Assembly: GCA_020851035.1 (NCBI GenBank)
Contig: JADZDM010000012.1
Location: forward strand, 124,001-188,000
Reading direction: 5' to 3'
Length of the DNA stretch: 64,000 nt
DNA from: Gemmatimonadaceae bacterium
GTDB lineage: Bacteria; Gemmatimonadota; Gemmatimonadetes; Gemmatimonadales; Gemmatimonadaceae
Each line of letters begins with the position of its first letter. The first letter of the stretch is position 1. Made by a program: the position numbers and the translations under genes. The notes beneath the pieces are model-generated. The model worked only from the letters and a program-made list of their open reading frames with translations. It was not told where the DNA came from and made no database searches. This document shows, piece by piece, positions 1 to 64,000 of this stretch.

Positions 1-1
1 G

Positions 2-595
2 GTCGCCGGCGGCATCTTCGCCAGCGGGCACATACGGACGGCGGGGTGGTTCATGGGACTGACCGCCCTGTTCGACGTGCTCGACGGCACCGTGGCCCGT
101 CGCACCGGCCGCAGCACGGTGTTCGGGGCGTTCTACGACTCGACCCTCGATCGCGTGGCCGACGGCTTCGTGCTCGGCGGGCTGGCCGTGTTCTACGGCA
201 TGAACGCCACCCATCGCAGCCCGGTGATGCTCGCGATCACGATTGCAGGGCTGATCGGCACCTTCCTGACCTCGTACACCCGCGCCCGCGCCGAGTCGCT
301 CGGTCTGGATGCGAAGGTCGGCATCATGCAGCGCCCCGAGCGTGTGGCGCTGCTGTCGGCCCCGCAGGCGTTCTTCGGGCTGGCACTGGATGGCTGGGTG
401 CTCGCCGGCATCGTCACCCTGCTCTCGGTGACGGCCTGGATCACGGCGGTGCAGCGCATCCTGTTCGTCTACAATGTCACCCGCGCGGCGGAGTTGGTCG
501 GCGACGAATCGCCCTCGCCGCGTCCTGCTGGTGCCACGCCGTCCGCGTCGTCGGCGACGATGCCCGACGATGTCCCCGCTCCCTACGCGCCCTGA
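2..595 (+). CDS. CDP-alcohol phosphatidyltransferase, 5' end missing
   Basis: The gene enters from outside the window in the frame beginning at base 2. It carries the CDP-alcohol phosphotransferase signature DG-x2-AR-x8-G-x3-D-x3-D (visible as LDGTVARRTG followed by GAFYDSTLD), whose aspartates bind the metal ions and CDP. Several hydrophobic membrane segments follow. The family joins CDP-diacylglycerol to an alcohol at the inner membrane. The next gene makes inositol phosphate, so the acceptor is probably inositol 1-phosphate (phosphatidylinositol-phosphate synthase); glycerol 3-phosphate (PgsA) is the main alternative. The C-terminus is a low-complexity Pro/Ala/Ser tail. Family call is firm; substrate is inference from the neighbour. 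Confidence 0.85.
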   Translation, partial: VAGGIFASGHIRTAGWFMGLTALFDVLDGTVARRTGRSTVFGAFYDSTLDRVADGFVLGGLAVFYGMNATHRSPVMLAITIAGLIGTFLTSYTRARAESLGLDAKVGIMQRPERVALLSAPQAFFGLALDGWVLAGIVTLLSVTAWITAVQRILFVYNVTRAAELVGDESPSPRPAGATPSASSATMPDDVPAPYAP

Positions 596-628
596 CCGGC
601 GTCGCACATTCCCCGGAGATTTCCCCAC

Positions 629-1957
629 GTGACCGGTTCGCTCACTCGTCCGACGTCCATCAAGCCCGCCACCGGCAAGCTCGGCATCCTGACCCCCGGG
701 CTGGGCGCAGTTGCCACCACGTTCATGGCCGGCGTCGAGAGCATCCGGCGTGGCCACACGAGCCCCATCGGCTCCCTGACGCAGATGGCGACCATCCGGC
801 TCGGCAAGCGCACCGAGCACCGGTCGCCGCTGATCAAGGACTTCGTCCCGCTCGCCGGCCTCGGTGACATCGTCTTCGGAGCCTGGGACCCCATCTCGGA
901 CGACGCCTACACCGCCGCGAAGAAGGCGGGCGTGCTGACGTCCGAGCACCTCGAGCCCCTCAAGGACTTCCTCACGGCCATCAAGCCGATGAGTGCCGCC
1001 TTCGAGTCGCGCTTCGTCACGCGCCTCCTCGGCGTCGACAACGTGAAGACCGGCCCGAGCTACCGTGACATCGCCGAGCAGCTGCGCGCCGACATGCGGA
1101 AGTTCAAGGCCGACAACGGCTGTGACCGTCTCGTGATCGTCTGGTGTGCGAGCACCGAGGCGTTCATCCAGCCCGGCCCGCAGCACGCCACCGTCGCGTC
1201 GTTCGAGCAGGCGATGGACAGCAACGACCCGGCCATCGCGCCGTCGATGCTCTACGCCTACGCCGCCCTGATGGAGAACGTCCCGTTCTGCAACGGCGCC
1301 CCGAACCTCACCGTCGACCTGCCGTGCATGCTGCAGCTCGCCAACGAGCGCGGGATCCCCGTCAGCGGCAAGGACTTCAAGACCGGCCAGACCTGGATGA
1401 AGACCGTCATCGCGCCGGGCCTCAAGGCGCGCATGCTCGGGCTCGCCGGCTGGTACTCGACGAACATCCTCGGCAACCGCGATGGCGAGGTGCTGGACGA
1501 CCCCGCGTCGTTCAAGACCAAGGAGGAGTCCAAGCTCTCCGTGCTGCACAACATCCTGCAGCCCGAGGTGTATCCGGAGCTCTACAAGGACTTCTCGCAT
1601 GTCGTCCGCATCAACTACTATCCGCCGCGCGGCGACAACAAGGAAGGCTGGGACAACATCGACATCGTCGGGTGGATGGGGTACCCGATGCAGATCAAGG
1701 TGAACTTCCTCTGCCGCGACTCCATCCTGGCGGCACCAATCGTCCTCGACCTCGCGCTGTTCAGTGACTTCGCGCACCGTGCCGGCATGAAGGGGATCCA
1801 GGAATGGCTGTCGTTCTACTACAAGAGCCCGATGGTCGCCCCCGGCCTGCAGCCGGAGCACGACCTGTTCATCCAGCAGACGAAGCTGAAGAACACGCTG
1901 CGCTTCCTGATGGGCGAGGAGCAGATCACGCACCTCGGCCTCGAGTACTACAGCTGA
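629..1957 (+). CDS. ino1: Inositol-3-phosphate synthase
   Basis: This 442-residue protein isomerises glucose 6-phosphate to 1D-myo-inositol 3-phosphate in an NAD-dependent cycle. The N-terminal Rossmann loop reads GLGAVATTFMAGV (about residues 25-37). The family catalytic stretch with essential lysines reads GKDFKTGQTWMKT (about 246-258). The start is GTG at 629, with GGAG at 615-618 as ribosome binding site. It lies 33 bases after the CDP-alcohol phosphatidyltransferase, so the two probably make inositol phospholipid head groups together. A role in another inositol-derived solute cannot be excluded. Confidence 0.93.
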   Translation: MTGSLTRPTSIKPATGKLGILTPGLGAVATTFMAGVESIRRGHTSPIGSLTQMATIRLGKRTEHRSPLIKDFVPLAGLGDIVFGAWDPISDDAYTAAKKAGVLTSEHLEPLKDFLTAIKPMSAAFESRFVTRLLGVDNVKTGPSYRDIAEQLRADMRKFKADNGCDRLVIVWCASTEAFIQPGPQHATVASFEQAMDSNDPAIAPSMLYAYAALMENVPFCNGAPNLTVDLPCMLQLANERGIPVSGKDFKTGQTWMKTVIAPGLKARMLGLAGWYSTNILGNRDGEVLDDPASFKTKEESKLSVLHNILQPEVYPELYKDFSHVVRINYYPPRGDNKEGWDNIDIVGWMGYPMQIKVNFLCRDSILAAPIVLDLALFSDFAHRAGMKGIQEWLSFYYKSPMVAPGLQPEHDLFIQQTKLKNTLRFLMGEEQITHLGLEYYS

Positions 1958-2460
1958 TGCCGGGCAGCGTCGCGACACGGCACCCGGTCGCGCGCTGCGG
2001 GCCGGGCAGGGGATCGCCCGGCCGGATGCTGGCCACCCTGGCGCGCGGCGCGCGCCGGGTGCTCCCGGCGCTTGGCCTTCTCGTCGCCGCGGCCGCCTGC
2101 ACCACCCGCGACCCCGAGGCGGCGATCGACACCCGGATGTGGACCGACGACCTCGCCTTCCGCATCCGGCTCACCCCGCGCCCCCCCTTCGCCCGCGAGG
2201 ACATCATCGTGAAGGTCGTGGTCTCGGACAAGGAATCGGGGGCACCGGTCGAGAATGGTGAGGGGCGCATCTACGCGATGAGCCACGACAGCACCAAGGT
2301 CTTCGACGGGCTGGAGCGCGGCCCCGAGCCGGGCACCTACTACGCCAAGCTCAACTTCCTGACGGCTGGCGAATGGGCGATCGGGCTGCAGTTCCGCCGC
2401 GACTCGACCAAGAAGCTCGAGACCATGGACTGGCTCCAGACCGTCCGCAACGCCCGCTGA
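1957..2460 (+). CDS. Small lipoprotein, FixH/YtkA-like fold possible
   Basis: The ATG at 1957 overlaps the stop of the inositol phosphate synthase by one base; an internal ATG at 2026 would give a cleaner signal peptide. A hydrophobic segment ends in LLVAAAAC, a lipobox, so the product is probably a lipid-anchored envelope protein of about 120 mature residues. The mature part looks like a single immunoglobulin-like beta domain (stretch GTYYAKLNFLTAGEWAIGLQ), reminiscent of FixH/YtkA domains. That similarity is weak and by eye only. Function unknown. Confidence 0.7.
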   Translation: MPGSVATRHPVARCGPGRGSPGRMLATLARGARRVLPALGLLVAAAACTTRDPEAAIDTRMWTDDLAFRIRLTPRPPFAREDIIVKVVVSDKESGAPVENGEGRIYAMSHDSTKVFDGLERGPEPGTYYAKLNFLTAGEWAIGLQFRRDSTKKLETMDWLQTVRNAR

Positions 2461-2464
2461 CCTC

Positions 2465-2758
2465 ATGCGACTCTTCCATCGCACCTCGATCCTTCCCGCC
2501 GACGTCATCGCCCTCGCTGACGAGCACTTCCGGGCGCTCGGCCTGCAGGGCACGTCGGACACCATGCGCGCCCGGACCTTCACCGGCGACCTCGGCACGC
2601 TCCGGCTCAGCGTGCGCAGCGATGGTGGCCACTACACCATGATCGAGGCGGTCACCGACCAGGTGGGGGAGAGCCGGCTCGACAAGAACGTCAAGAAGTT
2701 CTTCAACCGCGTCCACCGCGCTGCCGACCCGCATCACGTCCCGGTCGCGGGGTACTGA
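2465..2758 (+). CDS. Conserved-looking small protein of unknown function
   Basis: Ninety-seven residues beginning MRLFHRTSILPADVIALADE. There is no signal peptide or membrane segment, so the product is presumably cytoplasmic. It sits 4 bases after the lipoprotein gene and 1 base before E1 alpha, so it is within the transcription unit. Codon use matches its neighbours. I do not recognise a family. The C-terminal half is rich in Asp, Lys and Arg (region DKNVKKFFNRVHRAAD). Reality of the gene is supported by its fit between two flanking genes. Confidence 0.65.
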   Translation: MRLFHRTSILPADVIALADEHFRALGLQGTSDTMRARTFTGDLGTLRLSVRSDGGHYTMIEAVTDQVGESRLDKNVKKFFNRVHRAADPHHVPVAGY

Positions 2759-2759
2759 C

Positions 2760-3914
2760 GTGGAGTTCCCGGCACAGCCGCTCGACCTCGACGCGATGCT
2801 CGCCTTCACGCCGCGGAGTGAGCGGGACGTGCCGCGTGTGGCCCGGCCGTACGCCGACCAGCTCACGCGGGAGCAGCGTCTCGCGCTCTACCGGCACATG
2901 CGCATGACGCGCAGCCTCGAGGAGCGGCTGGTGGCGCTCTACCGCCAGACCAAGGTGGTGGGCGGGCTGTTCCGCTCCCTCGGGCAGGAAGCGGATGCGG
3001 TGGGCAGCGCGTTCGCGCTCGAGCGCCGCGACATCATGTCGCCCCTCATCCGCAACATGGGCTCGATGCTGGTCAAGGGCGCGACACCGCTCGAGATCCT
3101 GCGGCAGTACATGGCGAAGGGGGACTCGCCGACACGCGGACGCGAGCTGAACATCCACTTCGGCGACCTCGATCGCGGGTTCGTGGGCCAGATCTCGCAC
3201 CTCGGCGACATGATCCCGGTGATGGCCGGCATCGCGCTCTCGTTCAAGCTGCGGGGCGAGGATCGCGTGGTGCTCGTCTACATCGGCGACGGCGCCACCT
3301 CCACCGGCGCCTTCCACGAGGGCATCAACTTCGCCGCCGTGCAGAAAGTCCCGATGGTCGTGGTCGTCGAGAACAACGGCTACGCCTACTCCACCCCCAC
3401 GGGGCGACAGACGGCCGCGAACTCGTTCATGGACAAGGCGGTGGGATACGGCATCACCGGTGCACAGGCCGACGGCAACGACGTGCTGGCCGTCTACGAC
3501 GTCACCCGCGCCGCCGTGGAACGGGCGCGCGCCGGCGGCGGTGTCACGCTCATCGAGCTGATCACCTACCGCCGCAAGGGCCATGCGGAGCACGACAACC
3601 AGTCCTACGTGCCCGACGGCGAGACGGAGTGGTGGGCCGCGAACAACGACCCCGTCGATCGCTTCATCGCGTGGCTGCGCGAGCGTGACGGCGTCACGGA
3701 CGACGAGCTCGCGGCCATCGATGCCGCGGTGTCGGCGGAGATCGACGCGGCCACCGACCTCGCCGAGGCGAGCCCGATGCCCGAGCCGCTGGACGGGCTG
3801 GAGGGGATCTACGCCGAGCCCCCGCGGCTGGCACCGCACTGGTACCGTGCGGGCGTCCGCACCGCCGTCGAGCAGCACGAGCGGCCGGCCGGCTGGGGCA
3901 CGCACGATGGCTGA
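2760..3914 (+). CDS. pdhA: 2-oxoacid dehydrogenase E1 component, alpha subunit
   Basis: This is the thiamine-diphosphate-binding alpha subunit (384 residues) of an alpha2beta2 E1. It decarboxylates pyruvate or a branched-chain 2-oxoacid and passes the acyl group to lipoyl-E2. The thiamine diphosphate motif GDG...NN starts at GDGATSTGAFHEG (about residue 177) and ends in VVVVENNGYAY. The start is GTG at 2760. The beta subunit gene begins 8 bases before this gene ends. The N-terminal tail and active-site histidine region resemble branched-chain and actinobacterial/Thermus-type enzymes as much as PdhA, so the substrate is not settled. Confidence 0.9.
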   Translation: MEFPAQPLDLDAMLAFTPRSERDVPRVARPYADQLTREQRLALYRHMRMTRSLEERLVALYRQTKVVGGLFRSLGQEADAVGSAFALERRDIMSPLIRNMGSMLVKGATPLEILRQYMAKGDSPTRGRELNIHFGDLDRGFVGQISHLGDMIPVMAGIALSFKLRGEDRVVLVYIGDGATSTGAFHEGINFAAVQKVPMVVVVENNGYAYSTPTGRQTAANSFMDKAVGYGITGAQADGNDVLAVYDVTRAAVERARAGGGVTLIELITYRRKGHAEHDNQSYVPDGETEWWAANNDPVDRFIAWLRERDGVTDDELAAIDAAVSAEIDAATDLAEASPMPEPLDGLEGIYAEPPRLAPHWYRAGVRTAVEQHERPAGWGTHDG

Positions 3915-4884
3915 GATCACCTACCTCGAGGCCATCCGCGAGGCCCTCACCGAGGAGATGGAGCGCGACCCGAACGTCTTCTGCCTGGGCGAGGACATCG
4001 GCGCGTACGGCGGGGCGTTCAAGGTCACCGAGGGGCTGCAGGCACGCTTCGGCGACACGCGCGTGATCGACACGCCGATCGCCGAGGCGGCCATCATCGG
4101 GGCCGCCGCCGGTGCGGCGCACATGGGGATGCGTCCGGTCGCGGAGCTGCAGTTCATCGACTTCATCTCGTGCGGCTACGACATGCTCACGAACTACGTC
4201 GCCACCGCCCGCTACCGGGCCTTCCTGCCGTGCCCGATGGTGGTGCGCGGCCCCAGCGGCGGATATGTCCGCGGCGGGCCGTTCCATTCGCAGAATCCCG
4301 AGGCGGCGTTCCTGCACACGCCTGGCCTCAAGATCGTGTATCCGGCCACGGCCGCCGATGCCAAGGGCCTCATGAAGGCCGCCATCCGCGACGACGACTG
4401 CGTGCTGTTCTTCGAGCACAAGTACCTCTACCGGCGCGTGAAGGACGTGATGCCGGCCGGTGACCACGTGGTGCCGATCGGCAAGGCGCGCGTGGCCCGG
4501 GAGGGGACGGACGTCTCGATCATCACCTACGCCGCCACCGTCTGGAAGGCGCTCGAGGCCGCCGCGCAGCTCGAGCGCGAGGACGGCATCTCGGTGGAGG
4601 TCATCGACCTGCGCACGCTGCTGCCGATGGACGATGAGGCGATCGCGGCCACGGTGCGCAAGACGAACCGCGTGATGATCGTGCACGAGGACACGCGCAC
4701 CGGCGGCATCGCCGGCGAGATCACCGCCCGCATCAACGAGACCTGTTTCGAGTGGCTCGACGCGCCGGTGCTCCGCGTGACGGCGCACGACGTGCCGCTG
4801 CCGTACTCGCCGCCGCTCGAGGACTACGTTCTGCCGCAGGTGAGCGACATCGTCGCCGTCGCGCGCCATCTTGCCCGCTACTGA
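3907..4884 (+). CDS. pdhB: 2-oxoacid dehydrogenase E1 component, beta subunit
   Basis: This 325-residue beta subunit pairs with the preceding alpha subunit. It begins MAEITYLEAIREALTEEM, and typical E1 beta motifs follow: GEDIGAYGGAFKVTEGL, DTPIAEAAIIGAAAGAA and the C-terminal transketolase domain with GGIAGEITA. The ATG at 3907 overlaps the alpha gene by 8 bases, which supports translational coupling and 1:1 subunit supply. It lies in the order alpha, beta, small membrane gene, E2. No E3 gene (lipoamide dehydrogenase) is seen in the window. Confidence 0.92.
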   Translation: MAEITYLEAIREALTEEMERDPNVFCLGEDIGAYGGAFKVTEGLQARFGDTRVIDTPIAEAAIIGAAAGAAHMGMRPVAELQFIDFISCGYDMLTNYVATARYRAFLPCPMVVRGPSGGYVRGGPFHSQNPEAAFLHTPGLKIVYPATAADAKGLMKAAIRDDDCVLFFEHKYLYRRVKDVMPAGDHVVPIGKARVAREGTDVSIITYAATVWKALEAAAQLEREDGISVEVIDLRTLLPMDDEAIAATVRKTNRVMIVHEDTRTGGIAGEITARINETCFEWLDAPVLRVTAHDVPLPYSPPLEDYVLPQVSDIVAVARHLARY

Positions 4885-4890
4885 CCACCC

Positions 4891-5205
4891 GTGACCGACC
4901 CGACGCCTCCCGCACCGCTCCCCCCGCTCAGCGACGAGGATCGCACCAACCGGCGCTACCGCAACGTCGGTGTGGGCTGCTTCACCACCTTCATCGGCTT
5001 CTTCGGTGGCGGCATGATCGCGGTGCTCCTCTCCAAGATCGTCGCTCAGTACCTGCGCGAACCGCAGTGTGAGGGGCTCCCGACCTGCAACTGGCTCACC
5101 TGGGCCGCACGTGGCGGCGTGGTGGGCATGATTATCCTTCCGACGATCTCGGTGTGGCGCCTGAAGCGTGGCGACGCTGCACATGATCGTTCCCGCTCCA
5201 TCTGA
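4891..5205 (+). CDS. Small two-helix membrane protein of unknown function
   Basis: A 104-residue protein starting with GTG at 4891, 6 bases after E1 beta and 14 bases before E2. The N-terminus is Pro-rich and acidic. Two hydrophobic helices are visible, about residues 27-50 (FTTFIGFFGGGMIAVLL) and 74-90 (GGVVGMIILPTISVW). A short loop between them holds two cysteines (CEGLPTC). Its position inside the dehydrogenase operon suggests co-expression, but nothing in the sequence links it to catalysis. No family recognised. Confidence 0.7.
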   Translation: MTDPTPPAPLPPLSDEDRTNRRYRNVGVGCFTTFIGFFGGGMIAVLLSKIVAQYLREPQCEGLPTCNWLTWAARGGVVGMIILPTISVWRLKRGDAAHDRSRSI

Positions 5206-5219
5206 CAGAGGGTGAGCCG

Positions 5220-6581
5220 GTGGCTCGTATCGATATCGTAATGCCGCAGATGGGCGAATCCATCGCCGAAGGCACGCTCTCCCGCTGGCTCAAAAAGCCG
5301 GGGGACACGGTCAAGCGCGACGAGCCGCTCTTCGAGATCTCCACCGACAAGGTGGACGCCGAGATCCCGTCCCCGTCGGCGGGGATCCTGGTCGAGGTCA
5401 TCGTGACCGAGGGCATGACGGTGCCGGTGCAGGCGATCGTGGCACGGCTCGAGACGGACGCGGCTGCCGCCGTGGTCTTCGCCTCGCCGGCGCCGGCGCC
5501 CGCCGCCACGCCGAGTGTCGCCACGCCGGCTCCGGCCAGCGCGGCGCCGGTGACCGAGGCGCCGGCCCCTGCGCCGGCCCCGCCCGCAGCGCCCGCCGGC
5601 AGCGTCGAGGAACGCCTCCGCACGCGCTCGTCACCGCTGGTCCGGAAGATCGCTGCCGAGCATGGCGTCGAACTCGGCAGCATCCCCGGATCCGGCGTCG
5701 CCGGCCGCGTCACGCGCCGCGACATCATGGCGCACCTCGATGCCACGCCCGCGTCGGTGCCGGTGATCGCGCCGCTGACCGGCACGATCACACCCGCAGG
5801 CCTCCCCGCGATGGTCGCCACGCCGCAGGCCGCGCCGGCCACCTACGACACCCCCACCGCCCAGCCCTGGCCCGGCGATGTCGTCGAGCCGATGTCCAAG
5901 ATCCGTCGCCTCACCTCGGATCACATGGCACAGGCGCGCCGCGTCGCCGCCCACGTCACCAGCTTCTTCGAGGTCGACCTCACACGCGTCGCGCGCATCC
6001 GCGCGGGCATGCGCAAGGACTTCGAGGCGCAGACCGGGCAGAAGCTGACGTTCCTGCCGTTCATCGTGTCCGCCGTCATCGCCCAGCTCAAGCGGCACCC
6101 GGTGCTGAACGCGGCCGTCAACGGCAGCGAGATCATCCTGCGCAAGCAGTACAACATCGGCATCGCCGTCGCCCTCGACCCGACCGGCCTGATCGTGCCG
6201 GTGGTCAAGCGCGCCGACGACCTCTCGCTCGGTGGCCTGACGAAGGCGATCAACGACCTCGCGGCGCGCGCCCGCTCGAAGGGCCTCAAGCCCGACGAGG
6301 TCACGCAGGCCACCTTCACGATCACGAACCCCGGCGTCTTCGGCTCGGTGATGGGCACGCCCATCATCCCCGTCGGCACCACCGCGATCCTCGGCCTTGG
6401 CGCGATCGAGAAGCGGCCCAAGGTGATCACCGGGCCGGACGGCGAGGACACCATCGCCATCCGCACCTGCGCATACTTCTCGCTCTCGTTCGACCACAAG
6501 GTGGTCGACGGGGCGGATGCCGATCGCTTCATGGCGGACCTGAAGCGGGCGCTCGAGACACTGCCCGACCCCAGCGCCTGA
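5220..6581 (+). CDS. pdhC: 2-oxoacid dehydrogenase E2, dihydrolipoamide acyltransferase
   Basis: The E2 core (453 residues) accepts the acyl group from E1 on lipoyl-lysine and transfers it to CoA. One N-terminal lipoyl domain carries the modification site in EISTDKVDAEIPS, lysine 44. An Ala/Pro-rich mobile linker follows (about 80-135). Then come a peripheral subunit-binding domain (SSPLVRKIAAEHGVELGSIP) and the catalytic domain ending in SFDHKVVDGADADRF, with the HxxxDG active site. The start is GTG at 5220. A single lipoyl domain is typical of many bacterial E2s. Acyl specificity is not readable. Confidence 0.92.
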   Translation: MARIDIVMPQMGESIAEGTLSRWLKKPGDTVKRDEPLFEISTDKVDAEIPSPSAGILVEVIVTEGMTVPVQAIVARLETDAAAAVVFASPAPAPAATPSVATPAPASAAPVTEAPAPAPAPPAAPAGSVEERLRTRSSPLVRKIAAEHGVELGSIPGSGVAGRVTRRDIMAHLDATPASVPVIAPLTGTITPAGLPAMVATPQAAPATYDTPTAQPWPGDVVEPMSKIRRLTSDHMAQARRVAAHVTSFFEVDLTRVARIRAGMRKDFEAQTGQKLTFLPFIVSAVIAQLKRHPVLNAAVNGSEIILRKQYNIGIAVALDPTGLIVPVVKRADDLSLGGLTKAINDLAARARSKGLKPDEVTQATFTITNPGVFGSVMGTPIIPVGTTAILGLGAIEKRPKVITGPDGEDTIAIRTCAYFSLSFDHKVVDGADADRFMADLKRALETLPDPSA

Positions 6582-6583
6582 TC

Positions 6584-6844
6584 GTGGCGCGCGCCCTCGT
6601 CATGAAGCGGACCATCGTGCCCCTGCCGGAACGGGCGGGCTACATGGACCGGCTGAAGCGGCGCAAGGCGTACTACGCCGGCGCCGGCTGCCGCTTCTGG
6701 GTGTTCGAGGAAGCCGCGCTCAACGGGGCGTTCATCGAGTTCACCGAGGCCTCGGATCGCGAGACGCTGCGGGCCGCCATCGCGGCGGCCCCGGACCACG
6801 TGCTCGACGCCAATCGCATCTACCAGGAAGTGCCCCTGCCATGA
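6584..6844 (+). CDS. Small protein, possible ferredoxin-like fold, unknown function
   Basis: Up to 86 residues from GTG at 6584; an ATG at 6602 would give 80 residues. It begins 2 bases after E2 and its stop overlaps the next start (ATGA at 6841-6844). The pattern of a basic helix (MDRLKRRKAYYAGAG), then a strand (CRFWVFEEA), then a strand (AFIEFTEA) and an acidic helix resembles small dimeric alpha/beta proteins such as NIPSNAP-like folds. That comparison is by eye and is weak. No catalytic motif is visible. Confidence 0.6.
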   Translation: MARALVMKRTIVPLPERAGYMDRLKRRKAYYAGAGCRFWVFEEAALNGAFIEFTEASDRETLRAAIAAAPDHVLDANRIYQEVPLP

Positions 6845-7104
6845 TCGCGTCCCGCACGATCGCCGACGACGGCGTCACCTGGGCCGTGCTGCCGTCCGGC
6901 TTCCTCACGCAGTACGTGGGCGACGAGTTCGGACTCGTCTTCACACGGGCCGACGGCGGCGCGGTGCGCTTCACGCGCTACTCGCCGGGCGGAATCCGGT
7001 CCCGTGAGGCCTCGTTCGAGCGGCTCAGCGACGCGGCGCTCCTCCGCCTGTTCCGGGCCTCCCAGGCGAGCCTGCGCTCTCCCGAGGGCGGTTACTGCCC
7101 GTGA
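6841..7104 (+). CDS. Small protein of unknown function
   Basis: An 87-residue protein whose ATG overlaps the previous stop by 4 bases and whose own stop overlaps the PHP gene start (GTGA at 7101-7104). It therefore sits in a chain of coupled genes. The sequence looks beta-rich in its first half (VTWAVLPSGFLTQYVG, EFGLVFTRADGGAVRFTRY) and helical at the end. There is no signal peptide or membrane helix. I do not recognise a family. Confidence 0.6.
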   Translation: MIASRTIADDGVTWAVLPSGFLTQYVGDEFGLVFTRADGGAVRFTRYSPGGIRSREASFERLSDAALLRLFRASQASLRSPEGGYCP

Positions 7105-7958
7105 CCGCGCCCACGGCACCCGCCGGACCGTTCGTCGACCTGCATGCACACACCACGGCATCCGACGGCCGGGCGACGCCGGAGGAACTCGTCGCGCGGG
7201 CGGTGGCGGCCGATCTCCAGGCCGTCGCCATCACCGACCACGACACGCTCGATGGCCTGGCGGCCGCGCAGGTGGCGGCAGACGCGTCCGGGATCCAGCT
7301 CGTGCACGGCATCGAGCTCAGTACCATCGACGGCGCCCGCGAGGTGCACCTGCTCGGCCTCCACCTCAGCCGCACCGACGTGCTCGCGTCGCGCCTCGTC
7401 GAGGTCCAGTCCGCGCGCATCGACCGGGCCGTCGAGATGGTCGCGAAGCTGAACACGCTGGGCCTGCCGGTGACCACCGAGATGGTGATGCGCGAGGCCG
7501 CCGGTGGTGCGGTCGGCCGCCCGCACGTGGCGCGCGCGCTCGTGGCCGGCGGATGGGTGCGCGACATGCGCGAAGCCTTCGACCGGTACCTCGGCGACGG
7601 GAAGCCGGCGAACGTCGGCAAGCTGCGCATCGACCTGCCCGACGGGATCGCGCTGATCCACGAGGCGGGAGGCGTCGCCATCTGGGCGCACCCGCAGGGC
7701 GAGGGCAACAAGGAGCGCATCGGTCGCTTCGCGGCGCTGGGGCTGGACGGTGTCGAGGTGCGCCACCCGAGCCACAGTGCCGAGGACCTCGCACGGCTCG
7801 CCACGCTCTGCGAGCACTTCTCGCTGCTCAGGAGCGGCGGCTCCGACTGGCACGGTGCCACCGATGGCTTCCGCCCGCTCGGCTGCATGCACGTGCCGGC
7901 ACCGTGGATGGACGCGCAGGTCGAGCGTGCCATGCTGTATCGTGCACGCGCCGCCTGA
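7101..7958 (+). CDS. PHP-domain phosphoesterase (TrpH/RNase AM-like)
   Basis: A 285-residue polymerase-and-histidinol-phosphatase family protein. The N-terminal metal site reads VDLHAHTTASDG and a second motif reads AITDHDTLDGL. Further ligands lie in HGIELST and WAHPQGEG, and SGGSDWHGA near the C-terminus supplies the last Asp/His pair. This arrangement matches the YciV/TrpH group, which hydrolyses 3',5'-nucleoside bisphosphates or trims RNA 5' ends. The start is GTG at 7101. A DNA-polymerase or histidinol-phosphatase role is unlikely because the protein is free-standing and lacks those contexts. Confidence 0.85.
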   Translation: MTAPTAPAGPFVDLHAHTTASDGRATPEELVARAVAADLQAVAITDHDTLDGLAAAQVAADASGIQLVHGIELSTIDGAREVHLLGLHLSRTDVLASRLVEVQSARIDRAVEMVAKLNTLGLPVTTEMVMREAAGGAVGRPHVARALVAGGWVRDMREAFDRYLGDGKPANVGKLRIDLPDGIALIHEAGGVAIWAHPQGEGNKERIGRFAALGLDGVEVRHPSHSAEDLARLATLCEHFSLLRSGGSDWHGATDGFRPLGCMHVPAPWMDAQVERAMLYRARAA

Positions 7959-7964
7959 AAACCG

Positions 7965-7969
7965 GGAGG
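7965..7969 (+). promoter_or_regulatory. Strong ribosome binding site of the PTR1-like reductase
   Basis: GGAGG inside a purine run, 8 bases before the ATG at 7978. It fixes that start over the longer upstream frame, which would run back through the PHP gene. Confidence 0.7.
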
Positions 7970-7977
7970 GGAAGGGC

Positions 7978-8712
7978 ATGACGACACTGGCAGGCCGGGC
8001 GGCCCTCGTGACCGGTGGTGCACGCCGCGTCGGGCGCGCCATCGCCCTCGCGCTCGCCGACGCCGGTGCCGATGTCATCGTGCACTACCACAGCGGCGCG
8101 GACGAGGCGGAGGCCACCGCGACGGCGGTCCGCGAACGCGGCGTGCGCGCGGCCGTGCTGCACGGTGACCTGACCAGCGTCCAGGTCGCACAGTCACTGC
8201 CGAGCCATGCCAACGCCGCCTTCGGCCGCCTCGACCTGCTCGTGAACTCGGCGGCCATGATGCTGCGCACGCCGATGGGCGAGGTGACGCCGGCGCAGTG
8301 GGAGGCCATGTTCGCGCTCAACCTGCGCGCACCGTTCTTCCTGTCGCAGGCGGCCGCGCCGTTTCTCCGCGTCTCCGGTGGCGCGATCGTGAACATCGCG
8401 GATCTCGCCGCCTTCGAGACCTGGCCGGCGTACGTGCCACACGCCATCACCAAGGCCGGCGTCGTGCAGCTCACGCGATCGCTGGCGCGGTCACTCGCTC
8501 CCGCGATCCGCGTGAATGCAGTGGCACCCGGTGCCGTGCTCCTTCCCGAGGAGTGGGATCGTGCTGCCGCCGACCGGCTGGCCGGCACCACGCCGCTGCA
8601 GCGCCTCGGCAGTGCGGAGGACGTGGCGCAGGCCGTCGTCTACCTGTGCACCGCGGCGTATGTCACGGGCGACGTGATCATGGTCGACGGCGGACGCCAC
8701 ATCCGCACCTGA
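7978..8712 (+). CDS. PTR1/FolM-like short-chain reductase with His in place of catalytic Tyr
   Basis: A 244-residue short-chain dehydrogenase fold. The cofactor loop TGGARRVGRAIA with its Arg pair resembles NADPH-dependent pteridine reductases. Aligned by eye to PTR1, Asp142 (NIAD) matches the PTR1 aspartate, Tyr152 matches the first active-site tyrosine and Lys159 matches the lysine. The catalytic tyrosine of YxxxK is His155 (YVPHAITK; codon CAC). Either the chemistry differs or the enzyme is a divergent reductase. The C-terminus ends VTGDVIMVDGGRH as usual. The stop faces a minus-strand gene 27 bases away. Substrate unknown. Confidence 0.82.
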   Translation: MTTLAGRAALVTGGARRVGRAIALALADAGADVIVHYHSGADEAEATATAVRERGVRAAVLHGDLTSVQVAQSLPSHANAAFGRLDLLVNSAAMMLRTPMGEVTPAQWEAMFALNLRAPFFLSQAAAPFLRVSGGAIVNIADLAAFETWPAYVPHAITKAGVVQLTRSLARSLAPAIRVNAVAPGAVLLPEEWDRAAADRLAGTTPLQRLGSAEDVAQAVVYLCTAAYVTGDVIMVDGGRHIRT

Positions 8713-8730
8713 GTCGCGGCGGCGGCGTGC

Positions 8731-8747
8731 CCGGCTTCGTCAGCCGG
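8731..8747. terminator. Short hairpin between convergent genes
   Basis: CCGGCT and AGCCGG flank a 5-base loop between the reductase stop and the end of the minus-strand membrane gene. There is no U-run, so this is only a weak terminator candidate. Confidence 0.35.
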
Positions 8748-9093
8748 CAACCGGCCCCGTTTCACCCGCCGGGTGCCGCTGTCGCGCGCGTCGCCGCGTT
8801 CCGTCGCGCCCCAGCACGCGGTCGGCGATCGCATTCGCGATGAACTGCGCCCAGGGAACCGTGGCCAGCACCGGGTTGCGCGTGACCAGCAGTGCCACCA
8901 GGGTCGCGGCGGCGCTGGCGACCAGGCCCCAGGCCACGACGCGCCCGGCAGGCGACGCGTCGCTCGAGGCACCCCACATCGCCACTTCGCGCTCGCGCAC
9001 TTCCCGAGGCCGGAACGCCACGTAGCGCAGGAGCAGTGCGGCCGTGACGAGGTTCCAGATCGGCAGGACCCAGCTGAATATCTTCCAGAGCAT
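8740..9093 (-). CDS. Small membrane protein of unknown function
   Basis: A minus-strand gene of 117 residues beginning MLWKIFSWVLPIWNLVTAAL. A purine-rich GGTGGAAG precedes the ATG (complement of 9091-9093) and supports this start over a longer N-terminus. There are two hydrophobic segments: residues 5-25 and a central one (GLVASAAATLVALLVTRNP). A basic tail ends at the stop. It is convergent with the reductase upstream and divergent from the thioredoxin reductase. No recognised family. Confidence 0.6.
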   Translation of the reverse strand: MLWKIFSWVLPIWNLVTAALLLRYVAFRPREVREREVAMWGASSDASPAGRVVAWGLVASAAATLVALLVTRNPVLATVPWAQFIANAIADRVLGRDGTRRRARQRHPAGETGPVAG

Positions 9094-9224
9094 GCGGGAC
9101 TTCCACCGGTGAGACGTGACGAACGGGGCGGTGAGCGACGGGGAAAAGGACGCCCCCTGCAGGGGACTGGTCAAGCATGCCGGGCGCGACGAAGGCGCAC
9201 GGCGCACGCCCCGGTCCCGACCCT

Positions 9225-9230
9225 TAGATT
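9225..9230 (+). promoter_or_regulatory. Possible -10 element (TAGATT) upstream of the thioredoxin reductase
   Basis: TAGATT followed by TC, 62 bases before the ATG at 9293, matches the TAnnTT pattern of other promoters in the window. No good -35 hexamer lies 16-18 bases upstream, so support is weak. Confidence 0.35.
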
Positions 9231-9292
9231 TCGCGGTTCACATCCGGTGCCGGCACCGGGTCCCAGCGCCCACCCCACCAGCGCGCCGCTCC

Positions 9293-10330
9293 ATGAACGA
9301 CATCCGTCCTGAAGCCATCGCCATCATCGGTTCCGGCCCTGCTGCCTGGACCGCCGCGATCTACGCTGCGCGCGCGCGCCTGAATCCGATCGTGTTCGAG
9401 GGTGAGCCGCGCGGCACCGAGCTGCCCGGCGGACAGCTCATGCTGACGACCGAGATCGAGAACTTTCCGGGCTTCCCCGAGGCGATCACCGGCCCCGACC
9501 TGATGGCTCGCATGAAGGCGCAAGCGGAGCACTACGGCACGCGTGTCGTGTCGGAGCTGGTGTCGTCGGTGGATTTCAGCCAGGCGCCGTTCACGCTCAC
9601 GCCGAGTTACGGGTCGCCGATCCAGGCGCACACCGTGATCGTCGCCACCGGTGCCGCCGCGAAGTGGATCGGCCTCGACAACGAGCTCCGTCTCGCGCTG
9701 AAGGGCGGCGGCGTCTCGGCCTGCGCCGTCTGCGACGGGGGCCTCATGTTCTACCGCAACAAGCGCCTCGCCGTCGTCGGCGGCGGCGACACCGCGATGG
9801 AGGAGGCACTGTACCTCACGAAGTTCGCCAGTGAGGTCATCATCATCCACCGCAAGGACTCCTTCCGGGCGTCCAAGGTGATGGCGTCGCGCGTGCTCTC
9901 GCACCCGAACATCCGCGTGGAGTGGAACACGAAGGTCACGGACGTGCTGGGTGAGGACGAGATCCGCGGCCTGCAGGTCGAGGACACGGTCACCGGTGCC
10001 ACGCGCCAGCTCGAGGTCGGCGGCCTCTTCGTCGCCATCGGCCATGCACCGAACACGACCTTCCTCGGCGGCCAGCTCGAGCTCACGCCGTTCAACTACA
10101 TCAAGACCGCGCCCTGGCGCACCGTCACCAGCGTGCCAGGCGTATTCGCCGCCGGCGACGCCATCGACGACTATTATCGCCAGGCCATCACCTCGGCCGG
10201 CACGGGGTGCATGGCGGCGCTCGAGGCGGAACGCTGGCTCGCCCACCACGGCATCGGCGAGTCCCCGATGCTCGACACCGCGGTCGCGCCGGTCGTGATC
10301 CCCGCCGGTGACACCACCGCTGTGGCCTGA
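9293..10330 (+). CDS. trxB: Thioredoxin reductase
   Basis: This 345-residue flavoprotein passes electrons from NADPH to thioredoxin. The FAD loop reads IIGSGPAAWTAA. The redox pair CAVC (Cys144 and Cys147) sits in the NADPH domain, followed by the NADPH loop VGGGDTAMEEA and the phosphate-binding HRKDSFRASK. The C-terminal FAD segment is FAAGDAIDDYYRQAITSAGTG, where low-molecular-weight reductases have GDV. The ATG at 9293 was chosen over upstream in-frame codons because the FAD loop begins about 12 residues later. A metal-dependent hydrolase gene follows directly. Confidence 0.93.
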   Translation: MNDIRPEAIAIIGSGPAAWTAAIYAARARLNPIVFEGEPRGTELPGGQLMLTTEIENFPGFPEAITGPDLMARMKAQAEHYGTRVVSELVSSVDFSQAPFTLTPSYGSPIQAHTVIVATGAAAKWIGLDNELRLALKGGGVSACAVCDGGLMFYRNKRLAVVGGGDTAMEEALYLTKFASEVIIIHRKDSFRASKVMASRVLSHPNIRVEWNTKVTDVLGEDEIRGLQVEDTVTGATRQLEVGGLFVAIGHAPNTTFLGGQLELTPFNYIKTAPWRTVTSVPGVFAAGDAIDDYYRQAITSAGTGCMAALEAERWLAHHGIGESPMLDTAVAPVVIPAGDTTAVA

Positions 10331-10331
10331 G

Positions 10332-10991
10332 ATGGCGCTCCGCATCGAGGCGATCCCGGTTGGCGCCTTCCAGGCGAACGCCTATCTCGTGATCGACGAG
10401 GACACGCGGCATGCCGTGATCGTGGATCCCGGGGCCGAGGGGGACGCGCTGGCCGCACGCCTCACCGCGGCCGACCTGACACTCGACGCGATCTGGGTCA
10501 CCCACGGGCACCTGGACCACGTCGGCGGGATCGCCGGTGTGCGGCGCGCATTCCCGGACGCACCGGTCTGGTTGCACCCCGCGGACCGGCCGCTCTACGA
10601 CAACGTGTCGATGCAGGCGCGCGCGTACGGTATCCCCATGGAGACACCACCCGCCCCGGATCGCGAGTGGGCGGAGGGCGATGCCGTGGCGCTCGGGGCG
10701 CACCGGTTCGCGATCGTGCACCTGCCGGGCCATGCGCCGGGCCACGTCGCACTCGTCGGCGATGACGTGGTGTTCATCGGCGACGTCGTGTTCGCCGGCT
10801 CGATCGGGCGCACCGACCTGCCGCTCTCCGACCCGCGGCGCATGCAGGAGTCGCTGGCGCGCGTCGCCGCGTGGCCGCCGCATCTCGTGCTGCACCCGGG
10901 CCACGGCCCGCTCACCACCGTCGGTGACGAAGTGCGCACGAACCCCTTTCTCGCCGGCATCGCCCGGCCACGTGGAGCTGGATCCGTATGA
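10332..10991 (+). CDS. Metallo-beta-lactamase fold hydrolase (glyoxalase II-like)
   Basis: A 219-residue hydrolase of the YcbL/GloB-like group. The dinuclear metal motif THGHLDHVGG (HxHxDH) is intact. Further ligands are His in LPGHAPGH, Asp in FIGDVVFAGS and His in HPGHGP near the end. It begins one base after the thioredoxin reductase stop and overlaps the next gene by 4 bases. The family hydrolyses thioesters such as S-lactoylglutathione or related substrates, but specificity cannot be read here. Cytoplasmic, with no signal peptide. Confidence 0.88.
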   Translation: MALRIEAIPVGAFQANAYLVIDEDTRHAVIVDPGAEGDALAARLTAADLTLDAIWVTHGHLDHVGGIAGVRRAFPDAPVWLHPADRPLYDNVSMQARAYGIPMETPPAPDREWAEGDAVALGAHRFAIVHLPGHAPGHVALVGDDVVFIGDVVFAGSIGRTDLPLSDPRRMQESLARVAAWPPHLVLHPGHGPLTTVGDEVRTNPFLAGIARPRGAGSV

Positions 10992-11548
10992 GCACTGCCA
11001 TCGCTGCCGTCGTCGCCGGCCGTCGCCGCGAAGCCCTCGATGCGGCCGATCCGCCGGGCGCCGCGCAGCGCGACCATCAGCGTGCCCTGGTCGCACTCGT
11101 GCTGAATGCGATCTGGGGCGGCGCCGGGCTGATCGTCACCACGACGGTCGCGCCGGCGGCGTTCCGCGTTCTGCCAACCCGGTCGCTCGCCGGGGCCCTC
11201 GTCGGCCAGGTGCTGCCGGTGCTGTTCATCGCCGGGATCGTGGTCGGCACGGCCACCGTCGTGCTCACCACCCGGCGTGCGCAGTTCGTCGCCCTGCGCC
11301 GGCTGGCCGGCGCCGGCACGTTGCTCGGGTGCGCAGTGGCGCAGGCGGTGATCGGGCCGCGCATCGCGGCACTGCGTGAGCGCATCGGCCCGAGCATCGA
11401 GGCCCTCGCCACCACCGACCCACTGCGCATGGAGTTCGGCCGGCTGCACGGCTTCAGCGTGCTGGCGCTGGGCGTCGGCATGGTCTTCGCGCTGGTCTCG
11501 CTCATCGCCACGTTCGCCGTCGTGCGACGGGCGCCTGCGCGGCACTGA
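10988..11548 (+). CDS. DUF4149 (TMEM205-like) membrane protein
   Basis: A 186-residue integral membrane protein. After a basic 30-residue start there are about four hydrophobic helices. The stretch APAAFRVLPTRSLAGALVGQ and the later IGPRIAALRE and FGRLHGFSVLALGVGM pattern are the hallmarks of DUF4149/TMEM205-like proteins. The ATG overlaps the hydrolase stop (ATGA). Function is unknown in bacteria; nothing ties it to its neighbours except the operon. Confidence 0.72.
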   Translation: MSTAIAAVVAGRRREALDAADPPGAAQRDHQRALVALVLNAIWGGAGLIVTTTVAPAAFRVLPTRSLAGALVGQVLPVLFIAGIVVGTATVVLTTRRAQFVALRRLAGAGTLLGCAVAQAVIGPRIAALRERIGPSIEALATTDPLRMEFGRLHGFSVLALGVGMVFALVSLIATFAVVRRAPARH

Positions 11549-11582
11549 GCCAGTCGCCTCCGCCCCCCGCCTCGACCCGCCG

Positions 11583-13010
11583 ATGGACGCCACCCGCACC
11601 GAACGCGACCCGCTCGGCGAGCGCGCCGTGCCCGCAGGCGCCCTCTACGGCATCCAGACCGTCCGCGCGCTGCAGAACTTCCCGATCTCCGGACAACGGC
11701 CGCTCGAGCCGTTCGTGGTGGCGCAGGTCTGGATCAAGAAGGCGGCGGCGCTAACGCATCGCACCACCGGTCGGCTCGATGCCATGCGTGCCGACGCCAT
11801 CATCGCCGCTGCCGACGAGGTGCTGGCGGGGCGGCACCGCGACCAGTTCGTCGTCGATCCCTATCAGGCCGGCGCTGGCACGTCGCACAACATGAACGTG
11901 AACGAGGTGCTCGCGAACCGCGCCAACGAGCTCCTCGGGAGCGCACGCGGCACCTATGCGCCCGTGCACCCGAACGACCACGTGAACATGGCGCAGAGCA
12001 CCAATGACACCATCCCGACCAACATCCGGCTCGCCATCCTGCGACAGCTGCCGGCGCTGGGCGTGTCGCTCGCCACGCTGACGGAGGCGCTCGCGGAGCG
12101 GGGCAGGGCCTTCGACCACATCGTCAAGGCTGGCCGCACGCACCTGCAGGATGCCATGCCGATCCGCCTTGGCCAGGAGTTCGCCGCCTACGCCGGCACG
12201 CTCGCGCGGTGCCGGAAGCGGATCGCGGAAGCCGCCGACTACCTGAACGACCTCGGCATCGGCGGCAGCGCAGTCGGCACCGGCGTCACCGTGGAGCCGC
12301 AGTATCCGGCGCTGATGAACCAGCACCTGATCGCCATCAGCGGGATCACCTCGCTCCGGATCGGGGAGGACCGGATCCAGCTCATGCAGAGCATGGGCGA
12401 CGTGGCCGCGTTCAGCGCCGCGCTGCGCGGCCTGGCGCTCGATCTCTCCAAGATCGCGAGCGATCTCCGCCTGATGGTGAGCGGCCCTCGCACGGGACTC
12501 GACGAGATCACGCTGCCAGCCGTGCAGCCGGGATCGTCGATCATGCCGGGGAAGATCAACCCCTCGATCCCCGAGATGGTCAACCAGGTCTGCTACCAGG
12601 TGGTCGGCTGCGACACCACGGTGGCGATCAGCGCCGAGCACGGGCAGCTCGAGCTGAACGTGATGATGCCGGTGATCGCGCACAACGTGCTCCTCTCGAT
12701 GCAGCTGCTGACCAGTGCCATGACCGTCTTCGCCACGCGCTGCGTGTCGGGCATCACGGCCAACGAGGCGATGTGCCGCTACTGGGTGGAACGCTCGGCG
12801 GCGCTGGCCACCGCACTGATGCCCCAGATCGGCTACGCCCGCGCGGCGGAGCTCAGCAAGCGCTCGGTGAAGGAAGGCGTCCTGATCCGCGACCTGGTGG
12901 AGCGGGAGCAGGTGATTCCGGCCGGCGAGATCGCCGGCGTCCTGGACCTGCGGCGTATGACCGAGATCGGGATTCCGGAGGGAGGACACGGTGCCGTCAC
13001 CGGGGGGTGA
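11583..13010 (+). CDS. aspA: Aspartate ammonia-lyase (aspartase)
   Basis: A 475-residue member of the aspartase/fumarase superfamily, which removes ammonia from L-aspartate to give fumarate. The N-terminus (ERDPLGERAVPAGALYGIQT) and QAGAGTSHNMNVNEVLANRA favour aspartase over class II fumarase (which has SGT and ANRA variants). The superfamily signature GSSIMPGKINPSIPE with its catalytic serine lies near residue 318. The length matches E. coli AspA. It starts 35 bases after the DUF4149 gene and an Rrf2-type regulator follows. Fumarase activity is the main alternative. Confidence 0.9.
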   Translation: MDATRTERDPLGERAVPAGALYGIQTVRALQNFPISGQRPLEPFVVAQVWIKKAAALTHRTTGRLDAMRADAIIAAADEVLAGRHRDQFVVDPYQAGAGTSHNMNVNEVLANRANELLGSARGTYAPVHPNDHVNMAQSTNDTIPTNIRLAILRQLPALGVSLATLTEALAERGRAFDHIVKAGRTHLQDAMPIRLGQEFAAYAGTLARCRKRIAEAADYLNDLGIGGSAVGTGVTVEPQYPALMNQHLIAISGITSLRIGEDRIQLMQSMGDVAAFSAALRGLALDLSKIASDLRLMVSGPRTGLDEITLPAVQPGSSIMPGKINPSIPEMVNQVCYQVVGCDTTVAISAEHGQLELNVMMPVIAHNVLLSMQLLTSAMTVFATRCVSGITANEAMCRYWVERSAALATALMPQIGYARAAELSKRSVKEGVLIRDLVEREQVIPAGEIAGVLDLRRMTEIGIPEGGHGAVTGG

Positions 13011-13079
13011 TGATTCCCCGGCAGGAATGGTGAGGCAACTCCCCTTGTCCGCCGCACCCGGTTGGGCGATCCTCCGTCC

Positions 13080-13571
13080 GTGAGGATTACCACCTGGGCC
13101 GAATATGGCCTCATCAGCGCGTTGCATCTGGCACGCAGGGCGGGCGAAGGCCCGGTCACCGGGCGTGCCATCGCCGCCGGCGAGTCGCTGCCCGTCGACT
13201 ACGTCGAGCAGATCCTGCTGCGTCTGCGCCGCGCGGGTATCGTCGACTCGACCCGTGGCGCCCGGGGAGGCTACGTGCTCGCCCGGCCTGCCGCCGACAT
13301 CACGGTGCGCGACGTCGTGAATGCCTCGGAGCTGCAGACGTTCGACATGCACTGCACCAGCAGCCCGCTGAGCGAGCTGCGCTGCGCCGATTCGACTTCC
13401 TGCAGCATCCGGCCGGTGTGGGCGCTGCTCCAGGCGAGGATCGACGAGCTGCTGGACGGGATCCGCCTGGCGGACCTGCTGGCCAACGAACAGACGGTCC
13501 GCGTGCGCGTGAAGCTCGACGCCCCGCCGGAACTCGCCGGTCGCATCCTGCCCGTCGTCACGGCGCGGTGA
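13080..13571 (+). CDS. Rrf2 family transcriptional regulator with three cysteines
   Basis: A 163-residue Rrf2/IscR-type DNA-binding protein. The winged helix occupies the first 70 residues (TTWAEYGLISALHLARR, then LPVDYVEQILLRLRRAGIV and STRGARGGYVLAR). Cys92, Cys102 and Cys108 lie where IscR-like proteins bind an iron-sulfur cluster, so cluster sensing is plausible. The start is GTG at 13080; an ATG earlier would lack the family N-terminus. It could regulate the adjacent aspartase or redox genes, but no target site was identified. Confidence 0.85.
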   Translation: MRITTWAEYGLISALHLARRAGEGPVTGRAIAAGESLPVDYVEQILLRLRRAGIVDSTRGARGGYVLARPAADITVRDVVNASELQTFDMHCTSSPLSELRCADSTSCSIRPVWALLQARIDELLDGIRLADLLANEQTVRVRVKLDAPPELAGRILPVVTAR

Positions 13572-13576
13572 CCGGA

Positions 13577-14131
13577 ATGTCGCAGTGGTCGGCACAGCAG
13601 GCAGAGCGCGAGTGGGAGCGGCGGGCCAACGCGTTCGTCTCCGCGCTCCTCTCCGAGCCCGATCCGGAGGCCGTGGAGGCACTCTCGCGCCTCGGCGACC
13701 GTGATGCCGACCATGCCCGGTGGGAACTGCGCTACCTGCGCCGCGCGCTGGGGCTGCTGATCGCCGGCCGCGATGCCCTCGATGATCGCACCGCCTCGCT
13801 GGTCGGCCAGGCGCTCGCGCGCGCCGTGGAGCACGATCCGTCGGCCGCACCCGCGATGCGTGCCGTCTCGGCGGCGCAATTCAACGCCAGGCTCCGCGTC
13901 TATCGCGACCTGATGGGGCAGCGGGGGGCGTCGCGCACGCCGATCGGACGGATCGGTGAGGCCCTCGTCGGCTTTGCCGGTGGGCGTCCGGGCACCGATC
14001 GCGACGGCTGGGCGTCGGCCTGGGTCGGCGCGGAGCTCGATCGCTGCAACGAGGCGCTGCGCCAGGAGTTCGGAACCGTGGACCTGCCCGAGGACATCCC
14101 GCCGAGCGCCATCGTCGCCCCCCGCGCGTAG
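13577..14131 (+). CDS. Hypothetical cytoplasmic helical protein
   Basis: A 184-residue protein, mostly helical with many Arg, Ala and Glu residues. It has no signal peptide, membrane helix or recognised motif. The ATG at 13577 is 5 bases after the Rrf2 stop; a GTG at 13568 forming a GTGA overlap is an equally possible start. The region 80-110 (ALDDRTASLVGQALARAVEHD) and 115-125 are regular amphipathic helices. Co-directional with the regulator, so probably co-transcribed. Function unknown. Confidence 0.65.
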   Translation: MSQWSAQQAEREWERRANAFVSALLSEPDPEAVEALSRLGDRDADHARWELRYLRRALGLLIAGRDALDDRTASLVGQALARAVEHDPSAAPAMRAVSAAQFNARLRVYRDLMGQRGASRTPIGRIGEALVGFAGGRPGTDRDGWASAWVGAELDRCNEALRQEFGTVDLPEDIPPSAIVAPRA

Positions 14132-14185
14132 GCACGCGCGACACACGTCGAGGCGGTCGGACGGTGCGGCGGAGGCGGAAACGAC

Positions 14186-14216
14186 AAACGGCGCCGGACA
14201 GTGTCCGACGCCGTTT
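14186..14216. terminator. Bidirectional hairpin between the hypothetical gene and tRNA-Leu
   Basis: AAACGGCG and CGCCGTTT enclose an inner CGGACA/TGTCCG pair, giving a 14-bp stem with single unpaired bases. It lies just downstream of the tRNA 3' end on the minus strand and 54 bases after the plus-strand gene, so it can end both transcripts. Confidence 0.7.
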
Positions 14217-14226
14217 CCCGCTGTAG

Positions 14227-14310
14227 TGCCGAAGGGGGGACTCGAACCCCCACGGGCTTGCACCCACTGCGCCCTGAACGCAGCGCGTCTACCAGTTCCA
14301 CCACTTCGGC
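14227..14310 (-). tRNA. tRNA-Leu (anticodon CAG)
   Basis: The reverse strand folds as a class II tRNA of 84 bases. The acceptor GCCGAAG pairs with CTTCGGC, with discriminator A at 14227. The anticodon stem CTGCG/CGCAG holds loop TTCAGGG, giving anticodon CAG at 14274-14276 for CUG codons. A long variable arm and the T arm GGGGGTTCGAGTCCCCC are present. The 3' CCA is not encoded; the next genomic bases read CT. Confidence 0.95.
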
Positions 14311-14477
14311 AGGACGGGGAGAATACCGATCCCGGGCGACACTGTCAACGTGTGCAACAAGATCGGCGGTTCCGGGTTACGTCGGGGGAGACTCGTGCGG
14401 CCGGAGTGCCGACGCCCGGTGCGCCGGCACGCCCGGGTGCGTGGCCGTCTCCGCGCGCCGCACCACATTGCACTTGG

Positions 14478-14506
14478 TTGTAGCACATCCCGTTCGCGCA
14501 TACCTT
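14478..14506 (+). promoter_or_regulatory. Candidate promoter of smpB
   Basis: TTGTAG (14478-14483), a 17-base spacer, then TACCTT (14501-14506). It follows the TTGnnn-17/18-TAnnTT pattern found elsewhere in the window. Transcription would start near 14513, which excludes the in-frame ATG at 14509 and supports the ATG at 14560. Confidence 0.55.
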
Positions 14507-14559
14507 GCATGGTTGAGCCTGACACGCCTGCCACCCCTCGTTCTTCCGCACCCAGCCCC

Positions 14560-15029
<470 letters not shown>

Positions 15030-15033
<4 letters not shown>

Positions 15034-16442
15034 CGCGCCGCGCGGTGACGGACCGCGGGCGCGCCGGCCTTGCCGCCTGGTCGCTGGTCCTCGTGTGCGC
15101 CGTGGCGCGCCCGGTGCAGGCGCAGCCCGACGGCCTCCATGTGCGCACGGGCAATGCGCAGGCGGTGGTGCCGTGGGTCACCAGCCAGGGCACGCGCTTC
15201 CTGCCCCTCGCGCGACTGGCGCGGGCGCTCGGCGGCACCGTCAGCGTCTCCGGCAACGCCGCGACCCTGGATGCCTGCGGTGTGCTGGCGCGCTTCACCG
15301 TCGGGCAGCGGACCGTGGACCTCGGCCCCGCGGGGGTGGAGACGCTGCGCGTCGCGGTGACGCGCGGCGGGATCAGCGGCACACTGGTGCCGGCCGAGTT
15401 CATCACCGAGATGCTGCCGCGCTACGGCACCGGCGTCGTCTGGGACCCGGATGAGCGCGAACTGCGTCGCTTCTCGACCTACGCACGGCGTGGCGGGGCG
15501 TCGCCCTCGTCACCGCCGGCCCAGCCGTCGGCGCCGGTGGAGGCCGATGCGCCTCCCCCGGACCGCGCGCCGGTCGCAGTCACCGGCGCCGGGGACCGCG
15601 GCGACCTCCGCCCCGACGCCGATGCGCGGCCCGTCACCATCGGCACCACCACCAGGCCACCCGCGGGCAGCGCCACGCCGCGCCCGGAACCGCCGCCCCC
15701 AGGTGGACCGCGCCGCCGTGCACGGGCCGTCGTCATCGATGCCGGCCACGGCGGGCCGGACAACGGCATGCACGGTGTCGCGCAGTCCGGCAGCCGCATC
15801 TACGAAAAGCACATCACGCTCGCGGTGGCGCTGCGCGTCGCCGACGCGCTGCGCGCGCAGGGCGTGACCGTGCACCTCACGCGGGCCCGCGACACGCTCA
15901 TCGCGCTGAGCGATCGCGGGCGCATCGCGAACCAGCAGCGCGCCGACCTGGTCCTGTCGATCCACGTCAATGCGGCGAACCCCCGGTGGCGCAACGCCAC
16001 GGCGTCGCGCGGCTTCGAGACGTACTTCCTGGCCGAGGCCAAGACCGAGGATGCGCGCCGCGTCGAGCGCATGGAGAACGAGGCGGTGAAGTTCGAGACC
16101 GGCGCCAACGCCCCCCGTGGCGACCCGCTGAGCTTCATCATCAACGACATGGCGCAGAACGAGCACCTGCGCGAATCGAGCGACCTGGCCGGCGAGGTCC
16201 AGCGCCGCCTGCGCGGGATCCATCCCGGCACCGACCGCGGCGTGAAGCAGGCGAACTTCGCCGTGCTGCGCGGGTCGTTCATGCCCGCGATCCTCGTGGA
16301 GCTCGGCTTCGGCACCAACCCGCAGGAGGCCACCTTCCTCTCGACGCCCGCACGCCAGGCGGAGCTGGCGCGGGCGATCTCCGACGCGACGGTGGAGTAC
16401 CTCGCGCGCTACGAGCGCCGGGTGGGCGGCGGGACCCGGTGA
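15030..16442 (+). CDS. amiC: N-acetylmuramoyl-L-alanine amidase, secreted
   Basis: This 470-residue zinc amidase cuts the bond between N-acetylmuramic acid and L-alanine in peptidoglycan. A signal peptide ends near VARPVQAQ. A copper-amine-oxidase-like N-terminal module (about 40-145) precedes a Pro-rich linker (about 150-225). The Amidase_3 domain follows, with zinc ligands in IDAGHGG (His about 239), IYEKH (Glu) and LSIHVNA (His about 312), and the catalytic Glu in VELGFGTN. It probably acts in daughter-cell separation. The start GTG forms a GTGA overlap with smpB. The symbol is by family only. Confidence 0.9.
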
Positions 16443-17362
16443 CGGCACTGTCCGTCGCCTTCGCCGGCACGACCTTCCAGAATCCGGTGGTGCTGGCGTC
16501 GGGCACGGCGGCCTACGGACGCGAACTGCACGACATCGTGGATCTCGAGCGACTCGGCGGCCTCGTGACGAAGGCCGTCTCGCTCGCCCCGCGCCCGGGC
16601 GCGAAGGCACCGCGCGTCTCCGAGTTCCCCGGTGGCATGATCAACGCCATCGGCCTCGCGAACCCCGGCGTGGACGCCGTGCGTGACCACGAACTGCCGT
16701 GGCTGGCCGCGAACCTGTCCCGGGCGCGCGTACTGGTGAATGTGGTCGGCAACGCGGTCGAGGACTTTGCCGAGATCATCACGCGGCTCGAGGGATCGGC
16801 GGGGGTGTGCGGGTACGAGCTGAACGTGAGCTGCCCGAACGTCAAGGCCGGCGGCATGGAGTTCGGTGCCGACCGCGCGGTGCTCGCGGCACTCGTCGCA
16901 CGGGCACGCGCTGCCACCACGCGCGCACTCGTGATCAAGCTGTCGCCGACGCTGCCCGACCTCGTCGGCACGGCACAGGTGGCGGTCGACGCCGGCGCGG
17001 ACGCGCTGACCCTCACGAACACGCTGCCGGGCCTGGTCATCGACGTCGAGTCACGCCGGCCGCGCATCGGGTTCGGCAGCGGCGGGGTGAGCGGACCGCC
17101 GTTGCTGCCGGTCGGGGTGCTCGCCACCTGGCGGGTGTCGCGCGCCGTGTCGGTGCCGATCGTCGGCCTGGGCGGTGTGTCGCGGGCGGAGCATGCGTTG
17201 CAGTACATCATCGCTGGCGCCACGCTGGTGGGCGTCGGCACCGCCGGCATGGTGGATCCCCGGGCGCCGGAGCGCATCGTGACGGGACTGGAGGCGTGGT
17301 GTGCGCGGCACGGGGTGACGTCGGTGGCGTCGCTGCGCGGCACCCTGGAGTGGCCGTCGTGA
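16439..17362 (+). CDS. pyrD: Dihydroorotate dehydrogenase, class 1
   Basis: A 307-residue FMN enzyme that oxidises dihydroorotate to orotate in pyrimidine synthesis. NPVVLASGTAAYG and PGGMINAIGLANPG are typical. The catalytic base is Cys132 in LNVSCPNVK, which marks class 1 rather than the membrane class 2 enzymes (Ser). The C-terminal FMN segment contains VGLGGVSRAEHALQYI. Sequence style fits class 1B, which uses NAD through a PyrK partner; no pyrK is in the window. The start GTG overlaps the amidase stop, and pyrF overlaps its end the same way. Confidence 0.93.
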   Translation: MTALSVAFAGTTFQNPVVLASGTAAYGRELHDIVDLERLGGLVTKAVSLAPRPGAKAPRVSEFPGGMINAIGLANPGVDAVRDHELPWLAANLSRARVLVNVVGNAVEDFAEIITRLEGSAGVCGYELNVSCPNVKAGGMEFGADRAVLAALVARARAATTRALVIKLSPTLPDLVGTAQVAVDAGADALTLTNTLPGLVIDVESRRPRIGFGSGGVSGPPLLPVGVLATWRVSRAVSVPIVGLGGVSRAEHALQYIIAGATLVGVGTAGMVDPRAPERIVTGLEAWCARHGVTSVASLRGTLEWPS

Positions 17363-18066
17363 CGCGCGGGCAGCCGGCGCTGCTCCTGGCGCTCGACGTG
17401 CCGTCGTCCGCGGAGGCGCTGTCGCTGGTGGACCGGTTCGAGGGCCGGGCGGGGTTCGTGAAGGTGGGGCTCGAGCTCTTCACCGCCGCCGGTCCGTCGC
17501 TGGTGACCACGCTGCGTGCGCGTGGCATCGAGGTGTTCCTCGACCTCAAGCTGCACGACATCCCGAACACCGTCCGGCAGGCGGCGCGGCGGGCGGCGGC
17601 CCTGGACGTGCGGCTGCTGACCGTGCACGCGTCGGGGGGCGCGGCGATGGTGGCGGCGGCGGTGGACGGGGCGGGGGACTCGACGGGTATCCTCGGCGTG
17701 ACCGTGCTGACGAGCCTGTCGCCGTCCGAGGTGGCCGAGGCGTGGGGGCGCGGGCCCTGGCTGGACGTGGGGGACGAGGTGCTGCGGCTGGCGGGGCTCA
17801 CGGAGCGGGCCGGAGCGCACGGCGTCGTGTGCAGCGGGGCGGAGCTCGGCGCGGTGATGGAGCGCCACGGTGGTCGGCTGGCCGCGCTGGTGCCCGGCGT
17901 GCGGCCGGCTGGGGCCGCGGCGAACGATCAGGTGCGGGTCGTGACCCCTGAGGCGGCGGCGGCGCTCGGGGCGCGGTACCTGATCCTGGGCCGGGCGGTG
18001 ACGGCGGCACCCGATCCGGCGGCCGCCTGGGACGCGATCCAGGCGGCGGTGCGGGGGGTGGGCTGA
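17359..18066 (+). CDS. pyrF: Orotidine 5'-phosphate decarboxylase
   Basis: A 235-residue enzyme for the last step of UMP synthesis, decarboxylating OMP. The catalytic network D-x-K-x-x-D is present as LDLKLHDIPNTV (Asp62, Lys64, Asp67). LVPGVRPAG and YLILGRAVT supply phosphate and uracil contacts. The start GTG overlaps the pyrD stop (GTGA), so pyrD and pyrF are translationally coupled. Length and motifs match group I bacterial enzymes. It is followed by a promoter region for the ribosomal operon. Confidence 0.95.
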   Translation: MTRGQPALLLALDVPSSAEALSLVDRFEGRAGFVKVGLELFTAAGPSLVTTLRARGIEVFLDLKLHDIPNTVRQAARRAAALDVRLLTVHASGGAAMVAAAVDGAGDSTGILGVTVLTSLSPSEVAEAWGRGPWLDVGDEVLRLAGLTERAGAHGVVCSGAELGAVMERHGGRLAALVPGVRPAGAAANDQVRVVTPEAAAALGARYLILGRAVTAAPDPAAAWDAIQAAVRGVG

Positions 18067-18154
18067 GGGGGACGGGGTGGTTGGCGCGGCGAATCGTACA
18101 CGTCAGTCATTTTCCGGTGTCAAGAGGTTCCTGGAAGAAAGTCGGTTCCGGGCC

Positions 18155-18183
18155 TTGTATGCCGTCACCGGCCCGGCTAGCTT
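18155..18183 (+). promoter_or_regulatory. Candidate promoter of the rpmJ-rpmB operon
   Basis: TTGTAT (18155-18160), a 17-base spacer, then TAGCTT (18178-18183), 42 bases before the rpmJ start. It is one of the best matches to the TAnnTT pattern in the window. Confidence 0.6.
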
Positions 18184-18225
18184 GGGAGACTTGTCCCGAA
18201 GTCGTGTCCCCGACAGGAGTTTCCT

Positions 18226-18342
18226 GTGAAAGTCCGTTCGAGCGTGAAGCCGATCTGCGAGCACTGCAAGGTGGTCAAGCGTGACGGCGTCCTCCGCATC
18301 ATTTGCGGGCGCAATCCCAAGCACAAGCAGCGGCAGGGTTAA
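18226..18342 (+). CDS. rpmJ: Ribosomal protein bL36
   Basis: A 38-residue protein, [20 protein letters not shown] and onward, with the zinc ligands Cys-x2-Cys-x12-Cys-x4-His intact, so it is the zinc-binding form. The start is GTG at 18226 with AGGAG at 18215-18219, 6 bases upstream. It opens the alpha operon, and rpsM follows after 6 bases. The protein sits in the 50S subunit near the 23S rRNA elbow. It is too short to stand out in automatic calls but is certain by sequence. Confidence 0.97.
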
Positions 18343-18348
18343 GGATTA

Positions 18349-18726
18349 ATGGCGCGTATTGCAGGCGTGGATCTTCCGCGCGAGAAGAAGGTGGAGATCG
18401 GGCTGACGTACATCTTCGGCATCGGTCGCAAGACGGCACGAGAGATCCTCTCCAAGACCGGCGTTGACGCCGCGTTGCGGGTGAAGGACCTGGTCGAGGC
18501 CGACGTCAACAAGCTCCGCCAGATCATCGAGCGGGACTATCGCGTCGAGGGTGCCCTGCGCACCGAGGTCGCGATGAACATCAAGCGCCTCATGGACATC
18601 GGGTCCTACCGGGGCACACGCCACCGTCGCGGACTGCCGGTCCGTGGCCAGCGTACGCACACCAACGCCCGCACGAAGAAGGGGCCGCGCCGCGCGATCG
18701 CCGGCAAGAAGAAGGTAACCAAGTAA
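18349..18726 (+). CDS. rpsM: Ribosomal protein uS13
   Basis: A 125-residue head protein of the 30S subunit contacting tRNA and the 50S subunit. It begins [20 protein letters not shown] and has the C-terminal signature [19 protein letters not shown]. The lysine-rich tail ([16 protein letters not shown]) reaches the P site. Length matches the family. rpsK starts 3 bases after its stop, so it is part of one operon. Confidence 0.98.
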
Positions 18727-18729
18727 CCG

Positions 18730-19107
18730 ATGGCACCCGGAAAGAAGACCAAGAAAATCGTCGATGCGGAAGGCGTGGCGCACGTCAGCGCCACCTTCAA
18801 CAACACGACGATCACGATCACCGACGCGCGCGGCAACGCCGTGTCCTGGGGATCCGCCGGCAAGGCCGGCTTCAAGGGCTCCAAGAAGAGCACCCCGTTC
18901 GCTGCCACCGTCGCCGGTGAGCAGTGTGCGCGGGAAGCGCTCTCGATGGGGATGAAGCGGGTGCACGTGAAGGTGCAGGGCCCGGGTAGCGGCCGTGAGT
19001 CCGCGATCCAGGCGCTCGCCTCGACGGGCCTCGTCGTCAAGTCGATCAAGGACGTCACGCCGATTCCACATAACGGCTGCCGTCCTCCCAAGCGCCGGAG
19101 GGTCTGA
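18730..19107 (+). CDS. rpsK: Ribosomal protein uS11
   Basis: A 125-residue platform protein of the 30S subunit. Its motifs are [20 protein letters not shown] and, at the C-terminus, [20 protein letters not shown] (split here by the family's conserved Asn-Gly-Cys). It lies between rpsM and rpsD with spacings of 3 and 2 bases. No unusual features. Confidence 0.98.
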
Positions 19108-19109
19108 CC

Positions 19110-19745
19110 ATGGCGCGTTATACAGGTCCCAGCTGCCGGCAGTGCCGGCGTGAAGGCACGAAGCTGTTCCTCAAGGGCACCAAGTGCTTCACCGAGAAGT
19201 GCCCGGTGGAACGCCGCCCGTACGCCCCTGGCCAGCACGGCCAGAGCACGGGCCGGCGCAAGAAGGTCTCGGAATACGCCAAGCAGCTGCGTGAGAAGCA
19301 GAAGATCAAGCGCATCTACGGCATGAACGAGAAGCAGTTCCGCAACATGTTCGAGAAGGTCGCCAAGCAGCCCGGCATCACCGGTCACAACCTGCTGGCG
19401 TCCCTCGAGAGCCGCCTCGACAACATGGTGTACCGCCTGGGCTTCGCCGCCAGCCGGAAGGCCGCACGGCAGCTCGTGCGCCACCAGCATGTCGAGATCA
19501 ACGGCAAGCGGGTCGACATCCCGAGCTACTCGGTCCAGCCGGGCGAGGAGATCCGCGTGCGCCAGAAGTCGCGGGAGCTCGCCGTGGTGATGGAGTCGAT
19601 CGAGCAGGCCAAGCGGAACCCGTCGCTCTCGTGGCTGGCGGTGGACGCGGAGACCTTCAGCGGCCGCATGCTCGAGCGCCCGCAGCGCGCCAGCATCCCG
19701 CTCGCCGCCCAGGAACAGCTGGTCGTCGAACTGTACTCGAAGTAA
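19110..19745 (+). CDS. rpsD: Ribosomal protein uS4, zinc-binding form
   Basis: A 211-residue 30S assembly protein binding 16S rRNA. The N-terminus has Cys9, Cys12, Cys26 and Cys31, the zinc-binding C+ form. The S4 RNA-binding domain follows (LESRLDNMVYRLGFAASRKA and VRHQHVEINGKRVDIPS). In E. coli, S4 represses the alpha operon by binding its mRNA. Here an unusual 192-base structured gap separates rpsD from rpoA and could be a regulatory site. That link is inference. Confidence 0.97.
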   Translation: MARYTGPSCRQCRREGTKLFLKGTKCFTEKCPVERRPYAPGQHGQSTGRRKKVSEYAKQLREKQKIKRIYGMNEKQFRNMFEKVAKQPGITGHNLLASLESRLDNMVYRLGFAASRKAARQLVRHQHVEINGKRVDIPSYSVQPGEEIRVRQKSRELAVVMESIEQAKRNPSLSWLAVDAETFSGRMLERPQRASIPLAAQEQLVVELYSK

Positions 19746-19937
19746 TCCCGGCCTTCCGCCGCGCCCTCACCGGCGCGGCGGGGTGCCGGTGCTGGACTGC
19801 CGGTCGCGTCTGCGCGGCCGGCACGACGTTCGGTCGGGACTCTCATTCCCATACGAGCGTGCCGCGCATGAGAGGCGAGGCACGGCGTTGCCGGCCACTT
19901 CGGCCCGGCAAGACCTCCAATCGCAATCCGCATCCCC
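19746..19937 (+). other. Structured gap/leader between rpsD and rpoA
   Basis: No gene fits in these 192 bases. A perfect 10-bp hairpin (CCGCCGCGCC with a 6-base loop) spans 19756-19781. A second one (TTGCCGG...CCGGCAA with two further inner G-C pairs) spans 19888-19911, 26 bases before the rpoA start. Neither ends in a clear U-run. The region may be a ribosomal-protein leader, an attenuator or a transcript-processing site; a weak internal promoter near 19829-19857 is also possible. Confidence 0.5.
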
Positions 19938-21008
19938 ATGGCAACCATCGATCTCCGCGGTCTTGTTCGCCCGCAGCTCGTCGAAGCGACGAAGCGCGAG
20001 GACAATCCGTTCATTGCGGAATTCCGCCTGCAGCCGCTCGAGCGGGGCTTCGGCCACACCCTCGGCAACGCGATGCGTCGCATGCTGCTGTCGTCCCTCC
20101 GGGGCGCCGCCGTGTGGGGCTTCCGGATCGATGGCGTGGTGCACGAGCACCAGACCATCCCGGGCGTCGTGGAGGACGTGCACCAGATCATCGGCAACCT
20201 GAAGTCGCTCGTCCTCACCCTGGACGATGACCTCGAGCAGGCCGTGCTCCGCGTGTCGCTGAAGTCCGCCGGCGCCTTCACGGCCGGCATGCTCCAGCTC
20301 CCCGCCGGCGTGCGCGTGGTGGACCCGAACCACCACATCTTCACCATGCAGGACGAGAAGGACATCGCCGTCGAGCTGTACGTGAACGTCGGCCGCGGCT
20401 ACGTCGACGCCGACCAGCACCCGGTCGAGCGCGGCATGCCGGTGGACCTCGTCCGCATCGATGCGATCTACAACCCGGTGCGCCGCGCCAACTTCACTGT
20501 CGCCGAGACCCGCGTCGGCCAGCGCACCGACTACGATCGCCTCACCCTCACGGTCGAGACCGACGGCACCATCGCGCCGGAAGAAGCCGTGAGCTATGCC
20601 GCCGCCCTGGCCCAGGCGCACTTCCAGTACTTCGCCAGCTTCGGCTCCAGCTCGGCCGGCAGCCTCAGCGCCGGCGATGCGGAAGGCAACGGCATCCTGC
20701 TCGCCGACCTCGCCGCCGCCATCGATGCCCTCGGCCTCTCGGTGCGCTCGGTGAACTCGCTCAAGAACAACAACGTCCGGACGCTGGGTGACCTCACCCG
20801 CCAGACGGAATCGCAGATCCTGCAGGTCAAGAACTTTGGAAAGAAGTCGCTCGAGGAAGTGGCAGCACTCCTCGAGAATCGCGGTTTGAACTTTGGGATG
20901 CGGTACGAGGAAGCGGGGGACTTCGCACGGGTGCTCGATTGGGGCACGCCGCCGTCGAAGGTCGCCGCCAACGCGCCGGACGATCCCGTCGAGTCCTCGC
21001 AGGAGTAA
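19938..21008 (+). CDS. rpoA: RNA polymerase alpha subunit
   Basis: A 356-residue alpha subunit that nucleates RNA polymerase assembly. The N-terminal domain has LERGFGHTLGNAMRRMLLSS and VEDVHQIIGNLKSL. The C-terminal domain (LSVRSVNSLKNNNVRTLGDL and FGKKSLEEVAALLENRG) keeps the Arg and Asn that contact UP-element DNA in E. coli. It is slightly longer than E. coli alpha (329). rplQ follows after 5 bases. The upstream gap is unusually long. Confidence 0.98.
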   Translation: MATIDLRGLVRPQLVEATKREDNPFIAEFRLQPLERGFGHTLGNAMRRMLLSSLRGAAVWGFRIDGVVHEHQTIPGVVEDVHQIIGNLKSLVLTLDDDLEQAVLRVSLKSAGAFTAGMLQLPAGVRVVDPNHHIFTMQDEKDIAVELYVNVGRGYVDADQHPVERGMPVDLVRIDAIYNPVRRANFTVAETRVGQRTDYDRLTLTVETDGTIAPEEAVSYAAALAQAHFQYFASFGSSSAGSLSAGDAEGNGILLADLAAAIDALGLSVRSVNSLKNNNVRTLGDLTRQTESQILQVKNFGKKSLEEVAALLENRGLNFGMRYEEAGDFARVLDWGTPPSKVAANAPDDPVESSQE

Positions 21009-21013
21009 TCCCA

Positions 21014-21370
21014 ATGCGCCATCGGAAGGCTGGTCGTCAACTCCGCCGCACGAGCGAGCAGCGCCTCGCCCTGCTGCGCAACCTCGCCACCTCGCTCATC
21101 GAGCAGGGGGCAATCGAAACCACCGAGGCCAAGGCCAAGGAGCTCCGTCCCTTCGTGGAGAAGCTCGTGACCAAGGCCAAGGCCGGCACGGTGCATGCGC
21201 GCCGCCTGGCGGGTCGCCACATCCACAAGCGTGGGGCGGCGGACAAGCTGTTCCAGGAGTGGGGGCCGAAGTTCGCCACCCGCGCCGGCGGCTACACCCG
21301 CATCCTCAAGACCGGTCATCGCCTCGGCGATGGTGCCGAAATGGCTCGCATCGAATTCGTGGAGAACTGA
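21014..21370 (+). CDS. rplQ: Ribosomal protein bL17
   Basis: A 118-residue 50S protein near the tunnel exit. It begins MRHRKAGRQLRRTSEQRLAL and contains TEAKAKELRPFVEKLVTKAK, both diagnostic. The ATG at 21014 lies 5 bases after rpoA, the standard order rpoA-rplQ. Codon use matches the rest of the operon. Confidence 0.97.
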   Translation: MRHRKAGRQLRRTSEQRLALLRNLATSLIEQGAIETTEAKAKELRPFVEKLVTKAKAGTVHARRLAGRHIHKRGAADKLFQEWGPKFATRAGGYTRILKTGHRLGDGAEMARIEFVEN

Positions 21371-21372
21371 CC

Positions 21373-21597
21373 ATGGCCATCAATCGCAGCCGCTGCTACG
21401 TCTGCAACAAGGGCGTCACCTTCGGCAACAACGTGTCGCACGCGAACAACCGCGTCCGCCGCACCTGGCGGCCGAACCTCCAGGTCATGCGCATCCTCGA
21501 CACCGATGGCAAGATCATCAAGGTCAAGGCCTGCACCTCCTGCATGTCGGCCGGCAAGATCCATCGCGCCCCGCGCGGCGTCCCGTCGGTCGCCTGA
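21373..21597 (+). CDS. rpmB: Ribosomal protein bL28, zinc-ribbon form
   Basis: A 74-residue 50S protein. It begins MAINRSRCYVCNKGVTFGNN and has the pairs CYVC and CTSC, so it is the zinc-ribbon form. The central VRRTWRPNLQ segment is typical. The ATG is 2 bases after rplQ. rpmB is usually found beside rpmG rather than at the end of the alpha operon, so the position is uncommon. A hairpin terminator follows. Confidence 0.95.
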   Translation: MAINRSRCYVCNKGVTFGNNVSHANNRVRRTWRPNLQVMRILDTDGKIIKVKACTSCMSAGKIHRAPRGVPSVA

Positions 21598-21633
21598 CCC
21601 GGCGACGTTGACGGCGTGCCATCAGTCGTGAGT

Positions 21634-21662
21634 GCGGGGGAGTCCTCTACGGGCTCCCCCGC
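21634..21662 (+). terminator. Terminator of the alpha operon
   Basis: GCGGGGGAG (21634-21642) pairs with CTCCCCCGC (21654-21662) across an 11-base loop, 37 bases after rpmB; a short pyrimidine stretch (CCTTTCC) follows. Confidence 0.7.
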
Positions 21663-21689
21663 GCTGCCTTTCCACCCCGCGGAGACCGC

Positions 21690-22673
21690 ATGGCGCGTGC
21701 ACTGATCACCGGCGTCACGGGACAGGACGGCGTGTTCCTCGCCGAACAGCTCCTGGCCCGCGGCGATGTCGTCACCGGCACCACCCGCGGCGACCCGCTC
21801 GATGCCTGCGCACGATTGTCCCCCGCCGCCGCCGGCGTGCACCTGCGCGAACTCGACCTCCGCGATGCCCGTGCCCTCGATGCGCTGATCGCCGAGGTCA
21901 TGCCCGACCGGATCTTCCACCTCGCCGCGCCGGCCCAGCCGAACCTCGCCTGGACCACACCCGCCGACGCCGCCGATGCGCTCTGTACCGTGCCGGCCCG
22001 CCTGCTGGAAGCGGTCGTCCGGCACGTGCCGAAGGCCCGCGTGGTGTTCGCCGGCTCCTGCCAGGTCTTCGGACCCGACAGCAACGCACCGCAGCACGAG
22101 GCCACGCCGTTCACGCCCCGCACCCCCTACGGCGCGGGAAAGGCGTATGGCACGATGCTCGTGCGCGCCTTCCGCGAGGGACGGGGCCTGCACGCCAGCA
22201 CCGCGATCCTCTTCAACCATGAAAGCGCGCGCCGCACGCCGGACTACGTCACGGCGCGGGTCTGCCGCGCCGTGGTCCGCATCGCCGCCGGTGACCGCAC
22301 GGCCTCACCACTGACCCTCGGCGCGCTGGACGTCGTGCGGGACTGGGGGCACGCGCGCGATCACATGGACGCGCTCGTCAGGATGGCGGATGCCGACAGT
22401 CCGGACGACTACGTCATCGGCACCGGCGTGGGACGCACCGTCGCCGACTTCTGTCGGCTGGCGTTCGAGCGCACTGGGCTCGACTGGTCGCAGCACGTCG
22501 TGCATGACGAGGCGCTCGTGCGCGCCGGTGACGTGCCCGTGCTGGTCGCCGACCCGCAACACGTGGCGCGACAGCTCGGCTGGCAGGCCACCACGCCGTT
22601 CGAGGCGCTGCTCGACGAGTTGCTGGACGCCGCGCGTGCGGCAATCGGTGTCGCCGCCGCTCGCAACGCCTGA
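21690..22673 (+). CDS. gmd: GDP-mannose 4,6-dehydratase-like sugar-nucleotide enzyme
   Basis: A 327-residue extended short-chain dehydrogenase. The NAD(P) loop reads TGVTGQDGVFLAEQLL, the GQDG form typical of GDP-mannose 4,6-dehydratase. The active site is YGAGKAYG (YxxxK) and LFNHESARR matches the Gmd NHES motif. Gmd makes GDP-4-keto-6-deoxymannose for fucose, rhamnose or perosamine synthesis. Nearby aminotransferase and sugar dehydrogenase genes also serve surface polysaccharides. It lies in its own unit between the ribosomal terminator and carB. The C-terminal half is more divergent, so a related dehydratase/reductase is possible. Confidence 0.8.
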   Translation: MARALITGVTGQDGVFLAEQLLARGDVVTGTTRGDPLDACARLSPAAAGVHLRELDLRDARALDALIAEVMPDRIFHLAAPAQPNLAWTTPADAADALCTVPARLLEAVVRHVPKARVVFAGSCQVFGPDSNAPQHEATPFTPRTPYGAGKAYGTMLVRAFREGRGLHASTAILFNHESARRTPDYVTARVCRAVVRIAAGDRTASPLTLGALDVVRDWGHARDHMDALVRMADADSPDDYVIGTGVGRTVADFCRLAFERTGLDWSQHVVHDEALVRAGDVPVLVADPQHVARQLGWQATTPFEALLDELLDAARAAIGVAAARNA

Positions 22674-22743
22674 CGGCGCCAGCGCGGGCCGCCGGCCACA
22701 TTCACGCGGCACCGGGTCGCCACAGCTTCGTCGGGGGCGAGGC

Positions 22744-22749
22744 TATATT
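22744..22749 (+). promoter_or_regulatory. Possible -10 element (TATATT) before carB
   Basis: TATATT followed by TG, 45 bases before the carB ATG, matches the TAnnTT pattern. The -35 region is poor (CACAGC at 17 bases). Confidence 0.4.
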
Positions 22750-22794
22750 TGATGGCTGATCCGCAGCCCATATCGTCCAGCCCGTCCCGCGTCC

Positions 22795-26046
<3,252 letters not shown>

Positions 26047-26072
26047 CCCGGCCGCCGATCCCAAACCACCCC

Positions 26073-27203
26073 GTGTCCGACATGGCTCACCCCCCCGTCC
26101 CGCTGCTCGACCTCAAGGCCCAGCACGCGACCATCAAGGCCGAGGTCGCCGCCCTCCTCGAGGAGGTCATCGAGGAGCAGTCGTTCATCCTCGGGCCGAT
26201 GGTGGGCCGGCTCGAGTGTGCCGTTGCAGGCGTCTCGAAGACACGGTATGCCGTGGGGTGCGCGAATGGCACCGACGCGATCCTGCTGGCACTCCGGGCG
26301 CTTGGGGTGGGGCGCGACGACGAGGTGGTGACGACGCCGTTCACCTTCTTCGCCACGGCCGGTGCGGTGCACAACGTCGGTGCGAAGGCGGTGTTCGCGG
26401 ACATCGACCCACTCACGTTCAACATCGATCCCGTCGCGGCCGGTGCCGCCGTCACGTCCCGCACGAAGGCGGTGATCCCGGTCGACCTCTTCGGGCAGAT
26501 GGCGGCCATCGAGCAGGTGCAGGCGGCGGTGGGCGCGCTGCCGCTGATCGAGGACGCCGCGCAGTCGATCGGTGCCGAGCGCGTGATCGACGGCCGCACC
26601 GTCATGGCCGGTGAGGCGTGTGCGGTGGGCACCTACAGCTTCTTCCCGTCCAAGAACCTCGGCGGGTACGGGGACGGCGGGATGATGGTCACGCAGGACG
26701 AGGCGCTCTACGACGCGCTGATGAAGCTGCGCGTGCACGGATCGCGGAAGACGTACTTCCACGAGACGGTCGGCTACAACAGCCGGCTCGACTCGCTGCA
26801 GGCGGCGGTGCTGCTGGCCAAGCTGCCGCACCTGGCGGCGTGGAGCGCGGCGCGTCGCGCCAACGCGGCGTACTACGACCAGGCGTTCGCCGATGTCGCG
26901 GACGTCGTGACGCCGTACATCGACCCGGCGAACACCTCGATCTACAACCAGTACACCCTGCGCGCACAGCGGCGCGACGCGCTGCAGGCGCACCTGAAGT
27001 CGCGGGGGATCGGCTGTGCGATCTACTACCCGCTGCCGCTGCACCTGCAGCCCTGCTTCGCCTACCTCGGCCATCGCGAGGGGGAGTTCCCGGAGTCGGA
27101 GCGCGCGGCGCAGGAAGCGCTGTCGCTGCCCGTGTTCCCGGAGCTCACCGCCGACCAGCGCGACGCCGTGGTCGACGGCGTGCGCGCGTTCTACGGGCGC
27201 TGA
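26073..27203 (+). CDS. DegT/DnrJ/EryC1 sugar aminotransferase (WbpE-like)
   Basis: A 376-residue PLP enzyme that transaminates a keto-sugar nucleotide. The PLP lysine is Lys194 in FFPSKNLGGYGDGG. EDAAQSIGA holds the Asp that pairs with the PLP nitrogen, and GCANGTDAILLALRALG the phosphate site. The start is GTG at 26073, with an ATG at 26082 also possible. A nucleotide-sugar 6-dehydrogenase follows 40 bases later. Together they resemble WbpE and WbpA, which act in UDP-GlcNAc3NAcA synthesis. The exact sugar is unknown. Confidence 0.85.
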   Translation: MSDMAHPPVPLLDLKAQHATIKAEVAALLEEVIEEQSFILGPMVGRLECAVAGVSKTRYAVGCANGTDAILLALRALGVGRDDEVVTTPFTFFATAGAVHNVGAKAVFADIDPLTFNIDPVAAGAAVTSRTKAVIPVDLFGQMAAIEQVQAAVGALPLIEDAAQSIGAERVIDGRTVMAGEACAVGTYSFFPSKNLGGYGDGGMMVTQDEALYDALMKLRVHGSRKTYFHETVGYNSRLDSLQAAVLLAKLPHLAAWSAARRANAAYYDQAFADVADVVTPYIDPANTSIYNQYTLRAQRRDALQAHLKSRGIGCAIYYPLPLHLQPCFAYLGHREGEFPESERAAQEALSLPVFPELTADQRDAVVDGVRAFYGR

Positions 27204-27243
27204 GCACCTTCTTCCCGCATCATTCACCACCTCGAATCGATAC

Positions 27244-28578
27244 ATGCACAAGTCAGAACTGCTCTCCCGGATCCAGGGCCAGAAGGCCGTGGTCGCGGTC
27301 GTCGGGCTCGGGTACGTCGGCCTCCCGCTGGCGATGGAGTTCGCCGAGGCGGGCTTCCCGGTGGTCGGCTTCGACGTGAGCGAGCGGGTGGTGTCGCTGC
27401 TCAACGCCGGCGCCTCGCACATCCAGGACGTGCCGGCGGAGCAGGTCGCGCGCCATGTCGCGTCAGGCCGCTTCGTGGCGACGACGGACGCGGCGCGGAT
27501 GAAGGATGCCGACGCGATCTCGATCGCAGTGCCGACGCCGCTCGGCAAGACCCGCGACCCGGACATGACGTACGTGCACGCGGCCACGCAGGCGGTGGTG
27601 GCGCAGGCGCACGCCGGGCTGCTGATCGTGCTCGAGAGCACGACCTATCCCGGCACCACGCGCGAGGTGCTGCTGCCGGCGCTCGAGGCCGCGGGCTTCG
27701 TGGTCGGCAAGGACGTGTTCCTCGCGTTCTCGCCGGAGCGGGTCGACCCGGGCAACCCGGTCTACCACACGAAGAACACGCCCAAGGTGGTCGGCGGCGT
27801 GACGCCGGCGTGCACCGAGGTCGCCACCGCGCTCTACGGGGCGGTGATCGACACGATCGTGCCGGTGTCGTCCACCGAGACGGCCGAGCTGGTGAAGCTG
27901 CTCGAGAACACCTTCCGCTCGGTGAACATCGGCCTCGTCAACGAGATCGCGATCGTCTGCGACAAGCTCGGAGTGAATGTCTGGGAGGTGATCGACGCCG
28001 CCGCCACGAAGCCGTTCGGCTACATGAAGTTCACGCCCGGCCCCGGCATCGGCGGCCACTGCATCCCGCTCGACCCGCACTACCTCGCGTGGAAGATGCG
28101 GATGCTGAACTACAAGACGCGCTTCATCGACCTCGCCAGCGAGATCAACTCCGGCATGCCGGACTACGTGGTCGAGAAGGTGGCGCGGGCGCTGAACGAC
28201 GAGTCGAAGTCGGTGAAGGGCGCCACGGTGCTGATCCTGGGCGTCGCGTACAAGCGAGACATCGACGACATGCGCGAGAGCCCGGCGCTGGACATCATGC
28301 GGTTGCTCGAGCAGCGCGGGGCGAAGGTTGTCTTCAATGACCCGCATGTCGCCACGTTCCGGGAGGACGGCCACGAGTACCATGGCGTGGCCCTGACGGC
28401 GGAGGCCCTCCGGGAGGCGGATGCCGTCGTGATCGTGACCGACCACAAGGCGTACGACTTCCAGTTCGTGGTCGACCATGCCACCCTCGTGATCGACACG
28501 CGAAACGCCACCGGGCGCACCACGGCCACGGCGGCGCGCATCGTGAGCCTGGCCGATTCGGTGGCGCGACCGGACTGA
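27244..28578 (+). CDS. wbpA: Nucleotide-sugar 6-dehydrogenase (WbpA-like)
   Basis: A 444-residue NAD enzyme oxidising a UDP-sugar to its uronic acid in two steps. The N-terminal Rossmann loop reads VVGLGYVGLPLAMEFAEAG. The catalytic cysteine is Cys273 in GPGIGGHCIPLDPHY. ESTTYPGTTREV and VGGVTPACTEVA are typical of the UDP-GlcNAc/UDP-ManNAc group (WbpA/WecC). The length fits. The C-terminal domain has VLILGVAYKRDIDDMRESPA. The preceding aminotransferase supports WbpA-type function; WecC is the alternative. Confidence 0.88.
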   Translation: MHKSELLSRIQGQKAVVAVVGLGYVGLPLAMEFAEAGFPVVGFDVSERVVSLLNAGASHIQDVPAEQVARHVASGRFVATTDAARMKDADAISIAVPTPLGKTRDPDMTYVHAATQAVVAQAHAGLLIVLESTTYPGTTREVLLPALEAAGFVVGKDVFLAFSPERVDPGNPVYHTKNTPKVVGGVTPACTEVATALYGAVIDTIVPVSSTETAELVKLLENTFRSVNIGLVNEIAIVCDKLGVNVWEVIDAAATKPFGYMKFTPGPGIGGHCIPLDPHYLAWKMRMLNYKTRFIDLASEINSGMPDYVVEKVARALNDESKSVKGATVLILGVAYKRDIDDMRESPALDIMRLLEQRGAKVVFNDPHVATFREDGHEYHGVALTAEALREADAVVIVTDHKAYDFQFVVDHATLVIDTRNATGRTTATAARIVSLADSVARPD

Positions 28579-28590
28579 ACCCGGTCGCGC
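28564..28590. terminator. Hairpin over the WbpA-like stop codon
   Basis: GCGCGACCGG and CCGGTCGCGC form a 10-bp stem whose 7-base loop contains the TGA. No U-run follows, so it is only a terminator-like structure or mRNA 3' end protector. Confidence 0.4.
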
Positions 28591-28673
28591 GTCCGGGGTC
28601 TATAGCTGGTCCACCCGCCGCACCCCTCGCCGTAGTGAGCCCGTCCCGGGCGATCGTCGCGTTTCCCACCCCC

Positions 28674-29528
28674 ATGCTCCGTCTCCTCCACCCCCGTTCG
28701 CCCCGTGTGCTCCCCGGCACGACGACTCGCCGGCCGTCGGTGACGCCTGCTGCGCCGCTGTGCCTCGTCGGTGCGCTGCTGTTCCTGTCGGCGTGCCGCG
28801 GCGGGTTCCGGGTCGATCGCTTCGGGGCCGACCACGCCGCCCTGTACGCGGCCGGTGCCCGCGAGCTGCAGGCGCGCCATTGGGGCAACGCCGTCTCGGC
28901 GTTCGAGAAGCTCTCGACCGACCTCCCGGCGCGTGACACGCTGCTGCCCCAGGTGCAGTTCAGCCTCGGGCGGGCGCACAGCGGCAACTCCGAGCACCTG
29001 CTCGCCGCCCAGGCGTTCAACAAGGTGGCGGAGAACTACCCCGAGGACACCCTGGCCGACGACGCGATGTTCGAGACGGCCCGGGAGTACCAGCGGCTCT
29101 GGCGCTCGCCGGAACTCGACTCGCAGTACGGCACCACGGCGCAGGCGACCTTCCGCACCCTGCTCGCCGTCTATCCCGACTCGCCGCGCAAGAAGGACGC
29201 GGAACGGGAGCTGGTGAACCTCGAGGAGATGTTCGCGACGAAGGAGTACCTCGCCGGCTTCTACTATTTCCGGCGCAAGGCCTACGACCCGGCGATCCTG
29301 TACTTCAAGACGGTCGTGAACACCTATCCCGGCACGTCGCGCTCGCGCGACGCGTACCTGCGCATGGTGGAGTCGTACCGGGCGATCCAGTACAAGGAGG
29401 AGGCGGCTGAGGCGTGCGCGGCGGTGCTGCAGCGCTTTGCCTCCGATCCGGCCGTGCGGAGCCTCTGCCCGCCGGTGGCGGCGAAGCCGGATTCGGCGGC
29501 GGTCGCGGCGCCCGTGCGGAAGCCCTGA
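28674..29528 (+). CDS. bamD: BamD-like TPR lipoprotein
   Basis: A 284-residue lipoprotein from ATG 28674; a GTG at 28635 would add 13 residues. The signal ends at lipobox LFLSAC (Cys41). The mature part is TPR-like throughout (NAVSAFEKLSTDLPARD, AAQAFNKVAENYPEDTLADD, YFRRKAYDPAILYFKTVVNTYPG). This five-repeat pattern fits BamD, which with BamA assembles outer-membrane barrels. The C-terminal tail is Ala/Pro-rich. A possible -10 element TATAGC lies at 28601. nadD begins 6 bases after its stop. Confidence 0.82.
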   Translation: MLRLLHPRSPRVLPGTTTRRPSVTPAAPLCLVGALLFLSACRGGFRVDRFGADHAALYAAGARELQARHWGNAVSAFEKLSTDLPARDTLLPQVQFSLGRAHSGNSEHLLAAQAFNKVAENYPEDTLADDAMFETAREYQRLWRSPELDSQYGTTAQATFRTLLAVYPDSPRKKDAERELVNLEEMFATKEYLAGFYYFRRKAYDPAILYFKTVVNTYPGTSRSRDAYLRMVESYRAIQYKEEAAEACAAVLQRFASDPAVRSLCPPVAAKPDSAAVAAPVRKP

Positions 29529-29534
29529 CGGGTC

Positions 29535-30107
29535 GTGCGGATCGGCCTTTTCGGCGGGAGCTTCGATCCGCCGCACATCGGCCACTGGCTGGTGGCGGTG
29601 GACGCCTTCGAGCGTCTGGGGCTTGACCGGCTGGACTTCATTCCGGCGGCCAGCCAGCCGCTGAAGGACGGGGGCCACGCCGCGGCGGCGGCACAGCGCG
29701 TCGCGATGCTGGAGGCGATGGTCGCGGCGGACCCGCGGTTCACCGTGAATCCGGTCGAAATCGAGCGCGGGGGATTATCCTTCACGGTTGATACGGTGCT
29801 GGACTACCACGCCGCCCGCGCGGGGGATTCGCTGTTTCTCCTGCTGGGCGCGGATGCGGCGGCCGGGTTGGCGCGGTGGAAGGAGCCGGAGCGGCTGCTG
29901 GGCCTGGTGCAGCTGGTCGTGCTGGCCCGCGGCACCGAGCCGTTTGTTCCTGTGGGTCACGGGCGCGATGCGCTCGTGCTGGCGACGCGCCGGGTGGACG
30001 TGAGTTCCACCGAGGTGCGTCGCCGCGCGAGCGAGGGGCGCTCATTGCGAGGGTTCGTCCTGGACGCCGTGGCGGAACAGATCCGCGACCTGGCGCTGTA
30101 CCGATAG
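29535..30107 (+). CDS. nadD: Nicotinate-nucleotide adenylyltransferase
   Basis: A 190-residue enzyme that adenylates nicotinate mononucleotide in NAD synthesis. The N-terminal nucleotidyltransferase motif reads LFGGSFDPPHIGH (GxFDPxHxGH) and the C-terminal ATP motif VSSTEVRRR (SSTxxR). The start is GTG at 29535. Size matches bacterial NadD. It lies between bamD and secA with gaps of 6 and 9 bases, so all three are probably co-transcribed. Confidence 0.94.
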   Translation: MRIGLFGGSFDPPHIGHWLVAVDAFERLGLDRLDFIPAASQPLKDGGHAAAAAQRVAMLEAMVAADPRFTVNPVEIERGGLSFTVDTVLDYHAARAGDSLFLLLGADAAAGLARWKEPERLLGLVQLVVLARGTEPFVPVGHGRDALVLATRRVDVSSTEVRRRASEGRSLRGFVLDAVAEQIRDLALYR

Positions 30108-30116
30108 GGGAGAGCG

Positions 30117-33100
30117 ATGCTCAAGGATGTGCTGGGAAAGCTGTTCGGCACGCGCCATCAGCGGGAAGCCAAGCGGGTCAAGCCGATCATCGACGAGATC
30201 CACCGTCACGAGGCGACGCTGGCCGGCCTCGACGATGCCACGCTGCGGGCGCAGACCGTCAAGTTCCGTGAGATCCTCGCCCAGCGCACCGGTGAGCTGG
30301 AAGCGCGCGTGGCCGCCCTGCGCGAGGCGAAGCGCACCGCGGCCGATGTCTCCGAGCGGGATCGCATCGACGACGACCTCACCGGGGCGGACGGGCGGGG
30401 TGGGGCGGAAGGTGCGCTACGCGCCGCGCTGCACGACGCCCTCGACGAGCTGCTGCCGGAGGCCTTCGCCACCGTGCGCGAGGCGGCACGCCGCCTGAAG
30501 GGCAGCGAGGCGATGGTGACCGGGCATCCGCAGGTGTGGGACATGGTGCCGTACGACGTGCAGCTCGCCGGCGGCATCCAGCTGCACCTCGGCCGCATCG
30601 CCGAGATGGCGACGGGTGAGGGCAAGACGCTCGTCGCCACGCTCCCGCTGTACCTGAATGCGCTCTCCGGGCGCGGCGTGCACCTGGTGACGGTGAACTC
30701 GTATCTCGCGCGCCGCGACTCGCAGTGGATGGGGCACCTCTTCACCTGGCTGGGCCTCTCCGTCGCCTGCCTGGATGACACCGAGCCCGGCTCGATGGAG
30801 CGTCGCGCCGCGTACAACGCGGACATCACGTACGGCACGAACAACGAGTTCGGATTCGACTACCTGCGCGACAACATGGTCCACTCGCTGGACCAGCGCG
30901 TGCAGCGCAAGCACTACTATGCCATCGTGGACGAGGTGGACTCGGTCCTGATCGACGAGGCCCGCACGCCGCTCATCATCTCGGGGCCGGTCGGCAACGA
31001 GAACGATGCGATGTACCAGGCGCACAACGACTCCGTCGCCAAGCTGATCCGCGAGCAGGACGCGCTCGTGAACCAGCTCGTGGCCGAGGGTGAGCGCCTG
31101 ATGGCCACTGACGCCGACGGTGCGAGCCTGCTCTTCTACAAGGCGCAGCTCGGCGGGCCGAAGAACAAGAAGCTGTTCAAGATCCTTGGCGAGACGGGCG
31201 TGAAGCAGATGGTGCAGAAGCGCGAGCTGGAGCACCTCGCCGATCGCAAGCTCCCGCCGGCCAAGCAGCAGTACAGCGACATCGAGGACGAGCTCCACTT
31301 CGTGCTCGACGAGCGTGGCCACACGGTGCACCTCACCGATCGCGGCGTGGACCTGATGACGAAGATGACGGGAGAGGAGTTCCTGCTCCCCGACATCTCG
31401 GTCGAGATCGGCCGCATCGATGCCGACCCGACGCTCGACGCCGCCCAGCGCCTCGAGCAGCGGGCGCTGCTCAACCGCGAGTATGCGATGCGCAGCGAGC
31501 GGTTGAACATCGTGCACCAGCTGCTGCGCGCGTATGCCCTGTACGAGAAGGACGTGAATTACGTGGTGCAGGATGCCCAGGTGCTGATCGTCGACGAGTT
31601 CACCGGGCGCACGATGCCGGGCCGGCGCTGGTCGGAGGGACTGCACCAGGCGGTGGAGGCCAAGGAGAAGGTGCAGGTCAAGGGCGAGACCCAGACCATG
31701 GCCACCATCACGATCCAGAACTACTTCCGGATGTACGAGAAGCTCGGCGGCATGACGGGCACCGCCGAGACGGAAGAGACCGAGTTCCACCAGATCTACA
31801 CGCTCGAAGTCGCCGTCATCCCGACCAATCGCCCGATCATCCGCGATGATCGCCAGGACCTGGTCTTCAAGACGCGCCGCGAGAAGTACAACGCGATCGT
31901 GGAGGAGGTGAAGCGCCTGCACGAGCTGGGCTTCCCGATCCTCGTCGGCACCGTGAACGTCGAGGTGTCGGAGACCATCGCGCGCCTGATCCAGCGCGCG
32001 GGCATGAAGTGCAGCGTGCTGAACGCGAAGTACCACCAGCGCGAGGCCGAGATCGTGGCCGAGGCGGGACAGCCCGGGGCGATCACGATCGCGACCAACA
32101 TGGCGGGCAGAGGCACGGACATCAAGCTCGGCGCCGGCGTGACCGACGGGAAGCCGTCGAAGGTGCACGACGCCGACGGCAAGCTGGTCGACGTGACGGA
32201 GATCGGCGGCCTGCACATCATCGGCAGCGAGCGCCATGAGTCACGACGCATCGACCGCCAGCTCCGCGGCCGCGCCGGACGGCAGGGCGACCCGGGCTCG
32301 AGCCAGTTCTTCCTCTCCCTCGAGGACGACCTGATGCGCCTGTTCGGCTCCGACCGCATCGCCAAGCTGATGGACCGACTCGGCGCGCAGGAAGGGGAGA
32401 TGCTCACGCATCCGCTGATCACGCGCAGCATCGAGCAGGCACAGAAGCGCGTCGAGCTGCAGAACTTCCAGGCCCGCAAGCGCCTGCTCGAGTACGATGA
32501 CGTGATGAACCAGCAGCGCGAGGTGATCTACTCGCTGCGCTCGTTTGCGCTCGAGGGCGGCGAGGAGCTCCGCTCCGAGGCCCGCAAGATGGTGGAGAAG
32601 GCCGTCGGCCGTCGTGTCGAGCTGGGGCTCGCCGACTACGAGACGCCGGAACAGTGGGACCTGGCCGCGCTCCAGCAGGACCTGCTCATGCAGTACCTGC
32701 TGCAGGTGCCGGCGTTCGCCGACGGCGCGACCGAACGGCCGGGTGACGTGCCGCAGGCGCAGGAGGCCTCCGTCACCGCCGCCACGGCCGCCTTCGACAC
32801 CAAGCTCGATGAACTGGACCTGGTGAAGGACGAGCTGGGCCACGGCTTCTCGCAGCGCATGCTGTCACTCGTGATGCTGAACGTGCTGGACGAGAAGTGG
32901 AAGGACCACCTCTACGACCTCGACCAGCTCCGCAACGCGATCCACTACCGCTCGTGGGGACAGAAGGATCCGCTGGTGGAGTACAAGCAGGAGGCCTACA
33001 CGATGTTCGTGGACCTCATGCAGGACGTGTATCACACCTTCGCCGAGCGCTTCATGAAGGCGCAGCTCGTCTTCAACGAGCCGGAACCGCCGATGGATGT

Positions 33101-33272
33101 GTCGCACCTCATCCCGCCCGAGCCGGCACCAGCACCGCCGGCGAACGGCGCCGGCCCGACGAAGCGCTACAACGCCTTCGGCATCCTCGAGGACATCCCT
33201 CCCGAGGAGCTCGCGGCACAGCAGCGCCGGCAGCAGGACGAGCCGAGGAAGAAGGACCGCAAGAAGAAGTGA
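30117..33272 (+). CDS. secA: Preprotein translocase ATPase SecA
   Basis: A 1051-residue motor that drives unfolded proteins through SecYEG. The Walker A motif EMATGEGKTLVAT is near residue 163. VDEVDSVLIDEARTPLIISGP holds the Walker B region, followed by the preprotein-binding domain. NBD2 has TNMAGRGTDIKL and RQLRGRAGRQGDPG. It is longer than E. coli SecA (901) owing to inserts near residue 90 and in the C-terminal half. The tail ends in KKKDRKKK-type basic residues, and the usual cysteine-rich SEC-C zinc motif is missing. A strong bidirectional terminator follows. Confidence 0.97.
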   Translation: MLKDVLGKLFGTRHQREAKRVKPIIDEIHRHEATLAGLDDATLRAQTVKFREILAQRTGELEARVAALREAKRTAADVSERDRIDDDLTGADGRGGAEGALRAALHDALDELLPEAFATVREAARRLKGSEAMVTGHPQVWDMVPYDVQLAGGIQLHLGRIAEMATGEGKTLVATLPLYLNALSGRGVHLVTVNSYLARRDSQWMGHLFTWLGLSVACLDDTEPGSMERRAAYNADITYGTNNEFGFDYLRDNMVHSLDQRVQRKHYYAIVDEVDSVLIDEARTPLIISGPVGNENDAMYQAHNDSVAKLIREQDALVNQLVAEGERLMATDADGASLLFYKAQLGGPKNKKLFKILGETGVKQMVQKRELEHLADRKLPPAKQQYSDIEDELHFVLDERGHTVHLTDRGVDLMTKMTGEEFLLPDISVEIGRIDADPTLDAAQRLEQRALLNREYAMRSERLNIVHQLLRAYALYEKDVNYVVQDAQVLIVDEFTGRTMPGRRWSEGLHQAVEAKEKVQVKGETQTMATITIQNYFRMYEKLGGMTGTAETEETEFHQIYTLEVAVIPTNRPIIRDDRQDLVFKTRREKYNAIVEEVKRLHELGFPILVGTVNVEVSETIARLIQRAGMKCSVLNAKYHQREAEIVAEAGQPGAITIATNMAGRGTDIKLGAGVTDGKPSKVHDADGKLVDVTEIGGLHIIGSERHESRRIDRQLRGRAGRQGDPGSSQFFLSLEDDLMRLFGSDRIAKLMDRLGAQEGEMLTHPLITRSIEQAQKRVELQNFQARKRLLEYDDVMNQQREVIYSLRSFALEGGEELRSEARKMVEKAVGRRVELGLADYETPEQWDLAALQQDLLMQYLLQVPAFADGATERPGDVPQAQEASVTAATAAFDTKLDELDLVKDELGHGFSQRMLSLVMLNVLDEKWKDHLYDLDQLRNAIHYRSWGQKDPLVEYKQEAYTMFVDLMQDVYHTFAERFMKAQLVFNEPEPPMDVSHLIPPEPAPAPPANGAGPTKRYNAFGILEDIPPEELAAQQRRQQDEPRKKDRKKK

Positions 33273-33292
33273 TTGCGGCGCGGAAACGCGGC

Positions 33293-33330
33293 ACGGCGGG
33301 GCGCCTCGGCACACGGGGGCGCCCCGCCGT
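33293..33330. terminator. Bidirectional terminator between secA and the barrel gene
   Basis: ACGGCGGGGCGCC (33293-33305) and GGCGCCCCGCCGT (33318-33330) form a perfect 13-bp stem. It separates the convergent ends of secA and the minus-strand gene that stops at 33341. Confidence 0.85.
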
Positions 33331-33340
33331 CGTTCCGGCG

Positions 33341-34393
33341 TCAGCGCCCGAGACGCACCACCACGCTGGTGCCGATCCGCACCGCCGTCTCCACGACCTT
33401 CGCTGACGGCAGGTAGTGCACCACGCCATCCGCGCGCAGGTGCACGTCCCGAGTCATGGCCAGCCGCAGGCCGGCCAGCGCCGAGCCGCCCCAGTAGTCG
33501 ATGTACTCCACCGAGCTGCGCAGCGGGCCGATGCCCGCCACCGCGGCCATGCGGCGGCCGACCGGCAGGTTGTGGTCGTAGCGGAACGCGAACGTGGTCA
33601 CGCGATACGTCGCACCGGCGGGGAGCGGCACCCCGGTCTGTCCCGCACGGCCGCCCTCCCGTACCCGCTGTCGTCCGTAGGTCGCCTCGACTTCCACCGC
33701 GGAACGCGACGTGAGGAACGCCCCCACCCGGGAGCCGACGGCCTGGCCGCTGCGCAGGTTCCAGGCTTCGGCGAGCCTCCATTGCTGCCCGAAGACACCA
33801 CCTTCGATGCTGCCGGGCTCCTGCATGGCGCGGTTGCCGCGCTGCCGGTCGCGCGCCGTGGCGCCCTCGAATGGACCGAGCACGGCCTGCACCCCCGTGC
33901 GGAGTCCGAACTCGCGGGCACCCGAGGTCGGCAGGTAGTTGAAGATCGCGTCGGACCGGAGCGCATACCGGCCGCGGATGACCGTGCGTACGCCGACCAG
34001 CAGGCTCGGCCCGAAATTGTAGGTGACCTCGTAGTCACTGCGGGCGATCCCTGCGCCGAGCAGGAGCCCCGAGAAGTCGGAGATGGGGTGCGTATAGGTG
34101 CCGCGCGCCACGAGCTGGTTGTAGCGGCGGCGCTGCGGGTCGCCGGCCCCGTCGACCATGCCCGTCGATGCCTCGAGCTCCACGCCGATGCCGGCATGGA
34201 GGTTCACGCGCCCGCGGATGCCGAGTCCGAGCGGGGTCCGGGTCTCGAAGCGCGCCTGCTCCGGGTCGACGCCGGTGACCTGGCCGTAGCCGCCGACCTC
34301 GATCGAGCCGGCGGCCTGTGCCGAGGCGACCGCTGGTGCAGCCAGCAGTGCGGCCACGGCGGGAACAGAGCGGAGCATGCGCCGGACGCGCAT
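33341..34393 (-). CDS. Predicted outer-membrane beta-barrel protein
   Basis: A minus-strand gene of 350 residues. It begins MRVRRMLRSVPAVAALLAAP with a cleavable signal ending in ASA. The rest is alternating polar and hydrophobic strands with Gly, Tyr and Arg turns (GVELEASTGMV, LLLGAGIARSDYEV, GVRTVIRGRYALRSDAIFNYL), typical of a single-domain barrel of roughly 8-12 strands. It ends with the aromatic-poor TSVVVRLGR. No specific family is recognised. A second ATG 15 bases in is also usable. It is divergent from radC and convergent with secA. Confidence 0.75.
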   Translation of the reverse strand: MRVRRMLRSVPAVAALLAAPAVASAQAAGSIEVGGYGQVTGVDPEQARFETRTPLGLGIRGRVNLHAGIGVELEASTGMVDGAGDPQRRRYNQLVARGTYTHPISDFSGLLLGAGIARSDYEVTYNFGPSLLVGVRTVIRGRYALRSDAIFNYLPTSGAREFGLRTGVQAVLGPFEGATARDRQRGNRAMQEPGSIEGGVFGQQWRLAEAWNLRSGQAVGSRVGAFLTSRSAVEVEATYGRQRVREGGRAGQTGVPLPAGATYRVTTFAFRYDHNLPVGRRMAAVAGIGPLRSSVEYIDYWGGSALAGLRLAMTRDVHLRADGVVHYLPSAKVVETAVRIGTSVVVRLGR

Positions 34394-34576
34394 CGGTGTG
34401 GGGGCGGGAGGACGCCGGCGGCGTCGCGCAACGGCGCACTCCGGGAGGCGAACGATACGCGGACCTTGGCGCGCAGAGGGAGGGGCCGGCCTGCGGTGCT
34501 TCGGTACGCAACCAGCGGCCGTGCGGCGGCATCGTGTCGGTGGCCCCCGAATCCACTCCTCCAGCCCACGACTCCG

Positions 34577-35341
34577 ATGCCGTCCACCCTGCACCTGCCC
34601 GTCACCGTCGAGCCCGGACCCCTCACTACCGGGAAGGGCCCGGATGCGCTAATACAACTGGAGCGGCTCGCACCCGCCGAACGGCCGCGTGAGCGCCTGC
34701 GGGCCCTCGGGGTGCGGTCGCTCGGCGCGGCGGAGCTGCTGGCCGTGATCCTCGGGAGCGGGTCGCGGGGACGGTCGTCCCTGCGAATCGCGCACGAGAT
34801 CCTGGCCGAGGTGGGTGGGGTGCTTCGGGTGCTTGCCAACCGTCCGGTGGCGGCGATCGGCGGGATTCCCGGGGTCGGACCGGCGCGCGCCATGGCGATC
34901 GTCGCGGCGTTCGAGCTCGGTCGCCGGACGGCGGCCGAGCCGCACGGAGAGCGTGTGGCGGTGCATTCGCCGCAGGACGTGGTGGCGGCCTTCGCGCCTC
35001 ACCTCGAGGCGCTGCCGGTCGAGGAGTTCCACGTCGCGATCCTCGATGCACAGCACCACCTCGAGCGGGACGTGCTGGTCACGCGGGGGATCCTCGATTC
35101 TTCGCTGGTGCACCCAAGGGAGGTGTTCCGGGAGGCGATCGCGGAGCGTGCCGCGTCGATCATCCTGGTGCACAACCATCCGAGCGGGGACCCGACCCCG
35201 TCGGCCGAGGACCGGATCGTGACGTCGCAATTGGTGGCGGCGGGTACACTGCTGGGGATCCCGGTGCGCGATCACGTCGTGATCGGACGGGGACGGTACG
35301 TCAGTTTTGCGGAGGCTGGGTGGCTCTCGACGGTGCGGTGA
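34577..35341 (+). CDS. radC: RadC family JAMM protein
   Basis: A 254-residue RadC (UPF0758). An N-terminal helix-hairpin-helix region (IGGIPGVGPARAMAIVAAFELG) precedes a JAB/JAMM domain with HNHPSGDPTPSAED, ligands His199, His201 and Asp212. The family was named for radiation sensitivity in E. coli, but that phenotype is now doubted and the biochemical role is unclear. Its end overlaps the rel start. An intergenic stretch of 183 bases separates it from the divergent barrel gene; I saw no convincing promoter there. Confidence 0.92.
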   Translation: MPSTLHLPVTVEPGPLTTGKGPDALIQLERLAPAERPRERLRALGVRSLGAAELLAVILGSGSRGRSSLRIAHEILAEVGGVLRVLANRPVAAIGGIPGVGPARAMAIVAAFELGRRTAAEPHGERVAVHSPQDVVAAFAPHLEALPVEEFHVAILDAQHHLERDVLVTRGILDSSLVHPREVFREAIAERAASIILVHNHPSGDPTPSAEDRIVTSQLVAAGTLLGIPVRDHVVIGRGRYVSFAEAGWLSTVR

Positions 35342-37509
35342 AGCAGGCGGAGGAAGTCCTCCCGGGATGGGGGCCAGGCGGTCCGCTGCCGGCGCGGCTC
35401 GATCGCGAGCTGCTCATGCGCGCCTACCGCTACAGCGCGCGTGCGCACACGGGGCAGAAGCGGCGCTCCGGCGAGGACTACGTCGTGCACTGCGTCCAGG
35501 TGGCGCGGATCCTCGCCGACCTCCAGCTCGACTCGGTGACGATCGCCGCGGGGCTGATCCACGACGTGGTCGAGGACACCGCGATCACGGTGCCCGACGT
35601 GGAGCGCGAGTTCGGCCCCGAGATCGCGCAGATCGTCGACGGGCTGACGAAGATCGGCAACCTGCCGTTCACCTCGAAGGAGGAGCGCCAGGCCGAGACG
35701 TACCGCAAGCTGCTGCTGTCGGTGGCGCGCGACGCGCGCGTGATCATCATCAAGCTCGCCGACCGCCTGCACAACATGCGCACGCTGGAGTGGATGCCAG
35801 ACGACAAGAAGCGGCTGATCGCGCAGGAGACGCGCGACATCTACGCGCCGCTGGCCCACCGCTTCGGCATGGCGAAGGTCCGGTGGGAGCTGGAGGACCT
35901 CGCGTTCAAGTACCTCGAGCCGGACGACTACCGCACGCTTGCACGGCAGGTGAGCACGCGCCGCGGTGAGCGCGAGGAGCTGATCGCGCAGATGGCGGTG
36001 CCGCTCAAGGAGCGCTTCGACCTCGCCGGGCTGCATGACGCCGATGTCTCGGGGCGCCCGAAGCACCTGTGGTCGATCTGGAAGAAGATGCAGAAGCGGA
36101 ACAAGCCGTACGAGGAGATCTTCGACCTCCTCGCGATCCGCGTGCTGGTGGACACCATCCCCGACTGCTACCACGCCCTCGGCGTGATCCACGAGAAGTG
36201 GAAGCCGGTGCAGGAGCGCATCAAGGACTACATCGCGCAGCCGAAGTCGAACGGCTACCAGTCGCTGCACACGACGGTGTTCGGCCCGAGCAAGCAGCTC
36301 TTCGAGATCCAGATCCGGACGCGGGAGATGCACCAGACCGCGGACTACGGCATCGCGGCGCACTGGCTGTACAAGGAGGGGGCGAAGGAGCACGGGGACC
36401 TCGACCGCCACCTCGCCTGGTTCCGGCAGGTGCTGGAGTTCCAGCTCGACACGAAGTCGCCGGACGAGTTCCTCGAGTTCCTGAAGCTCGACCTCTACCA
36501 GGACGAGATCTTCGTCTTCACGCCGACCGGTGACGTGGTCCAGCTGCCGAAGGGCGCGACGCCGATCGACTTCGCCTTCGCGGTGCACACCGCGGTCGGC
36601 CTGCGCTGCCAGGGCGCGAAGGTCAACGGCCGGATCACGCCGCTGTCGCGACCGCTGAAGAATTCGGAGACGGTCGAGATCCTCACCTCGCCGTCGGCCA
36701 AGCCGAGCCGCGACTGGCTGGCGCACGTGCGCACCAGCCGCGCCCGCGCCAAGATCCGGCAGCAGCTCCGGCAGGACGAGCAGGTCACGAGCCAGAAGCT
36801 CGGCCGCGAGATCCTGGAGCGCGAGCTGCGCCGGCGCCGGCTTGGCAAGGTGACCGACGAGACGCTGCACGTGGCGGCCAGGGCCCTCAGCCTGACCGAC
36901 GCCGTGCACCTCCTCGCCGCCATCGGCCAGGGTGAGATCCAGACGCTGGCGGTGATCAAGCAGCTCTACCCGAACGCGGATGACTCGCTCGAGCCGGCGA
37001 AGCCGAGCGTCATCGAGCGCCTGGTGGACAAGGTGCGCGGCACCGGCAACGATCGGGGCGTGAAGATCCAGGGCGTGGACGGGGTCATGGTCCGGTACGC
37101 CCAGTGCTGTCAGCCCGTGCCGGGCGACGAGGTGGTGGGGTACGTGACCCGCGGTCGCGGGGTGAGCATCCACCGCGCGGACTGCCCGAACCTCCTGCCG
37201 CTGGCGCACGAACCGGAGCGCCGGCTGGAGATCGACTGGCAGGAGAAGTTCGGCGAGCGGTTCATCGTGCGGCTGGCACTCGAGGGCACCGACCGGCGCG
37301 GGTTGTACGCCGACGTCGCCAGCGCCGTGAGTTCGACCGGCACCGACATCCGGCAGATGGAGCTGAAGGCGGTCGACGGTCGCGCGGTCGGCTCGATCAT
37401 GGTGGAGGTGGAAAACCTCGAGCACCTGCAGCAGATCGTGAAGCAGGTGCGGCGCGTGAAGGGAATCAGCGAGATCGCGCGGCGGGAGCGGATCTCGACC
37501 GAGGACTGA
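35320..37509 (+). CDS. rel: Bifunctional (p)ppGpp synthetase/hydrolase
   Basis: A 729-residue RelA/SpoT homologue that makes and degrades the alarmone (p)ppGpp. The HD hydrolase site is intact (HDVVED). The synthetase domain carries ERIKDYIAQPKSNGYQSLHT, the RxKD charge motif of bifunctional enzymes, and QIRTREMHQTADYGIAAHW. TGS (VFTPTGDVVQLPKGATPIDFA), helical, zinc-finger-like and ACT domains follow. It is the only such enzyme in the window. The start GTG at 35320 overlaps radC by 22 bases; a GTG at 35338 forming GTGA with the radC stop is also plausible. Confidence 0.95.
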   Translation: MALDGAVKQAEEVLPGWGPGGPLPARLDRELLMRAYRYSARAHTGQKRRSGEDYVVHCVQVARILADLQLDSVTIAAGLIHDVVEDTAITVPDVEREFGPEIAQIVDGLTKIGNLPFTSKEERQAETYRKLLLSVARDARVIIIKLADRLHNMRTLEWMPDDKKRLIAQETRDIYAPLAHRFGMAKVRWELEDLAFKYLEPDDYRTLARQVSTRRGEREELIAQMAVPLKERFDLAGLHDADVSGRPKHLWSIWKKMQKRNKPYEEIFDLLAIRVLVDTIPDCYHALGVIHEKWKPVQERIKDYIAQPKSNGYQSLHTTVFGPSKQLFEIQIRTREMHQTADYGIAAHWLYKEGAKEHGDLDRHLAWFRQVLEFQLDTKSPDEFLEFLKLDLYQDEIFVFTPTGDVVQLPKGATPIDFAFAVHTAVGLRCQGAKVNGRITPLSRPLKNSETVEILTSPSAKPSRDWLAHVRTSRARAKIRQQLRQDEQVTSQKLGREILERELRRRRLGKVTDETLHVAARALSLTDAVHLLAAIGQGEIQTLAVIKQLYPNADDSLEPAKPSVIERLVDKVRGTGNDRGVKIQGVDGVMVRYAQCCQPVPGDEVVGYVTRGRGVSIHRADCPNLLPLAHEPERRLEIDWQEKFGERFIVRLALEGTDRRGLYADVASAVSSTGTDIRQMELKAVDGRAVGSIMVEVENLEHLQQIVKQVRRVKGISEIARRERISTED

Positions 37510-37534
37510 CGCTGGCTCGTGCGCGGTACGGGTG

Positions 37535-37690
37535 ATCGTCGACAGTGTGCACGCGGTGCTCGCGGACGCACGGAATGTTCTACAGCGGAACGCTGATCGT
37601 TGCGTCGTCGGCATCGTCAACAGTGTTCACGCGGAGCTCGCGAAAGCACGGAGTGTTCTACAGCGGAACGCTGATCGTTGCGTCGTCGGC
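37535..37690 (+). repeat. 78-bp tandem direct repeat, two full copies
   Basis: Two copies of a 78-bp unit (37535-37612 and 37613-37690) differ at about six positions in their first halves. The block 37576-37622 is repeated exactly at 37654-37700, 47 bases without change. A third copy begins at 37691 but turns into the left arm of the large hairpin after about 25 bases. Base composition is less GC-rich than in nearby genes. The frame stays open through the repeats, but I do not regard it as coding. Confidence 0.9.
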
Positions 37691-37907
37691 ATCGTCAACA
37701 AGGCTCACGCGGAAGACGCGGAAAACGCGGAAAAGTTCTGTCGCGTCGCGGCGTTCGGTGCCGCTCGCAACGAGGAAAATGCTGGAGGAACTGCGCTCGC
37801 GGACATGCAGTTCCTACAAGAATCGATGCGGCAGGATCGGCCGACCGCCATTTCCGATTGGACTTTTCCGCGTTTTCCGCGTTTTCCGCGTGAACCTTGT
37901 TGACGAT
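37691..37907. repeat. 217-bp imperfect palindrome (large hairpin element)
   Basis: The left arm 37691-37735 and right arm 37863-37907 are reverse complements at 43 of 45 positions. Each holds three 9-base CGCGGAAAA-type sub-repeats. An inner hairpin, AGGAACTGC (37786-37794) with GCAGTTCCT (37807-37815), is centred on the same axis near 37800. The intermediate parts pair only loosely. Transcribed, it would form a long hairpin RNA; as DNA, a cruciform. It resembles a palindromic intergenic element or miniature mobile element. Confidence 0.88.
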
Positions 37908-37944
37908 CCGTGCCAGGCACCGACGCTGGCCGTTCGGTACGACG

Positions 37945-37974
37945 TTCCGTGCTTCCGCGCGAACAGTGTTGACG
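37945..37974 (-). repeat. Inverted, degenerate partial copy of the 78-bp unit
   Basis: Read on the minus strand this starts CGTCAACACTGTTCGCGCGG and then GAAGCACGGAA, matching the first half of the 78-bp unit with a 7-base deletion and few substitutions. Similarity continues weakly toward 37908. It mirrors the direct copies left of the palindrome. Confidence 0.7.
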
Positions 37975-38014
37975 GGGGAGCCTGCCTCAGAAGTGTGGAG
38001 CAATCGCCGAAATA

Positions 38015-38045
38015 CAAGCAAGCACTTGCTTGCACGGCGCAAGCA
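38015..38045. promoter_or_regulatory. Palindromic operator-like site upstream of uvrB
   Basis: CAAGCAAG and CTTGCTTG flank two bases at 38015-38032, a perfect 18-base palindrome. A third half-site, CAAGCA at 38040-38045, is inverted relative to the TGCTTG at 38027-38032, spaced by 7 bases. The site lies 48-78 bases before the uvrB ATG, a normal position for a repressor operator such as LexA. No link to a known regulator can be shown from sequence. Confidence 0.5.
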
Positions 38046-38080
38046 CCCCTGTGGCGCTACCCGAAGAAAACCCGACAGCA

Positions 38081-38086
38081 TATCTT
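38081..38086 (+). promoter_or_regulatory. Possible -10 element (TATCTT) immediately before uvrB
   Basis: TATCTT ends 6 bases before the uvrB ATG at 38093. If used, transcription would start at or next to the ATG, giving a leaderless mRNA. The -35 position (TACCCG near 38058) is poor. Confidence 0.35.
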
Positions 38087-38092
38087 GCGGCC

Positions 38093-40234
38093 ATGAGCCA
38101 GTCGCTGTTCGACCTCCAGGCGCCGTACATGCCCGCCGGCGACCAGCCGCGCGCGATCGCCGAGCTGACCGCCGGCCTCGCCCGGGGTGACCGGTACCAG
38201 ACGCTCCTCGGCGTCACCGGCTCCGGGAAGACGATGACCATCGCCAGCGTCATCGCCGACCTCGGCAAGCCCACCCTCGTCCTCTCGCACAACAAGACGC
38301 TGGCCGCGCAACTCTACGGGGAGCTGAAGGGATTCTTCCCGAAGAACGCGGTCGAGTACTTCATCTCGTACTACGACTACTACCAGCCGGAGGCGTACGT
38401 CCCCTCGAGTGACACCTACATCGAGAAGGACGCCTCGATCAACGAGGACATCGATCGCCTCCGCCTGCGCGCCACCTCGAGCCTCATGGAGCGCGAGGAT
38501 GTCGTCATCGTCTCCACCGTCTCGGCGATCTACGGCCTCGGTGACCCGGTGTCGTACCGCGAGCGGATGATCAGCGTGGATCAGGGGCAGCAGATCGCGC
38601 GCGACGACCTCCTGCGGCTGCTGGTCGGGATCCAGTACCAGCGCAATGACGTCGCCTTCGACCGCGGCACCTTCCGCGTGCGGGGCGACACGGTCGAGAT
38701 CTTCCCGGCCTACGAGGAACAGGCCGTGCGCGTCGAGTTCTGGGGCGACGAGGTGGAGCGCATCACCAAGATCGACCCGATCACCGGTGACCTGATCGCG
38801 ACGCTGTCACGCGCGGCGGTGTACCCGGCCAAGCACTTCATCACCAGCCGGCCGAGCCTCGAGAAGGCGGCGAAGGCGATCCGCGAGGAGCTCGCCGACC
38901 GCCTGCAGATGCTGCGCAACGATGGCAAGCTGCTGGAGGCGCAGCGCCTCGAGGGGCGCACGAACTTCGACCTCGAGATGATGGCGGAAATCGGCACCTG
39001 CGCCGGCATCGAGAACTACTCGCGTCACCTCTCCGGCCGCGAGACGGGCGACCGCCCGGCCTGCCTCTTCGACTACTTCCCCGACGACTTCATGGTCGTG
39101 GTGGACGAGTCGCACGTGACGCTGCCGCAGATCCGCGGCATGTACAACGGCGACCGCGCCCGGAAGCTCACGCTGGTGGACTACGGCTTTCGCCTGCCCA
39201 GTGCGCTCGACAACCGCCCGCTGGTGTTCGACGAGTTCCTCGCGCTCACGCCACGCCTGATCAACGTGTCGGCGACGCCCGGCTCGATCGAGCTCGAGCT
39301 GAGCGAAGGCGTGGTGGTGGAGCAGGTGATCCGGCCCACGGGACTGGTCGACCCCGTGATCGAGATTCGCCCCGTCAAGGGCCAGGTGGACGACCTGCTC
39401 CACGAGATCCGCATCCGCGAGCGCAAGGACGAGCGCGTGCTGGTGACGGTGCTCACGAAGCGCATGGCCGAGGACCTCACCGACTACTTGCAGCAGGTGG
39501 GAGTGCGCGTGCGCTACATGCACGCCGACATCGACGCGATCGAGCGGATGGAGATCGTGCGTGGCCTCCGGCTGGGGGAGTTCGACGTGCTGATCGGGAT
39601 CAACCTCCTGCGTGAGGGGCTGGACATGCCCGAGGTGTCCCTGGTGGCGATCCTCGATGCCGACACCGAGGGGTTCCTGCGCAGTGATCGCTCGCTGATC
39701 CAGACCGTTGGTCGCGCCGCGCGCCATCTCGAGGGGCGGGCGATCCTCTACGCCGACCGGATCACCGACTCGATGCGGCGCTGCATCGACGAGACCGACC
39801 GCCGACGGTCGATCCAGGTGGCCCACAACGAGGCGAACGGCATCACGCCGAAGGGCGTCCGCAAGAGCATCGAGCAGGTGCGCTTCAGCACCCGCGTGGC
39901 CGACGCGCGGCTCGAGGAGGCGGAGGAGACCGACGGGGCCCCGCTCTCGGCGTACGGCGCGCGCAAGGTGGCCGAGCCGGCCGGCGGGTACGCCGCTGCC
40001 GACCTGCCGACGCTGATCGCCGGGCTGGAGAAGGAGATGCAGGAGGCGGCCAAGGCACTCGACTTCGAGGCGGCGGCGCGCCTGCGCGACCAGCTGTTCG
40101 AGCTTCGCGTGCGCAGCGGGGACACGGCGGGGGCGCGCACGGGCGTGACCTCGCTGGCCGCCGATCCGGGGGGCAAGGCCGGGCGCGGAGGACGCGGGGG
40201 CCGCGGTGGTGCGCGGAAGTCGCGTGGACGCTGA
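38093..40234 (+). CDS. uvrB: Excinuclease ABC subunit B
   Basis: A 713-residue helicase-like subunit of nucleotide excision repair that verifies lesions brought by UvrA and recruits UvrC. The Walker A motif is [10 protein letters not shown]. The beta-hairpin region [20 protein letters not shown] and helicase motifs ([29 protein letters not shown]) are complete. The C-terminal UVR motif ([19 protein letters not shown]) is present. A Gly/Arg-rich tail extends the protein. The palindromic site upstream may place it under damage control. tsaE overlaps its end. Confidence 0.97.
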
Positions 40235-40670
40235 GCGCGCCGCCGAGGTGCGGCCGGTCACACTGCCCGAGCTGGCGGCCCGTGGAGAGGCCATCGGGAC
40301 GCGGCTCGTCGCGCCGGCACTCGTCACGCTCGAGGGTGACCTCGGCGCAGGCAAGACCACGCTGGTGCAGGCCATCTGTCGCGGGCTGGGCGTGACAGAA
40401 CCGGTCACGAGCCCGACCTTCGCGCTGGTGCACGAGTATTCGTCGCCGCGCGCACGCGTGGTGCACGTGGACCTCTACCGCCTCGAGGCACCGCGCGACG
40501 TGACCGCGCTCGGGCTCGACGACGTCCTCGGCGACCCGTCCGCCATCCTGCTGGTGGAATGGCCCGATCGCGCAGCAGGCACGCTGGGCCCGGCGTCACT
40601 GGCCATCACGCTCGCCCATGTGGCGGGCCACGATGCGGTGCGCACCTGCCGGGAACGGTGGGCGGCATGA
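40224..40670 (+). CDS. tsaE: tRNA threonylcarbamoyladenosine ATPase TsaE
   Basis: A 148-residue ATPase that works with TsaB and TsaD to form t6A at position 37 of ANN-decoding tRNAs. The Walker A motif is [24 protein letters not shown] and VHVDLYRLE are diagnostic. GTG at 40224 overlaps uvrB by 11 bases; GTG codons at 40206 and 40248 are alternatives. tsaB follows with a 4-base overlap, forming the common tsaE-tsaB-rimI cluster. Confidence 0.93.
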
Positions 40671-41317
40671 GTCGTGACGTGCTGCTGGCGCTGGACGCGA
40701 GTGCCGGGCCGGCGTCGGTCGCGCTCTTCATCGACGGGGCACTGCGCGATGCGCGCCGCATCGATCGACAGGGTTCGGCCGAGCTGCTCGCCCCGACGAT
40801 CAGCGCGATGCTGGGCGACGCCGGCCTCGCGGGGGCGCAGCTGACGGCGATCGCGGTGGGGGAGGGGCCCGGGAGCTTCACCGGGCTGCGCGTGGCGGCG
40901 GCGCTGGCGAAGGGCCTTGCGCGTGGTGCCGGCGCCACGCTGCATGCGATGCCGTCGCTGCCGCTGATCGCCGCCGCGCGCGACGATGCCTCGGTGGGGC
41001 GATTCCTGTGCGTGCTCGACGCCCTGCGCGGCGAATGGTTCGTGCAGGCGGTGACCTGTGCGGATCGCGGGCACTGCATCGTCGAGGGGCCGGTCGAACG
41101 GCTGCCCGTCGCGGCGGTGCACGAACGCGCGGCGGCGCACGGCGCGGTCGTCATCGGCCCGCCGGTGGATCCGGCCCGCCAGCCGGAGGCGCGCGCCGCG
41201 CTCGTCGTCGGCATCCGCGCGGTGGCGCGCGACGCCTGGGAGCCGGACTACGGTCGGCTGGCGGAGGCGCAGGTCCAGTGGGAGGCCACGCACGCGCGTG
41301 CGCTGCCCGCGTCGTGA
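40667..41317 (+). CDS. tsaB: tRNA threonylcarbamoyladenosine protein TsaB
   Basis: A 216-residue ASKHA-fold protein that scaffolds TsaD in t6A synthesis. It opens LLALDASAGPASVALF and has the hallmark GEGPGSFTGLRVAAALAKGL. The C-terminal half is divergent, as usual for TsaB. ATG 40667 overlaps the tsaE stop (ATGA), and rimI overlaps its end as GTGA. tsaD is not in the window. Confidence 0.93.
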   Translation: MSRDVLLALDASAGPASVALFIDGALRDARRIDRQGSAELLAPTISAMLGDAGLAGAQLTAIAVGEGPGSFTGLRVAAALAKGLARGAGATLHAMPSLPLIAAARDDASVGRFLCVLDALRGEWFVQAVTCADRGHCIVEGPVERLPVAAVHERAAAHGAVVIGPPVDPARQPEARAALVVGIRAVARDAWEPDYGRLAEAQVQWEATHARALPAS

Positions 41318-41784
41318 GTGGCTGTCACGTCCGGCCCGCACAGCGCGCCGATCTCCAGGCGATCCTCGAGATCGAGCGTGAGGTGTTCACCGATCCCTGG
41401 TCGCCGGAGTCGTTCGCGCCGGAGTTCTCCGACCCGTACACCTGGTTCCGCGTGCTCGAGGTCGACGGCGTGATGGCGGGGTACATCGTGGCGCGCATCG
41501 TGGCGCGGCAGGGCGAGATCGCGAACATCGCCGTGGCTCAGGCGCACCGCGGCGCAGGGCTCGGGGGCGTGCTGCTCGACGCGGCCGTCGCCGCGGCGGA
41601 GGCCGCGGAATGCGAGGCCGTCTGGCTCGAGGTCCGCGTCACGAACGAGCCGGCGATCCGCCTCTACACCAGCCGGCGCTTCGAGCTCATCGGGCGGAGG
41701 AAGGGCTACTACCGGTCTCCGGTCGAGGACGCCCTCGTCCTGCGGCGCACACGGGCCGCCGCGGCGGTCGCCGCAGAAAAATGA
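41314..41784 (+). CDS. rimI: Ribosomal protein S18-alanine N-acetyltransferase RimI
   Basis: A 156-residue GNAT acetyltransferase. The acetyl-CoA loop reads QAHRGAGLGGVLL (Q/R-x2-G-x-G/A). LEVRVTNEPAIRLYTSRRFE and GRRKGYYRSPVEDALVL match RimI closely. RimI acetylates the N-terminus of S18. Its location after tsaB is the usual one. The start is GTG at 41314 in a GTGA overlap. Other GNAT substrates cannot be excluded, but context and C-terminus favour RimI. Confidence 0.9.
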   Translation: MSGCHVRPAQRADLQAILEIEREVFTDPWSPESFAPEFSDPYTWFRVLEVDGVMAGYIVARIVARQGEIANIAVAQAHRGAGLGGVLLDAAVAAAEAAECEAVWLEVRVTNEPAIRLYTSRRFELIGRRKGYYRSPVEDALVLRRTRAAAAVAAEK

Positions 41785-41899
41785 TGATCAGTGCAGTAAA
41801 TTCTGTCACGGGTTCTGGGCATCGCCGTGTACCGTCACAGCGACTGGCGCCACATGCGTCGAGTCACCAGCCCCACCGTCCATCCAGGAGACGAAGCCG

Positions 41900-42409
41900 A
41901 TGTCACGCAGCTTGAACAAGGTCATGTTGATGGGGAATCTCGGGAACGATCCCGAGGTCCGCTCCACCCCCGGCGGCGGTCGCGTCGCCAGCTTCTCCCT
42001 CGCCACGTCGCGCGTCTGGAACGACCAGTCGGGCACGAAGCAGGAGAAGACCGAATGGCACAAGTGCATCGCCTGGAACCAGGGAACGCAGAAGCTCGCC
42101 GATGTCGTCGAGCAGTACTGCAAGAAGGGCAAGCCGGTGTATGTCGAGGGCTCGATCGAATACCGCCAGTGGCAGGACAAGGAGGGGCAGACGCGCTACT
42201 CGACGGAGATCCGCGTGCGGGAGCTGATCCTGCTCGGCGGCCGCGGCGACGGCGACGGCGAGTCGGGCGGTGGTGGCGGGTACCAGCGCTCGGCGCCTCC
42301 GCGCACGCCGGCGGCCAAGCCGGCCGCGTCGGCGGCCAAGGGGGGCGGGGAGGAGTTCTCCGACTTCCCGGGCGCACTCGAGGACGAGGAAGACGACCTG
42401 CCGTTCTGA
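41900..42409 (+). CDS. ssb: Single-stranded DNA-binding protein
   Basis: A 169-residue SSB with an N-terminal OB fold (residues 1-112; MSRSLNKVMLMGNLGNDPEV, TEWHKCIAWN, YVEGSIEYRQW). A Gly/Pro/Ala linker follows, then the acidic C-terminal tip EEDDLPF that recruits replication and repair proteins. GGAG lies 8-11 bases before the ATG. It stands alone rather than with rpsF and rpsR. The 115-base gap before it may hold its promoter; no clear hexamers were found. A strong terminator follows. Confidence 0.97.
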   Translation: MSRSLNKVMLMGNLGNDPEVRSTPGGGRVASFSLATSRVWNDQSGTKQEKTEWHKCIAWNQGTQKLADVVEQYCKKGKPVYVEGSIEYRQWQDKEGQTRYSTEIRVRELILLGGRGDGDGESGGGGGYQRSAPPRTPAAKPAASAAKGGGEEFSDFPGALEDEEDDLPF

Positions 42410-42438
42410 CCGGCCAGCCGGTCCGCGAGGACGAGTCA

Positions 42439-42479
42439 CCGGAGCCCCCCCGCCGCCAGCCGCGGCAGGGGGGCTCCGG
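42439..42479 (+). terminator. Terminator of ssb
   Basis: CCGGAGCCCCCC (42439-42450) and GGGGGGCTCCGG (42468-42479) form a perfect 12-bp stem with a 17-base loop, followed by ACGTTTCC. Confidence 0.85.
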
Positions 42480-42601
42480 ACGTTTCCTCCCCTGCCGATA
42501 CTCGTCACTGATCGGGAAGCCGCACCTGCGGCCACCCCTCCGTGGCGCGGCCTGCCGGCTGGTCGTGCCTGTCGTGGACGTTTCCCGCGCTCCCCACCAG
42601 T

Positions 42602-43750
42602 ATGCGCCGTCTTCCGAACGCCCCTGTTTCGTACCGCCTGCGCCTCGCCCTGCTCGCGCTCGCCGTCGTCGGTGCCCCGGCACTGATCCATGCGCAGCAG
42701 CGGGACTCCACCGCCGCCCTGAAGCCCGGGACGGTGCTGCACACGGTGAAGCCCGGCGACACGCTCTTCGACATCGCGCGTCGCTACCTGAACAACCCGT
42801 TCCGCTGGCCGGAGCTGTTCCGCGCGAATTCCAGCCAGATCGCGAATGCGAACCTGATCTTCCCCGGCCAGAAGTTGTACGTCGGCGCCGATGGTCGCCC
42901 GACCTTCAATCCCGAGGGTGTGGCGGCCGTTCCGGAGGCGGAGGCTGCCCCGACCCGCGCGATGCCGCTGGGACGCTCCATCTCGGCGCAGACCAATTCG
43001 GTGCTGGAGAACGCCACCATCAACGGGCGGGCGCTGCGGCCGACCGTGCGCCACGGCGAGGCCCTCGCGGCGCCGTTCCTGGTGCCGTACCGCTACACCC
43101 CCGTCTCCGGCACGCTGGTCGCACGCGCGGATCCGACCGTGATCTCGGCCGCCTCCTCGCGAGACCAGTTCCAGATCTTCGACGAGGTCGATGTCCTGCT
43201 CCCCCCGGGCACCCGCGGTGAACTCGGCCAGCAGTTCGGCGTGTACCAGCCTGGCGCCGAGGTGCGGCGTGGCGCGCAGCGGAGCCGCGTGATGCAGCCG
43301 TCGGGGGTGGTCGAACTCGTCGCCATCGGCACCGGCCGCGCCGCCCGGGCGCGGGTGCGCACGATGTACGCGAACATGAAGCGCGGCGACCTGCTGATGC
43401 CGCTCGACACGACGCCGGTGCCGACCACGGTGCGCCCTGCCGAGGTGGCGAACGGCCCGGTGTACGAGGTGGCGTACGTGGCTGGTGGCGTGGTGCTGCC
43501 CACGGTGCAGAACTACATCGTGATCGCGCTGCCCAAGGGGGCCACCAGCCGGATCGGTGACCAGTTCGTGCTGTACGCCGAGGGGGTGCCCCTGACCGAG
43601 GGCCGGACCGACGTCGCGCCGGTGAACACCGTGGCCCAGGCCAGCGTGGTGCACGTGACGAGCGAGGGAGCGACGGCGATCGTCACCGGCCATGACCAGC
43701 CCGCGGTGCGCGTCGGCATGCGAGCCCGCCTGGTGAGCCGCATGCCCTGA
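42602..43750 (+). CDS. Secreted LysM-domain protein
   Basis: A 382-residue exported protein. A signal peptide covers about the first 33 residues, ending IHAQQ. One LysM domain follows (HTVKPGDTLFDIARRYLNNP through FPGQKLYVG, about 45-92), a peptidoglycan-binding fold. The remaining 290 residues are beta-rich and not assigned (repeats of the form VVELVAIGTGRAARARV). ATG 42602 was chosen because it begins the signal peptide. It is flanked by two strong terminators, so it is a single-gene unit. Probably periplasmic, bound to the cell wall. Confidence 0.85.
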   Translation: MRRLPNAPVSYRLRLALLALAVVGAPALIHAQQRDSTAALKPGTVLHTVKPGDTLFDIARRYLNNPFRWPELFRANSSQIANANLIFPGQKLYVGADGRPTFNPEGVAAVPEAEAAPTRAMPLGRSISAQTNSVLENATINGRALRPTVRHGEALAAPFLVPYRYTPVSGTLVARADPTVISAASSRDQFQIFDEVDVLLPPGTRGELGQQFGVYQPGAEVRRGAQRSRVMQPSGVVELVAIGTGRAARARVRTMYANMKRGDLLMPLDTTPVPTTVRPAEVANGPVYEVAYVAGGVVLPTVQNYIVIALPKGATSRIGDQFVLYAEGVPLTEGRTDVAPVNTVAQASVVHVTSEGATAIVTGHDQPAVRVGMRARLVSRMP

Positions 43751-43773
43751 CCGGGTGATCGGATCCCGGACGC

Positions 43774-43830
43774 AACCGCGCCCGCCTGCTGACCGGCTCA
43801 TGCCCTCAGCAGGTGGGCGCGGTTAGTTTT
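43774..43830 (+). terminator. Intrinsic terminator of the LysM gene
   Basis: AACCGCGCCCGCCTGCTGA (43774-43792) pairs with 43806-43824 over 19 positions with one G-U pair, followed by AGTTTT. This is the most classical intrinsic terminator of the window. Confidence 0.92.
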
Positions 43831-43986
43831 GCGGACGTGATCCGCGCAGCTGTACAGGGGTACGAGGGTCACGATTGCCGGACTCGGCAGTTCACGTCAC
43901 CCTCCTGACTCTCGTTCAATGCGTTTCGCAGCTCATCCGCAGGGCATGTCCTTCCGGTCCGCCGGCGTACTCACCGGGGTGGCCGC

Positions 43987-44952
43987 ATGACCCGGCGCGC
44001 CCTCGTGACTGGTGGTGCCGGATTCATCGGGTCGCACGTCACCGACCTGTTCATTGCGAATGGCTACGACGTCACCATCCTCGACGACTTCTCGAGCGGA
44101 CGCGAGCAGAACGTGAACGCGAAGGCGACCGTCGTGCGCGACTCGATCGCCTCGCCGGCGGCAGCGCAGCTGGTGCGCGACGGGCGCTTCGACGTCATCT
44201 GCCACCTGGCGGCGCAGATCGACGTGCGGAAGAGCGTCGAGGACCCGGCCTGGGATGCCGCGCTCAACATCGGTGGCTCGCTCAACCTGCTCGAGGCCGT
44301 GCGCAAGTCGGGGCACCCGACCCGCTTCATTTTCTCGTCCAGCGGCGGGGCGCAGTACGGAGACCTGGTCGAGATCCCGACGGCGGAGACGGCGCAGAAG
44401 GATCCGCTCTCGCCGTACGGCATCGCGAAGCTCACGGTCGAGTACTACATGAGCTACTTCAGCCGCGTGCACGGCCTGGACACGGTGGCGCTGCGCTACG
44501 CGAACGTCTACGGCCCGCGCCAGGACCCGCACGGTGAGGCCGGCGTGGTGGCCATCTTCTGCCAGCGCATCCTCTCCGGCACGCCGCTCACCGCGTACGG
44601 CGACGGCCTGCAGACGCGCGACTACGTGTTCGTCGGCGACGTCGCGCGCGCGAACCTGCTGGCCGCAACGGCCACGCTCGATGCGCCGGGGCGCCTCGAC
44701 GATCGTGGCATCAACATCGGCACCGGCATCGAGACGAGCGTCGTGCAACTGGCCGAGGGACTGCAGCAGGCGGCATCCAGCGCGGTGCCGCTGCAGCATG
44801 CGCCGGCCCGCGCCGGGGAACAGCGTCGGTCGTGCATCGCGCACGCCAAGGCGTCGGCCGTCCTCGGCTGGACACCGCAGGTGCCGCTGGCGGACGGGCT
44901 CGCGGCCACGCTCGACTTCTTCCGCGCCCAGCGCGCACCCGCGGCGACATGA
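43987..44952 (+). CDS. galE: UDP-glucose 4-epimerase-like NAD-dependent epimerase
   Basis: A 321-residue extended SDR. The NAD loop is TGGAGFIGSHVTDLF. The active site has Ser in FSSSGGAQYG and YGIAK (YxxxK). RYANVYGPRQDPHGEAGVVA matches the GalE/UDP-sugar epimerase group of archaeal and Gram-positive type. It converts UDP-glucose/UDP-galactose or the N-acetyl forms for surface sugars. ATG 43987 lies after a 156-base stretch that holds no gene. tolQ begins 4 bases inside its end. Exact sugar not readable. Confidence 0.85.
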   Translation: MTRRALVTGGAGFIGSHVTDLFIANGYDVTILDDFSSGREQNVNAKATVVRDSIASPAAAQLVRDGRFDVICHLAAQIDVRKSVEDPAWDAALNIGGSLNLLEAVRKSGHPTRFIFSSSGGAQYGDLVEIPTAETAQKDPLSPYGIAKLTVEYYMSYFSRVHGLDTVALRYANVYGPRQDPHGEAGVVAIFCQRILSGTPLTAYGDGLQTRDYVFVGDVARANLLAATATLDAPGRLDDRGINIGTGIETSVVQLAEGLQQAASSAVPLQHAPARAGEQRRSCIAHAKASAVLGWTPQVPLADGLAATLDFFRAQRAPAAT

Positions 44953-45671
44953 TCCCCGTCGGCGTGCTCCTGCAGCTCCCGGCACAGCAGACTGGTTCGA
45001 TCTTCGGGCTCCTCGCCCATGGCACGCCGGTGTCGTGGGCCGTGCTGTTGCTGCTCCTGTGCCTGAGCGCCGTGAGCTGGACGATCATGGCGATGAAGTG
45101 GCGGGAATTCCGGTCGGTCCAGCTCGCGGCCGAGCCGCTGCTCGCCTACATGCCCGAGGCGGAGTCGTTCGCCGAGGCGGCGAGCCGTGCGAAGCTCGGT
45201 GTCGGGTCGCCGTATTACGCCGTGCTGCGTCGCGCCGACCGGTTCATGGTCGACACCCGTCCCGCGCTCGGGGGGACGCAGGAGCGGCAGGCCCGGTTGT
45301 CGCAGGCGCAGGTCGAGGCGCTGCAGATGTTGCTGGACAAGGAGGCCACCGGCGAACGTGACCGTCTGGAGCGCATGCTGCCCTGGCTGGCGACGATCGG
45401 GGCGGTCAGTCCGCTGATCGGCCTGCTCGGCACCGTGCTCGGTGTCATCAACGCCTTCCTCGGGGTGGCCGCCAGCGGGAGCGGGAACATCAGCGCGGTG
45501 GCGCCTGGCGTCGCGGAGGCACTGATCGCCACCGCACTCGCCCTGACGGTGGCGATCCCGGCGGTGTTCGCGTACAACCATTTCGCGAACCGGCTGAACC
45601 ACCTCACCAGTGCGCTGGATGCGTTCAGCACGGACGTGGTGGCCCTGCTCGTGCGCGACGGCCGGATCTGA
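44949..45671 (+). CDS. tolQ: Tol-Pal system protein TolQ
   Basis: A 240-residue MotA/TolQ/ExbB proton-channel subunit of the inner membrane. There are three membrane helices: about 27-48 (SWAVLLLLLCLSAVSWTIM), and a paired set in LATIGAVSPLIGLLGTVLGV and AEALIATALALTVAIPAVFA. The threonine and small-residue motifs of the channel are present. ATG overlaps the epimerase stop (ATGA). It is followed by tolR with a one-base overlap, so it belongs to the Tol-Pal cluster rather than ExbB. Confidence 0.92.
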   Translation: MIPVGVLLQLPAQQTGSIFGLLAHGTPVSWAVLLLLLCLSAVSWTIMAMKWREFRSVQLAAEPLLAYMPEAESFAEAASRAKLGVGSPYYAVLRRADRFMVDTRPALGGTQERQARLSQAQVEALQMLLDKEATGERDRLERMLPWLATIGAVSPLIGLLGTVLGVINAFLGVAASGSGNISAVAPGVAEALIATALALTVAIPAVFAYNHFANRLNHLTSALDAFSTDVVALLVRDGRI

Positions 45672-46084
45672 TGCGCTGGCATCGCGCGCGGCGCCGCACG
45701 CCGCTGAATGCGGAGATCAACGTCGTGAGCCTCATCGACGTGATGATGCTACTGATGATCATCTTCATGATCACGGCGCCGCTGCTCACCGGCGGCGTGG
45801 ACGTGAAGTTGCCGAAGGCGAACGTGCGGGCGTCGCAGGTGAACAACCCGATCATGATCACGATCACGCAGGACGGCGTGATCGTGCTCGAGAACGAGCG
45901 CGTGGCGCGCGATGAACTGCGCGGTGCGCTGGTGGCGCTGGCGGCGCGGGCGGGTTCGCGGACGATCTACCTCAAGGGGGATGAGGGGGCGGCCTACGGT
46001 GACGTGGTGCAGGTGCTCGCGATGCTGCGGGAAGTCGGGCTGCAGAACGTGAACCTCGTGGCCGAGTCCCAGTCGAGCCGATGA
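45671..46084 (+). CDS. tolR: Tol-Pal system protein TolR
   Basis: A 137-residue TolR/ExbD protein. A single membrane helix (residues 18-40) carries the proton-carrying aspartate in NVVSLIDVMMLLMIIFMI. The periplasmic domain contains PLLTGGVDVKLPKA and ends in a QVLAMLREVGLQNVNLVAE fold typical of the family. It overlaps tolQ by one base (TGATG) and tolA by four. With TolQ it powers TolA through the proton gradient. Confidence 0.93.
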   Translation: MRWHRARRRTPLNAEINVVSLIDVMMLLMIIFMITAPLLTGGVDVKLPKANVRASQVNNPIMITITQDGVIVLENERVARDELRGALVALAARAGSRTIYLKGDEGAAYGDVVQVLAMLREVGLQNVNLVAESQSSR

Positions 46085-46860
46085 CCGGCGCTGCCGCCCC
46101 CGCGCCGCCGGAGCGACGGCTGCCGCGGCCGCTGACTGCACGCACGGCGGCCGCGTGGTCGGTGGGCGGGCACGTGGCACTGCTCGTCGCGATGTTCGCG
46201 GCGACGCGGCTGGCGCTCCCGGCGCCACCGCCTCCGGCGTACAACGTGGAACTGGTGGCGGCACCGGCCGGCCCCCGGGCGCTCGGTGCGGTGCGGCAGG
46301 GGCCGTCTGCGCCGACGGCTCCAGCGGTCGAGGAGCCCGAGCCCGAGCCCGAGCCGGACCCTGCGCCGACCGCCCCCACTCGACTGCCCGCGGCCTCGCC
46401 GCGCACGCCGGCGGCGCGCACGCCCGACGTGTAGAAGCCGGTGACACCCGCGCGGACCACACCGGCCCGTGGTGGCGGTGACACGCCCGTGCCCGGCCGC
46501 ACCCCGGCCGGCGGCGGGCCCACCGGCGGACGTGGCACGGATGTCGCCACCGTGAAGGTGCCGGGGATCGCGTTCCCGTTCCCTGGGTACCTGCAGAACA
46601 TCACGCGCCAGATCGCCATCAACTTCAAGCCCCGCCCCGGCGTGGCACTGAAGGCCGAAGTCAGTTTCCTGATCCATCGTGACGGCTCCGTCTCCGATCT
46701 CCGCATGGTCTCGCGGTCAGGAACCTACGCCTTCGACCTCGAGTGCCTCGGCGCCGTGGAGGCAGTCGGCCAGCGCAAGTCGTTCGGTGCGCTGCCCGCG
46801 GGCTTTCGTGATGACGTGCTCCCCGTCGTCTTCAGCTTCGATCCCAGTGTCCTGAGGTGA
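46081..46860 (+). pseudogene. tolA: TolA/TonB-like protein interrupted by one in-frame amber codon
   Basis: The frame from ATG 46081 encodes a membrane anchor (WSVGGHVALLVAMFAATRLA) and a Pro/Glu-rich linker. It meets TAG at 46432-46434 and then continues in the same frame to 46860. The downstream part has the TonB/TolA-type C-terminal domain (VPGIAFPFPGYLQNITRQIA, IHRDGSVSDLRMVSRSG). Without the amber the protein would be 260 residues. The possibilities are a nonsense mutation, a sequencing error, readthrough, or two polypeptides with reinitiation at GTG 46441. tolQ, tolR, tolB, pal and cpoB around it are intact. Confidence 0.75.
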
Positions 46861-48152
46861 GTATCCGGTTCGTCCCTGACATGTCACGCGTCGTCCTGCG
46901 GGCCCTGGTCGCCAGTGCCGCTCTCGCCACACTGCTGCAGGCGCAGCCGGGCGTGCGCCTTGGCCTCATCTACGGCGAGGGCGGTGCGCGTCCCGGCATC
47001 TTCGTGCTCCCCGTCGCCGGGGCCGCCGGCGATTCACTGCGGACGATCGTCATGCGCGACCTCGACTTCGGCGACCGTGTGACGGTCCTGCCGAAGGCGA
47101 CCGCCCTGCGGGCCCCCGCGGCGGGTGGTGCGCTCGACTACGTGGCCGCCGGTCGCCTCGGCATCAACGGCGTGATCCAGCTCTCCCTCATCAGCGGCGG
47201 CGTGTCGGTCGTGCTGCACGACGTGGCGGGAAGGCAGGTGCTGCAGCGCCGCACCGTGACCCTGCCCGGCGCGCCGTACTCGGCGGCGTGGCGCATGGCG
47301 GCGCACGGCGTGAGCGACCAGTGCGAGGAGTGGATCAGCGGCGAGCGGGGGATCGCCGCGTCGCGCGTGGCGTACGTGGCGGATGGCCGCATCCACCTCA
47401 TCGACAGCGACGGCGCCAACGCCGTGCCCCTGACGCAGGTCGGCGCGCGGACACTCTCACCCTCCTTCCATCCGAGTGGCCAGTCGATCGTGTACGCCGC
47501 ACTCGAGCCCGCAGGCAGTGCGATCTACGTGACCGACCTGCGCGGGGCCTCGCGACGCGTGGTGCCGCCGAGTGGGCTCAACATCTCGCCGACGTTCACG
47601 CCGGCGGGCACGGCGATCGCCTACGCGCACGGTGACGACTTCGGCACCGAGATCTATCTCGTGGGAGCCGGTGGGGGCGTGCCGCGGCGGATCTCGATCG
47701 GCCGTGGCTCGGACAACACGTCGCCATCCTACAGTCCCGATGGCCGGCGCATCGCGTTCACATCGGGCCGGTCGGGCCGGCCCGATGTGTATATTGCCGA
47801 CGATGACGGCACCAACGCGGACCTGCTGGCGGCGCTCTCCTCGTCGCAGGGGTATCGCTCCAGTCCCGACTGGTCACCTGACGGCCGGGCGATCGTGTTC
47901 CAGTCCCAGATCGGCGGACGATTCCAGGTGATGATGATCTCGCTGCGTGACCGCACGGTGAAGCAGCTCACCGCCGATGCCTCGAACGAGGATCCGGCGT
48001 GGGCGGCGGATGCGCGGCATGTGGTGGTGAGCTCGACACGGAGCGGCGTGCGCCAGCTGTGGGTGCTGGACACCGAGACGGGCCGGGCACGACAGCTGAC
48101 CGCTGGCGGTGGCGCGCGCCTGGCGGCGTGGTCCCCGCGGCTGATCCGATGA
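46857..48152 (+). CDS. tolB: Tol-Pal system translocation protein TolB
   Basis: A 431-residue periplasmic protein. A signal peptide lies near VLRALVASAALATLLQAQ. An N-terminal D1 domain (about 30-165) precedes a six-bladed propeller of WD40-like PD40 repeats (SPSFHPSGQSIVY, SPTFTPAGTAIAYAH, SPSYSPDGRRIAFTSGRSG, SPDWSPDGRAIVFQS). TolB links Pal to the inner-membrane proteins. The start GTG 46857 overlaps the previous stop (GTGA); an ATG at 46881 would give the signal peptide more directly. Confidence 0.93.
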   Translation: MSIRFVPDMSRVVLRALVASAALATLLQAQPGVRLGLIYGEGGARPGIFVLPVAGAAGDSLRTIVMRDLDFGDRVTVLPKATALRAPAAGGALDYVAAGRLGINGVIQLSLISGGVSVVLHDVAGRQVLQRRTVTLPGAPYSAAWRMAAHGVSDQCEEWISGERGIAASRVAYVADGRIHLIDSDGANAVPLTQVGARTLSPSFHPSGQSIVYAALEPAGSAIYVTDLRGASRRVVPPSGLNISPTFTPAGTAIAYAHGDDFGTEIYLVGAGGGVPRRISIGRGSDNTSPSYSPDGRRIAFTSGRSGRPDVYIADDDGTNADLLAALSSSQGYRSSPDWSPDGRAIVFQSQIGGRFQVMMISLRDRTVKQLTADASNEDPAWAADARHVVVSSTRSGVRQLWVLDTETGRARQLTAGGGARLAAWSPRLIR

Positions 48153-48192
48153 ACCTGTGGTTCGAGTCCCCTCAATGTCTCCGGAGTCTGTG

Positions 48193-48792
48193 ATGAATGG
48201 TCGCCACCTTGGCGCAGCGCTCGTGCTCACCTCCCTCGCGCTCGGCGCGTGCCGCAAGAAGCCGGTCCCCGTGGCGCCGGTCCCGGTGACGGGCACCACG
48301 GCGCCCGCGATCGACGACGGCGCCGCACGCCGTGCCCGGGAGCAGTTCGTCCGTGATTCGCTCGCGCGCGCGCGCACCGACAGCATCGCCCGCGCCGCCT
48401 CCAGTGCCGAGTCGGCGAACCTGCGCGCGTTGCTCGAGGCGGCGGTGCTGTTCGAGTACGACGCCTCGGAGATCACCGAGCCGGCGCGCGCGACGCTCGA
48501 CGCCAAGCTCCCGATCCTGCGCACGAACATGGGCCTGCGCATCCGCATCTCCGGGCACACGGACTCGCGCGGGAGCGACGAGTACAACCTGGCGCTCGGC
48601 CTGCGCCGCGCGGCCTCCACGCGGAAGTACCTGTCCGACCGTGGCATCGCCGCTGACCGCATCGACATCGTGTCGTTCGGCGAGGAGCGCCCCGCCGCCG
48701 CCGGTGAGGATGACGGCGCGTTCGCACAGAACCGGCGCGCGGAGTTCGAGATCCTGGCCGGCGGCGAGTCGCTGCGGGTGCCGCCGCGATGA
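48193..48792 (+). CDS. pal: Peptidoglycan-associated lipoprotein Pal
   Basis: A 199-residue OmpA-family lipoprotein. The signal ends at LALGAC. The peptidoglycan-binding domain holds LFEYDASEITEPARATLDAK and SGHTDSRGSDEYNLALGLRR, with the Asp and Arg that contact diaminopimelate. ATG 48193 is preceded by GGAG (48183-48186). It tethers the outer membrane to the cell wall and binds TolB. The stop overlaps cpoB (ATGA). Confidence 0.94.
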   Translation: MNGRHLGAALVLTSLALGACRKKPVPVAPVPVTGTTAPAIDDGAARRAREQFVRDSLARARTDSIARAASSAESANLRALLEAAVLFEYDASEITEPARATLDAKLPILRTNMGLRIRISGHTDSRGSDEYNLALGLRRAASTRKYLSDRGIAADRIDIVSFGEERPAAAGEDDGAFAQNRRAEFEILAGGESLRVPPR

Positions 48793-49688
48793 TCGCGCGC
48801 CGCCTGCCCGTTGCCGTGCTGGGCGCACTGGTGCTGTCGGCCTGCGTCGCCACGAAGCAGGATGTGCTGCTGCTGCAGGCCGACCTGAAGGCCGCGCGCT
48901 CGGAGTACGCCTTCCGCGACTCGTTGCGCCGGACGCAGTTCGACAGCGTGATCCGCACCATGGTCATCCTGAACGACTCCATCCGTGGCCTGAAGGGCGA
49001 GCTGGCCGCGTTCCAGGGCAACGTGCTGGGCGACCTCTTCAAGGTGCGTGATGGCCTGATCGAGATCCGGGCACTCACCGGCCAGAGCCAGTCGCGCATC
49101 ACCGAGCTCCGGGCGGAACTCGAGCAGCGCAATTCCATCATGCAGTCCCAGCCGCCGGCGCCGGTCACGCCGCCCACCGGCGGCGTGACGCCGCCAGTGC
49201 GCCCCCCGGAGACTGCCGCGCCGGCGCCGACGGGCTCCGCCGGCGCGTCGACCGGGGCAGGGGCGACCCTGCCGGCCAGCGCGCCCGCCACGGCGCCTGC
49301 GACCGCGGCGCCCGGTCCGAACCAGCTCTACACCATGGCCCTCGACCAGCTGCGGCGCGGGAGCACCGGCGCCGCCCGGGCGGGATTCAGCGACTTCCTC
49401 GTGCAGTATCCGCAGCACGAGCGGGCGGGCGACGCGCAGTACTACATCGCCGAGACCCTCGAGCGCGACACGAAGCCGATCGACGCCGAGGCCGCCTACC
49501 TGAGCGTCTACACGCGCTTTCCGCGGTCCGAGAAGGCACCGACCGCCATGTTCAAGCGCGCCGCCCTGCTGCGCACCCAGAACAAGCCTGACAAGGCCCG
49601 CGAGGTGCTCGACCTGCTCGTCCGCACCTATCCGCGGAGTGACGAGGCGGACCTCGCCCGCGAGCGCCTGCGCGCGCCGGCGCCCTGA
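48789..49688 (+). CDS. cpoB: Tol-Pal system protein CpoB/YbgF
   Basis: A 299-residue envelope protein. The signal ends in lipobox LVLSAC, so here it looks like a lipoprotein. A coiled-coil region (about 20-115; LRAELEQRNSIMQ) is followed by a Pro/Ala/Thr linker (120-180) and TPR repeats (MALDQLRRGSTGAARAGFSD, AGDAQYYIAETLERD, KAPTAMFKRAALLRTQNKPD). Architecture matches CpoB, which coordinates Tol with peptidoglycan synthesis at division. ATG overlaps the pal stop. E. coli CpoB is soluble, so the lipobox is a difference. Confidence 0.9.
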   Translation: MIARRLPVAVLGALVLSACVATKQDVLLLQADLKAARSEYAFRDSLRRTQFDSVIRTMVILNDSIRGLKGELAAFQGNVLGDLFKVRDGLIEIRALTGQSQSRITELRAELEQRNSIMQSQPPAPVTPPTGGVTPPVRPPETAAPAPTGSAGASTGAGATLPASAPATAPATAAPGPNQLYTMALDQLRRGSTGAARAGFSDFLVQYPQHERAGDAQYYIAETLERDTKPIDAEAAYLSVYTRFPRSEKAPTAMFKRAALLRTQNKPDKAREVLDLLVRTYPRSDEADLARERLRAPAP

Positions 49689-49703
49689 CCGCCGGCGGGC
49701 CCG

Positions 49704-50474
49704 ATGAGTGACATGCCGTTCCTGGACCACCTGGAGGAGCTGCGACAGCGGCTCCTCAAGATCGTGGTGGCCGTCACGCTCTGCGTCGCCATCGGGTTCG
49801 TGCTCGTGATCAAGTTCGACTTCATCAACATCCTCGAGCGCCCGATCCTGCCGTACCTCGACGGGCGCACGCTGATCTTCACGCATCCCGGCGACTCGTT
49901 CTCGATCGTGATGCAGGTGTCGTTCGGGCTCGGCTTCGCGCTCGCCGCGCCGGTCATGCTCTACCAGCTCTGGGCCTTCCTCTCGCCGGCCCTGTACAAG
50001 CACGAGAAGAAGGTCGTCATCCCGCTGCTCTTCGCGGCCACCTGCCTCTTCATGATGGGGGCCGCGCTGGCGTACTTCTTCGTGCTGCCGTTCGCGCTCA
50101 AGTTCCTGATGGACTTCCAGACGGCGTCGCTCACGCCGATGATCACCGCGCGTGACTACTTCGACTTCGCCACCTCGCTCGCGCTGAGCATGGGGGCGGT
50201 CTTCGAGCTGCCGATCCTTCTCGTCGGGCTGACGGCGCTCGGGATCATCACGCCGGCACAGCTCCGGCAGTTCCGGCGCCACGCGCTGGTGGCCTCGTTC
50301 GCGGGGGCGGCGATCATCACCCCGGGCGACCTGATCACGACCACGGTGATGCTCGCCGTGCCGCTCTACGCCCTCTACGAGGTCAGCATCATCGCCAGCG
50401 CCCTGGTCTTCCGCCGCCGCGAGCGGCGTCGCCTCGCCTCGGACGCGGGGCAGGATGTCGAGGTGCTGGCGTAG
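49704..50474 (+). CDS. tatC: Twin-arginine translocase subunit TatC
   Basis: A 256-residue multispanning membrane protein that binds twin-arginine signal peptides. FLDHLEELRQRLLKI carries the conserved Glu of the N-terminal region. Six hydrophobic helices follow, with FLSPALYKHEKKVVIPLL, MGAVFELPILLVGLTALGII and ITPGDLITTTVMLAVPLYALYE as family hallmarks. It lies 15 bases after cpoB, while tatA is 7 kb downstream. The lptD start overlaps its last base. Confidence 0.96.
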   Translation: MSDMPFLDHLEELRQRLLKIVVAVTLCVAIGFVLVIKFDFINILERPILPYLDGRTLIFTHPGDSFSIVMQVSFGLGFALAAPVMLYQLWAFLSPALYKHEKKVVIPLLFAATCLFMMGAALAYFFVLPFALKFLMDFQTASLTPMITARDYFDFATSLALSMGAVFELPILLVGLTALGIITPAQLRQFRRHALVASFAGAAIITPGDLITTTVMLAVPLYALYEVSIIASALVFRRRERRRLASDAGQDVEVLA

Positions 50475-53400
50475 TGCGGCGGGTCGCCTCACTGGCCTTC
50501 CTCCTCACGGCGATTGCGGCACCGCTGCGGGCACAGCAGGGCCCCCCGCCGGTGCGGCGTGACACGCTGCCGCGCGCCGGCGCCGCGTCCGACACACTGC
50601 GTCGCGCCGGCCGGGACAGCGCCCGCACGGCACGTGACTCGGCCGCCCGCGATTCCCTGCCGAAGGAGCTCGTGAAGTGGGCCGAGACGGATGCGGTGAT
50701 CGATTCCCTGCTGGCGAAGACCGGCTACACCGTGACCCGGTTCCAGGGGCGGTCCATCACGTTCGATGCCCAGCGGAAGCTGCTCACGCTGATCCGTGAC
50801 GACAGCGCGCGTGCCGCGATCGGGCGTGACCGGACGATCATGGTCAGCGACACCATCGTGTACGACGACTCCAGCAAGGTCGTGCGGGCCCGTGGCGTTG
50901 AGAACGTGCTCCGCGACCCGGCCCGGGGCGGGGATGACGTCGTCTCGCGCGGGACCATGTACTACAACACCACCGAGCGCCGCGGCACCGTCGGCTACGT
51001 GCGCACGACCATCGAGAGCGGCCAGAAGTACTTCGTGGATGCGCAGAGTGCCGGCTTCGCGAACGACAGCCTCGGCGTCGAGGCCGCGTTCTTCGGGCGT
51101 GGCGGCACGATCACCACCTGCGACGACTCGCTGCCGCACTACCACTTCAGCTCGCGGGAGCTGAAGCTGGTGAAGGGCAAGATCGCCGTCGGCCGGCCGG
51201 GGGTGCTCTACGTCTACGACGTGCCCGTGTTCTGGCTGCCGTTCTACTTCCAGGACGTGCGCTCCGGCCGCCGCAGCGGGATGCTCAGCCCCCGGCTCGG
51301 CTTCACGGAGATCGTGCGCAACGGGCCGCTCTACCGGCGCACCGTGGAGAACGTCGGCTGGTACTTCAACCTCGACGACTACCAGGACGTGCAGGCCTGG
51401 GTGGACTGGCGCAGCGGCGCCAACATCGACCCCCGCAACCCGTCCGACTTCGGCTTCACCCGCTACAACATCCAGTGGCGCTACAACTGGCTCCGCCGCT
51501 TCCTGAACGGCAGCGTCGGCACCTCGTACCAGACGCTGAGCAACGGCAGCACGAACCTGAACGTCCAGCTCAGCCACCAGCAGCGGTTCTCGCGGAAGAC
51601 GACGTTCAACAGCTCGATCAACTACGTCTCCAACACGGCGGTGCAGCGGACGACCGCCTTCAACCCGGCGGCCACGCAGGCGACCTTCGCCTCGCGCGCG
51701 AACTACGCGACCGCCGTCGGCCCGTTCTCGGTGTCGCTTGGCGCCAGCCGCACGCAGTACACCGGCCGCCCGCAAGTGGACCAGACGCTGCCGAGCCTGA
51801 GCATCACGACGGCCCCCATCGCGGTTGGTGACTGGCTGACCTGGACGCCGAACTTCCGCGCCGAGGATTCGCGGATCTCGAACCAGCAGGGCAACGGGCA
51901 GGCGACCTACCGCTACCAGGTGGATGCCACCGGCCGCGTCGACAGCCTGGCGCTGCCGCTCAACAACCGCCGCAGCACCCTCGCGTTCGACACGCCGCTC
52001 CAGGTCTTCGGATTCAGCCTGCAGAACTCGTTCGAGGTCAGTGACGTCGCCAACACGGGCACGACACCGAAGACCATCGAGCAGATCGTCGATCGCGGCG
52101 GCGGTGTCTTCGACACGACCCAGGCGGTGCGGTACTTCAACGGCTACACCGAGACGAACCTCGACTGGCGGACGAGCTTCAACCTCCCCTCGTTCAGCCG
52201 CGGCAAGTGGAACGTGGCGCCCAGCATCCAGTTCGCGAACGTGGACCCGGGCCCGTTCTGGGTGCGCTCGTCGCTGTCCGGCGGACGGTTCGTCGCGCAG
52301 AGCAAGCGCCCGAGCTTCAACCTGGGCATCTCCCCCACGCTCTTCGGCTTCTTCCCGGGTCTCGGTCCGGTGACACGCATCCGCCACTCCATCCAGCCGG
52401 CGCTCTCGTGGTCCATCGCACCGCGCGGCACCGTCAGCAACGAGTACCTCCGGGCCATCAACCGCTACAGCAAGGGCTACAACGGCGCCCTCCCGCAGAA
52501 CGTGCTCACGCTGAGCCTCTCGCAGAACGTGGAGGTGAAGCTCAGGGCACCGGCCGACAGCGCCCGCGATGCGGGCCGGAAGGTGCGTGCGCTGAGCATC
52601 CAGACCGACGCCATCTCGTACAACTTCCTCCAGTACCAGGACATCCGGAAGCGCTCGCTGACGCCGGAGAAGGTCTCGAGGTTCTCGGGCCTCACCAGCT
52701 CCAACTGGGGCCTGGGCCTGCGGTCCGACTTCCTGCCCGGCTTCGACTTCAGCACCCGCTTCTCGCTCTTCCAGGGCAACCCGATCTCCGACACGGCGGT
52801 GTTCAAACCCTATCGCGAGGAGGTCCGTGCGTCGCTGCGGCTCGACCGCACCACCGGTGTCATCCAGTGGCTCAACCGCCTCCTCGGCGGGGGGGAGTTC
52901 CGGCCGGCGCGGAGCAACATGACCGCCGCCGACTCGATGATCGCGCGGAACGACTCGAACTCGATGCAGGGGATCAACCGGGGGCTGAACGGCAACCAGA
53001 TCCGCCCGAGCTACGGCGCGATCCCGAGCGGGCAGGGGTGGTCGGTCAACCTCTCCTATTCGTCCACGCGCCAGCGGCCACCGGTGGGGACGAACGTCAT
53101 CGCCCTCCCGCCCGTCGAGGAGCGCTGCGCGGCGCTCCTCCAGGGCAACGTGAACCCGTTCGTGGTCCAGGACTGCATCAACCGCAACGGCGTCTACCCC
53201 GGCGTCGACAACAGCTCCATCTACACCGGCCTCGGGTCCCCCATCATCATCAGCCCGCCGCTCCGGTCGCTCCAGGTCCAGACCAGCTTCAACGTCACGC
53301 CGAAGTGGGCCATGCAGTACTCGACCACCTATGACGCCGTGCGGTCACAGTTCGCCGCCCAGACGGTCTCCCTGCAGCGCGAACTGCATGACTGGCGGGC

Positions 53401-53533
53401 GATCTTCAACTTCACCCAGTCACCGAACGGCAACTTCGCCTTCTCGTTCTTCATCGCCCTGAAGGCCCAGCCCGACCTGAAGTTCGACTTCAACCAGCAG
53501 AGCACCCGACGCCTGGCCGGCACGACGCGCTGA
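50474..53533 (+). CDS. lptD: LPS-assembly outer-membrane protein LptD
   Basis: A 1019-residue protein inserting lipopolysaccharide into the outer membrane. A signal peptide (FLLTAIAAPLRAQQ) is followed by an OstA-type beta-taco (about 90-250; SDTIVYDDSSKVVRARGVE, GTVGYVRTTIESGQKYFVDA). The junction motif VFWLPFYFQDVRSGRRSGM leads into a large barrel rich in Asn, Ser, Gly and aromatic residues. It is longer than E. coli LptD (784). GTG overlaps the tatC TAG by one base. The long N-terminal Arg/Asp/Ser-rich stretch (25-60) is unusual. Confidence 0.9.
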   Translation: MRRVASLAFLLTAIAAPLRAQQGPPPVRRDTLPRAGAASDTLRRAGRDSARTARDSAARDSLPKELVKWAETDAVIDSLLAKTGYTVTRFQGRSITFDAQRKLLTLIRDDSARAAIGRDRTIMVSDTIVYDDSSKVVRARGVENVLRDPARGGDDVVSRGTMYYNTTERRGTVGYVRTTIESGQKYFVDAQSAGFANDSLGVEAAFFGRGGTITTCDDSLPHYHFSSRELKLVKGKIAVGRPGVLYVYDVPVFWLPFYFQDVRSGRRSGMLSPRLGFTEIVRNGPLYRRTVENVGWYFNLDDYQDVQAWVDWRSGANIDPRNPSDFGFTRYNIQWRYNWLRRFLNGSVGTSYQTLSNGSTNLNVQLSHQQRFSRKTTFNSSINYVSNTAVQRTTAFNPAATQATFASRANYATAVGPFSVSLGASRTQYTGRPQVDQTLPSLSITTAPIAVGDWLTWTPNFRAEDSRISNQQGNGQATYRYQVDATGRVDSLALPLNNRRSTLAFDTPLQVFGFSLQNSFEVSDVANTGTTPKTIEQIVDRGGGVFDTTQAVRYFNGYTETNLDWRTSFNLPSFSRGKWNVAPSIQFANVDPGPFWVRSSLSGGRFVAQSKRPSFNLGISPTLFGFFPGLGPVTRIRHSIQPALSWSIAPRGTVSNEYLRAINRYSKGYNGALPQNVLTLSLSQNVEVKLRAPADSARDAGRKVRALSIQTDAISYNFLQYQDIRKRSLTPEKVSRFSGLTSSNWGLGLRSDFLPGFDFSTRFSLFQGNPISDTAVFKPYREEVRASLRLDRTTGVIQWLNRLLGGGEFRPARSNMTAADSMIARNDSNSMQGINRGLNGNQIRPSYGAIPSGQGWSVNLSYSSTRQRPPVGTNVIALPPVEERCAALLQGNVNPFVVQDCINRNGVYPGVDNSSIYTGLGSPIIISPPLRSLQVQTSFNVTPKWAMQYSTTYDAVRSQFAAQTVSLQRELHDWRAIFNFTQSPNGNFAFSFFIALKAQPDLKFDFNQQSTRRLAGTTR

Positions 53534-54504
53534 TGCTCTCGGCCCGATTCAAGCCATGGCACGTTCCCGGCTTCTTCCGGAAGTACGTCTCGCTGCGGGT
53601 GCGGCGCATGCCGGTGCTGGTGCACTTCGAGGTCACCCTCCGCTGCAACGCCCGCTGCGGTTTCTGTGACTACTGGAAGACCGACGCCGCGGAGAAGGAG
53701 CGCGAACTGCGGAGCTACGCCGACGCGGCGAAGTTCTTCAACCCGATGCTGGTCTGCTTCACGGGGGGCGAACCCCTCCTGCGACGCGATCTCGAGGACC
53801 TGATCTCGGGCGTCGACCGCGCGATCTCCTGGAAGTACATGACGCTGATCACCCACGGCGGCCTGCTGACCGCCGAGCGGGGGCGGTCGCTGAAGGCGGC
53901 CGGCATCAACCAGCTCAGCATCTCGCTGGACTACCTCGACGAGCGCCACGACCTGGCCCGCGGGATTCCGGGGCTCTCCCGGAAGATCTTCGAGGCGGTG
54001 GAGGGGATGCGCACCATGGGGCTCGACAACATCCGGTTCAACACCGTCATCAAGCAGGACAACATCGACCAGATCCGGCCGATGGTCGCCCGCGCGGCCG
54101 AGCTGGGCTGTGGCGTGAACTTCAGCGTCTACACCGACTTCAAGAACGGCAACCGGGAGCACCTCCTGGAGGCCGGCCAGCAGGCGGAGATCGAGGCGCT
54201 CACGGCGGACCTCCTCGCCTACAAGCGCCGGCGTCGCGGGGTGATCACGAACTCCGATCACTACCTCGAGAACCTCCCGCGCTACACGAGTGGCGCCATG
54301 ACCGAACCCTGCGAGAGCGGGATCAGCACGATTCACGTGGACCCGACAGGCGGAATCCGACGCTGTCCGGATTTCCCCGTCGACTTCCACTGGAAGGACT
54401 GGCGCCGCTACCAGCCGATCGACTGCAACCGGTGCTATTACGCCTGCCGCGGGGAGGCGCAGGCCCCCCTCCGGATCGACCGGATCCGGGATGTCATGGC
54501 GTGA
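53533..54504 (+). CDS. Radical SAM/SPASM-like protein of unknown substrate
   Basis: A 323-residue radical SAM enzyme. The [4Fe-4S]-SAM motif is CNARCGFC (Cys-x3-Cys-x2-Cys, about 39-46), followed by CFTGGEPLLRRDLE. A C-terminal cysteine cluster (EPCESG, RRCPDF, CNRCYYAC) suggests a SPASM-like auxiliary site. ATG overlaps the lptD stop (TGATG), so it is translationally coupled to LptD. Substrate unknown; a role in envelope lipid or peptide modification is guesswork from position. Cytoplasmic. Confidence 0.85.
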   Translation: MLSARFKPWHVPGFFRKYVSLRVRRMPVLVHFEVTLRCNARCGFCDYWKTDAAEKERELRSYADAAKFFNPMLVCFTGGEPLLRRDLEDLISGVDRAISWKYMTLITHGGLLTAERGRSLKAAGINQLSISLDYLDERHDLARGIPGLSRKIFEAVEGMRTMGLDNIRFNTVIKQDNIDQIRPMVARAAELGCGVNFSVYTDFKNGNREHLLEAGQQAEIEALTADLLAYKRRRRGVITNSDHYLENLPRYTSGAMTEPCESGISTIHVDPTGGIRRCPDFPVDFHWKDWRRYQPIDCNRCYYACRGEAQAPLRIDRIRDVMA

Positions 54505-54586
54505 GCATGGGGCACGCCGGCGCCCACGCCGGGACCGGCGGCCCCCCGTGACCACGCCGATCCGGCTCCGGGACTGCAGTTAACGC

Positions 54587-54615
54587 TTGAGGCAGCCGTG
54601 ACTTAGGCCTAGGTT
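54587..54615 (+). promoter_or_regulatory. Candidate promoter of the TPR-prenyl synthase unit
   Basis: TTGAGG (54587-54592), a 17-base spacer, then TAGGTT (54610-54615), 53 bases before the ATG at 54668. Confidence 0.6.
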
Positions 54616-54667
54616 ACTCGTATTGCATGGAGCAGGTCCACCCCCCTGTCATCCCGTCGTCATTAGC

Positions 54668-56512
54668 ATGGCCTCATCCCCGGCAGTGCTCAAACAGCAG
54701 GCCGCCGCACTCGAGCTGAAGAAGCAGCCCGAGAAGGCGCTCGCGCTGTACCAGCAATTGCTCGCCGAACACGGTGGAACGGACGACGTCGACGTCGCCC
54801 TGCGCAACCGCGTCGGCGACCTGCATCTCCGGGTCGGCCAGGTCGACGAGGCCATCGCGCTCTTCGAGAAGAGCGCCGACGAGTACGCGCTCAGCGGCTT
54901 CCTGAACAACGCGATCGCGCTCTGCAACAAGATCCTGCGGCAGCGGCCCGGCCATGTCCCGACGCTGCGCCGCCTGGCGCGCTTCTCGGCGGAGAAGGGC
55001 ATGGTGGTGGACGCGCAGCGGCACTACCTGTCGGTGGCCGAGGCGCTGGAGAAGCTCGGCCAGCATGGTGAAGCGCTCAAGGCGCTGAGCGAGTTCGCCG
55101 AGTTGTCGCCGGATGACGTGCACGTCCGTTCGGTGGTCGTGGAACAGTTGCTCCGGGCCGGACGGAAGCCGGATGCGCTGCCGCACCTGACGGTGCTGCA
55201 CCGCCTGCACGTGCTGGCCGGTCGCCACGACGAGGCGGAGGGCGTGGCACAGGTCGCTCGTGAGATGGACGAGCACTGGATGCCGGAGTCCGATCAGGAG
55301 ATCGCCCGCAAGCGGACGGATCCGTCGCTGGTGTTCATCGACAGCGACGATGATTTCGGGGCGCTCGAGATCCAGCCCATGCTGAGCGAGGACCGGTCGA
55401 GTTCCGCGCCGCCGGTGGCGCTCGAGGGGCTGGAACTGACGTCCGTGCCGTCGCCTCTCGATCTCGCATCGGTGCAGCCGGGCTCGACCCTCGATGGATT
55501 CGAGTCCACGAGTTTCGGTGGCCCGGAAGACGTACCGCCCGAGGAGTCGCAGGAGCCGCCGAGCCCGCCGCGCGGGACGGAGGTGGCGCCCGAGTCGATG
55601 TTCGACGACGTCTTCGGCGACGCCCCCGAACCGTCCGGCAGCGTCGATTTCCTCGAGATCGCCCCCGCGACGCAGCACGACGAACTGCCGCTCGTCGCCA
55701 GCCTCACGCCGTTCGACCTGCCGGCCATCGTGCCGGACGCTCCGGCACCGCCAGCGGTCAGCCGGTCGGCACCGGATGATGGCCACGACCTGCTCGACGA
55801 GATACCTTCGTTCGGTACGGTCGAGACCGTCTCCAACGCCCACAACCTGCCCGGCACCTACGAGACCGCCGCACCGGTGGACACGGAAGCGCTGGTCGCG
55901 AGCCTGTTGCCGGATCCGGAGCCGACGCCGCCGCCGGTGGCCGCCATTCCCGAACCCCCGCCGCGCCCGAAGCGCCCGACGCCGACGTATGTGAACCTGG
56001 CCGACATCCTCCGGGATGACGAGCCGGAGACTTCGCGCATGACGATCGGGGAGCCGCAGCAGACCGGCGACCACGACGGCGACTTCGAGCACATCCTGCA
56101 GGAGTTCCGGGACGGGATCGAGAAGACCATCCCGATGGAGGACGTCGAGAGCCACTTCGACCTCGGGATCGCGTTCCGCGAGATGGGGCTGCTGGATGAC
56201 GCGATCGCCGAGTTCCAGATCGCCTCCCGGAGCCGGGAGAAGCGGGTGGAGTCGATCGAGGCGCTGGGCGGGTGCTTCCTCGACAAGCGGGAGCCCGGGG
56301 TGGCGCGCACCCTGCTCCTGCGGGCGCTGGAGGAGCCGTCGGCGAAGCAGAACGACGACAGGCTGCGGGGCGTGCTGTACCTGCTGGGGCTGGCGAGCGA
56401 GGCACTTGGGGCACGGGAGGACGGTCTGCGCTATTATCAGAGAGTGTATGCCGTCGACATCCGCTTCCGTGACGTCGCGTCCCGTATCCAGACCCTGCAG
56501 CAGCCCGCCTAG
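54668..56512 (+). CDS. TPR protein with long acidic Pro-rich linker
   Basis: A 614-residue cytoplasmic protein. TPR-like helices occupy residues 1-205 (KQQAAALELKKQPEKALALYQQ, LHLRVGQVDEAIALFEKSAD). An acidic, Pro/Ser/Asp-rich and probably disordered middle spans about 215-455. A second TPR module covers about 490-600, including HFDLGIAFREMGLLDDAIAEF. There is no signal peptide. It resembles scaffold or adaptor proteins but I recognise no named family. A second protein with the same plan lies at 60224. The polyprenyl synthase gene follows directly. Confidence 0.8.
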   Translation: MASSPAVLKQQAAALELKKQPEKALALYQQLLAEHGGTDDVDVALRNRVGDLHLRVGQVDEAIALFEKSADEYALSGFLNNAIALCNKILRQRPGHVPTLRRLARFSAEKGMVVDAQRHYLSVAEALEKLGQHGEALKALSEFAELSPDDVHVRSVVVEQLLRAGRKPDALPHLTVLHRLHVLAGRHDEAEGVAQVAREMDEHWMPESDQEIARKRTDPSLVFIDSDDDFGALEIQPMLSEDRSSSAPPVALEGLELTSVPSPLDLASVQPGSTLDGFESTSFGGPEDVPPEESQEPPSPPRGTEVAPESMFDDVFGDAPEPSGSVDFLEIAPATQHDELPLVASLTPFDLPAIVPDAPAPPAVSRSAPDDGHDLLDEIPSFGTVETVSNAHNLPGTYETAAPVDTEALVASLLPDPEPTPPPVAAIPEPPPRPKRPTPTYVNLADILRDDEPETSRMTIGEPQQTGDHDGDFEHILQEFRDGIEKTIPMEDVESHFDLGIAFREMGLLDDAIAEFQIASRSREKRVESIEALGGCFLDKREPGVARTLLLRALEEPSAKQNDDRLRGVLYLLGLASEALGAREDGLRYYQRVYAVDIRFRDVASRIQTLQQPA

Positions 56513-57517
56513 ATGAGCCTACCGGTTCCCGCGAGGGCCGGGCTCGACAACCCGCTGGCCGGAATCCAGTACCCGGTCCGTGCGGAGCTCGATCTCGTGT
56601 CGTCGCGCATGTGGACGATCGTCGCCGACGACAACCCACTGATTGGTGAAGTGAACCGCCATCTCCAGGGCATGCAGGGCAAGCTCCTGCGTCCGGCGCT
56701 GGTGCTGCTGGCGAACGCCGTCGAGGAGACGCGCAGCACGCTGGCGATCGATCACGCCGCCGTCGTGGAGCTGATTCACCTCGCCACCCTGGTGCACGAC
56801 GACAGCGTCGACCACAGCGTGCTGCGCCGCGGCATGCCGACGGTGAACGCGGTCTTCAGTCACCAGGTGTCGGTCATCATGGGCGACTATCTGTACTCCC
56901 AGGCCGTCCGGCACCTCGTCAGCACCCGCGACATGGAGTCGCTGGCCGTGATCGCCGATGCCGCCAAGACGATGACGATGGGTGAGCTGTGGCAGCTCTC
57001 CGCCGTCGACGCCCTGCAGTTCAGCGAGGAGGAGTACTTCCAGCTCAACCACGCCAAGACGGCGTCACTGATGAGCGCGTCATGCGAGGTCGGCGCGATC
57101 TGCGGCGCCCCGTCGCACCGCGCCGCACTGGCCCGCTTCGGCGATCGGCTCGGCATGGCCTTCCAGGTCGCGGACGACCTGCTCGACTACATCGAAGGGC
57201 AGGAGATCACGGGCAAGCCGTCCGGCGCCGACCTGCGCGAGCGGAAGGTCACGCTGCCGTTGATCGCGGCGCTGCGCCGCATGCCCGCCTCGGCGCGGCG
57301 GGAGGTCGAGCGGTTCTTCGAGACGGACGAGCCCTCGGCCGCGGCGATCAGCCGCGTGATCTCGCTCGTGGTCGAGGCTGACGGAATCGAATATGCGCGC
57401 CGCCAGGGGGAGATCTTCGCCCAGGAGGCGGAGGAGATCGCGCTCGCCCTGCCGGACACCGCAGCCCGATCCGCGCTGCTGGAACTGGTCGGCTACGTCC
57501 TCGACCGGCGCTGGTGA
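56513..57517 (+). CDS. ispB: Trans-polyprenyl diphosphate synthase
   Basis: A 334-residue isoprenyl synthase. The first aspartate-rich motif is LVHDDSVD (DDxxD) in LATLVHDDSVDHSVLRRG and the second is DDLLDY in MAFQVADDLLDYIEGQEITGK. KLLRPALVLLA is the N-terminal pyrophosphate-binding site. It elongates farnesyl diphosphate with isopentenyl diphosphate to a long chain, probably for a menaquinone side chain. ATG begins right after the TPR gene's TAG. Chain length cannot be decided, so IspB or HepB are both possible. Confidence 0.9.
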   Translation: MSLPVPARAGLDNPLAGIQYPVRAELDLVSSRMWTIVADDNPLIGEVNRHLQGMQGKLLRPALVLLANAVEETRSTLAIDHAAVVELIHLATLVHDDSVDHSVLRRGMPTVNAVFSHQVSVIMGDYLYSQAVRHLVSTRDMESLAVIADAAKTMTMGELWQLSAVDALQFSEEEYFQLNHAKTASLMSASCEVGAICGAPSHRAALARFGDRLGMAFQVADDLLDYIEGQEITGKPSGADLRERKVTLPLIAALRRMPASARREVERFFETDEPSAAAISRVISLVVEADGIEYARRQGEIFAQEAEEIALALPDTAARSALLELVGYVLDRRW

Positions 57518-57816
57518 TGGCCTCTCGCGGTGGGTCGTCCCGGGGGGGCTCGTCGCGGCACCGCCCGGCGTTTCATGGCATGGTGCTCGCCTCGGGGTTC
57601 ATCGTCGGCGGGTTCCTGACCCAGTTCTCCAGGCGTTTCCTCCCGGCGGGGAGCGTCAAGGAATTCCTCACCACCGGCGTGACGCCCAGCCTGGGTCCGT
57701 TGCAGATTGACCTCGTCATCCTCAAGTTTGCCCTGGGGCCGATCGCACTCGACGTGTCCCTTCTGAGCCTGCTCGGTGTACTGATCGCATACCTCATCGC
57801 ACGGTCCCTTTTCTAG
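57517..57816 (+). CDS. DUF4321 small membrane protein
   Basis: A 99-residue protein with two hydrophobic helices: GMVLASGFIVGGFLTQ, and a C-terminal one in VSLLSLLGVLIAYLIARSLF. A middle part reads LGPLQIDLVILKFALGP. This layout, including the GPLxIDLxxLxFxLG pattern, is characteristic of DUF4321, a small family often found next to tatA. ATG 57517 overlaps the prenyl synthase stop by one base; a GTG at 57514 would add one residue. Function unknown. Confidence 0.75.
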   Translation: MASRGGSSRGGSSRHRPAFHGMVLASGFIVGGFLTQFSRRFLPAGSVKEFLTTGVTPSLGPLQIDLVILKFALGPIALDVSLLSLLGVLIAYLIARSLF

Positions 57817-57826
57817 GAGTAGTCAT

Positions 57827-58075
57827 ATGCCGTTCGGTCTGGGCATGGGTGAGATGCTGATTGGCCTGGTCATCGTGCTGTTGCTCTTCGGCGCGAAGCG
57901 GATCCCCGAGATCGCCGGGTCGCTGGGCAAGGGCATCAACCAGTTCAAGAAGAACATCAACGACGTCGACAAGACGATCCGTGAATCCGACACGCAGTAT
58001 CGTGCCGAGGTGCGTGCCGCCGAGCCGCCGCCGCGGGTGGACGACCCGACGGCGGAGCCGAAGCGCCTCATGTAG
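57827..58075 (+). CDS. tatA: Twin-arginine translocase subunit TatA
   Basis: An 82-residue protein. A short N-terminal membrane helix (MGEMLIGLVIVLLLFGAK) is followed by an amphipathic helix RIPEIAGSLGKGINQFKK and a charged tail, the TatA/TatE plan. The FGAKRIPE hinge is invariant. AGGAG lies at 57815-57819. TatA oligomers form the pore with TatC, whose gene is elsewhere in the window. It ends the operon before a bidirectional terminator. Confidence 0.95.
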   Translation: MPFGLGMGEMLIGLVIVLLLFGAKRIPEIAGSLGKGINQFKKNINDVDKTIRESDTQYRAEVRAAEPPPRVDDPTAEPKRLM

Positions 58076-58115
58076 GACCGGGGCGGGGCGCCCTCCCGGC
58101 ACCAGCACGAAGAAC

Positions 58116-58157
58116 ACGGAAGCGGGGCACCGGGATCGACCGGTGCCCCGCTTCCGT
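58116..58157. terminator. Bidirectional terminator between tatA and ppiD
   Basis: ACGGAAGCGGGGCACCGG (58116-58133) pairs perfectly over 18 bases with 58140-58157, with a 6-base loop, lying between the convergent ends of tatA and the minus-strand foldase gene. Confidence 0.9.
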
Positions 58158-58181
58158 TCGTGCCTGCCGTGGTGTGCCGGT

Positions 58182-60020
58182 TCAGGTGCTCTGGCGGCGG
58201 GCGGCGGCGTTCAGCTTCTTGCGGCTGTCGACGATCGAGGCACCCTTGCGCAGCCCCTCGAGGTAGTCGCGCACCATCTGCTCGCGCATGCCGCGCAGGA
58301 CCTGCGAGCGCTGCTGCTCCTTCTGCTTCACGAACTCGGCGCTGTCGGCGGCCACGCGGCGGTCGGTGCGGAGCACGAACACGCCGTCGGTGGTGCGGAT
58401 CGGCTGGCTGACCGCGCCGATCGGCAGCGCGAACGCGGCGCCGATCGCCTCGTTGAAGCCGCCCAGGCCCTCGGTCTGCATCGTGCGGGCGAAGGGCGCC
58501 GACTTCGAGAGCGCCAGCGCACGGCGCTGGACGGCGCCCTCGAAGCCGATGGAGGCAGCGGACTCGGTGATGGCGCGGCCGAGCGTCATGAACTCGTCCA
58601 TGACCTTCTCGCGCGCGAGGCGCTCCTTGATCTCGTCCTTCACTTCGTCGAAGCTCGCGACTCCCTCGGCGTGCACCGTGTCGAGGCGCGCGACGTAGTA
58701 ACCCGACGCATCGTCCCACATGTCGCTGCTCTCACCCGCCCGCGCGCCACTGAACGCCCATGCGCTGACGTTCGGCACGTAGCGACCGCCGATGGTGAGG
58801 GGCTCGCCCTCGACCGCGGTGGCCCGCATCACGGGCAGGCCGAGGGCCTTTGCGGCCGCGTCGAACTTCGCCGGCGACTCGGCGTTGCCGGCCAGGTTCG
58901 ACAGCGAGTCGGCGCGCTTGGAGACCCGCGCCGAGGCCGCGTCGTTGATCGTCACGCTGAGGAGGATGTGCCGCAGGTTGAGCGAGTCCCCCGTCTTCGC
59001 ATCGAGCCGGATGAGGTGCCAGCCGAAGTCGGTCTTCACCGGCTGCGAGACCTCGCCGACCGCGAGGGCGCGGGCCGCGGCGGTGAAGGGCAGCACGTAC
59101 TGCTCGGCGGTGCTCCGGCCCAGGTCACCGCCACGGACGGCCGACGTGGTGTCGTTCGAGACCCGCGTGGCGAGGTCGGCGAAGGTGGCCTTCGGGTCGG
59201 CGGCCGCCATGATCTGCGCCCGCAGCTTGACGATCGAGTCGCGGGTGGCGGCGCTGTCGGAGGCCGAGACGACGAGGGGCAGCGCCAGCACCGAGACGGC
59301 CGCGCGCGCCGGCCGCTTGAAGTCGGCGGTGTGCGCCTCGTACCAGGTGCGCGCCTGCGCATCCGTGATCTCACCGGCGTTCACGGCGTTCGGCTTCATC
59401 GCGATGTAGGACACCTGCGCCGTGTCGTGCGAGTCGCGGAAGATCTGCCAGAGGCGGGCATCGCTGACGAAGGCGCCGGCCGCCACCTGCTCGAACAGCT
59501 TCTGCTTCGGGATGGTGCTGCGGTAGTAGCCCTCGAGCTGGGCGAGGAGGCCCTGCTGGCGGGCCTGCGGGCTGCGGAGGAAGCGCTGGTACTTCTCGAA
59601 GTCGAACTGGCCGTTCGTCTGCAGTTCCGGGAGCTGCGCGTACTGTGGCGGCGGGGAGAACTTCGCGTACTCGACGATCTCCTCGGCGGTGACGGAGATG
59701 CCGCGCTTCTCGTACTCGTGCTCGAGCAGGATCTCGGTGACGATCTCGTCGTAGGTCTTCTTCTCGACCTCCGCCCGCTCGTCGAGGGTGAGGGAGCGGC
59801 CGCGCTGCTGCTCCTCCGCCTGGACGGCGGCATCGAGGGCGCGCTGGTAGGAACCGTACGGCACATCCTGCCCGTCGACCTTCACGACGGTGGTGCCAAG
59901 GGTCGGCCCCGAGTCGCGGCCGAAGAGGCCGGAGGACTCGTAGAAGACGAAGCCGCCGATGAACGTGAAGGCGAGGCCCCAGAAGATGTACTTGCCGTAC
60001 GAGCGGAACGTCTGCAGCAC
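58182..60020 (-). CDS. ppiD: PpiD/SurA-type periplasmic peptidyl-prolyl isomerase
   Basis: A 612-residue membrane-anchored foldase on the minus strand. GTG (complement of 60018-60020) is preceded by GAGGAG, better than upstream in-frame ATGs. A single N-terminal helix (YIFWGLAFTFIGGFVFYE) anchors it. A SurA_N-like domain follows (about 30-210), with two rotamase-like regions (GEVSQPVKTDFGWHLIRLDA and GAVSQPIRTTDGVFVLRTDR). This matches PpiD, which helps secreted proteins leave the Sec channel. Its promoter faces that of the TPR gene. Confidence 0.88.
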   Translation of the reverse strand: MLQTFRSYGKYIFWGLAFTFIGGFVFYESSGLFGRDSGPTLGTTVVKVDGQDVPYGSYQRALDAAVQAEEQQRGRSLTLDERAEVEKKTYDEIVTEILLEHEYEKRGISVTAEEIVEYAKFSPPPQYAQLPELQTNGQFDFEKYQRFLRSPQARQQGLLAQLEGYYRSTIPKQKLFEQVAAGAFVSDARLWQIFRDSHDTAQVSYIAMKPNAVNAGEITDAQARTWYEAHTADFKRPARAAVSVLALPLVVSASDSAATRDSIVKLRAQIMAAADPKATFADLATRVSNDTTSAVRGGDLGRSTAEQYVLPFTAAARALAVGEVSQPVKTDFGWHLIRLDAKTGDSLNLRHILLSVTINDAASARVSKRADSLSNLAGNAESPAKFDAAAKALGLPVMRATAVEGEPLTIGGRYVPNVSAWAFSGARAGESSDMWDDASGYYVARLDTVHAEGVASFDEVKDEIKERLAREKVMDEFMTLGRAITESAASIGFEGAVQRRALALSKSAPFARTMQTEGLGGFNEAIGAAFALPIGAVSQPIRTTDGVFVLRTDRRVAADSAEFVKQKEQQRSQVLRGMREQMVRDYLEGLRKGASIVDSRKKLNAAARRQST

Positions 60021-60073
60021 TGAGCGGAACTCCTCGAGGGAACGACCTGGACCGCGGGCGGGAATAGCCGCGA

Positions 60074-60103
60074 AAGGTAGGGCTGGATGGGGCACAACTT
60101 CAA
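60074..60103 (-). promoter_or_regulatory. Candidate promoter of ppiD
   Basis: On the minus strand TTGAAG (60103-60098), an 18-base spacer, then TACCTT (60079-60074), 54 bases before the GTG. Confidence 0.6.
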
Positions 60104-60135
60104 GTGATACCGAGACTTCGGGTGACGATTGCGAT

Positions 60136-60165
60136 TTGACGCTCGTCGGCGACGTTGGCTATCTT
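60136..60165 (+). promoter_or_regulatory. Candidate promoter of the TPR/aroQ/M24 unit
   Basis: TTGACG (60136-60141), an 18-base spacer, then TATCTT (60160-60165), 58 bases before the ATG at 60224. It is divergent from the ppiD promoter with 32 bases between their -35 hexamers. Confidence 0.65.
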
Positions 60166-60223
60166 TCACGGTCCGTCGTTCCGGGCTGAGCCGACGCACG
60201 GTCTGAAATTCTCCGAGGACGCG

Positions 60224-62491
60224 ATGGCGCCTGGTTCCCGGCTGGAAGAACTGACAGCCAAGTACATGCAGAACCCGCGGCGCTTCTTCGTGCCGCTGGC
60301 CAACGAGTACCGGCAGTCCAACGATCTCGACCGGGCCATCGCACTCTGCCGGGAGCACCTGCCCGCCCAGCCGGGCCACATGAGCGGCCACATCGTGCTC
60401 GGGCGCGCCTACTTCGAGAAGGGCGACATCGATGCGGCCCGTGAGGTCTTCCTGACCTCGGTCGCCCTCGACGACGAGAACGCCATCGCGCTGCGCCACC
60501 TAGGCGACATCGCCCGGCTGCGCGGTGAGCCGGCGGAAGCCCGCCAGTGGTATGCCCGTGTGCTGGACGCGGACCCGGAGAACGCCGAGATCGAGCGCCT
60601 GCTGCGCAGCATGGGGGGGGCGGTGCCGACGCCTCCCGGCCCGATCGCGGTCATGCCCGGAGCCCCGCTCGGCGGCCCGCCGCCATCGGCCGGCATGCTC
60701 ACCGCCACGCTGCGCCCGCCCTCGACCTTCGAGCTGGCCGACGCCGCCGAGGCCCTGGCCGATCCAACCCCACCCGGGTTGAAGGCGATCTTCGGCGAGT
60801 CGGAGGAACTGCCGGGGGCCGTCGCCGACGGCCCGCCGCCCCCGGCGCTCACCTTCCTCGAGGATACGGACGCCGCGGTCGCCGCCGACGCGACCGGGAC
60901 GGTCGACAGCGACGTGCTGGCGACGCCCCAGGGGATGGGCTTCCGCTTCGACGACCTGGACGAACTCACGGGACCCGCCACCGTCCCGCTGGCGCCGCAC
61001 GTCACCGACGTGCTGCCGCCGGTGGACGAGGCCGACTTCTCGAACGGCATCGGCACGCCGCCCGCGGCGATGCCCCCGGTCTCGACGCCGGTGGAAGAGG
61101 ACACGACCGCCCCGGCCGACGACCTCCTGTCGCGGCCCGCATTCGGCGCACTGGCCAGCTTCGCCTCATGGCGGACGGCACGCGAGCGCGAGACGCCGGC
61201 CGCCGGGCAGCCCGCGATCAGCCCCACGCCGGCGCCAGAGCCCGAGTCCCTCGGCGATCTGAGCGACGGGGTGCAGTTCGACGAGATGGTGGTCGCCGAC
61301 GCGACTCCCACCGCGCCGGAGTTCGTCACGGAGACGATGGCCCAGCTCTACGTGCAGCAGGGCTTCCTCCCGCAGGCGCTCGACGTGTACCGCGAACTGG
61401 CGTACCGGGACCCGCGCAACGCGGGCTTCGCGGCGCGCATCAGCGAGCTGGAGGCCATGGTGGCGCACGACCCGGCGGCCGCTGCGCTCGAAGCGGATGC
61501 CGACCATGCGCTGGATTTCGACGAGCCGGCACCTGAGGAACGCGCCGAGGCGGAACCAGTCTCGATCCTCGAGTTGATGTATGACGTCTCGCCGCCTGCC
61601 GTCCGGACGGAGGGCGCGGAGGGCGTCACCCAGACGTGGGGCAGTACGCCGCCGGCGACGGACGACGATTGGTTCGCGGACATCGACGGCGATGCCGTGG
61701 TCACCGAGACCGTGTCGGTGGACGAGGGGTTCTACGGTGTGTCTATGGACGGCTTCGGCGTGCCCTCCGAGGCGGAGTCGTTCGATGCCGCGTTCGCGGC
61801 GGCAACGGCACCGGTCTCACTCGCTTCGGTGTTCGGCCCCGGGACCGTGATCCCGCCTGCGGACGAGAATGCGAGTGCGCTCCTGGTGGCGCTGGCCGGC
61901 CAGATGGTGGGACGGCTGCCGAAGGAGCTGCCCGCGTTGCCGGTCCCGGACGTGCTCGACCTGCCGACCGCGATGCCGGGCGAGGAGTCGCACGGGGCGT
62001 CACCGGCCCCGCTGCTCTCGTTCGACCGGTTCTTCTCGGGCAGCGGCTCGCCGCCGCGCGCGCGGCTCGACGACGGCCCCATGGCGGCACCTGTTGCGTC
62101 GTCGTCGGCGGCGCCCGTCGTGCCGCCGCCCTCGCCGTCGCTGTCGCCGACCTTCGGCGGGGTGCCGGTGATCCCGCCGCCGCCGCCGGCCGCCACCCAG
62201 CCGTGGGCGGCGTTCGAGCGGCAGGCTGCCGAGCCGCCTCTCTCGCCGGTTGCACCATCGGCGCCGCCGCCCACAGTGCCGCGCGACACCACGCCGGTCT
62301 CGGGCCTGCCGGCGTGGATGCAGGTGACCCCGGAGATGCCGGCGGACGCCGTGCTCCCGGCTCCGGAGCCCGTGATGCCGGTCACTCCGGTTCCGCCGGC
62401 TCCCCCCGAACCGCTGGTTGCCGAGCCGCCGCCGTCGCCGCCGCGGGACGCGCCGTCCGAGTTCCATCGCTGGCTCGAAGGGCTGTCGTGA
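60224..62491 (+). CDS. TPR protein with long acidic Pro-rich regions
   Basis: A 755-residue cytoplasmic protein. The N-terminus has three TPRs (LANEYRQSNDLDRAIALCRE, GRAYFEKGDIDAAREVFLTS, LGDIARLRGEPAEARQWYAR; about 20-125). A Pro/Asp/Glu-rich disordered stretch spans about 130-360. One further TPR-like pair (ETMAQLYVQQGFLPQALDVY) is near 375, and the C-terminal 300 residues are again Pro-rich and acidic, ending EFHRWLEGLS. ATG 60224 is preceded by GAGGA. The plan matches the protein at 54668. aroQ overlaps its stop. No named family. Confidence 0.8.
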   Translation: MAPGSRLEELTAKYMQNPRRFFVPLANEYRQSNDLDRAIALCREHLPAQPGHMSGHIVLGRAYFEKGDIDAAREVFLTSVALDDENAIALRHLGDIARLRGEPAEARQWYARVLDADPENAEIERLLRSMGGAVPTPPGPIAVMPGAPLGGPPPSAGMLTATLRPPSTFELADAAEALADPTPPGLKAIFGESEELPGAVADGPPPPALTFLEDTDAAVAADATGTVDSDVLATPQGMGFRFDDLDELTGPATVPLAPHVTDVLPPVDEADFSNGIGTPPAAMPPVSTPVEEDTTAPADDLLSRPAFGALASFASWRTARERETPAAGQPAISPTPAPEPESLGDLSDGVQFDEMVVADATPTAPEFVTETMAQLYVQQGFLPQALDVYRELAYRDPRNAGFAARISELEAMVAHDPAAAALEADADHALDFDEPAPEERAEAEPVSILELMYDVSPPAVRTEGAEGVTQTWGSTPPATDDDWFADIDGDAVVTETVSVDEGFYGVSMDGFGVPSEAESFDAAFAAATAPVSLASVFGPGTVIPPADENASALLVALAGQMVGRLPKELPALPVPDVLDLPTAMPGEESHGASPAPLLSFDRFFSGSGSPPRARLDDGPMAAPVASSSAAPVVPPPSPSLSPTFGGVPVIPPPPPAATQPWAAFERQAAEPPLSPVAPSAPPPTVPRDTTPVSGLPAWMQVTPEMPADAVLPAPEPVMPVTPVPPAPPEPLVAEPPPSPPRDAPSEFHRWLEGLS

Positions 62492-62949
62492 GCGACTCGC
62501 CTGCCGGGTGCCGGATCGCGGTGCTGCACGGGCCGAACCTGAACCTGCTTGGTGAACGCGAACCGGCGGTGTACGGCACCACGACGTTGTCGGAGATCGA
62601 CGCCCGCCTGTCGGCGCTGGCCCGGGCCCACGGCGCGGCCGTGGAGACGTTCCAGGCGAACGGCGAAGGGGAGCTGATCGACACCATCCACGGCTGGCGT
62701 GGTGGTCGCGTGCAGGGCGCGCTGGTGAACGCCGGCGCCTTCACGCACACCTCGCTCGCGCTGCGCGATGCACTCACGGCCGTGCGCGTGCCCTTCGTGG
62801 AGGTGCACCTGTCGAACATCTATGCGCGCGAGCCGGAGCGGCGGCATTCAATGCTCGCGCCGGCGGCGCTGGGCGTGGTGTGCGGCTTCGGCGCGCGGAG
62901 CTACGAGCTGGCGCTGCAGGCGCTGCTGGCGCACCTGTCGCCGTCGTGA
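62488..62949 (+). CDS. aroQ: 3-dehydroquinate dehydratase, type II
   Basis: A 153-residue enzyme of the shikimate pathway that dehydrates 3-dehydroquinate. LHGPNLNLLGEREPAVYG carries the catalytic tyrosine. NAGAFTHTSLALRDAL and VEVHLSNIYAREPERRHS supply the Asn, His and Arg contacts of the type II dodecamer. The start GTG at 62488 overlaps the TPR gene stop (GTGA). An M24 peptidase follows in the same manner; this pair usually precedes efp and acc genes. Confidence 0.95.
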   Translation: MSDSPAGCRIAVLHGPNLNLLGEREPAVYGTTTLSEIDARLSALARAHGAAVETFQANGEGELIDTIHGWRGGRVQGALVNAGAFTHTSLALRDALTAVRVPFVEVHLSNIYAREPERRHSMLAPAALGVVCGFGARSYELALQALLAHLSPS

Positions 62950-64000
62950 CGCGACCCGACCACGCCGCCAGGGTCAGCAGGCTGGTGGACTCGATGGCGG
63001 AGCACCACCTGGATGGCCTGCTGGTGTCGAGCCTCGCGAACGTGCGCTACCTGACGGGGTTCTCGGGCAGCAACGCCCTCGTGTTCGTGACGGCGCGCGG
63101 GTCGGTCACGCTCGTCACCGACTTCCGCTACCAGACGCAGGTGGTGGATGAGGTGGACGGCCTCGCGCGCGTGGTGATCGCGAGCAGCAGCCTGTGGACC
63201 GACCTGTGGGCCGTGCTCTCGACGCTCCCGGGGCTCGAGGTGGTGGGGTTCGAGAGCGCGCACCTGCTGCATCGTGACTTCGAGCGGCTGCTCGGTGACG
63301 GGGCGCGATGGCAGTGGCGTCCGTCGCGCGACCTGATCGAGGCGCTGCGCGAGCGCAAGGATGCCGCGGAGGTCGCATTGATCGAGGCCGCGGCAGGGAT
63401 GGCGACCGCGGCACTGGCGGCGACGCTGCCGCAGATCCGGGCGGGCCAGAGTGAGACGGCGATTGCGGGGATCCTGGAGAAGGCGCTGCGCGACACCGGC
63501 AGCGAGGGCTATCCCTTCGCGACGATCGTGGCCTCGGGCCCGCGATCGGCGTTGCCGCATGCCCGCAGTTCGGAGCGAACGGTCGAGCTCGGTGATTTCC
63601 TGCTGATCGACTTCGGTGCGATCCACGCCGGGTACTGCTCGGACATCACGCGCACGGTCGTGATCGGGGTAGCTTCTCCGGAGCAGAGGACCCTGTATGA
63701 TGCGGTCCGCGTGTCGCAGGAGAAGGCATGCACCGAGGTGCGGGCCGGGATGCGCGGTCGTGAAGCCGATGCGATTGCTCGTGATTACCTGAAGTCGGTG
63801 GGGCTGGCAGACGCGTTCGGGCACTCGCTCGGGCACGGCATCGGCCTCGAAGTGCATGAAGGCCCGCGCCTGGCCACGTCGGCCGACGCGATCCTCCCGC
63901 TCGATGCGGTGGTGACAGTCGAGCCGGGTGTGTATCGTGCAGGGTGGGGCGGCGTGCGCATCGAGGATGATGTGCTCCTCTCCGCGACCGGCCCCCGTCG
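62946..64000 (+). CDS. pepP: M24 family Xaa-Pro aminopeptidase, 3' end outside the window
   Basis: The gene opens with GTG at 62946 (GTGA overlap with aroQ) and runs off the window after about 351 codons. An N-terminal creatinase-type domain (about 1-125; HLDGLLVSSLANVRYLTGFS) precedes the pita-bread domain. Metal ligands are the Asp pair in DFGAIHAGYCSDITRT, His in GHSLGHGIGLEVHEGP, Glu in TVEPGVY and Glu in RIEDDVLL. It removes N-terminal residues before proline or cuts Xaa-Pro dipeptides. Very few residues are probably missing. Confidence 0.92.
   Translation, partial: MTRPDHAARVSRLVDSMAEHHLDGLLVSSLANVRYLTGFSGSNALVFVTARGSVTLVTDFRYQTQVVDEVDGLARVVIASSSLWTDLWAVLSTLPGLEVVGFESAHLLHRDFERLLGDGARWQWRPSRDLIEALRERKDAAEVALIEAAAGMATAALAATLPQIRAGQSETAIAGILEKALRDTGSEGYPFATIVASGPRSALPHARSSERTVELGDFLLIDFGAIHAGYCSDITRTVVIGVASPEQRTLYDAVRVSQEKACTEVRAGMRGREADAIARDYLKSVGLADAFGHSLGHGIGLEVHEGPRLATSADAILPLDAVVTVEPGVYRAGWGGVRIEDDVLLSATGPR

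Follow-up and report, generated by a model that had tools for sequence, protein, structure and literature searches.

A nested palindrome between rel and uvrB of a Gemmatimonadaceae bacterium: a probable small mobile element linked to GxxExxY nuclease genes

The 440-bp palindromic element between rel and uvrB in the window (the whole stretch of 64,000 nucleotides analysed here) is probably a non-autonomous, MITE-like insertion, one of a family in which gene-bearing members contain a GxxExxY (TIGR04256/PF13366) nuclease gene. Members of the family are dispersed through the genome, include a recent duplication and are polymorphic for insertion or deletion among congeners; they share arms with a nuclease-bearing copy, lie layered within one another and are biased towards the 3' ends of genes. 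The family is apparently a widespread kind of small mobile element that has gone undescribed. The literature searched, which covered few subscription papers, held nothing on a link between such palindromes and GxxExxY, and novelty is to that extent provisional; GxxExxY is mentioned there, never together with such elements, and the literature searched contained no mention of PDDEXK_3 and no relevant paper for the arm sequences. The link to the nuclease was absent from the earlier note on this DNA and was found in the present analysis.

The element is flanked on the plus strand by rel (35320..37509), a 729-aa ORF for a RelA/SpoT-type (p)ppGpp synthetase/hydrolase whose C-terminal part has matches in 21 of 24 relatives, and by the uvrB ORF (38093..40234). 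Downstream of rel come two direct 78-bp repeats, as had been noted before: B unit 1 (37535..37612, plus strand, direct repeat D1), which is the outer arm of subfamily B (ATCGTCGACAGTGTGCACGCGG...GCACGGAA), and its tandem duplicate B unit 2 (37613..37690, plus strand), 92% alike. The A left arm follows (37691..37736, plus strand), detected in the inverted-repeat scan and consisting of the terminus ATCGTCAACA and three 9-bp tandem units ACGCGGAAA; the A right arm (37862..37907, minus strand) is its inverted copy. The 217-bp palindrome formed by these arms is real, with 44 of 46 positions paired in the scan, or 43 of 45 when the arms are taken as 37691-37735 and 37863-37907, as in the earlier note. 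An inner hairpin had been placed at 37786-37815 with 9-nt arms; it is present, but its arms measure 12 nt (37783-37794 and 37807-37818), and it (37783..37818, plus strand, inverted repeat I7) contains the conserved core GGAACTGC...GCAGTTCC. On the right, the degenerate inverted B arm that had been described was recovered with gaps at about 37918..37975 (B', minus strand) by alignment and by the repeat pairs I5 and D2, and it closes the outer palindrome. The B palindrome encloses the A palindrome, which encloses the core hairpin. A 123-aa ORF with a GTG start at 37532-37903 was not taken as a gene, its reading frame running through the repeat units.

A mechanical scan of the 64 kb returned a single long inverted repeat, the A palindrome, with 46-bp arms at 96% identity; the only other match, 22 bp at 58458, is by its look probably due to chance. 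At 60%, the GC content of the element is below the 70% that the window averages and among the lowest 0.25% of 440-bp windows. The claim that this is the only low-GC, repeat-rich region therefore holds for the long inverted repeat but not for composition, as a second stretch near 18.1 kb (18021-18240) has an equally low GC content of about 60%. Folded as RNA, the 230 nt at 37685-37914 reach -139.4 kcal/mol (z -11.4), a stability equalled by none of 200 shuffles, and the full 440 nt give a z of -11.2.

Related copies were counted by sequence searches in the rest of this genome (G000), a 4.97-Mb draft in 34 contigs. Paired arms occur at about 15 places (at least 15), in addition to dozens of partial matches, and a 29-bp A arm has 20 matches genome-wide at no more than 3 mismatches, against none for the reversed control pattern. 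The possibility raised earlier of a single copy genome-wide is ruled out by these dispersed copies; in the plasmid records searched the palindrome is absent. The common layout is ATCGTCAACA-GGGTTC-(ACGCGGAAA)3, a variable stretch, TGTAGGAACTGCG..CGCAGTTCCTACA, another variable stretch and the inverted arm. Subfamily B (CGCGGAGGGCGCGGAAGCACGGAA) also forms palindromes of its own, and the arm type of B unit 1 recurs in two of them, at C20:52.1k (L025) and C20:50.7k (L281). A lies nested within B in the window and at L002 and L009, and nested copies are also common in the congener G002; L002 (C14:29.4k) repeats the window order B B A A' B' and is 74% identical to it over 388 bp. Further subfamilies have very different arms (GACGCAAAGGCGCAAAGG; CCCACGGAGCCACGGAG; CACGCGGAGTCGCGGAG) around an inner hairpin identical in kind to that of A. 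The most recent duplication found is the pair L272 (C24:88030-88330) and L273 (C1:77060-77350), with GACGCAAAG arms: the two are 92% identical over 232 bp and lie in opposite orientation between unrelated flanks, and the high identity at unrelated loci points to a recent event. A different inverted-repeat element of 166 bp, with ends CTAGTGGCGTGTAATCGAAGTTC, occurs three times in 400 kb of the same genome (L374:4067, L378:15391, L380:18624) and looks like another MITE family.

Orthologous sites in two congeners differ in whether they contain a copy. In G001 the gap between rel and uvrB is 132 bp, compared with 583 bp here, and is an empty site; seven further sites are also empty there (L005, L009, L011, L013, L016, L017 and L030). 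Two sites, L009 and L013, are empty in G002, and others are occupied. Beyond the rel-uvrB site, these calls rest on the spacing of matches to the joined flanks of 15 copies, with some sites also aligned. G002 has more than 40 copies of its own version, with CACGCGGGGCTCGCGGGGAACGCGGGGAA arms, many of them enclosed in CACAGAGCCACAGAG arms, and with the inner hairpin GTTGGAAC..GTTCCAAC. An assembly artefact might be suspected in a draft of 34 contigs, and the earlier note had allowed for one; however, the copies are embedded in long contigs and have unique sequence on either side, and orthologous sites are occupied in the independent assembly of G002, so that this explanation, to which we give a negligible probability, is in practice already refuted. 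Dispersed copies and empty orthologous sites support the option of a miniature mobile element put forward earlier. Only part of the pattern then expected of mobility was recovered: the dispersed copies are there, but target duplications next to the termini were not found, the boundaries being blurred by intergenic flanks that are too divergent between species. For L007, we considered and dropped the idea that it sits in a terminator loop, as a 16-bp extension resembles the outer motif of other copies. The spot just downstream of rel is a possible hot spot: in other genera, short-period palindromes of unrelated sequence are found there (L109 in G014 and L112 in G013, of the CACAGAG and GATTGAGGAT types).

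The location and stability of the copies could also be read as those of a cellular RNA or DNA structure under selection, such as a bidirectional terminator, a 3'-end mRNA protector or a nucleoid site, dispersed long ago and mobile only incidentally. Protection of mRNA 3' ends is a proposed role of REPs. Among 38 copies, 20 lie between convergent genes, 16 between tandem and 2 between divergent ones, against 8, 32 and 8 of the 48 gene pairs of the window taken as background (convergent 20/38 versus 8/48, Fisher p = 0.0005; genes were called by a simple ORF caller, and a few of the calls are doubtful). This bias would suit such a role, but avoidance of promoters alone would produce it as well. 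The extreme stability of the hairpin is also in favour, as is the pairing kept despite arm differences between species, including a convergent-gene site occupied in both species (L007/L070), where the arms differ and each is still palindromic; DNA palindromes, however, likewise keep their pairing. Within the species, no more than 6 pairs in a consensus fold of 13 copies show changes on both sides, the covariation term has the wrong sign, and in the variable middle pairing within a copy is only modestly better than pairing across copies (p = 0.017). Since within-species covariation is weak, the palindrome by itself is no proof of RNA function. The stem lacks the U-tract that typically follows it in intrinsic terminators, and a scan of the element against Rfam gave nothing over the gathering threshold, only five sub-threshold chance matches. 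The structured RNA suggested earlier has a very stable predicted hairpin in its favour but no Rfam family. Eight sites are empty in a congener, which weakens the case for an RNA or terminator with a purely cellular role, and since species differ in which sites are occupied, the suggested replication or nucleoid site is unlikely. Overall, selection for a cellular structure seems to us an unlikely explanation.

The connection to the nuclease comes from a copy at C21:439.2-439.8k, in which A arms with 9-bp tandem units and the same terminus as in the window enclose an ORF that scores 128.3 bits against TIGR04256 GxxExxY (cut-off 35) and also matches PF13366 PDDEXK_3. The genome has four GxxExxY genes, all at 110-128 bits against a cut-off of 22. 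Three of them lie between inverted short-period arms (of the ACGCGGAAA, CGGAGGGG and GACGCAAGG types), exact A arms being found at only one of the four; the fourth (C34:36.75k) is beside, not inside, a CACGGAG palindrome. A GxxExxY copy in G001 has a terminus similar to that of A, GTCGGCATCGTTAAC..TGTTCACGCGGA. Among relatives, 24 of 38 GxxExxY genes have flanking inverted repeats that exceed the 99th percentile of dinucleotide shuffles; for genomes of Bacteroidota, Armatimonadota, Verrucomicrobiota and methanogens the figure is 16 of 28, and the other 37-43% have no detectable flanking arms. The same test gave 0 of 19 for rel genes and 0-1 per set for shifted positions. (A control of mismatched pairs was inflated by homologous loci and was replaced by the shuffles, shifted positions and rel genes.) The arms differ between loci and match within a locus, mostly with periods of 8-9 bp. 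Random 400-kb samples from three genomes with GxxExxY contained 6, 8 and about 8 inverted-repeat elements, and those from two genomes without it none that was convincing once N runs were discounted, a small sample in which the five genomes come from different families. A scan of genome contigs with a single GxxExxY sequence found only 8 loci. In the 2.0 Mb of Methanocorpusculum G171, the genome of L129, there are 18 GxxExxY matches, some fragmentary, a count suggesting that GxxExxY may be active in archaea.

The GxxExxY protein has the features of a nuclease. D87, E97 and K99, a D..E.K motif, are invariant in 22 of 22 aligned sequences, and the structure model (pLDDT 87.8) has a PD-(D/E)XK fold. 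No homologue of solved structure was found by sequence search. The best solved match of the model is the Cas4-like SSO0001 (4ic1; Foldseek E 3e-4; Z 9.6, rmsd 3.1 over 99 aligned residues, a likeness of fold that does not reveal the substrate), and restriction-endonuclease folds come next.

Movement by a conventional transposase was weighed against this association. A MITE of the usual kind, left by a DDE insertion sequence since lost and with GxxExxY only secondarily associated, would agree in general with how large and how numerous the copies are, with their terminal inverted repeats and with their place between genes. It has no target duplication beside the termini to support it, though, and would leave unexplained arms that are short tandem repeats differing between subfamilies around a common centre, as well as the recurrence of arms around GxxExxY genes in several phyla and in archaea; we consider it improbable. 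Still less credible is a repeat of REP or TIR type that owes its movement to a tyrosine transposase (Y1, RAYT/TIRYT) from the IS200/IS605 family. REPs and TIRtrons are indeed intergenic palindromes tied to RAYTs (PMC3733652), the genome has three Y1_Tnp genes, and GTAG stands within the inner hairpin of many copies. However, the RAYT genes of this genome lack A or B arms and have unrelated repeats at their flanks, and the Y1/RAYT gene at C25:163197-163523 (L238), flanked by GTTCAAGGGGACGGAGATCTTGAAC arrays, belongs to a separate REP-like system. Moreover, Y1_Tnp has no match in G001, G002, G017, G023, G160, G014 or G147, yet G002, whose assembly is 89% complete, has more than 40 copies; the GTAG is base-paired in the stem, and in G002 it and the bases it pairs with have become GTTG/CAAC.

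The favoured explanation is the non-autonomous insertion related to GxxExxY elements. On this account, the 217-bp A hairpin would have been set within an older B hairpin, and the palindrome would be either a descendant or a parasite of GxxExxY elements. The mobile form may be the hairpin itself, as single-stranded DNA or as a transcript; the nuclease may recognise or open hairpin or terminator sites, and repair or copying would then insert the element, often at the centre or tip of an existing palindrome, copies without the gene being moved in trans. Landing in the centre of existing palindromes is our proposal for the nested, layered copies. The hairpin copies are not simple internal deletions, because the conserved core is absent from the gene-bearing copies. 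Against this account, there are only four GxxExxY genes to dozens of palindromes, and the gene itself could be a passenger inserted into palindromes.

The inverted-arm layout extends to a second gene type. Of 30 genes of the TIGR02436 four-helix-bundle family (23S-IVS protein), 21 show it, and the period is mostly 7 bp; the own genome has no such genes, and elsewhere (L139-L168) they number up to about 12 per genome, with arms mostly of 7-bp tandem units. We tentatively raise a general class, which is possible though not the likelier case: small mobile palindromes of bacteria and archaea, with short-period (7-9 bp) inverted arms around a gene (GxxExxY nuclease or 23S-IVS four-helix-bundle protein) or a core hairpin, that would spread into the tips of existing hairpins with no classical transposase. 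Such a class, if true, would bring together rRNA intervening sequences, heptameric inverted repeats and a large number of intergenic palindromes that have had no explanation. GxxExxY and S23 genes recur across many genomes and have no established function in the literature searched; the presence of both in one kind of inverted-arm element makes hairpin-element mobility a testable proposal for their function, which would account for many short-period intergenic palindromes and could account for the entry of intervening sequences into rRNA hairpins. Mobility without a transposase would be of interest to the fields of both mobile DNA and RNA processing.

Several known systems share some features with the element, and none fits in full. 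The intervening sequences (IVSs) of bacterial 23S rRNA, for example in Coxiella, have complementary ends forming a 28-bp stem and an S23/four-helix-bundle ORF, and are located in helix 45 (PMC4990558). Like them, the present family comprises small elements with ends that can pair into a long stem and, in the gene-bearing form, a short central ORF that encodes no known transposase; hairpins are nested here too, and four-helix-bundle genes outside rRNA also lie between short-period inverted arms. The long terminal stem is predicted here by folding, and RNase III cleavage is a feature of the IVSs. Unlike IVSs, which sit in a 23S rRNA helix, the window copy is bordered by the protein genes rel and uvrB, and the other copies are intergenic; the window copy has no S23-family ORF, and the cargo of the family is a PD-(D/E)XK nuclease. 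MITEs, reviewed in 2024 (PMC10969869, where the word "nuclease" does not occur), are similarly short, non-coding, intergenic and multi-copy, with terminal inverted repeats and empty sites in relatives. Arms of 7-9-bp tandem repeats and layered palindromes set the present elements apart from them; no target duplication was seen next to the termini, no parental transposase with the same ends turned up among the Y1 transposases and the arm cargo examined, and the cargo within the same arms is GxxExxY, which is no known transposase. The REP, REPIN and TIRtron elements associated with RAYTs (PMC3733652, PMC3116915) are also extragenic palindromes, mostly downstream of genes and in combinations. They differ in unit size (20-40 bp, versus 217-440 bp here) and in the REP criterion of an unpaired GTAG or CGTC at one end, the GTAG here being paired and not conserved; no RAYT lies within the arms, and none was found in G002. 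Finally, the GGGAATC heptameric inverted pairs of Xanthomonas (PMC4692102) likewise consist of short-period tandem units, inverted and intergenic, with tens of pairs per genome. They were described without mobile cargo, whereas a layout of about 7 bp surrounds the four-helix-bundle genes in relatives here, and by this analogy a link between the two may be taken as a lead.
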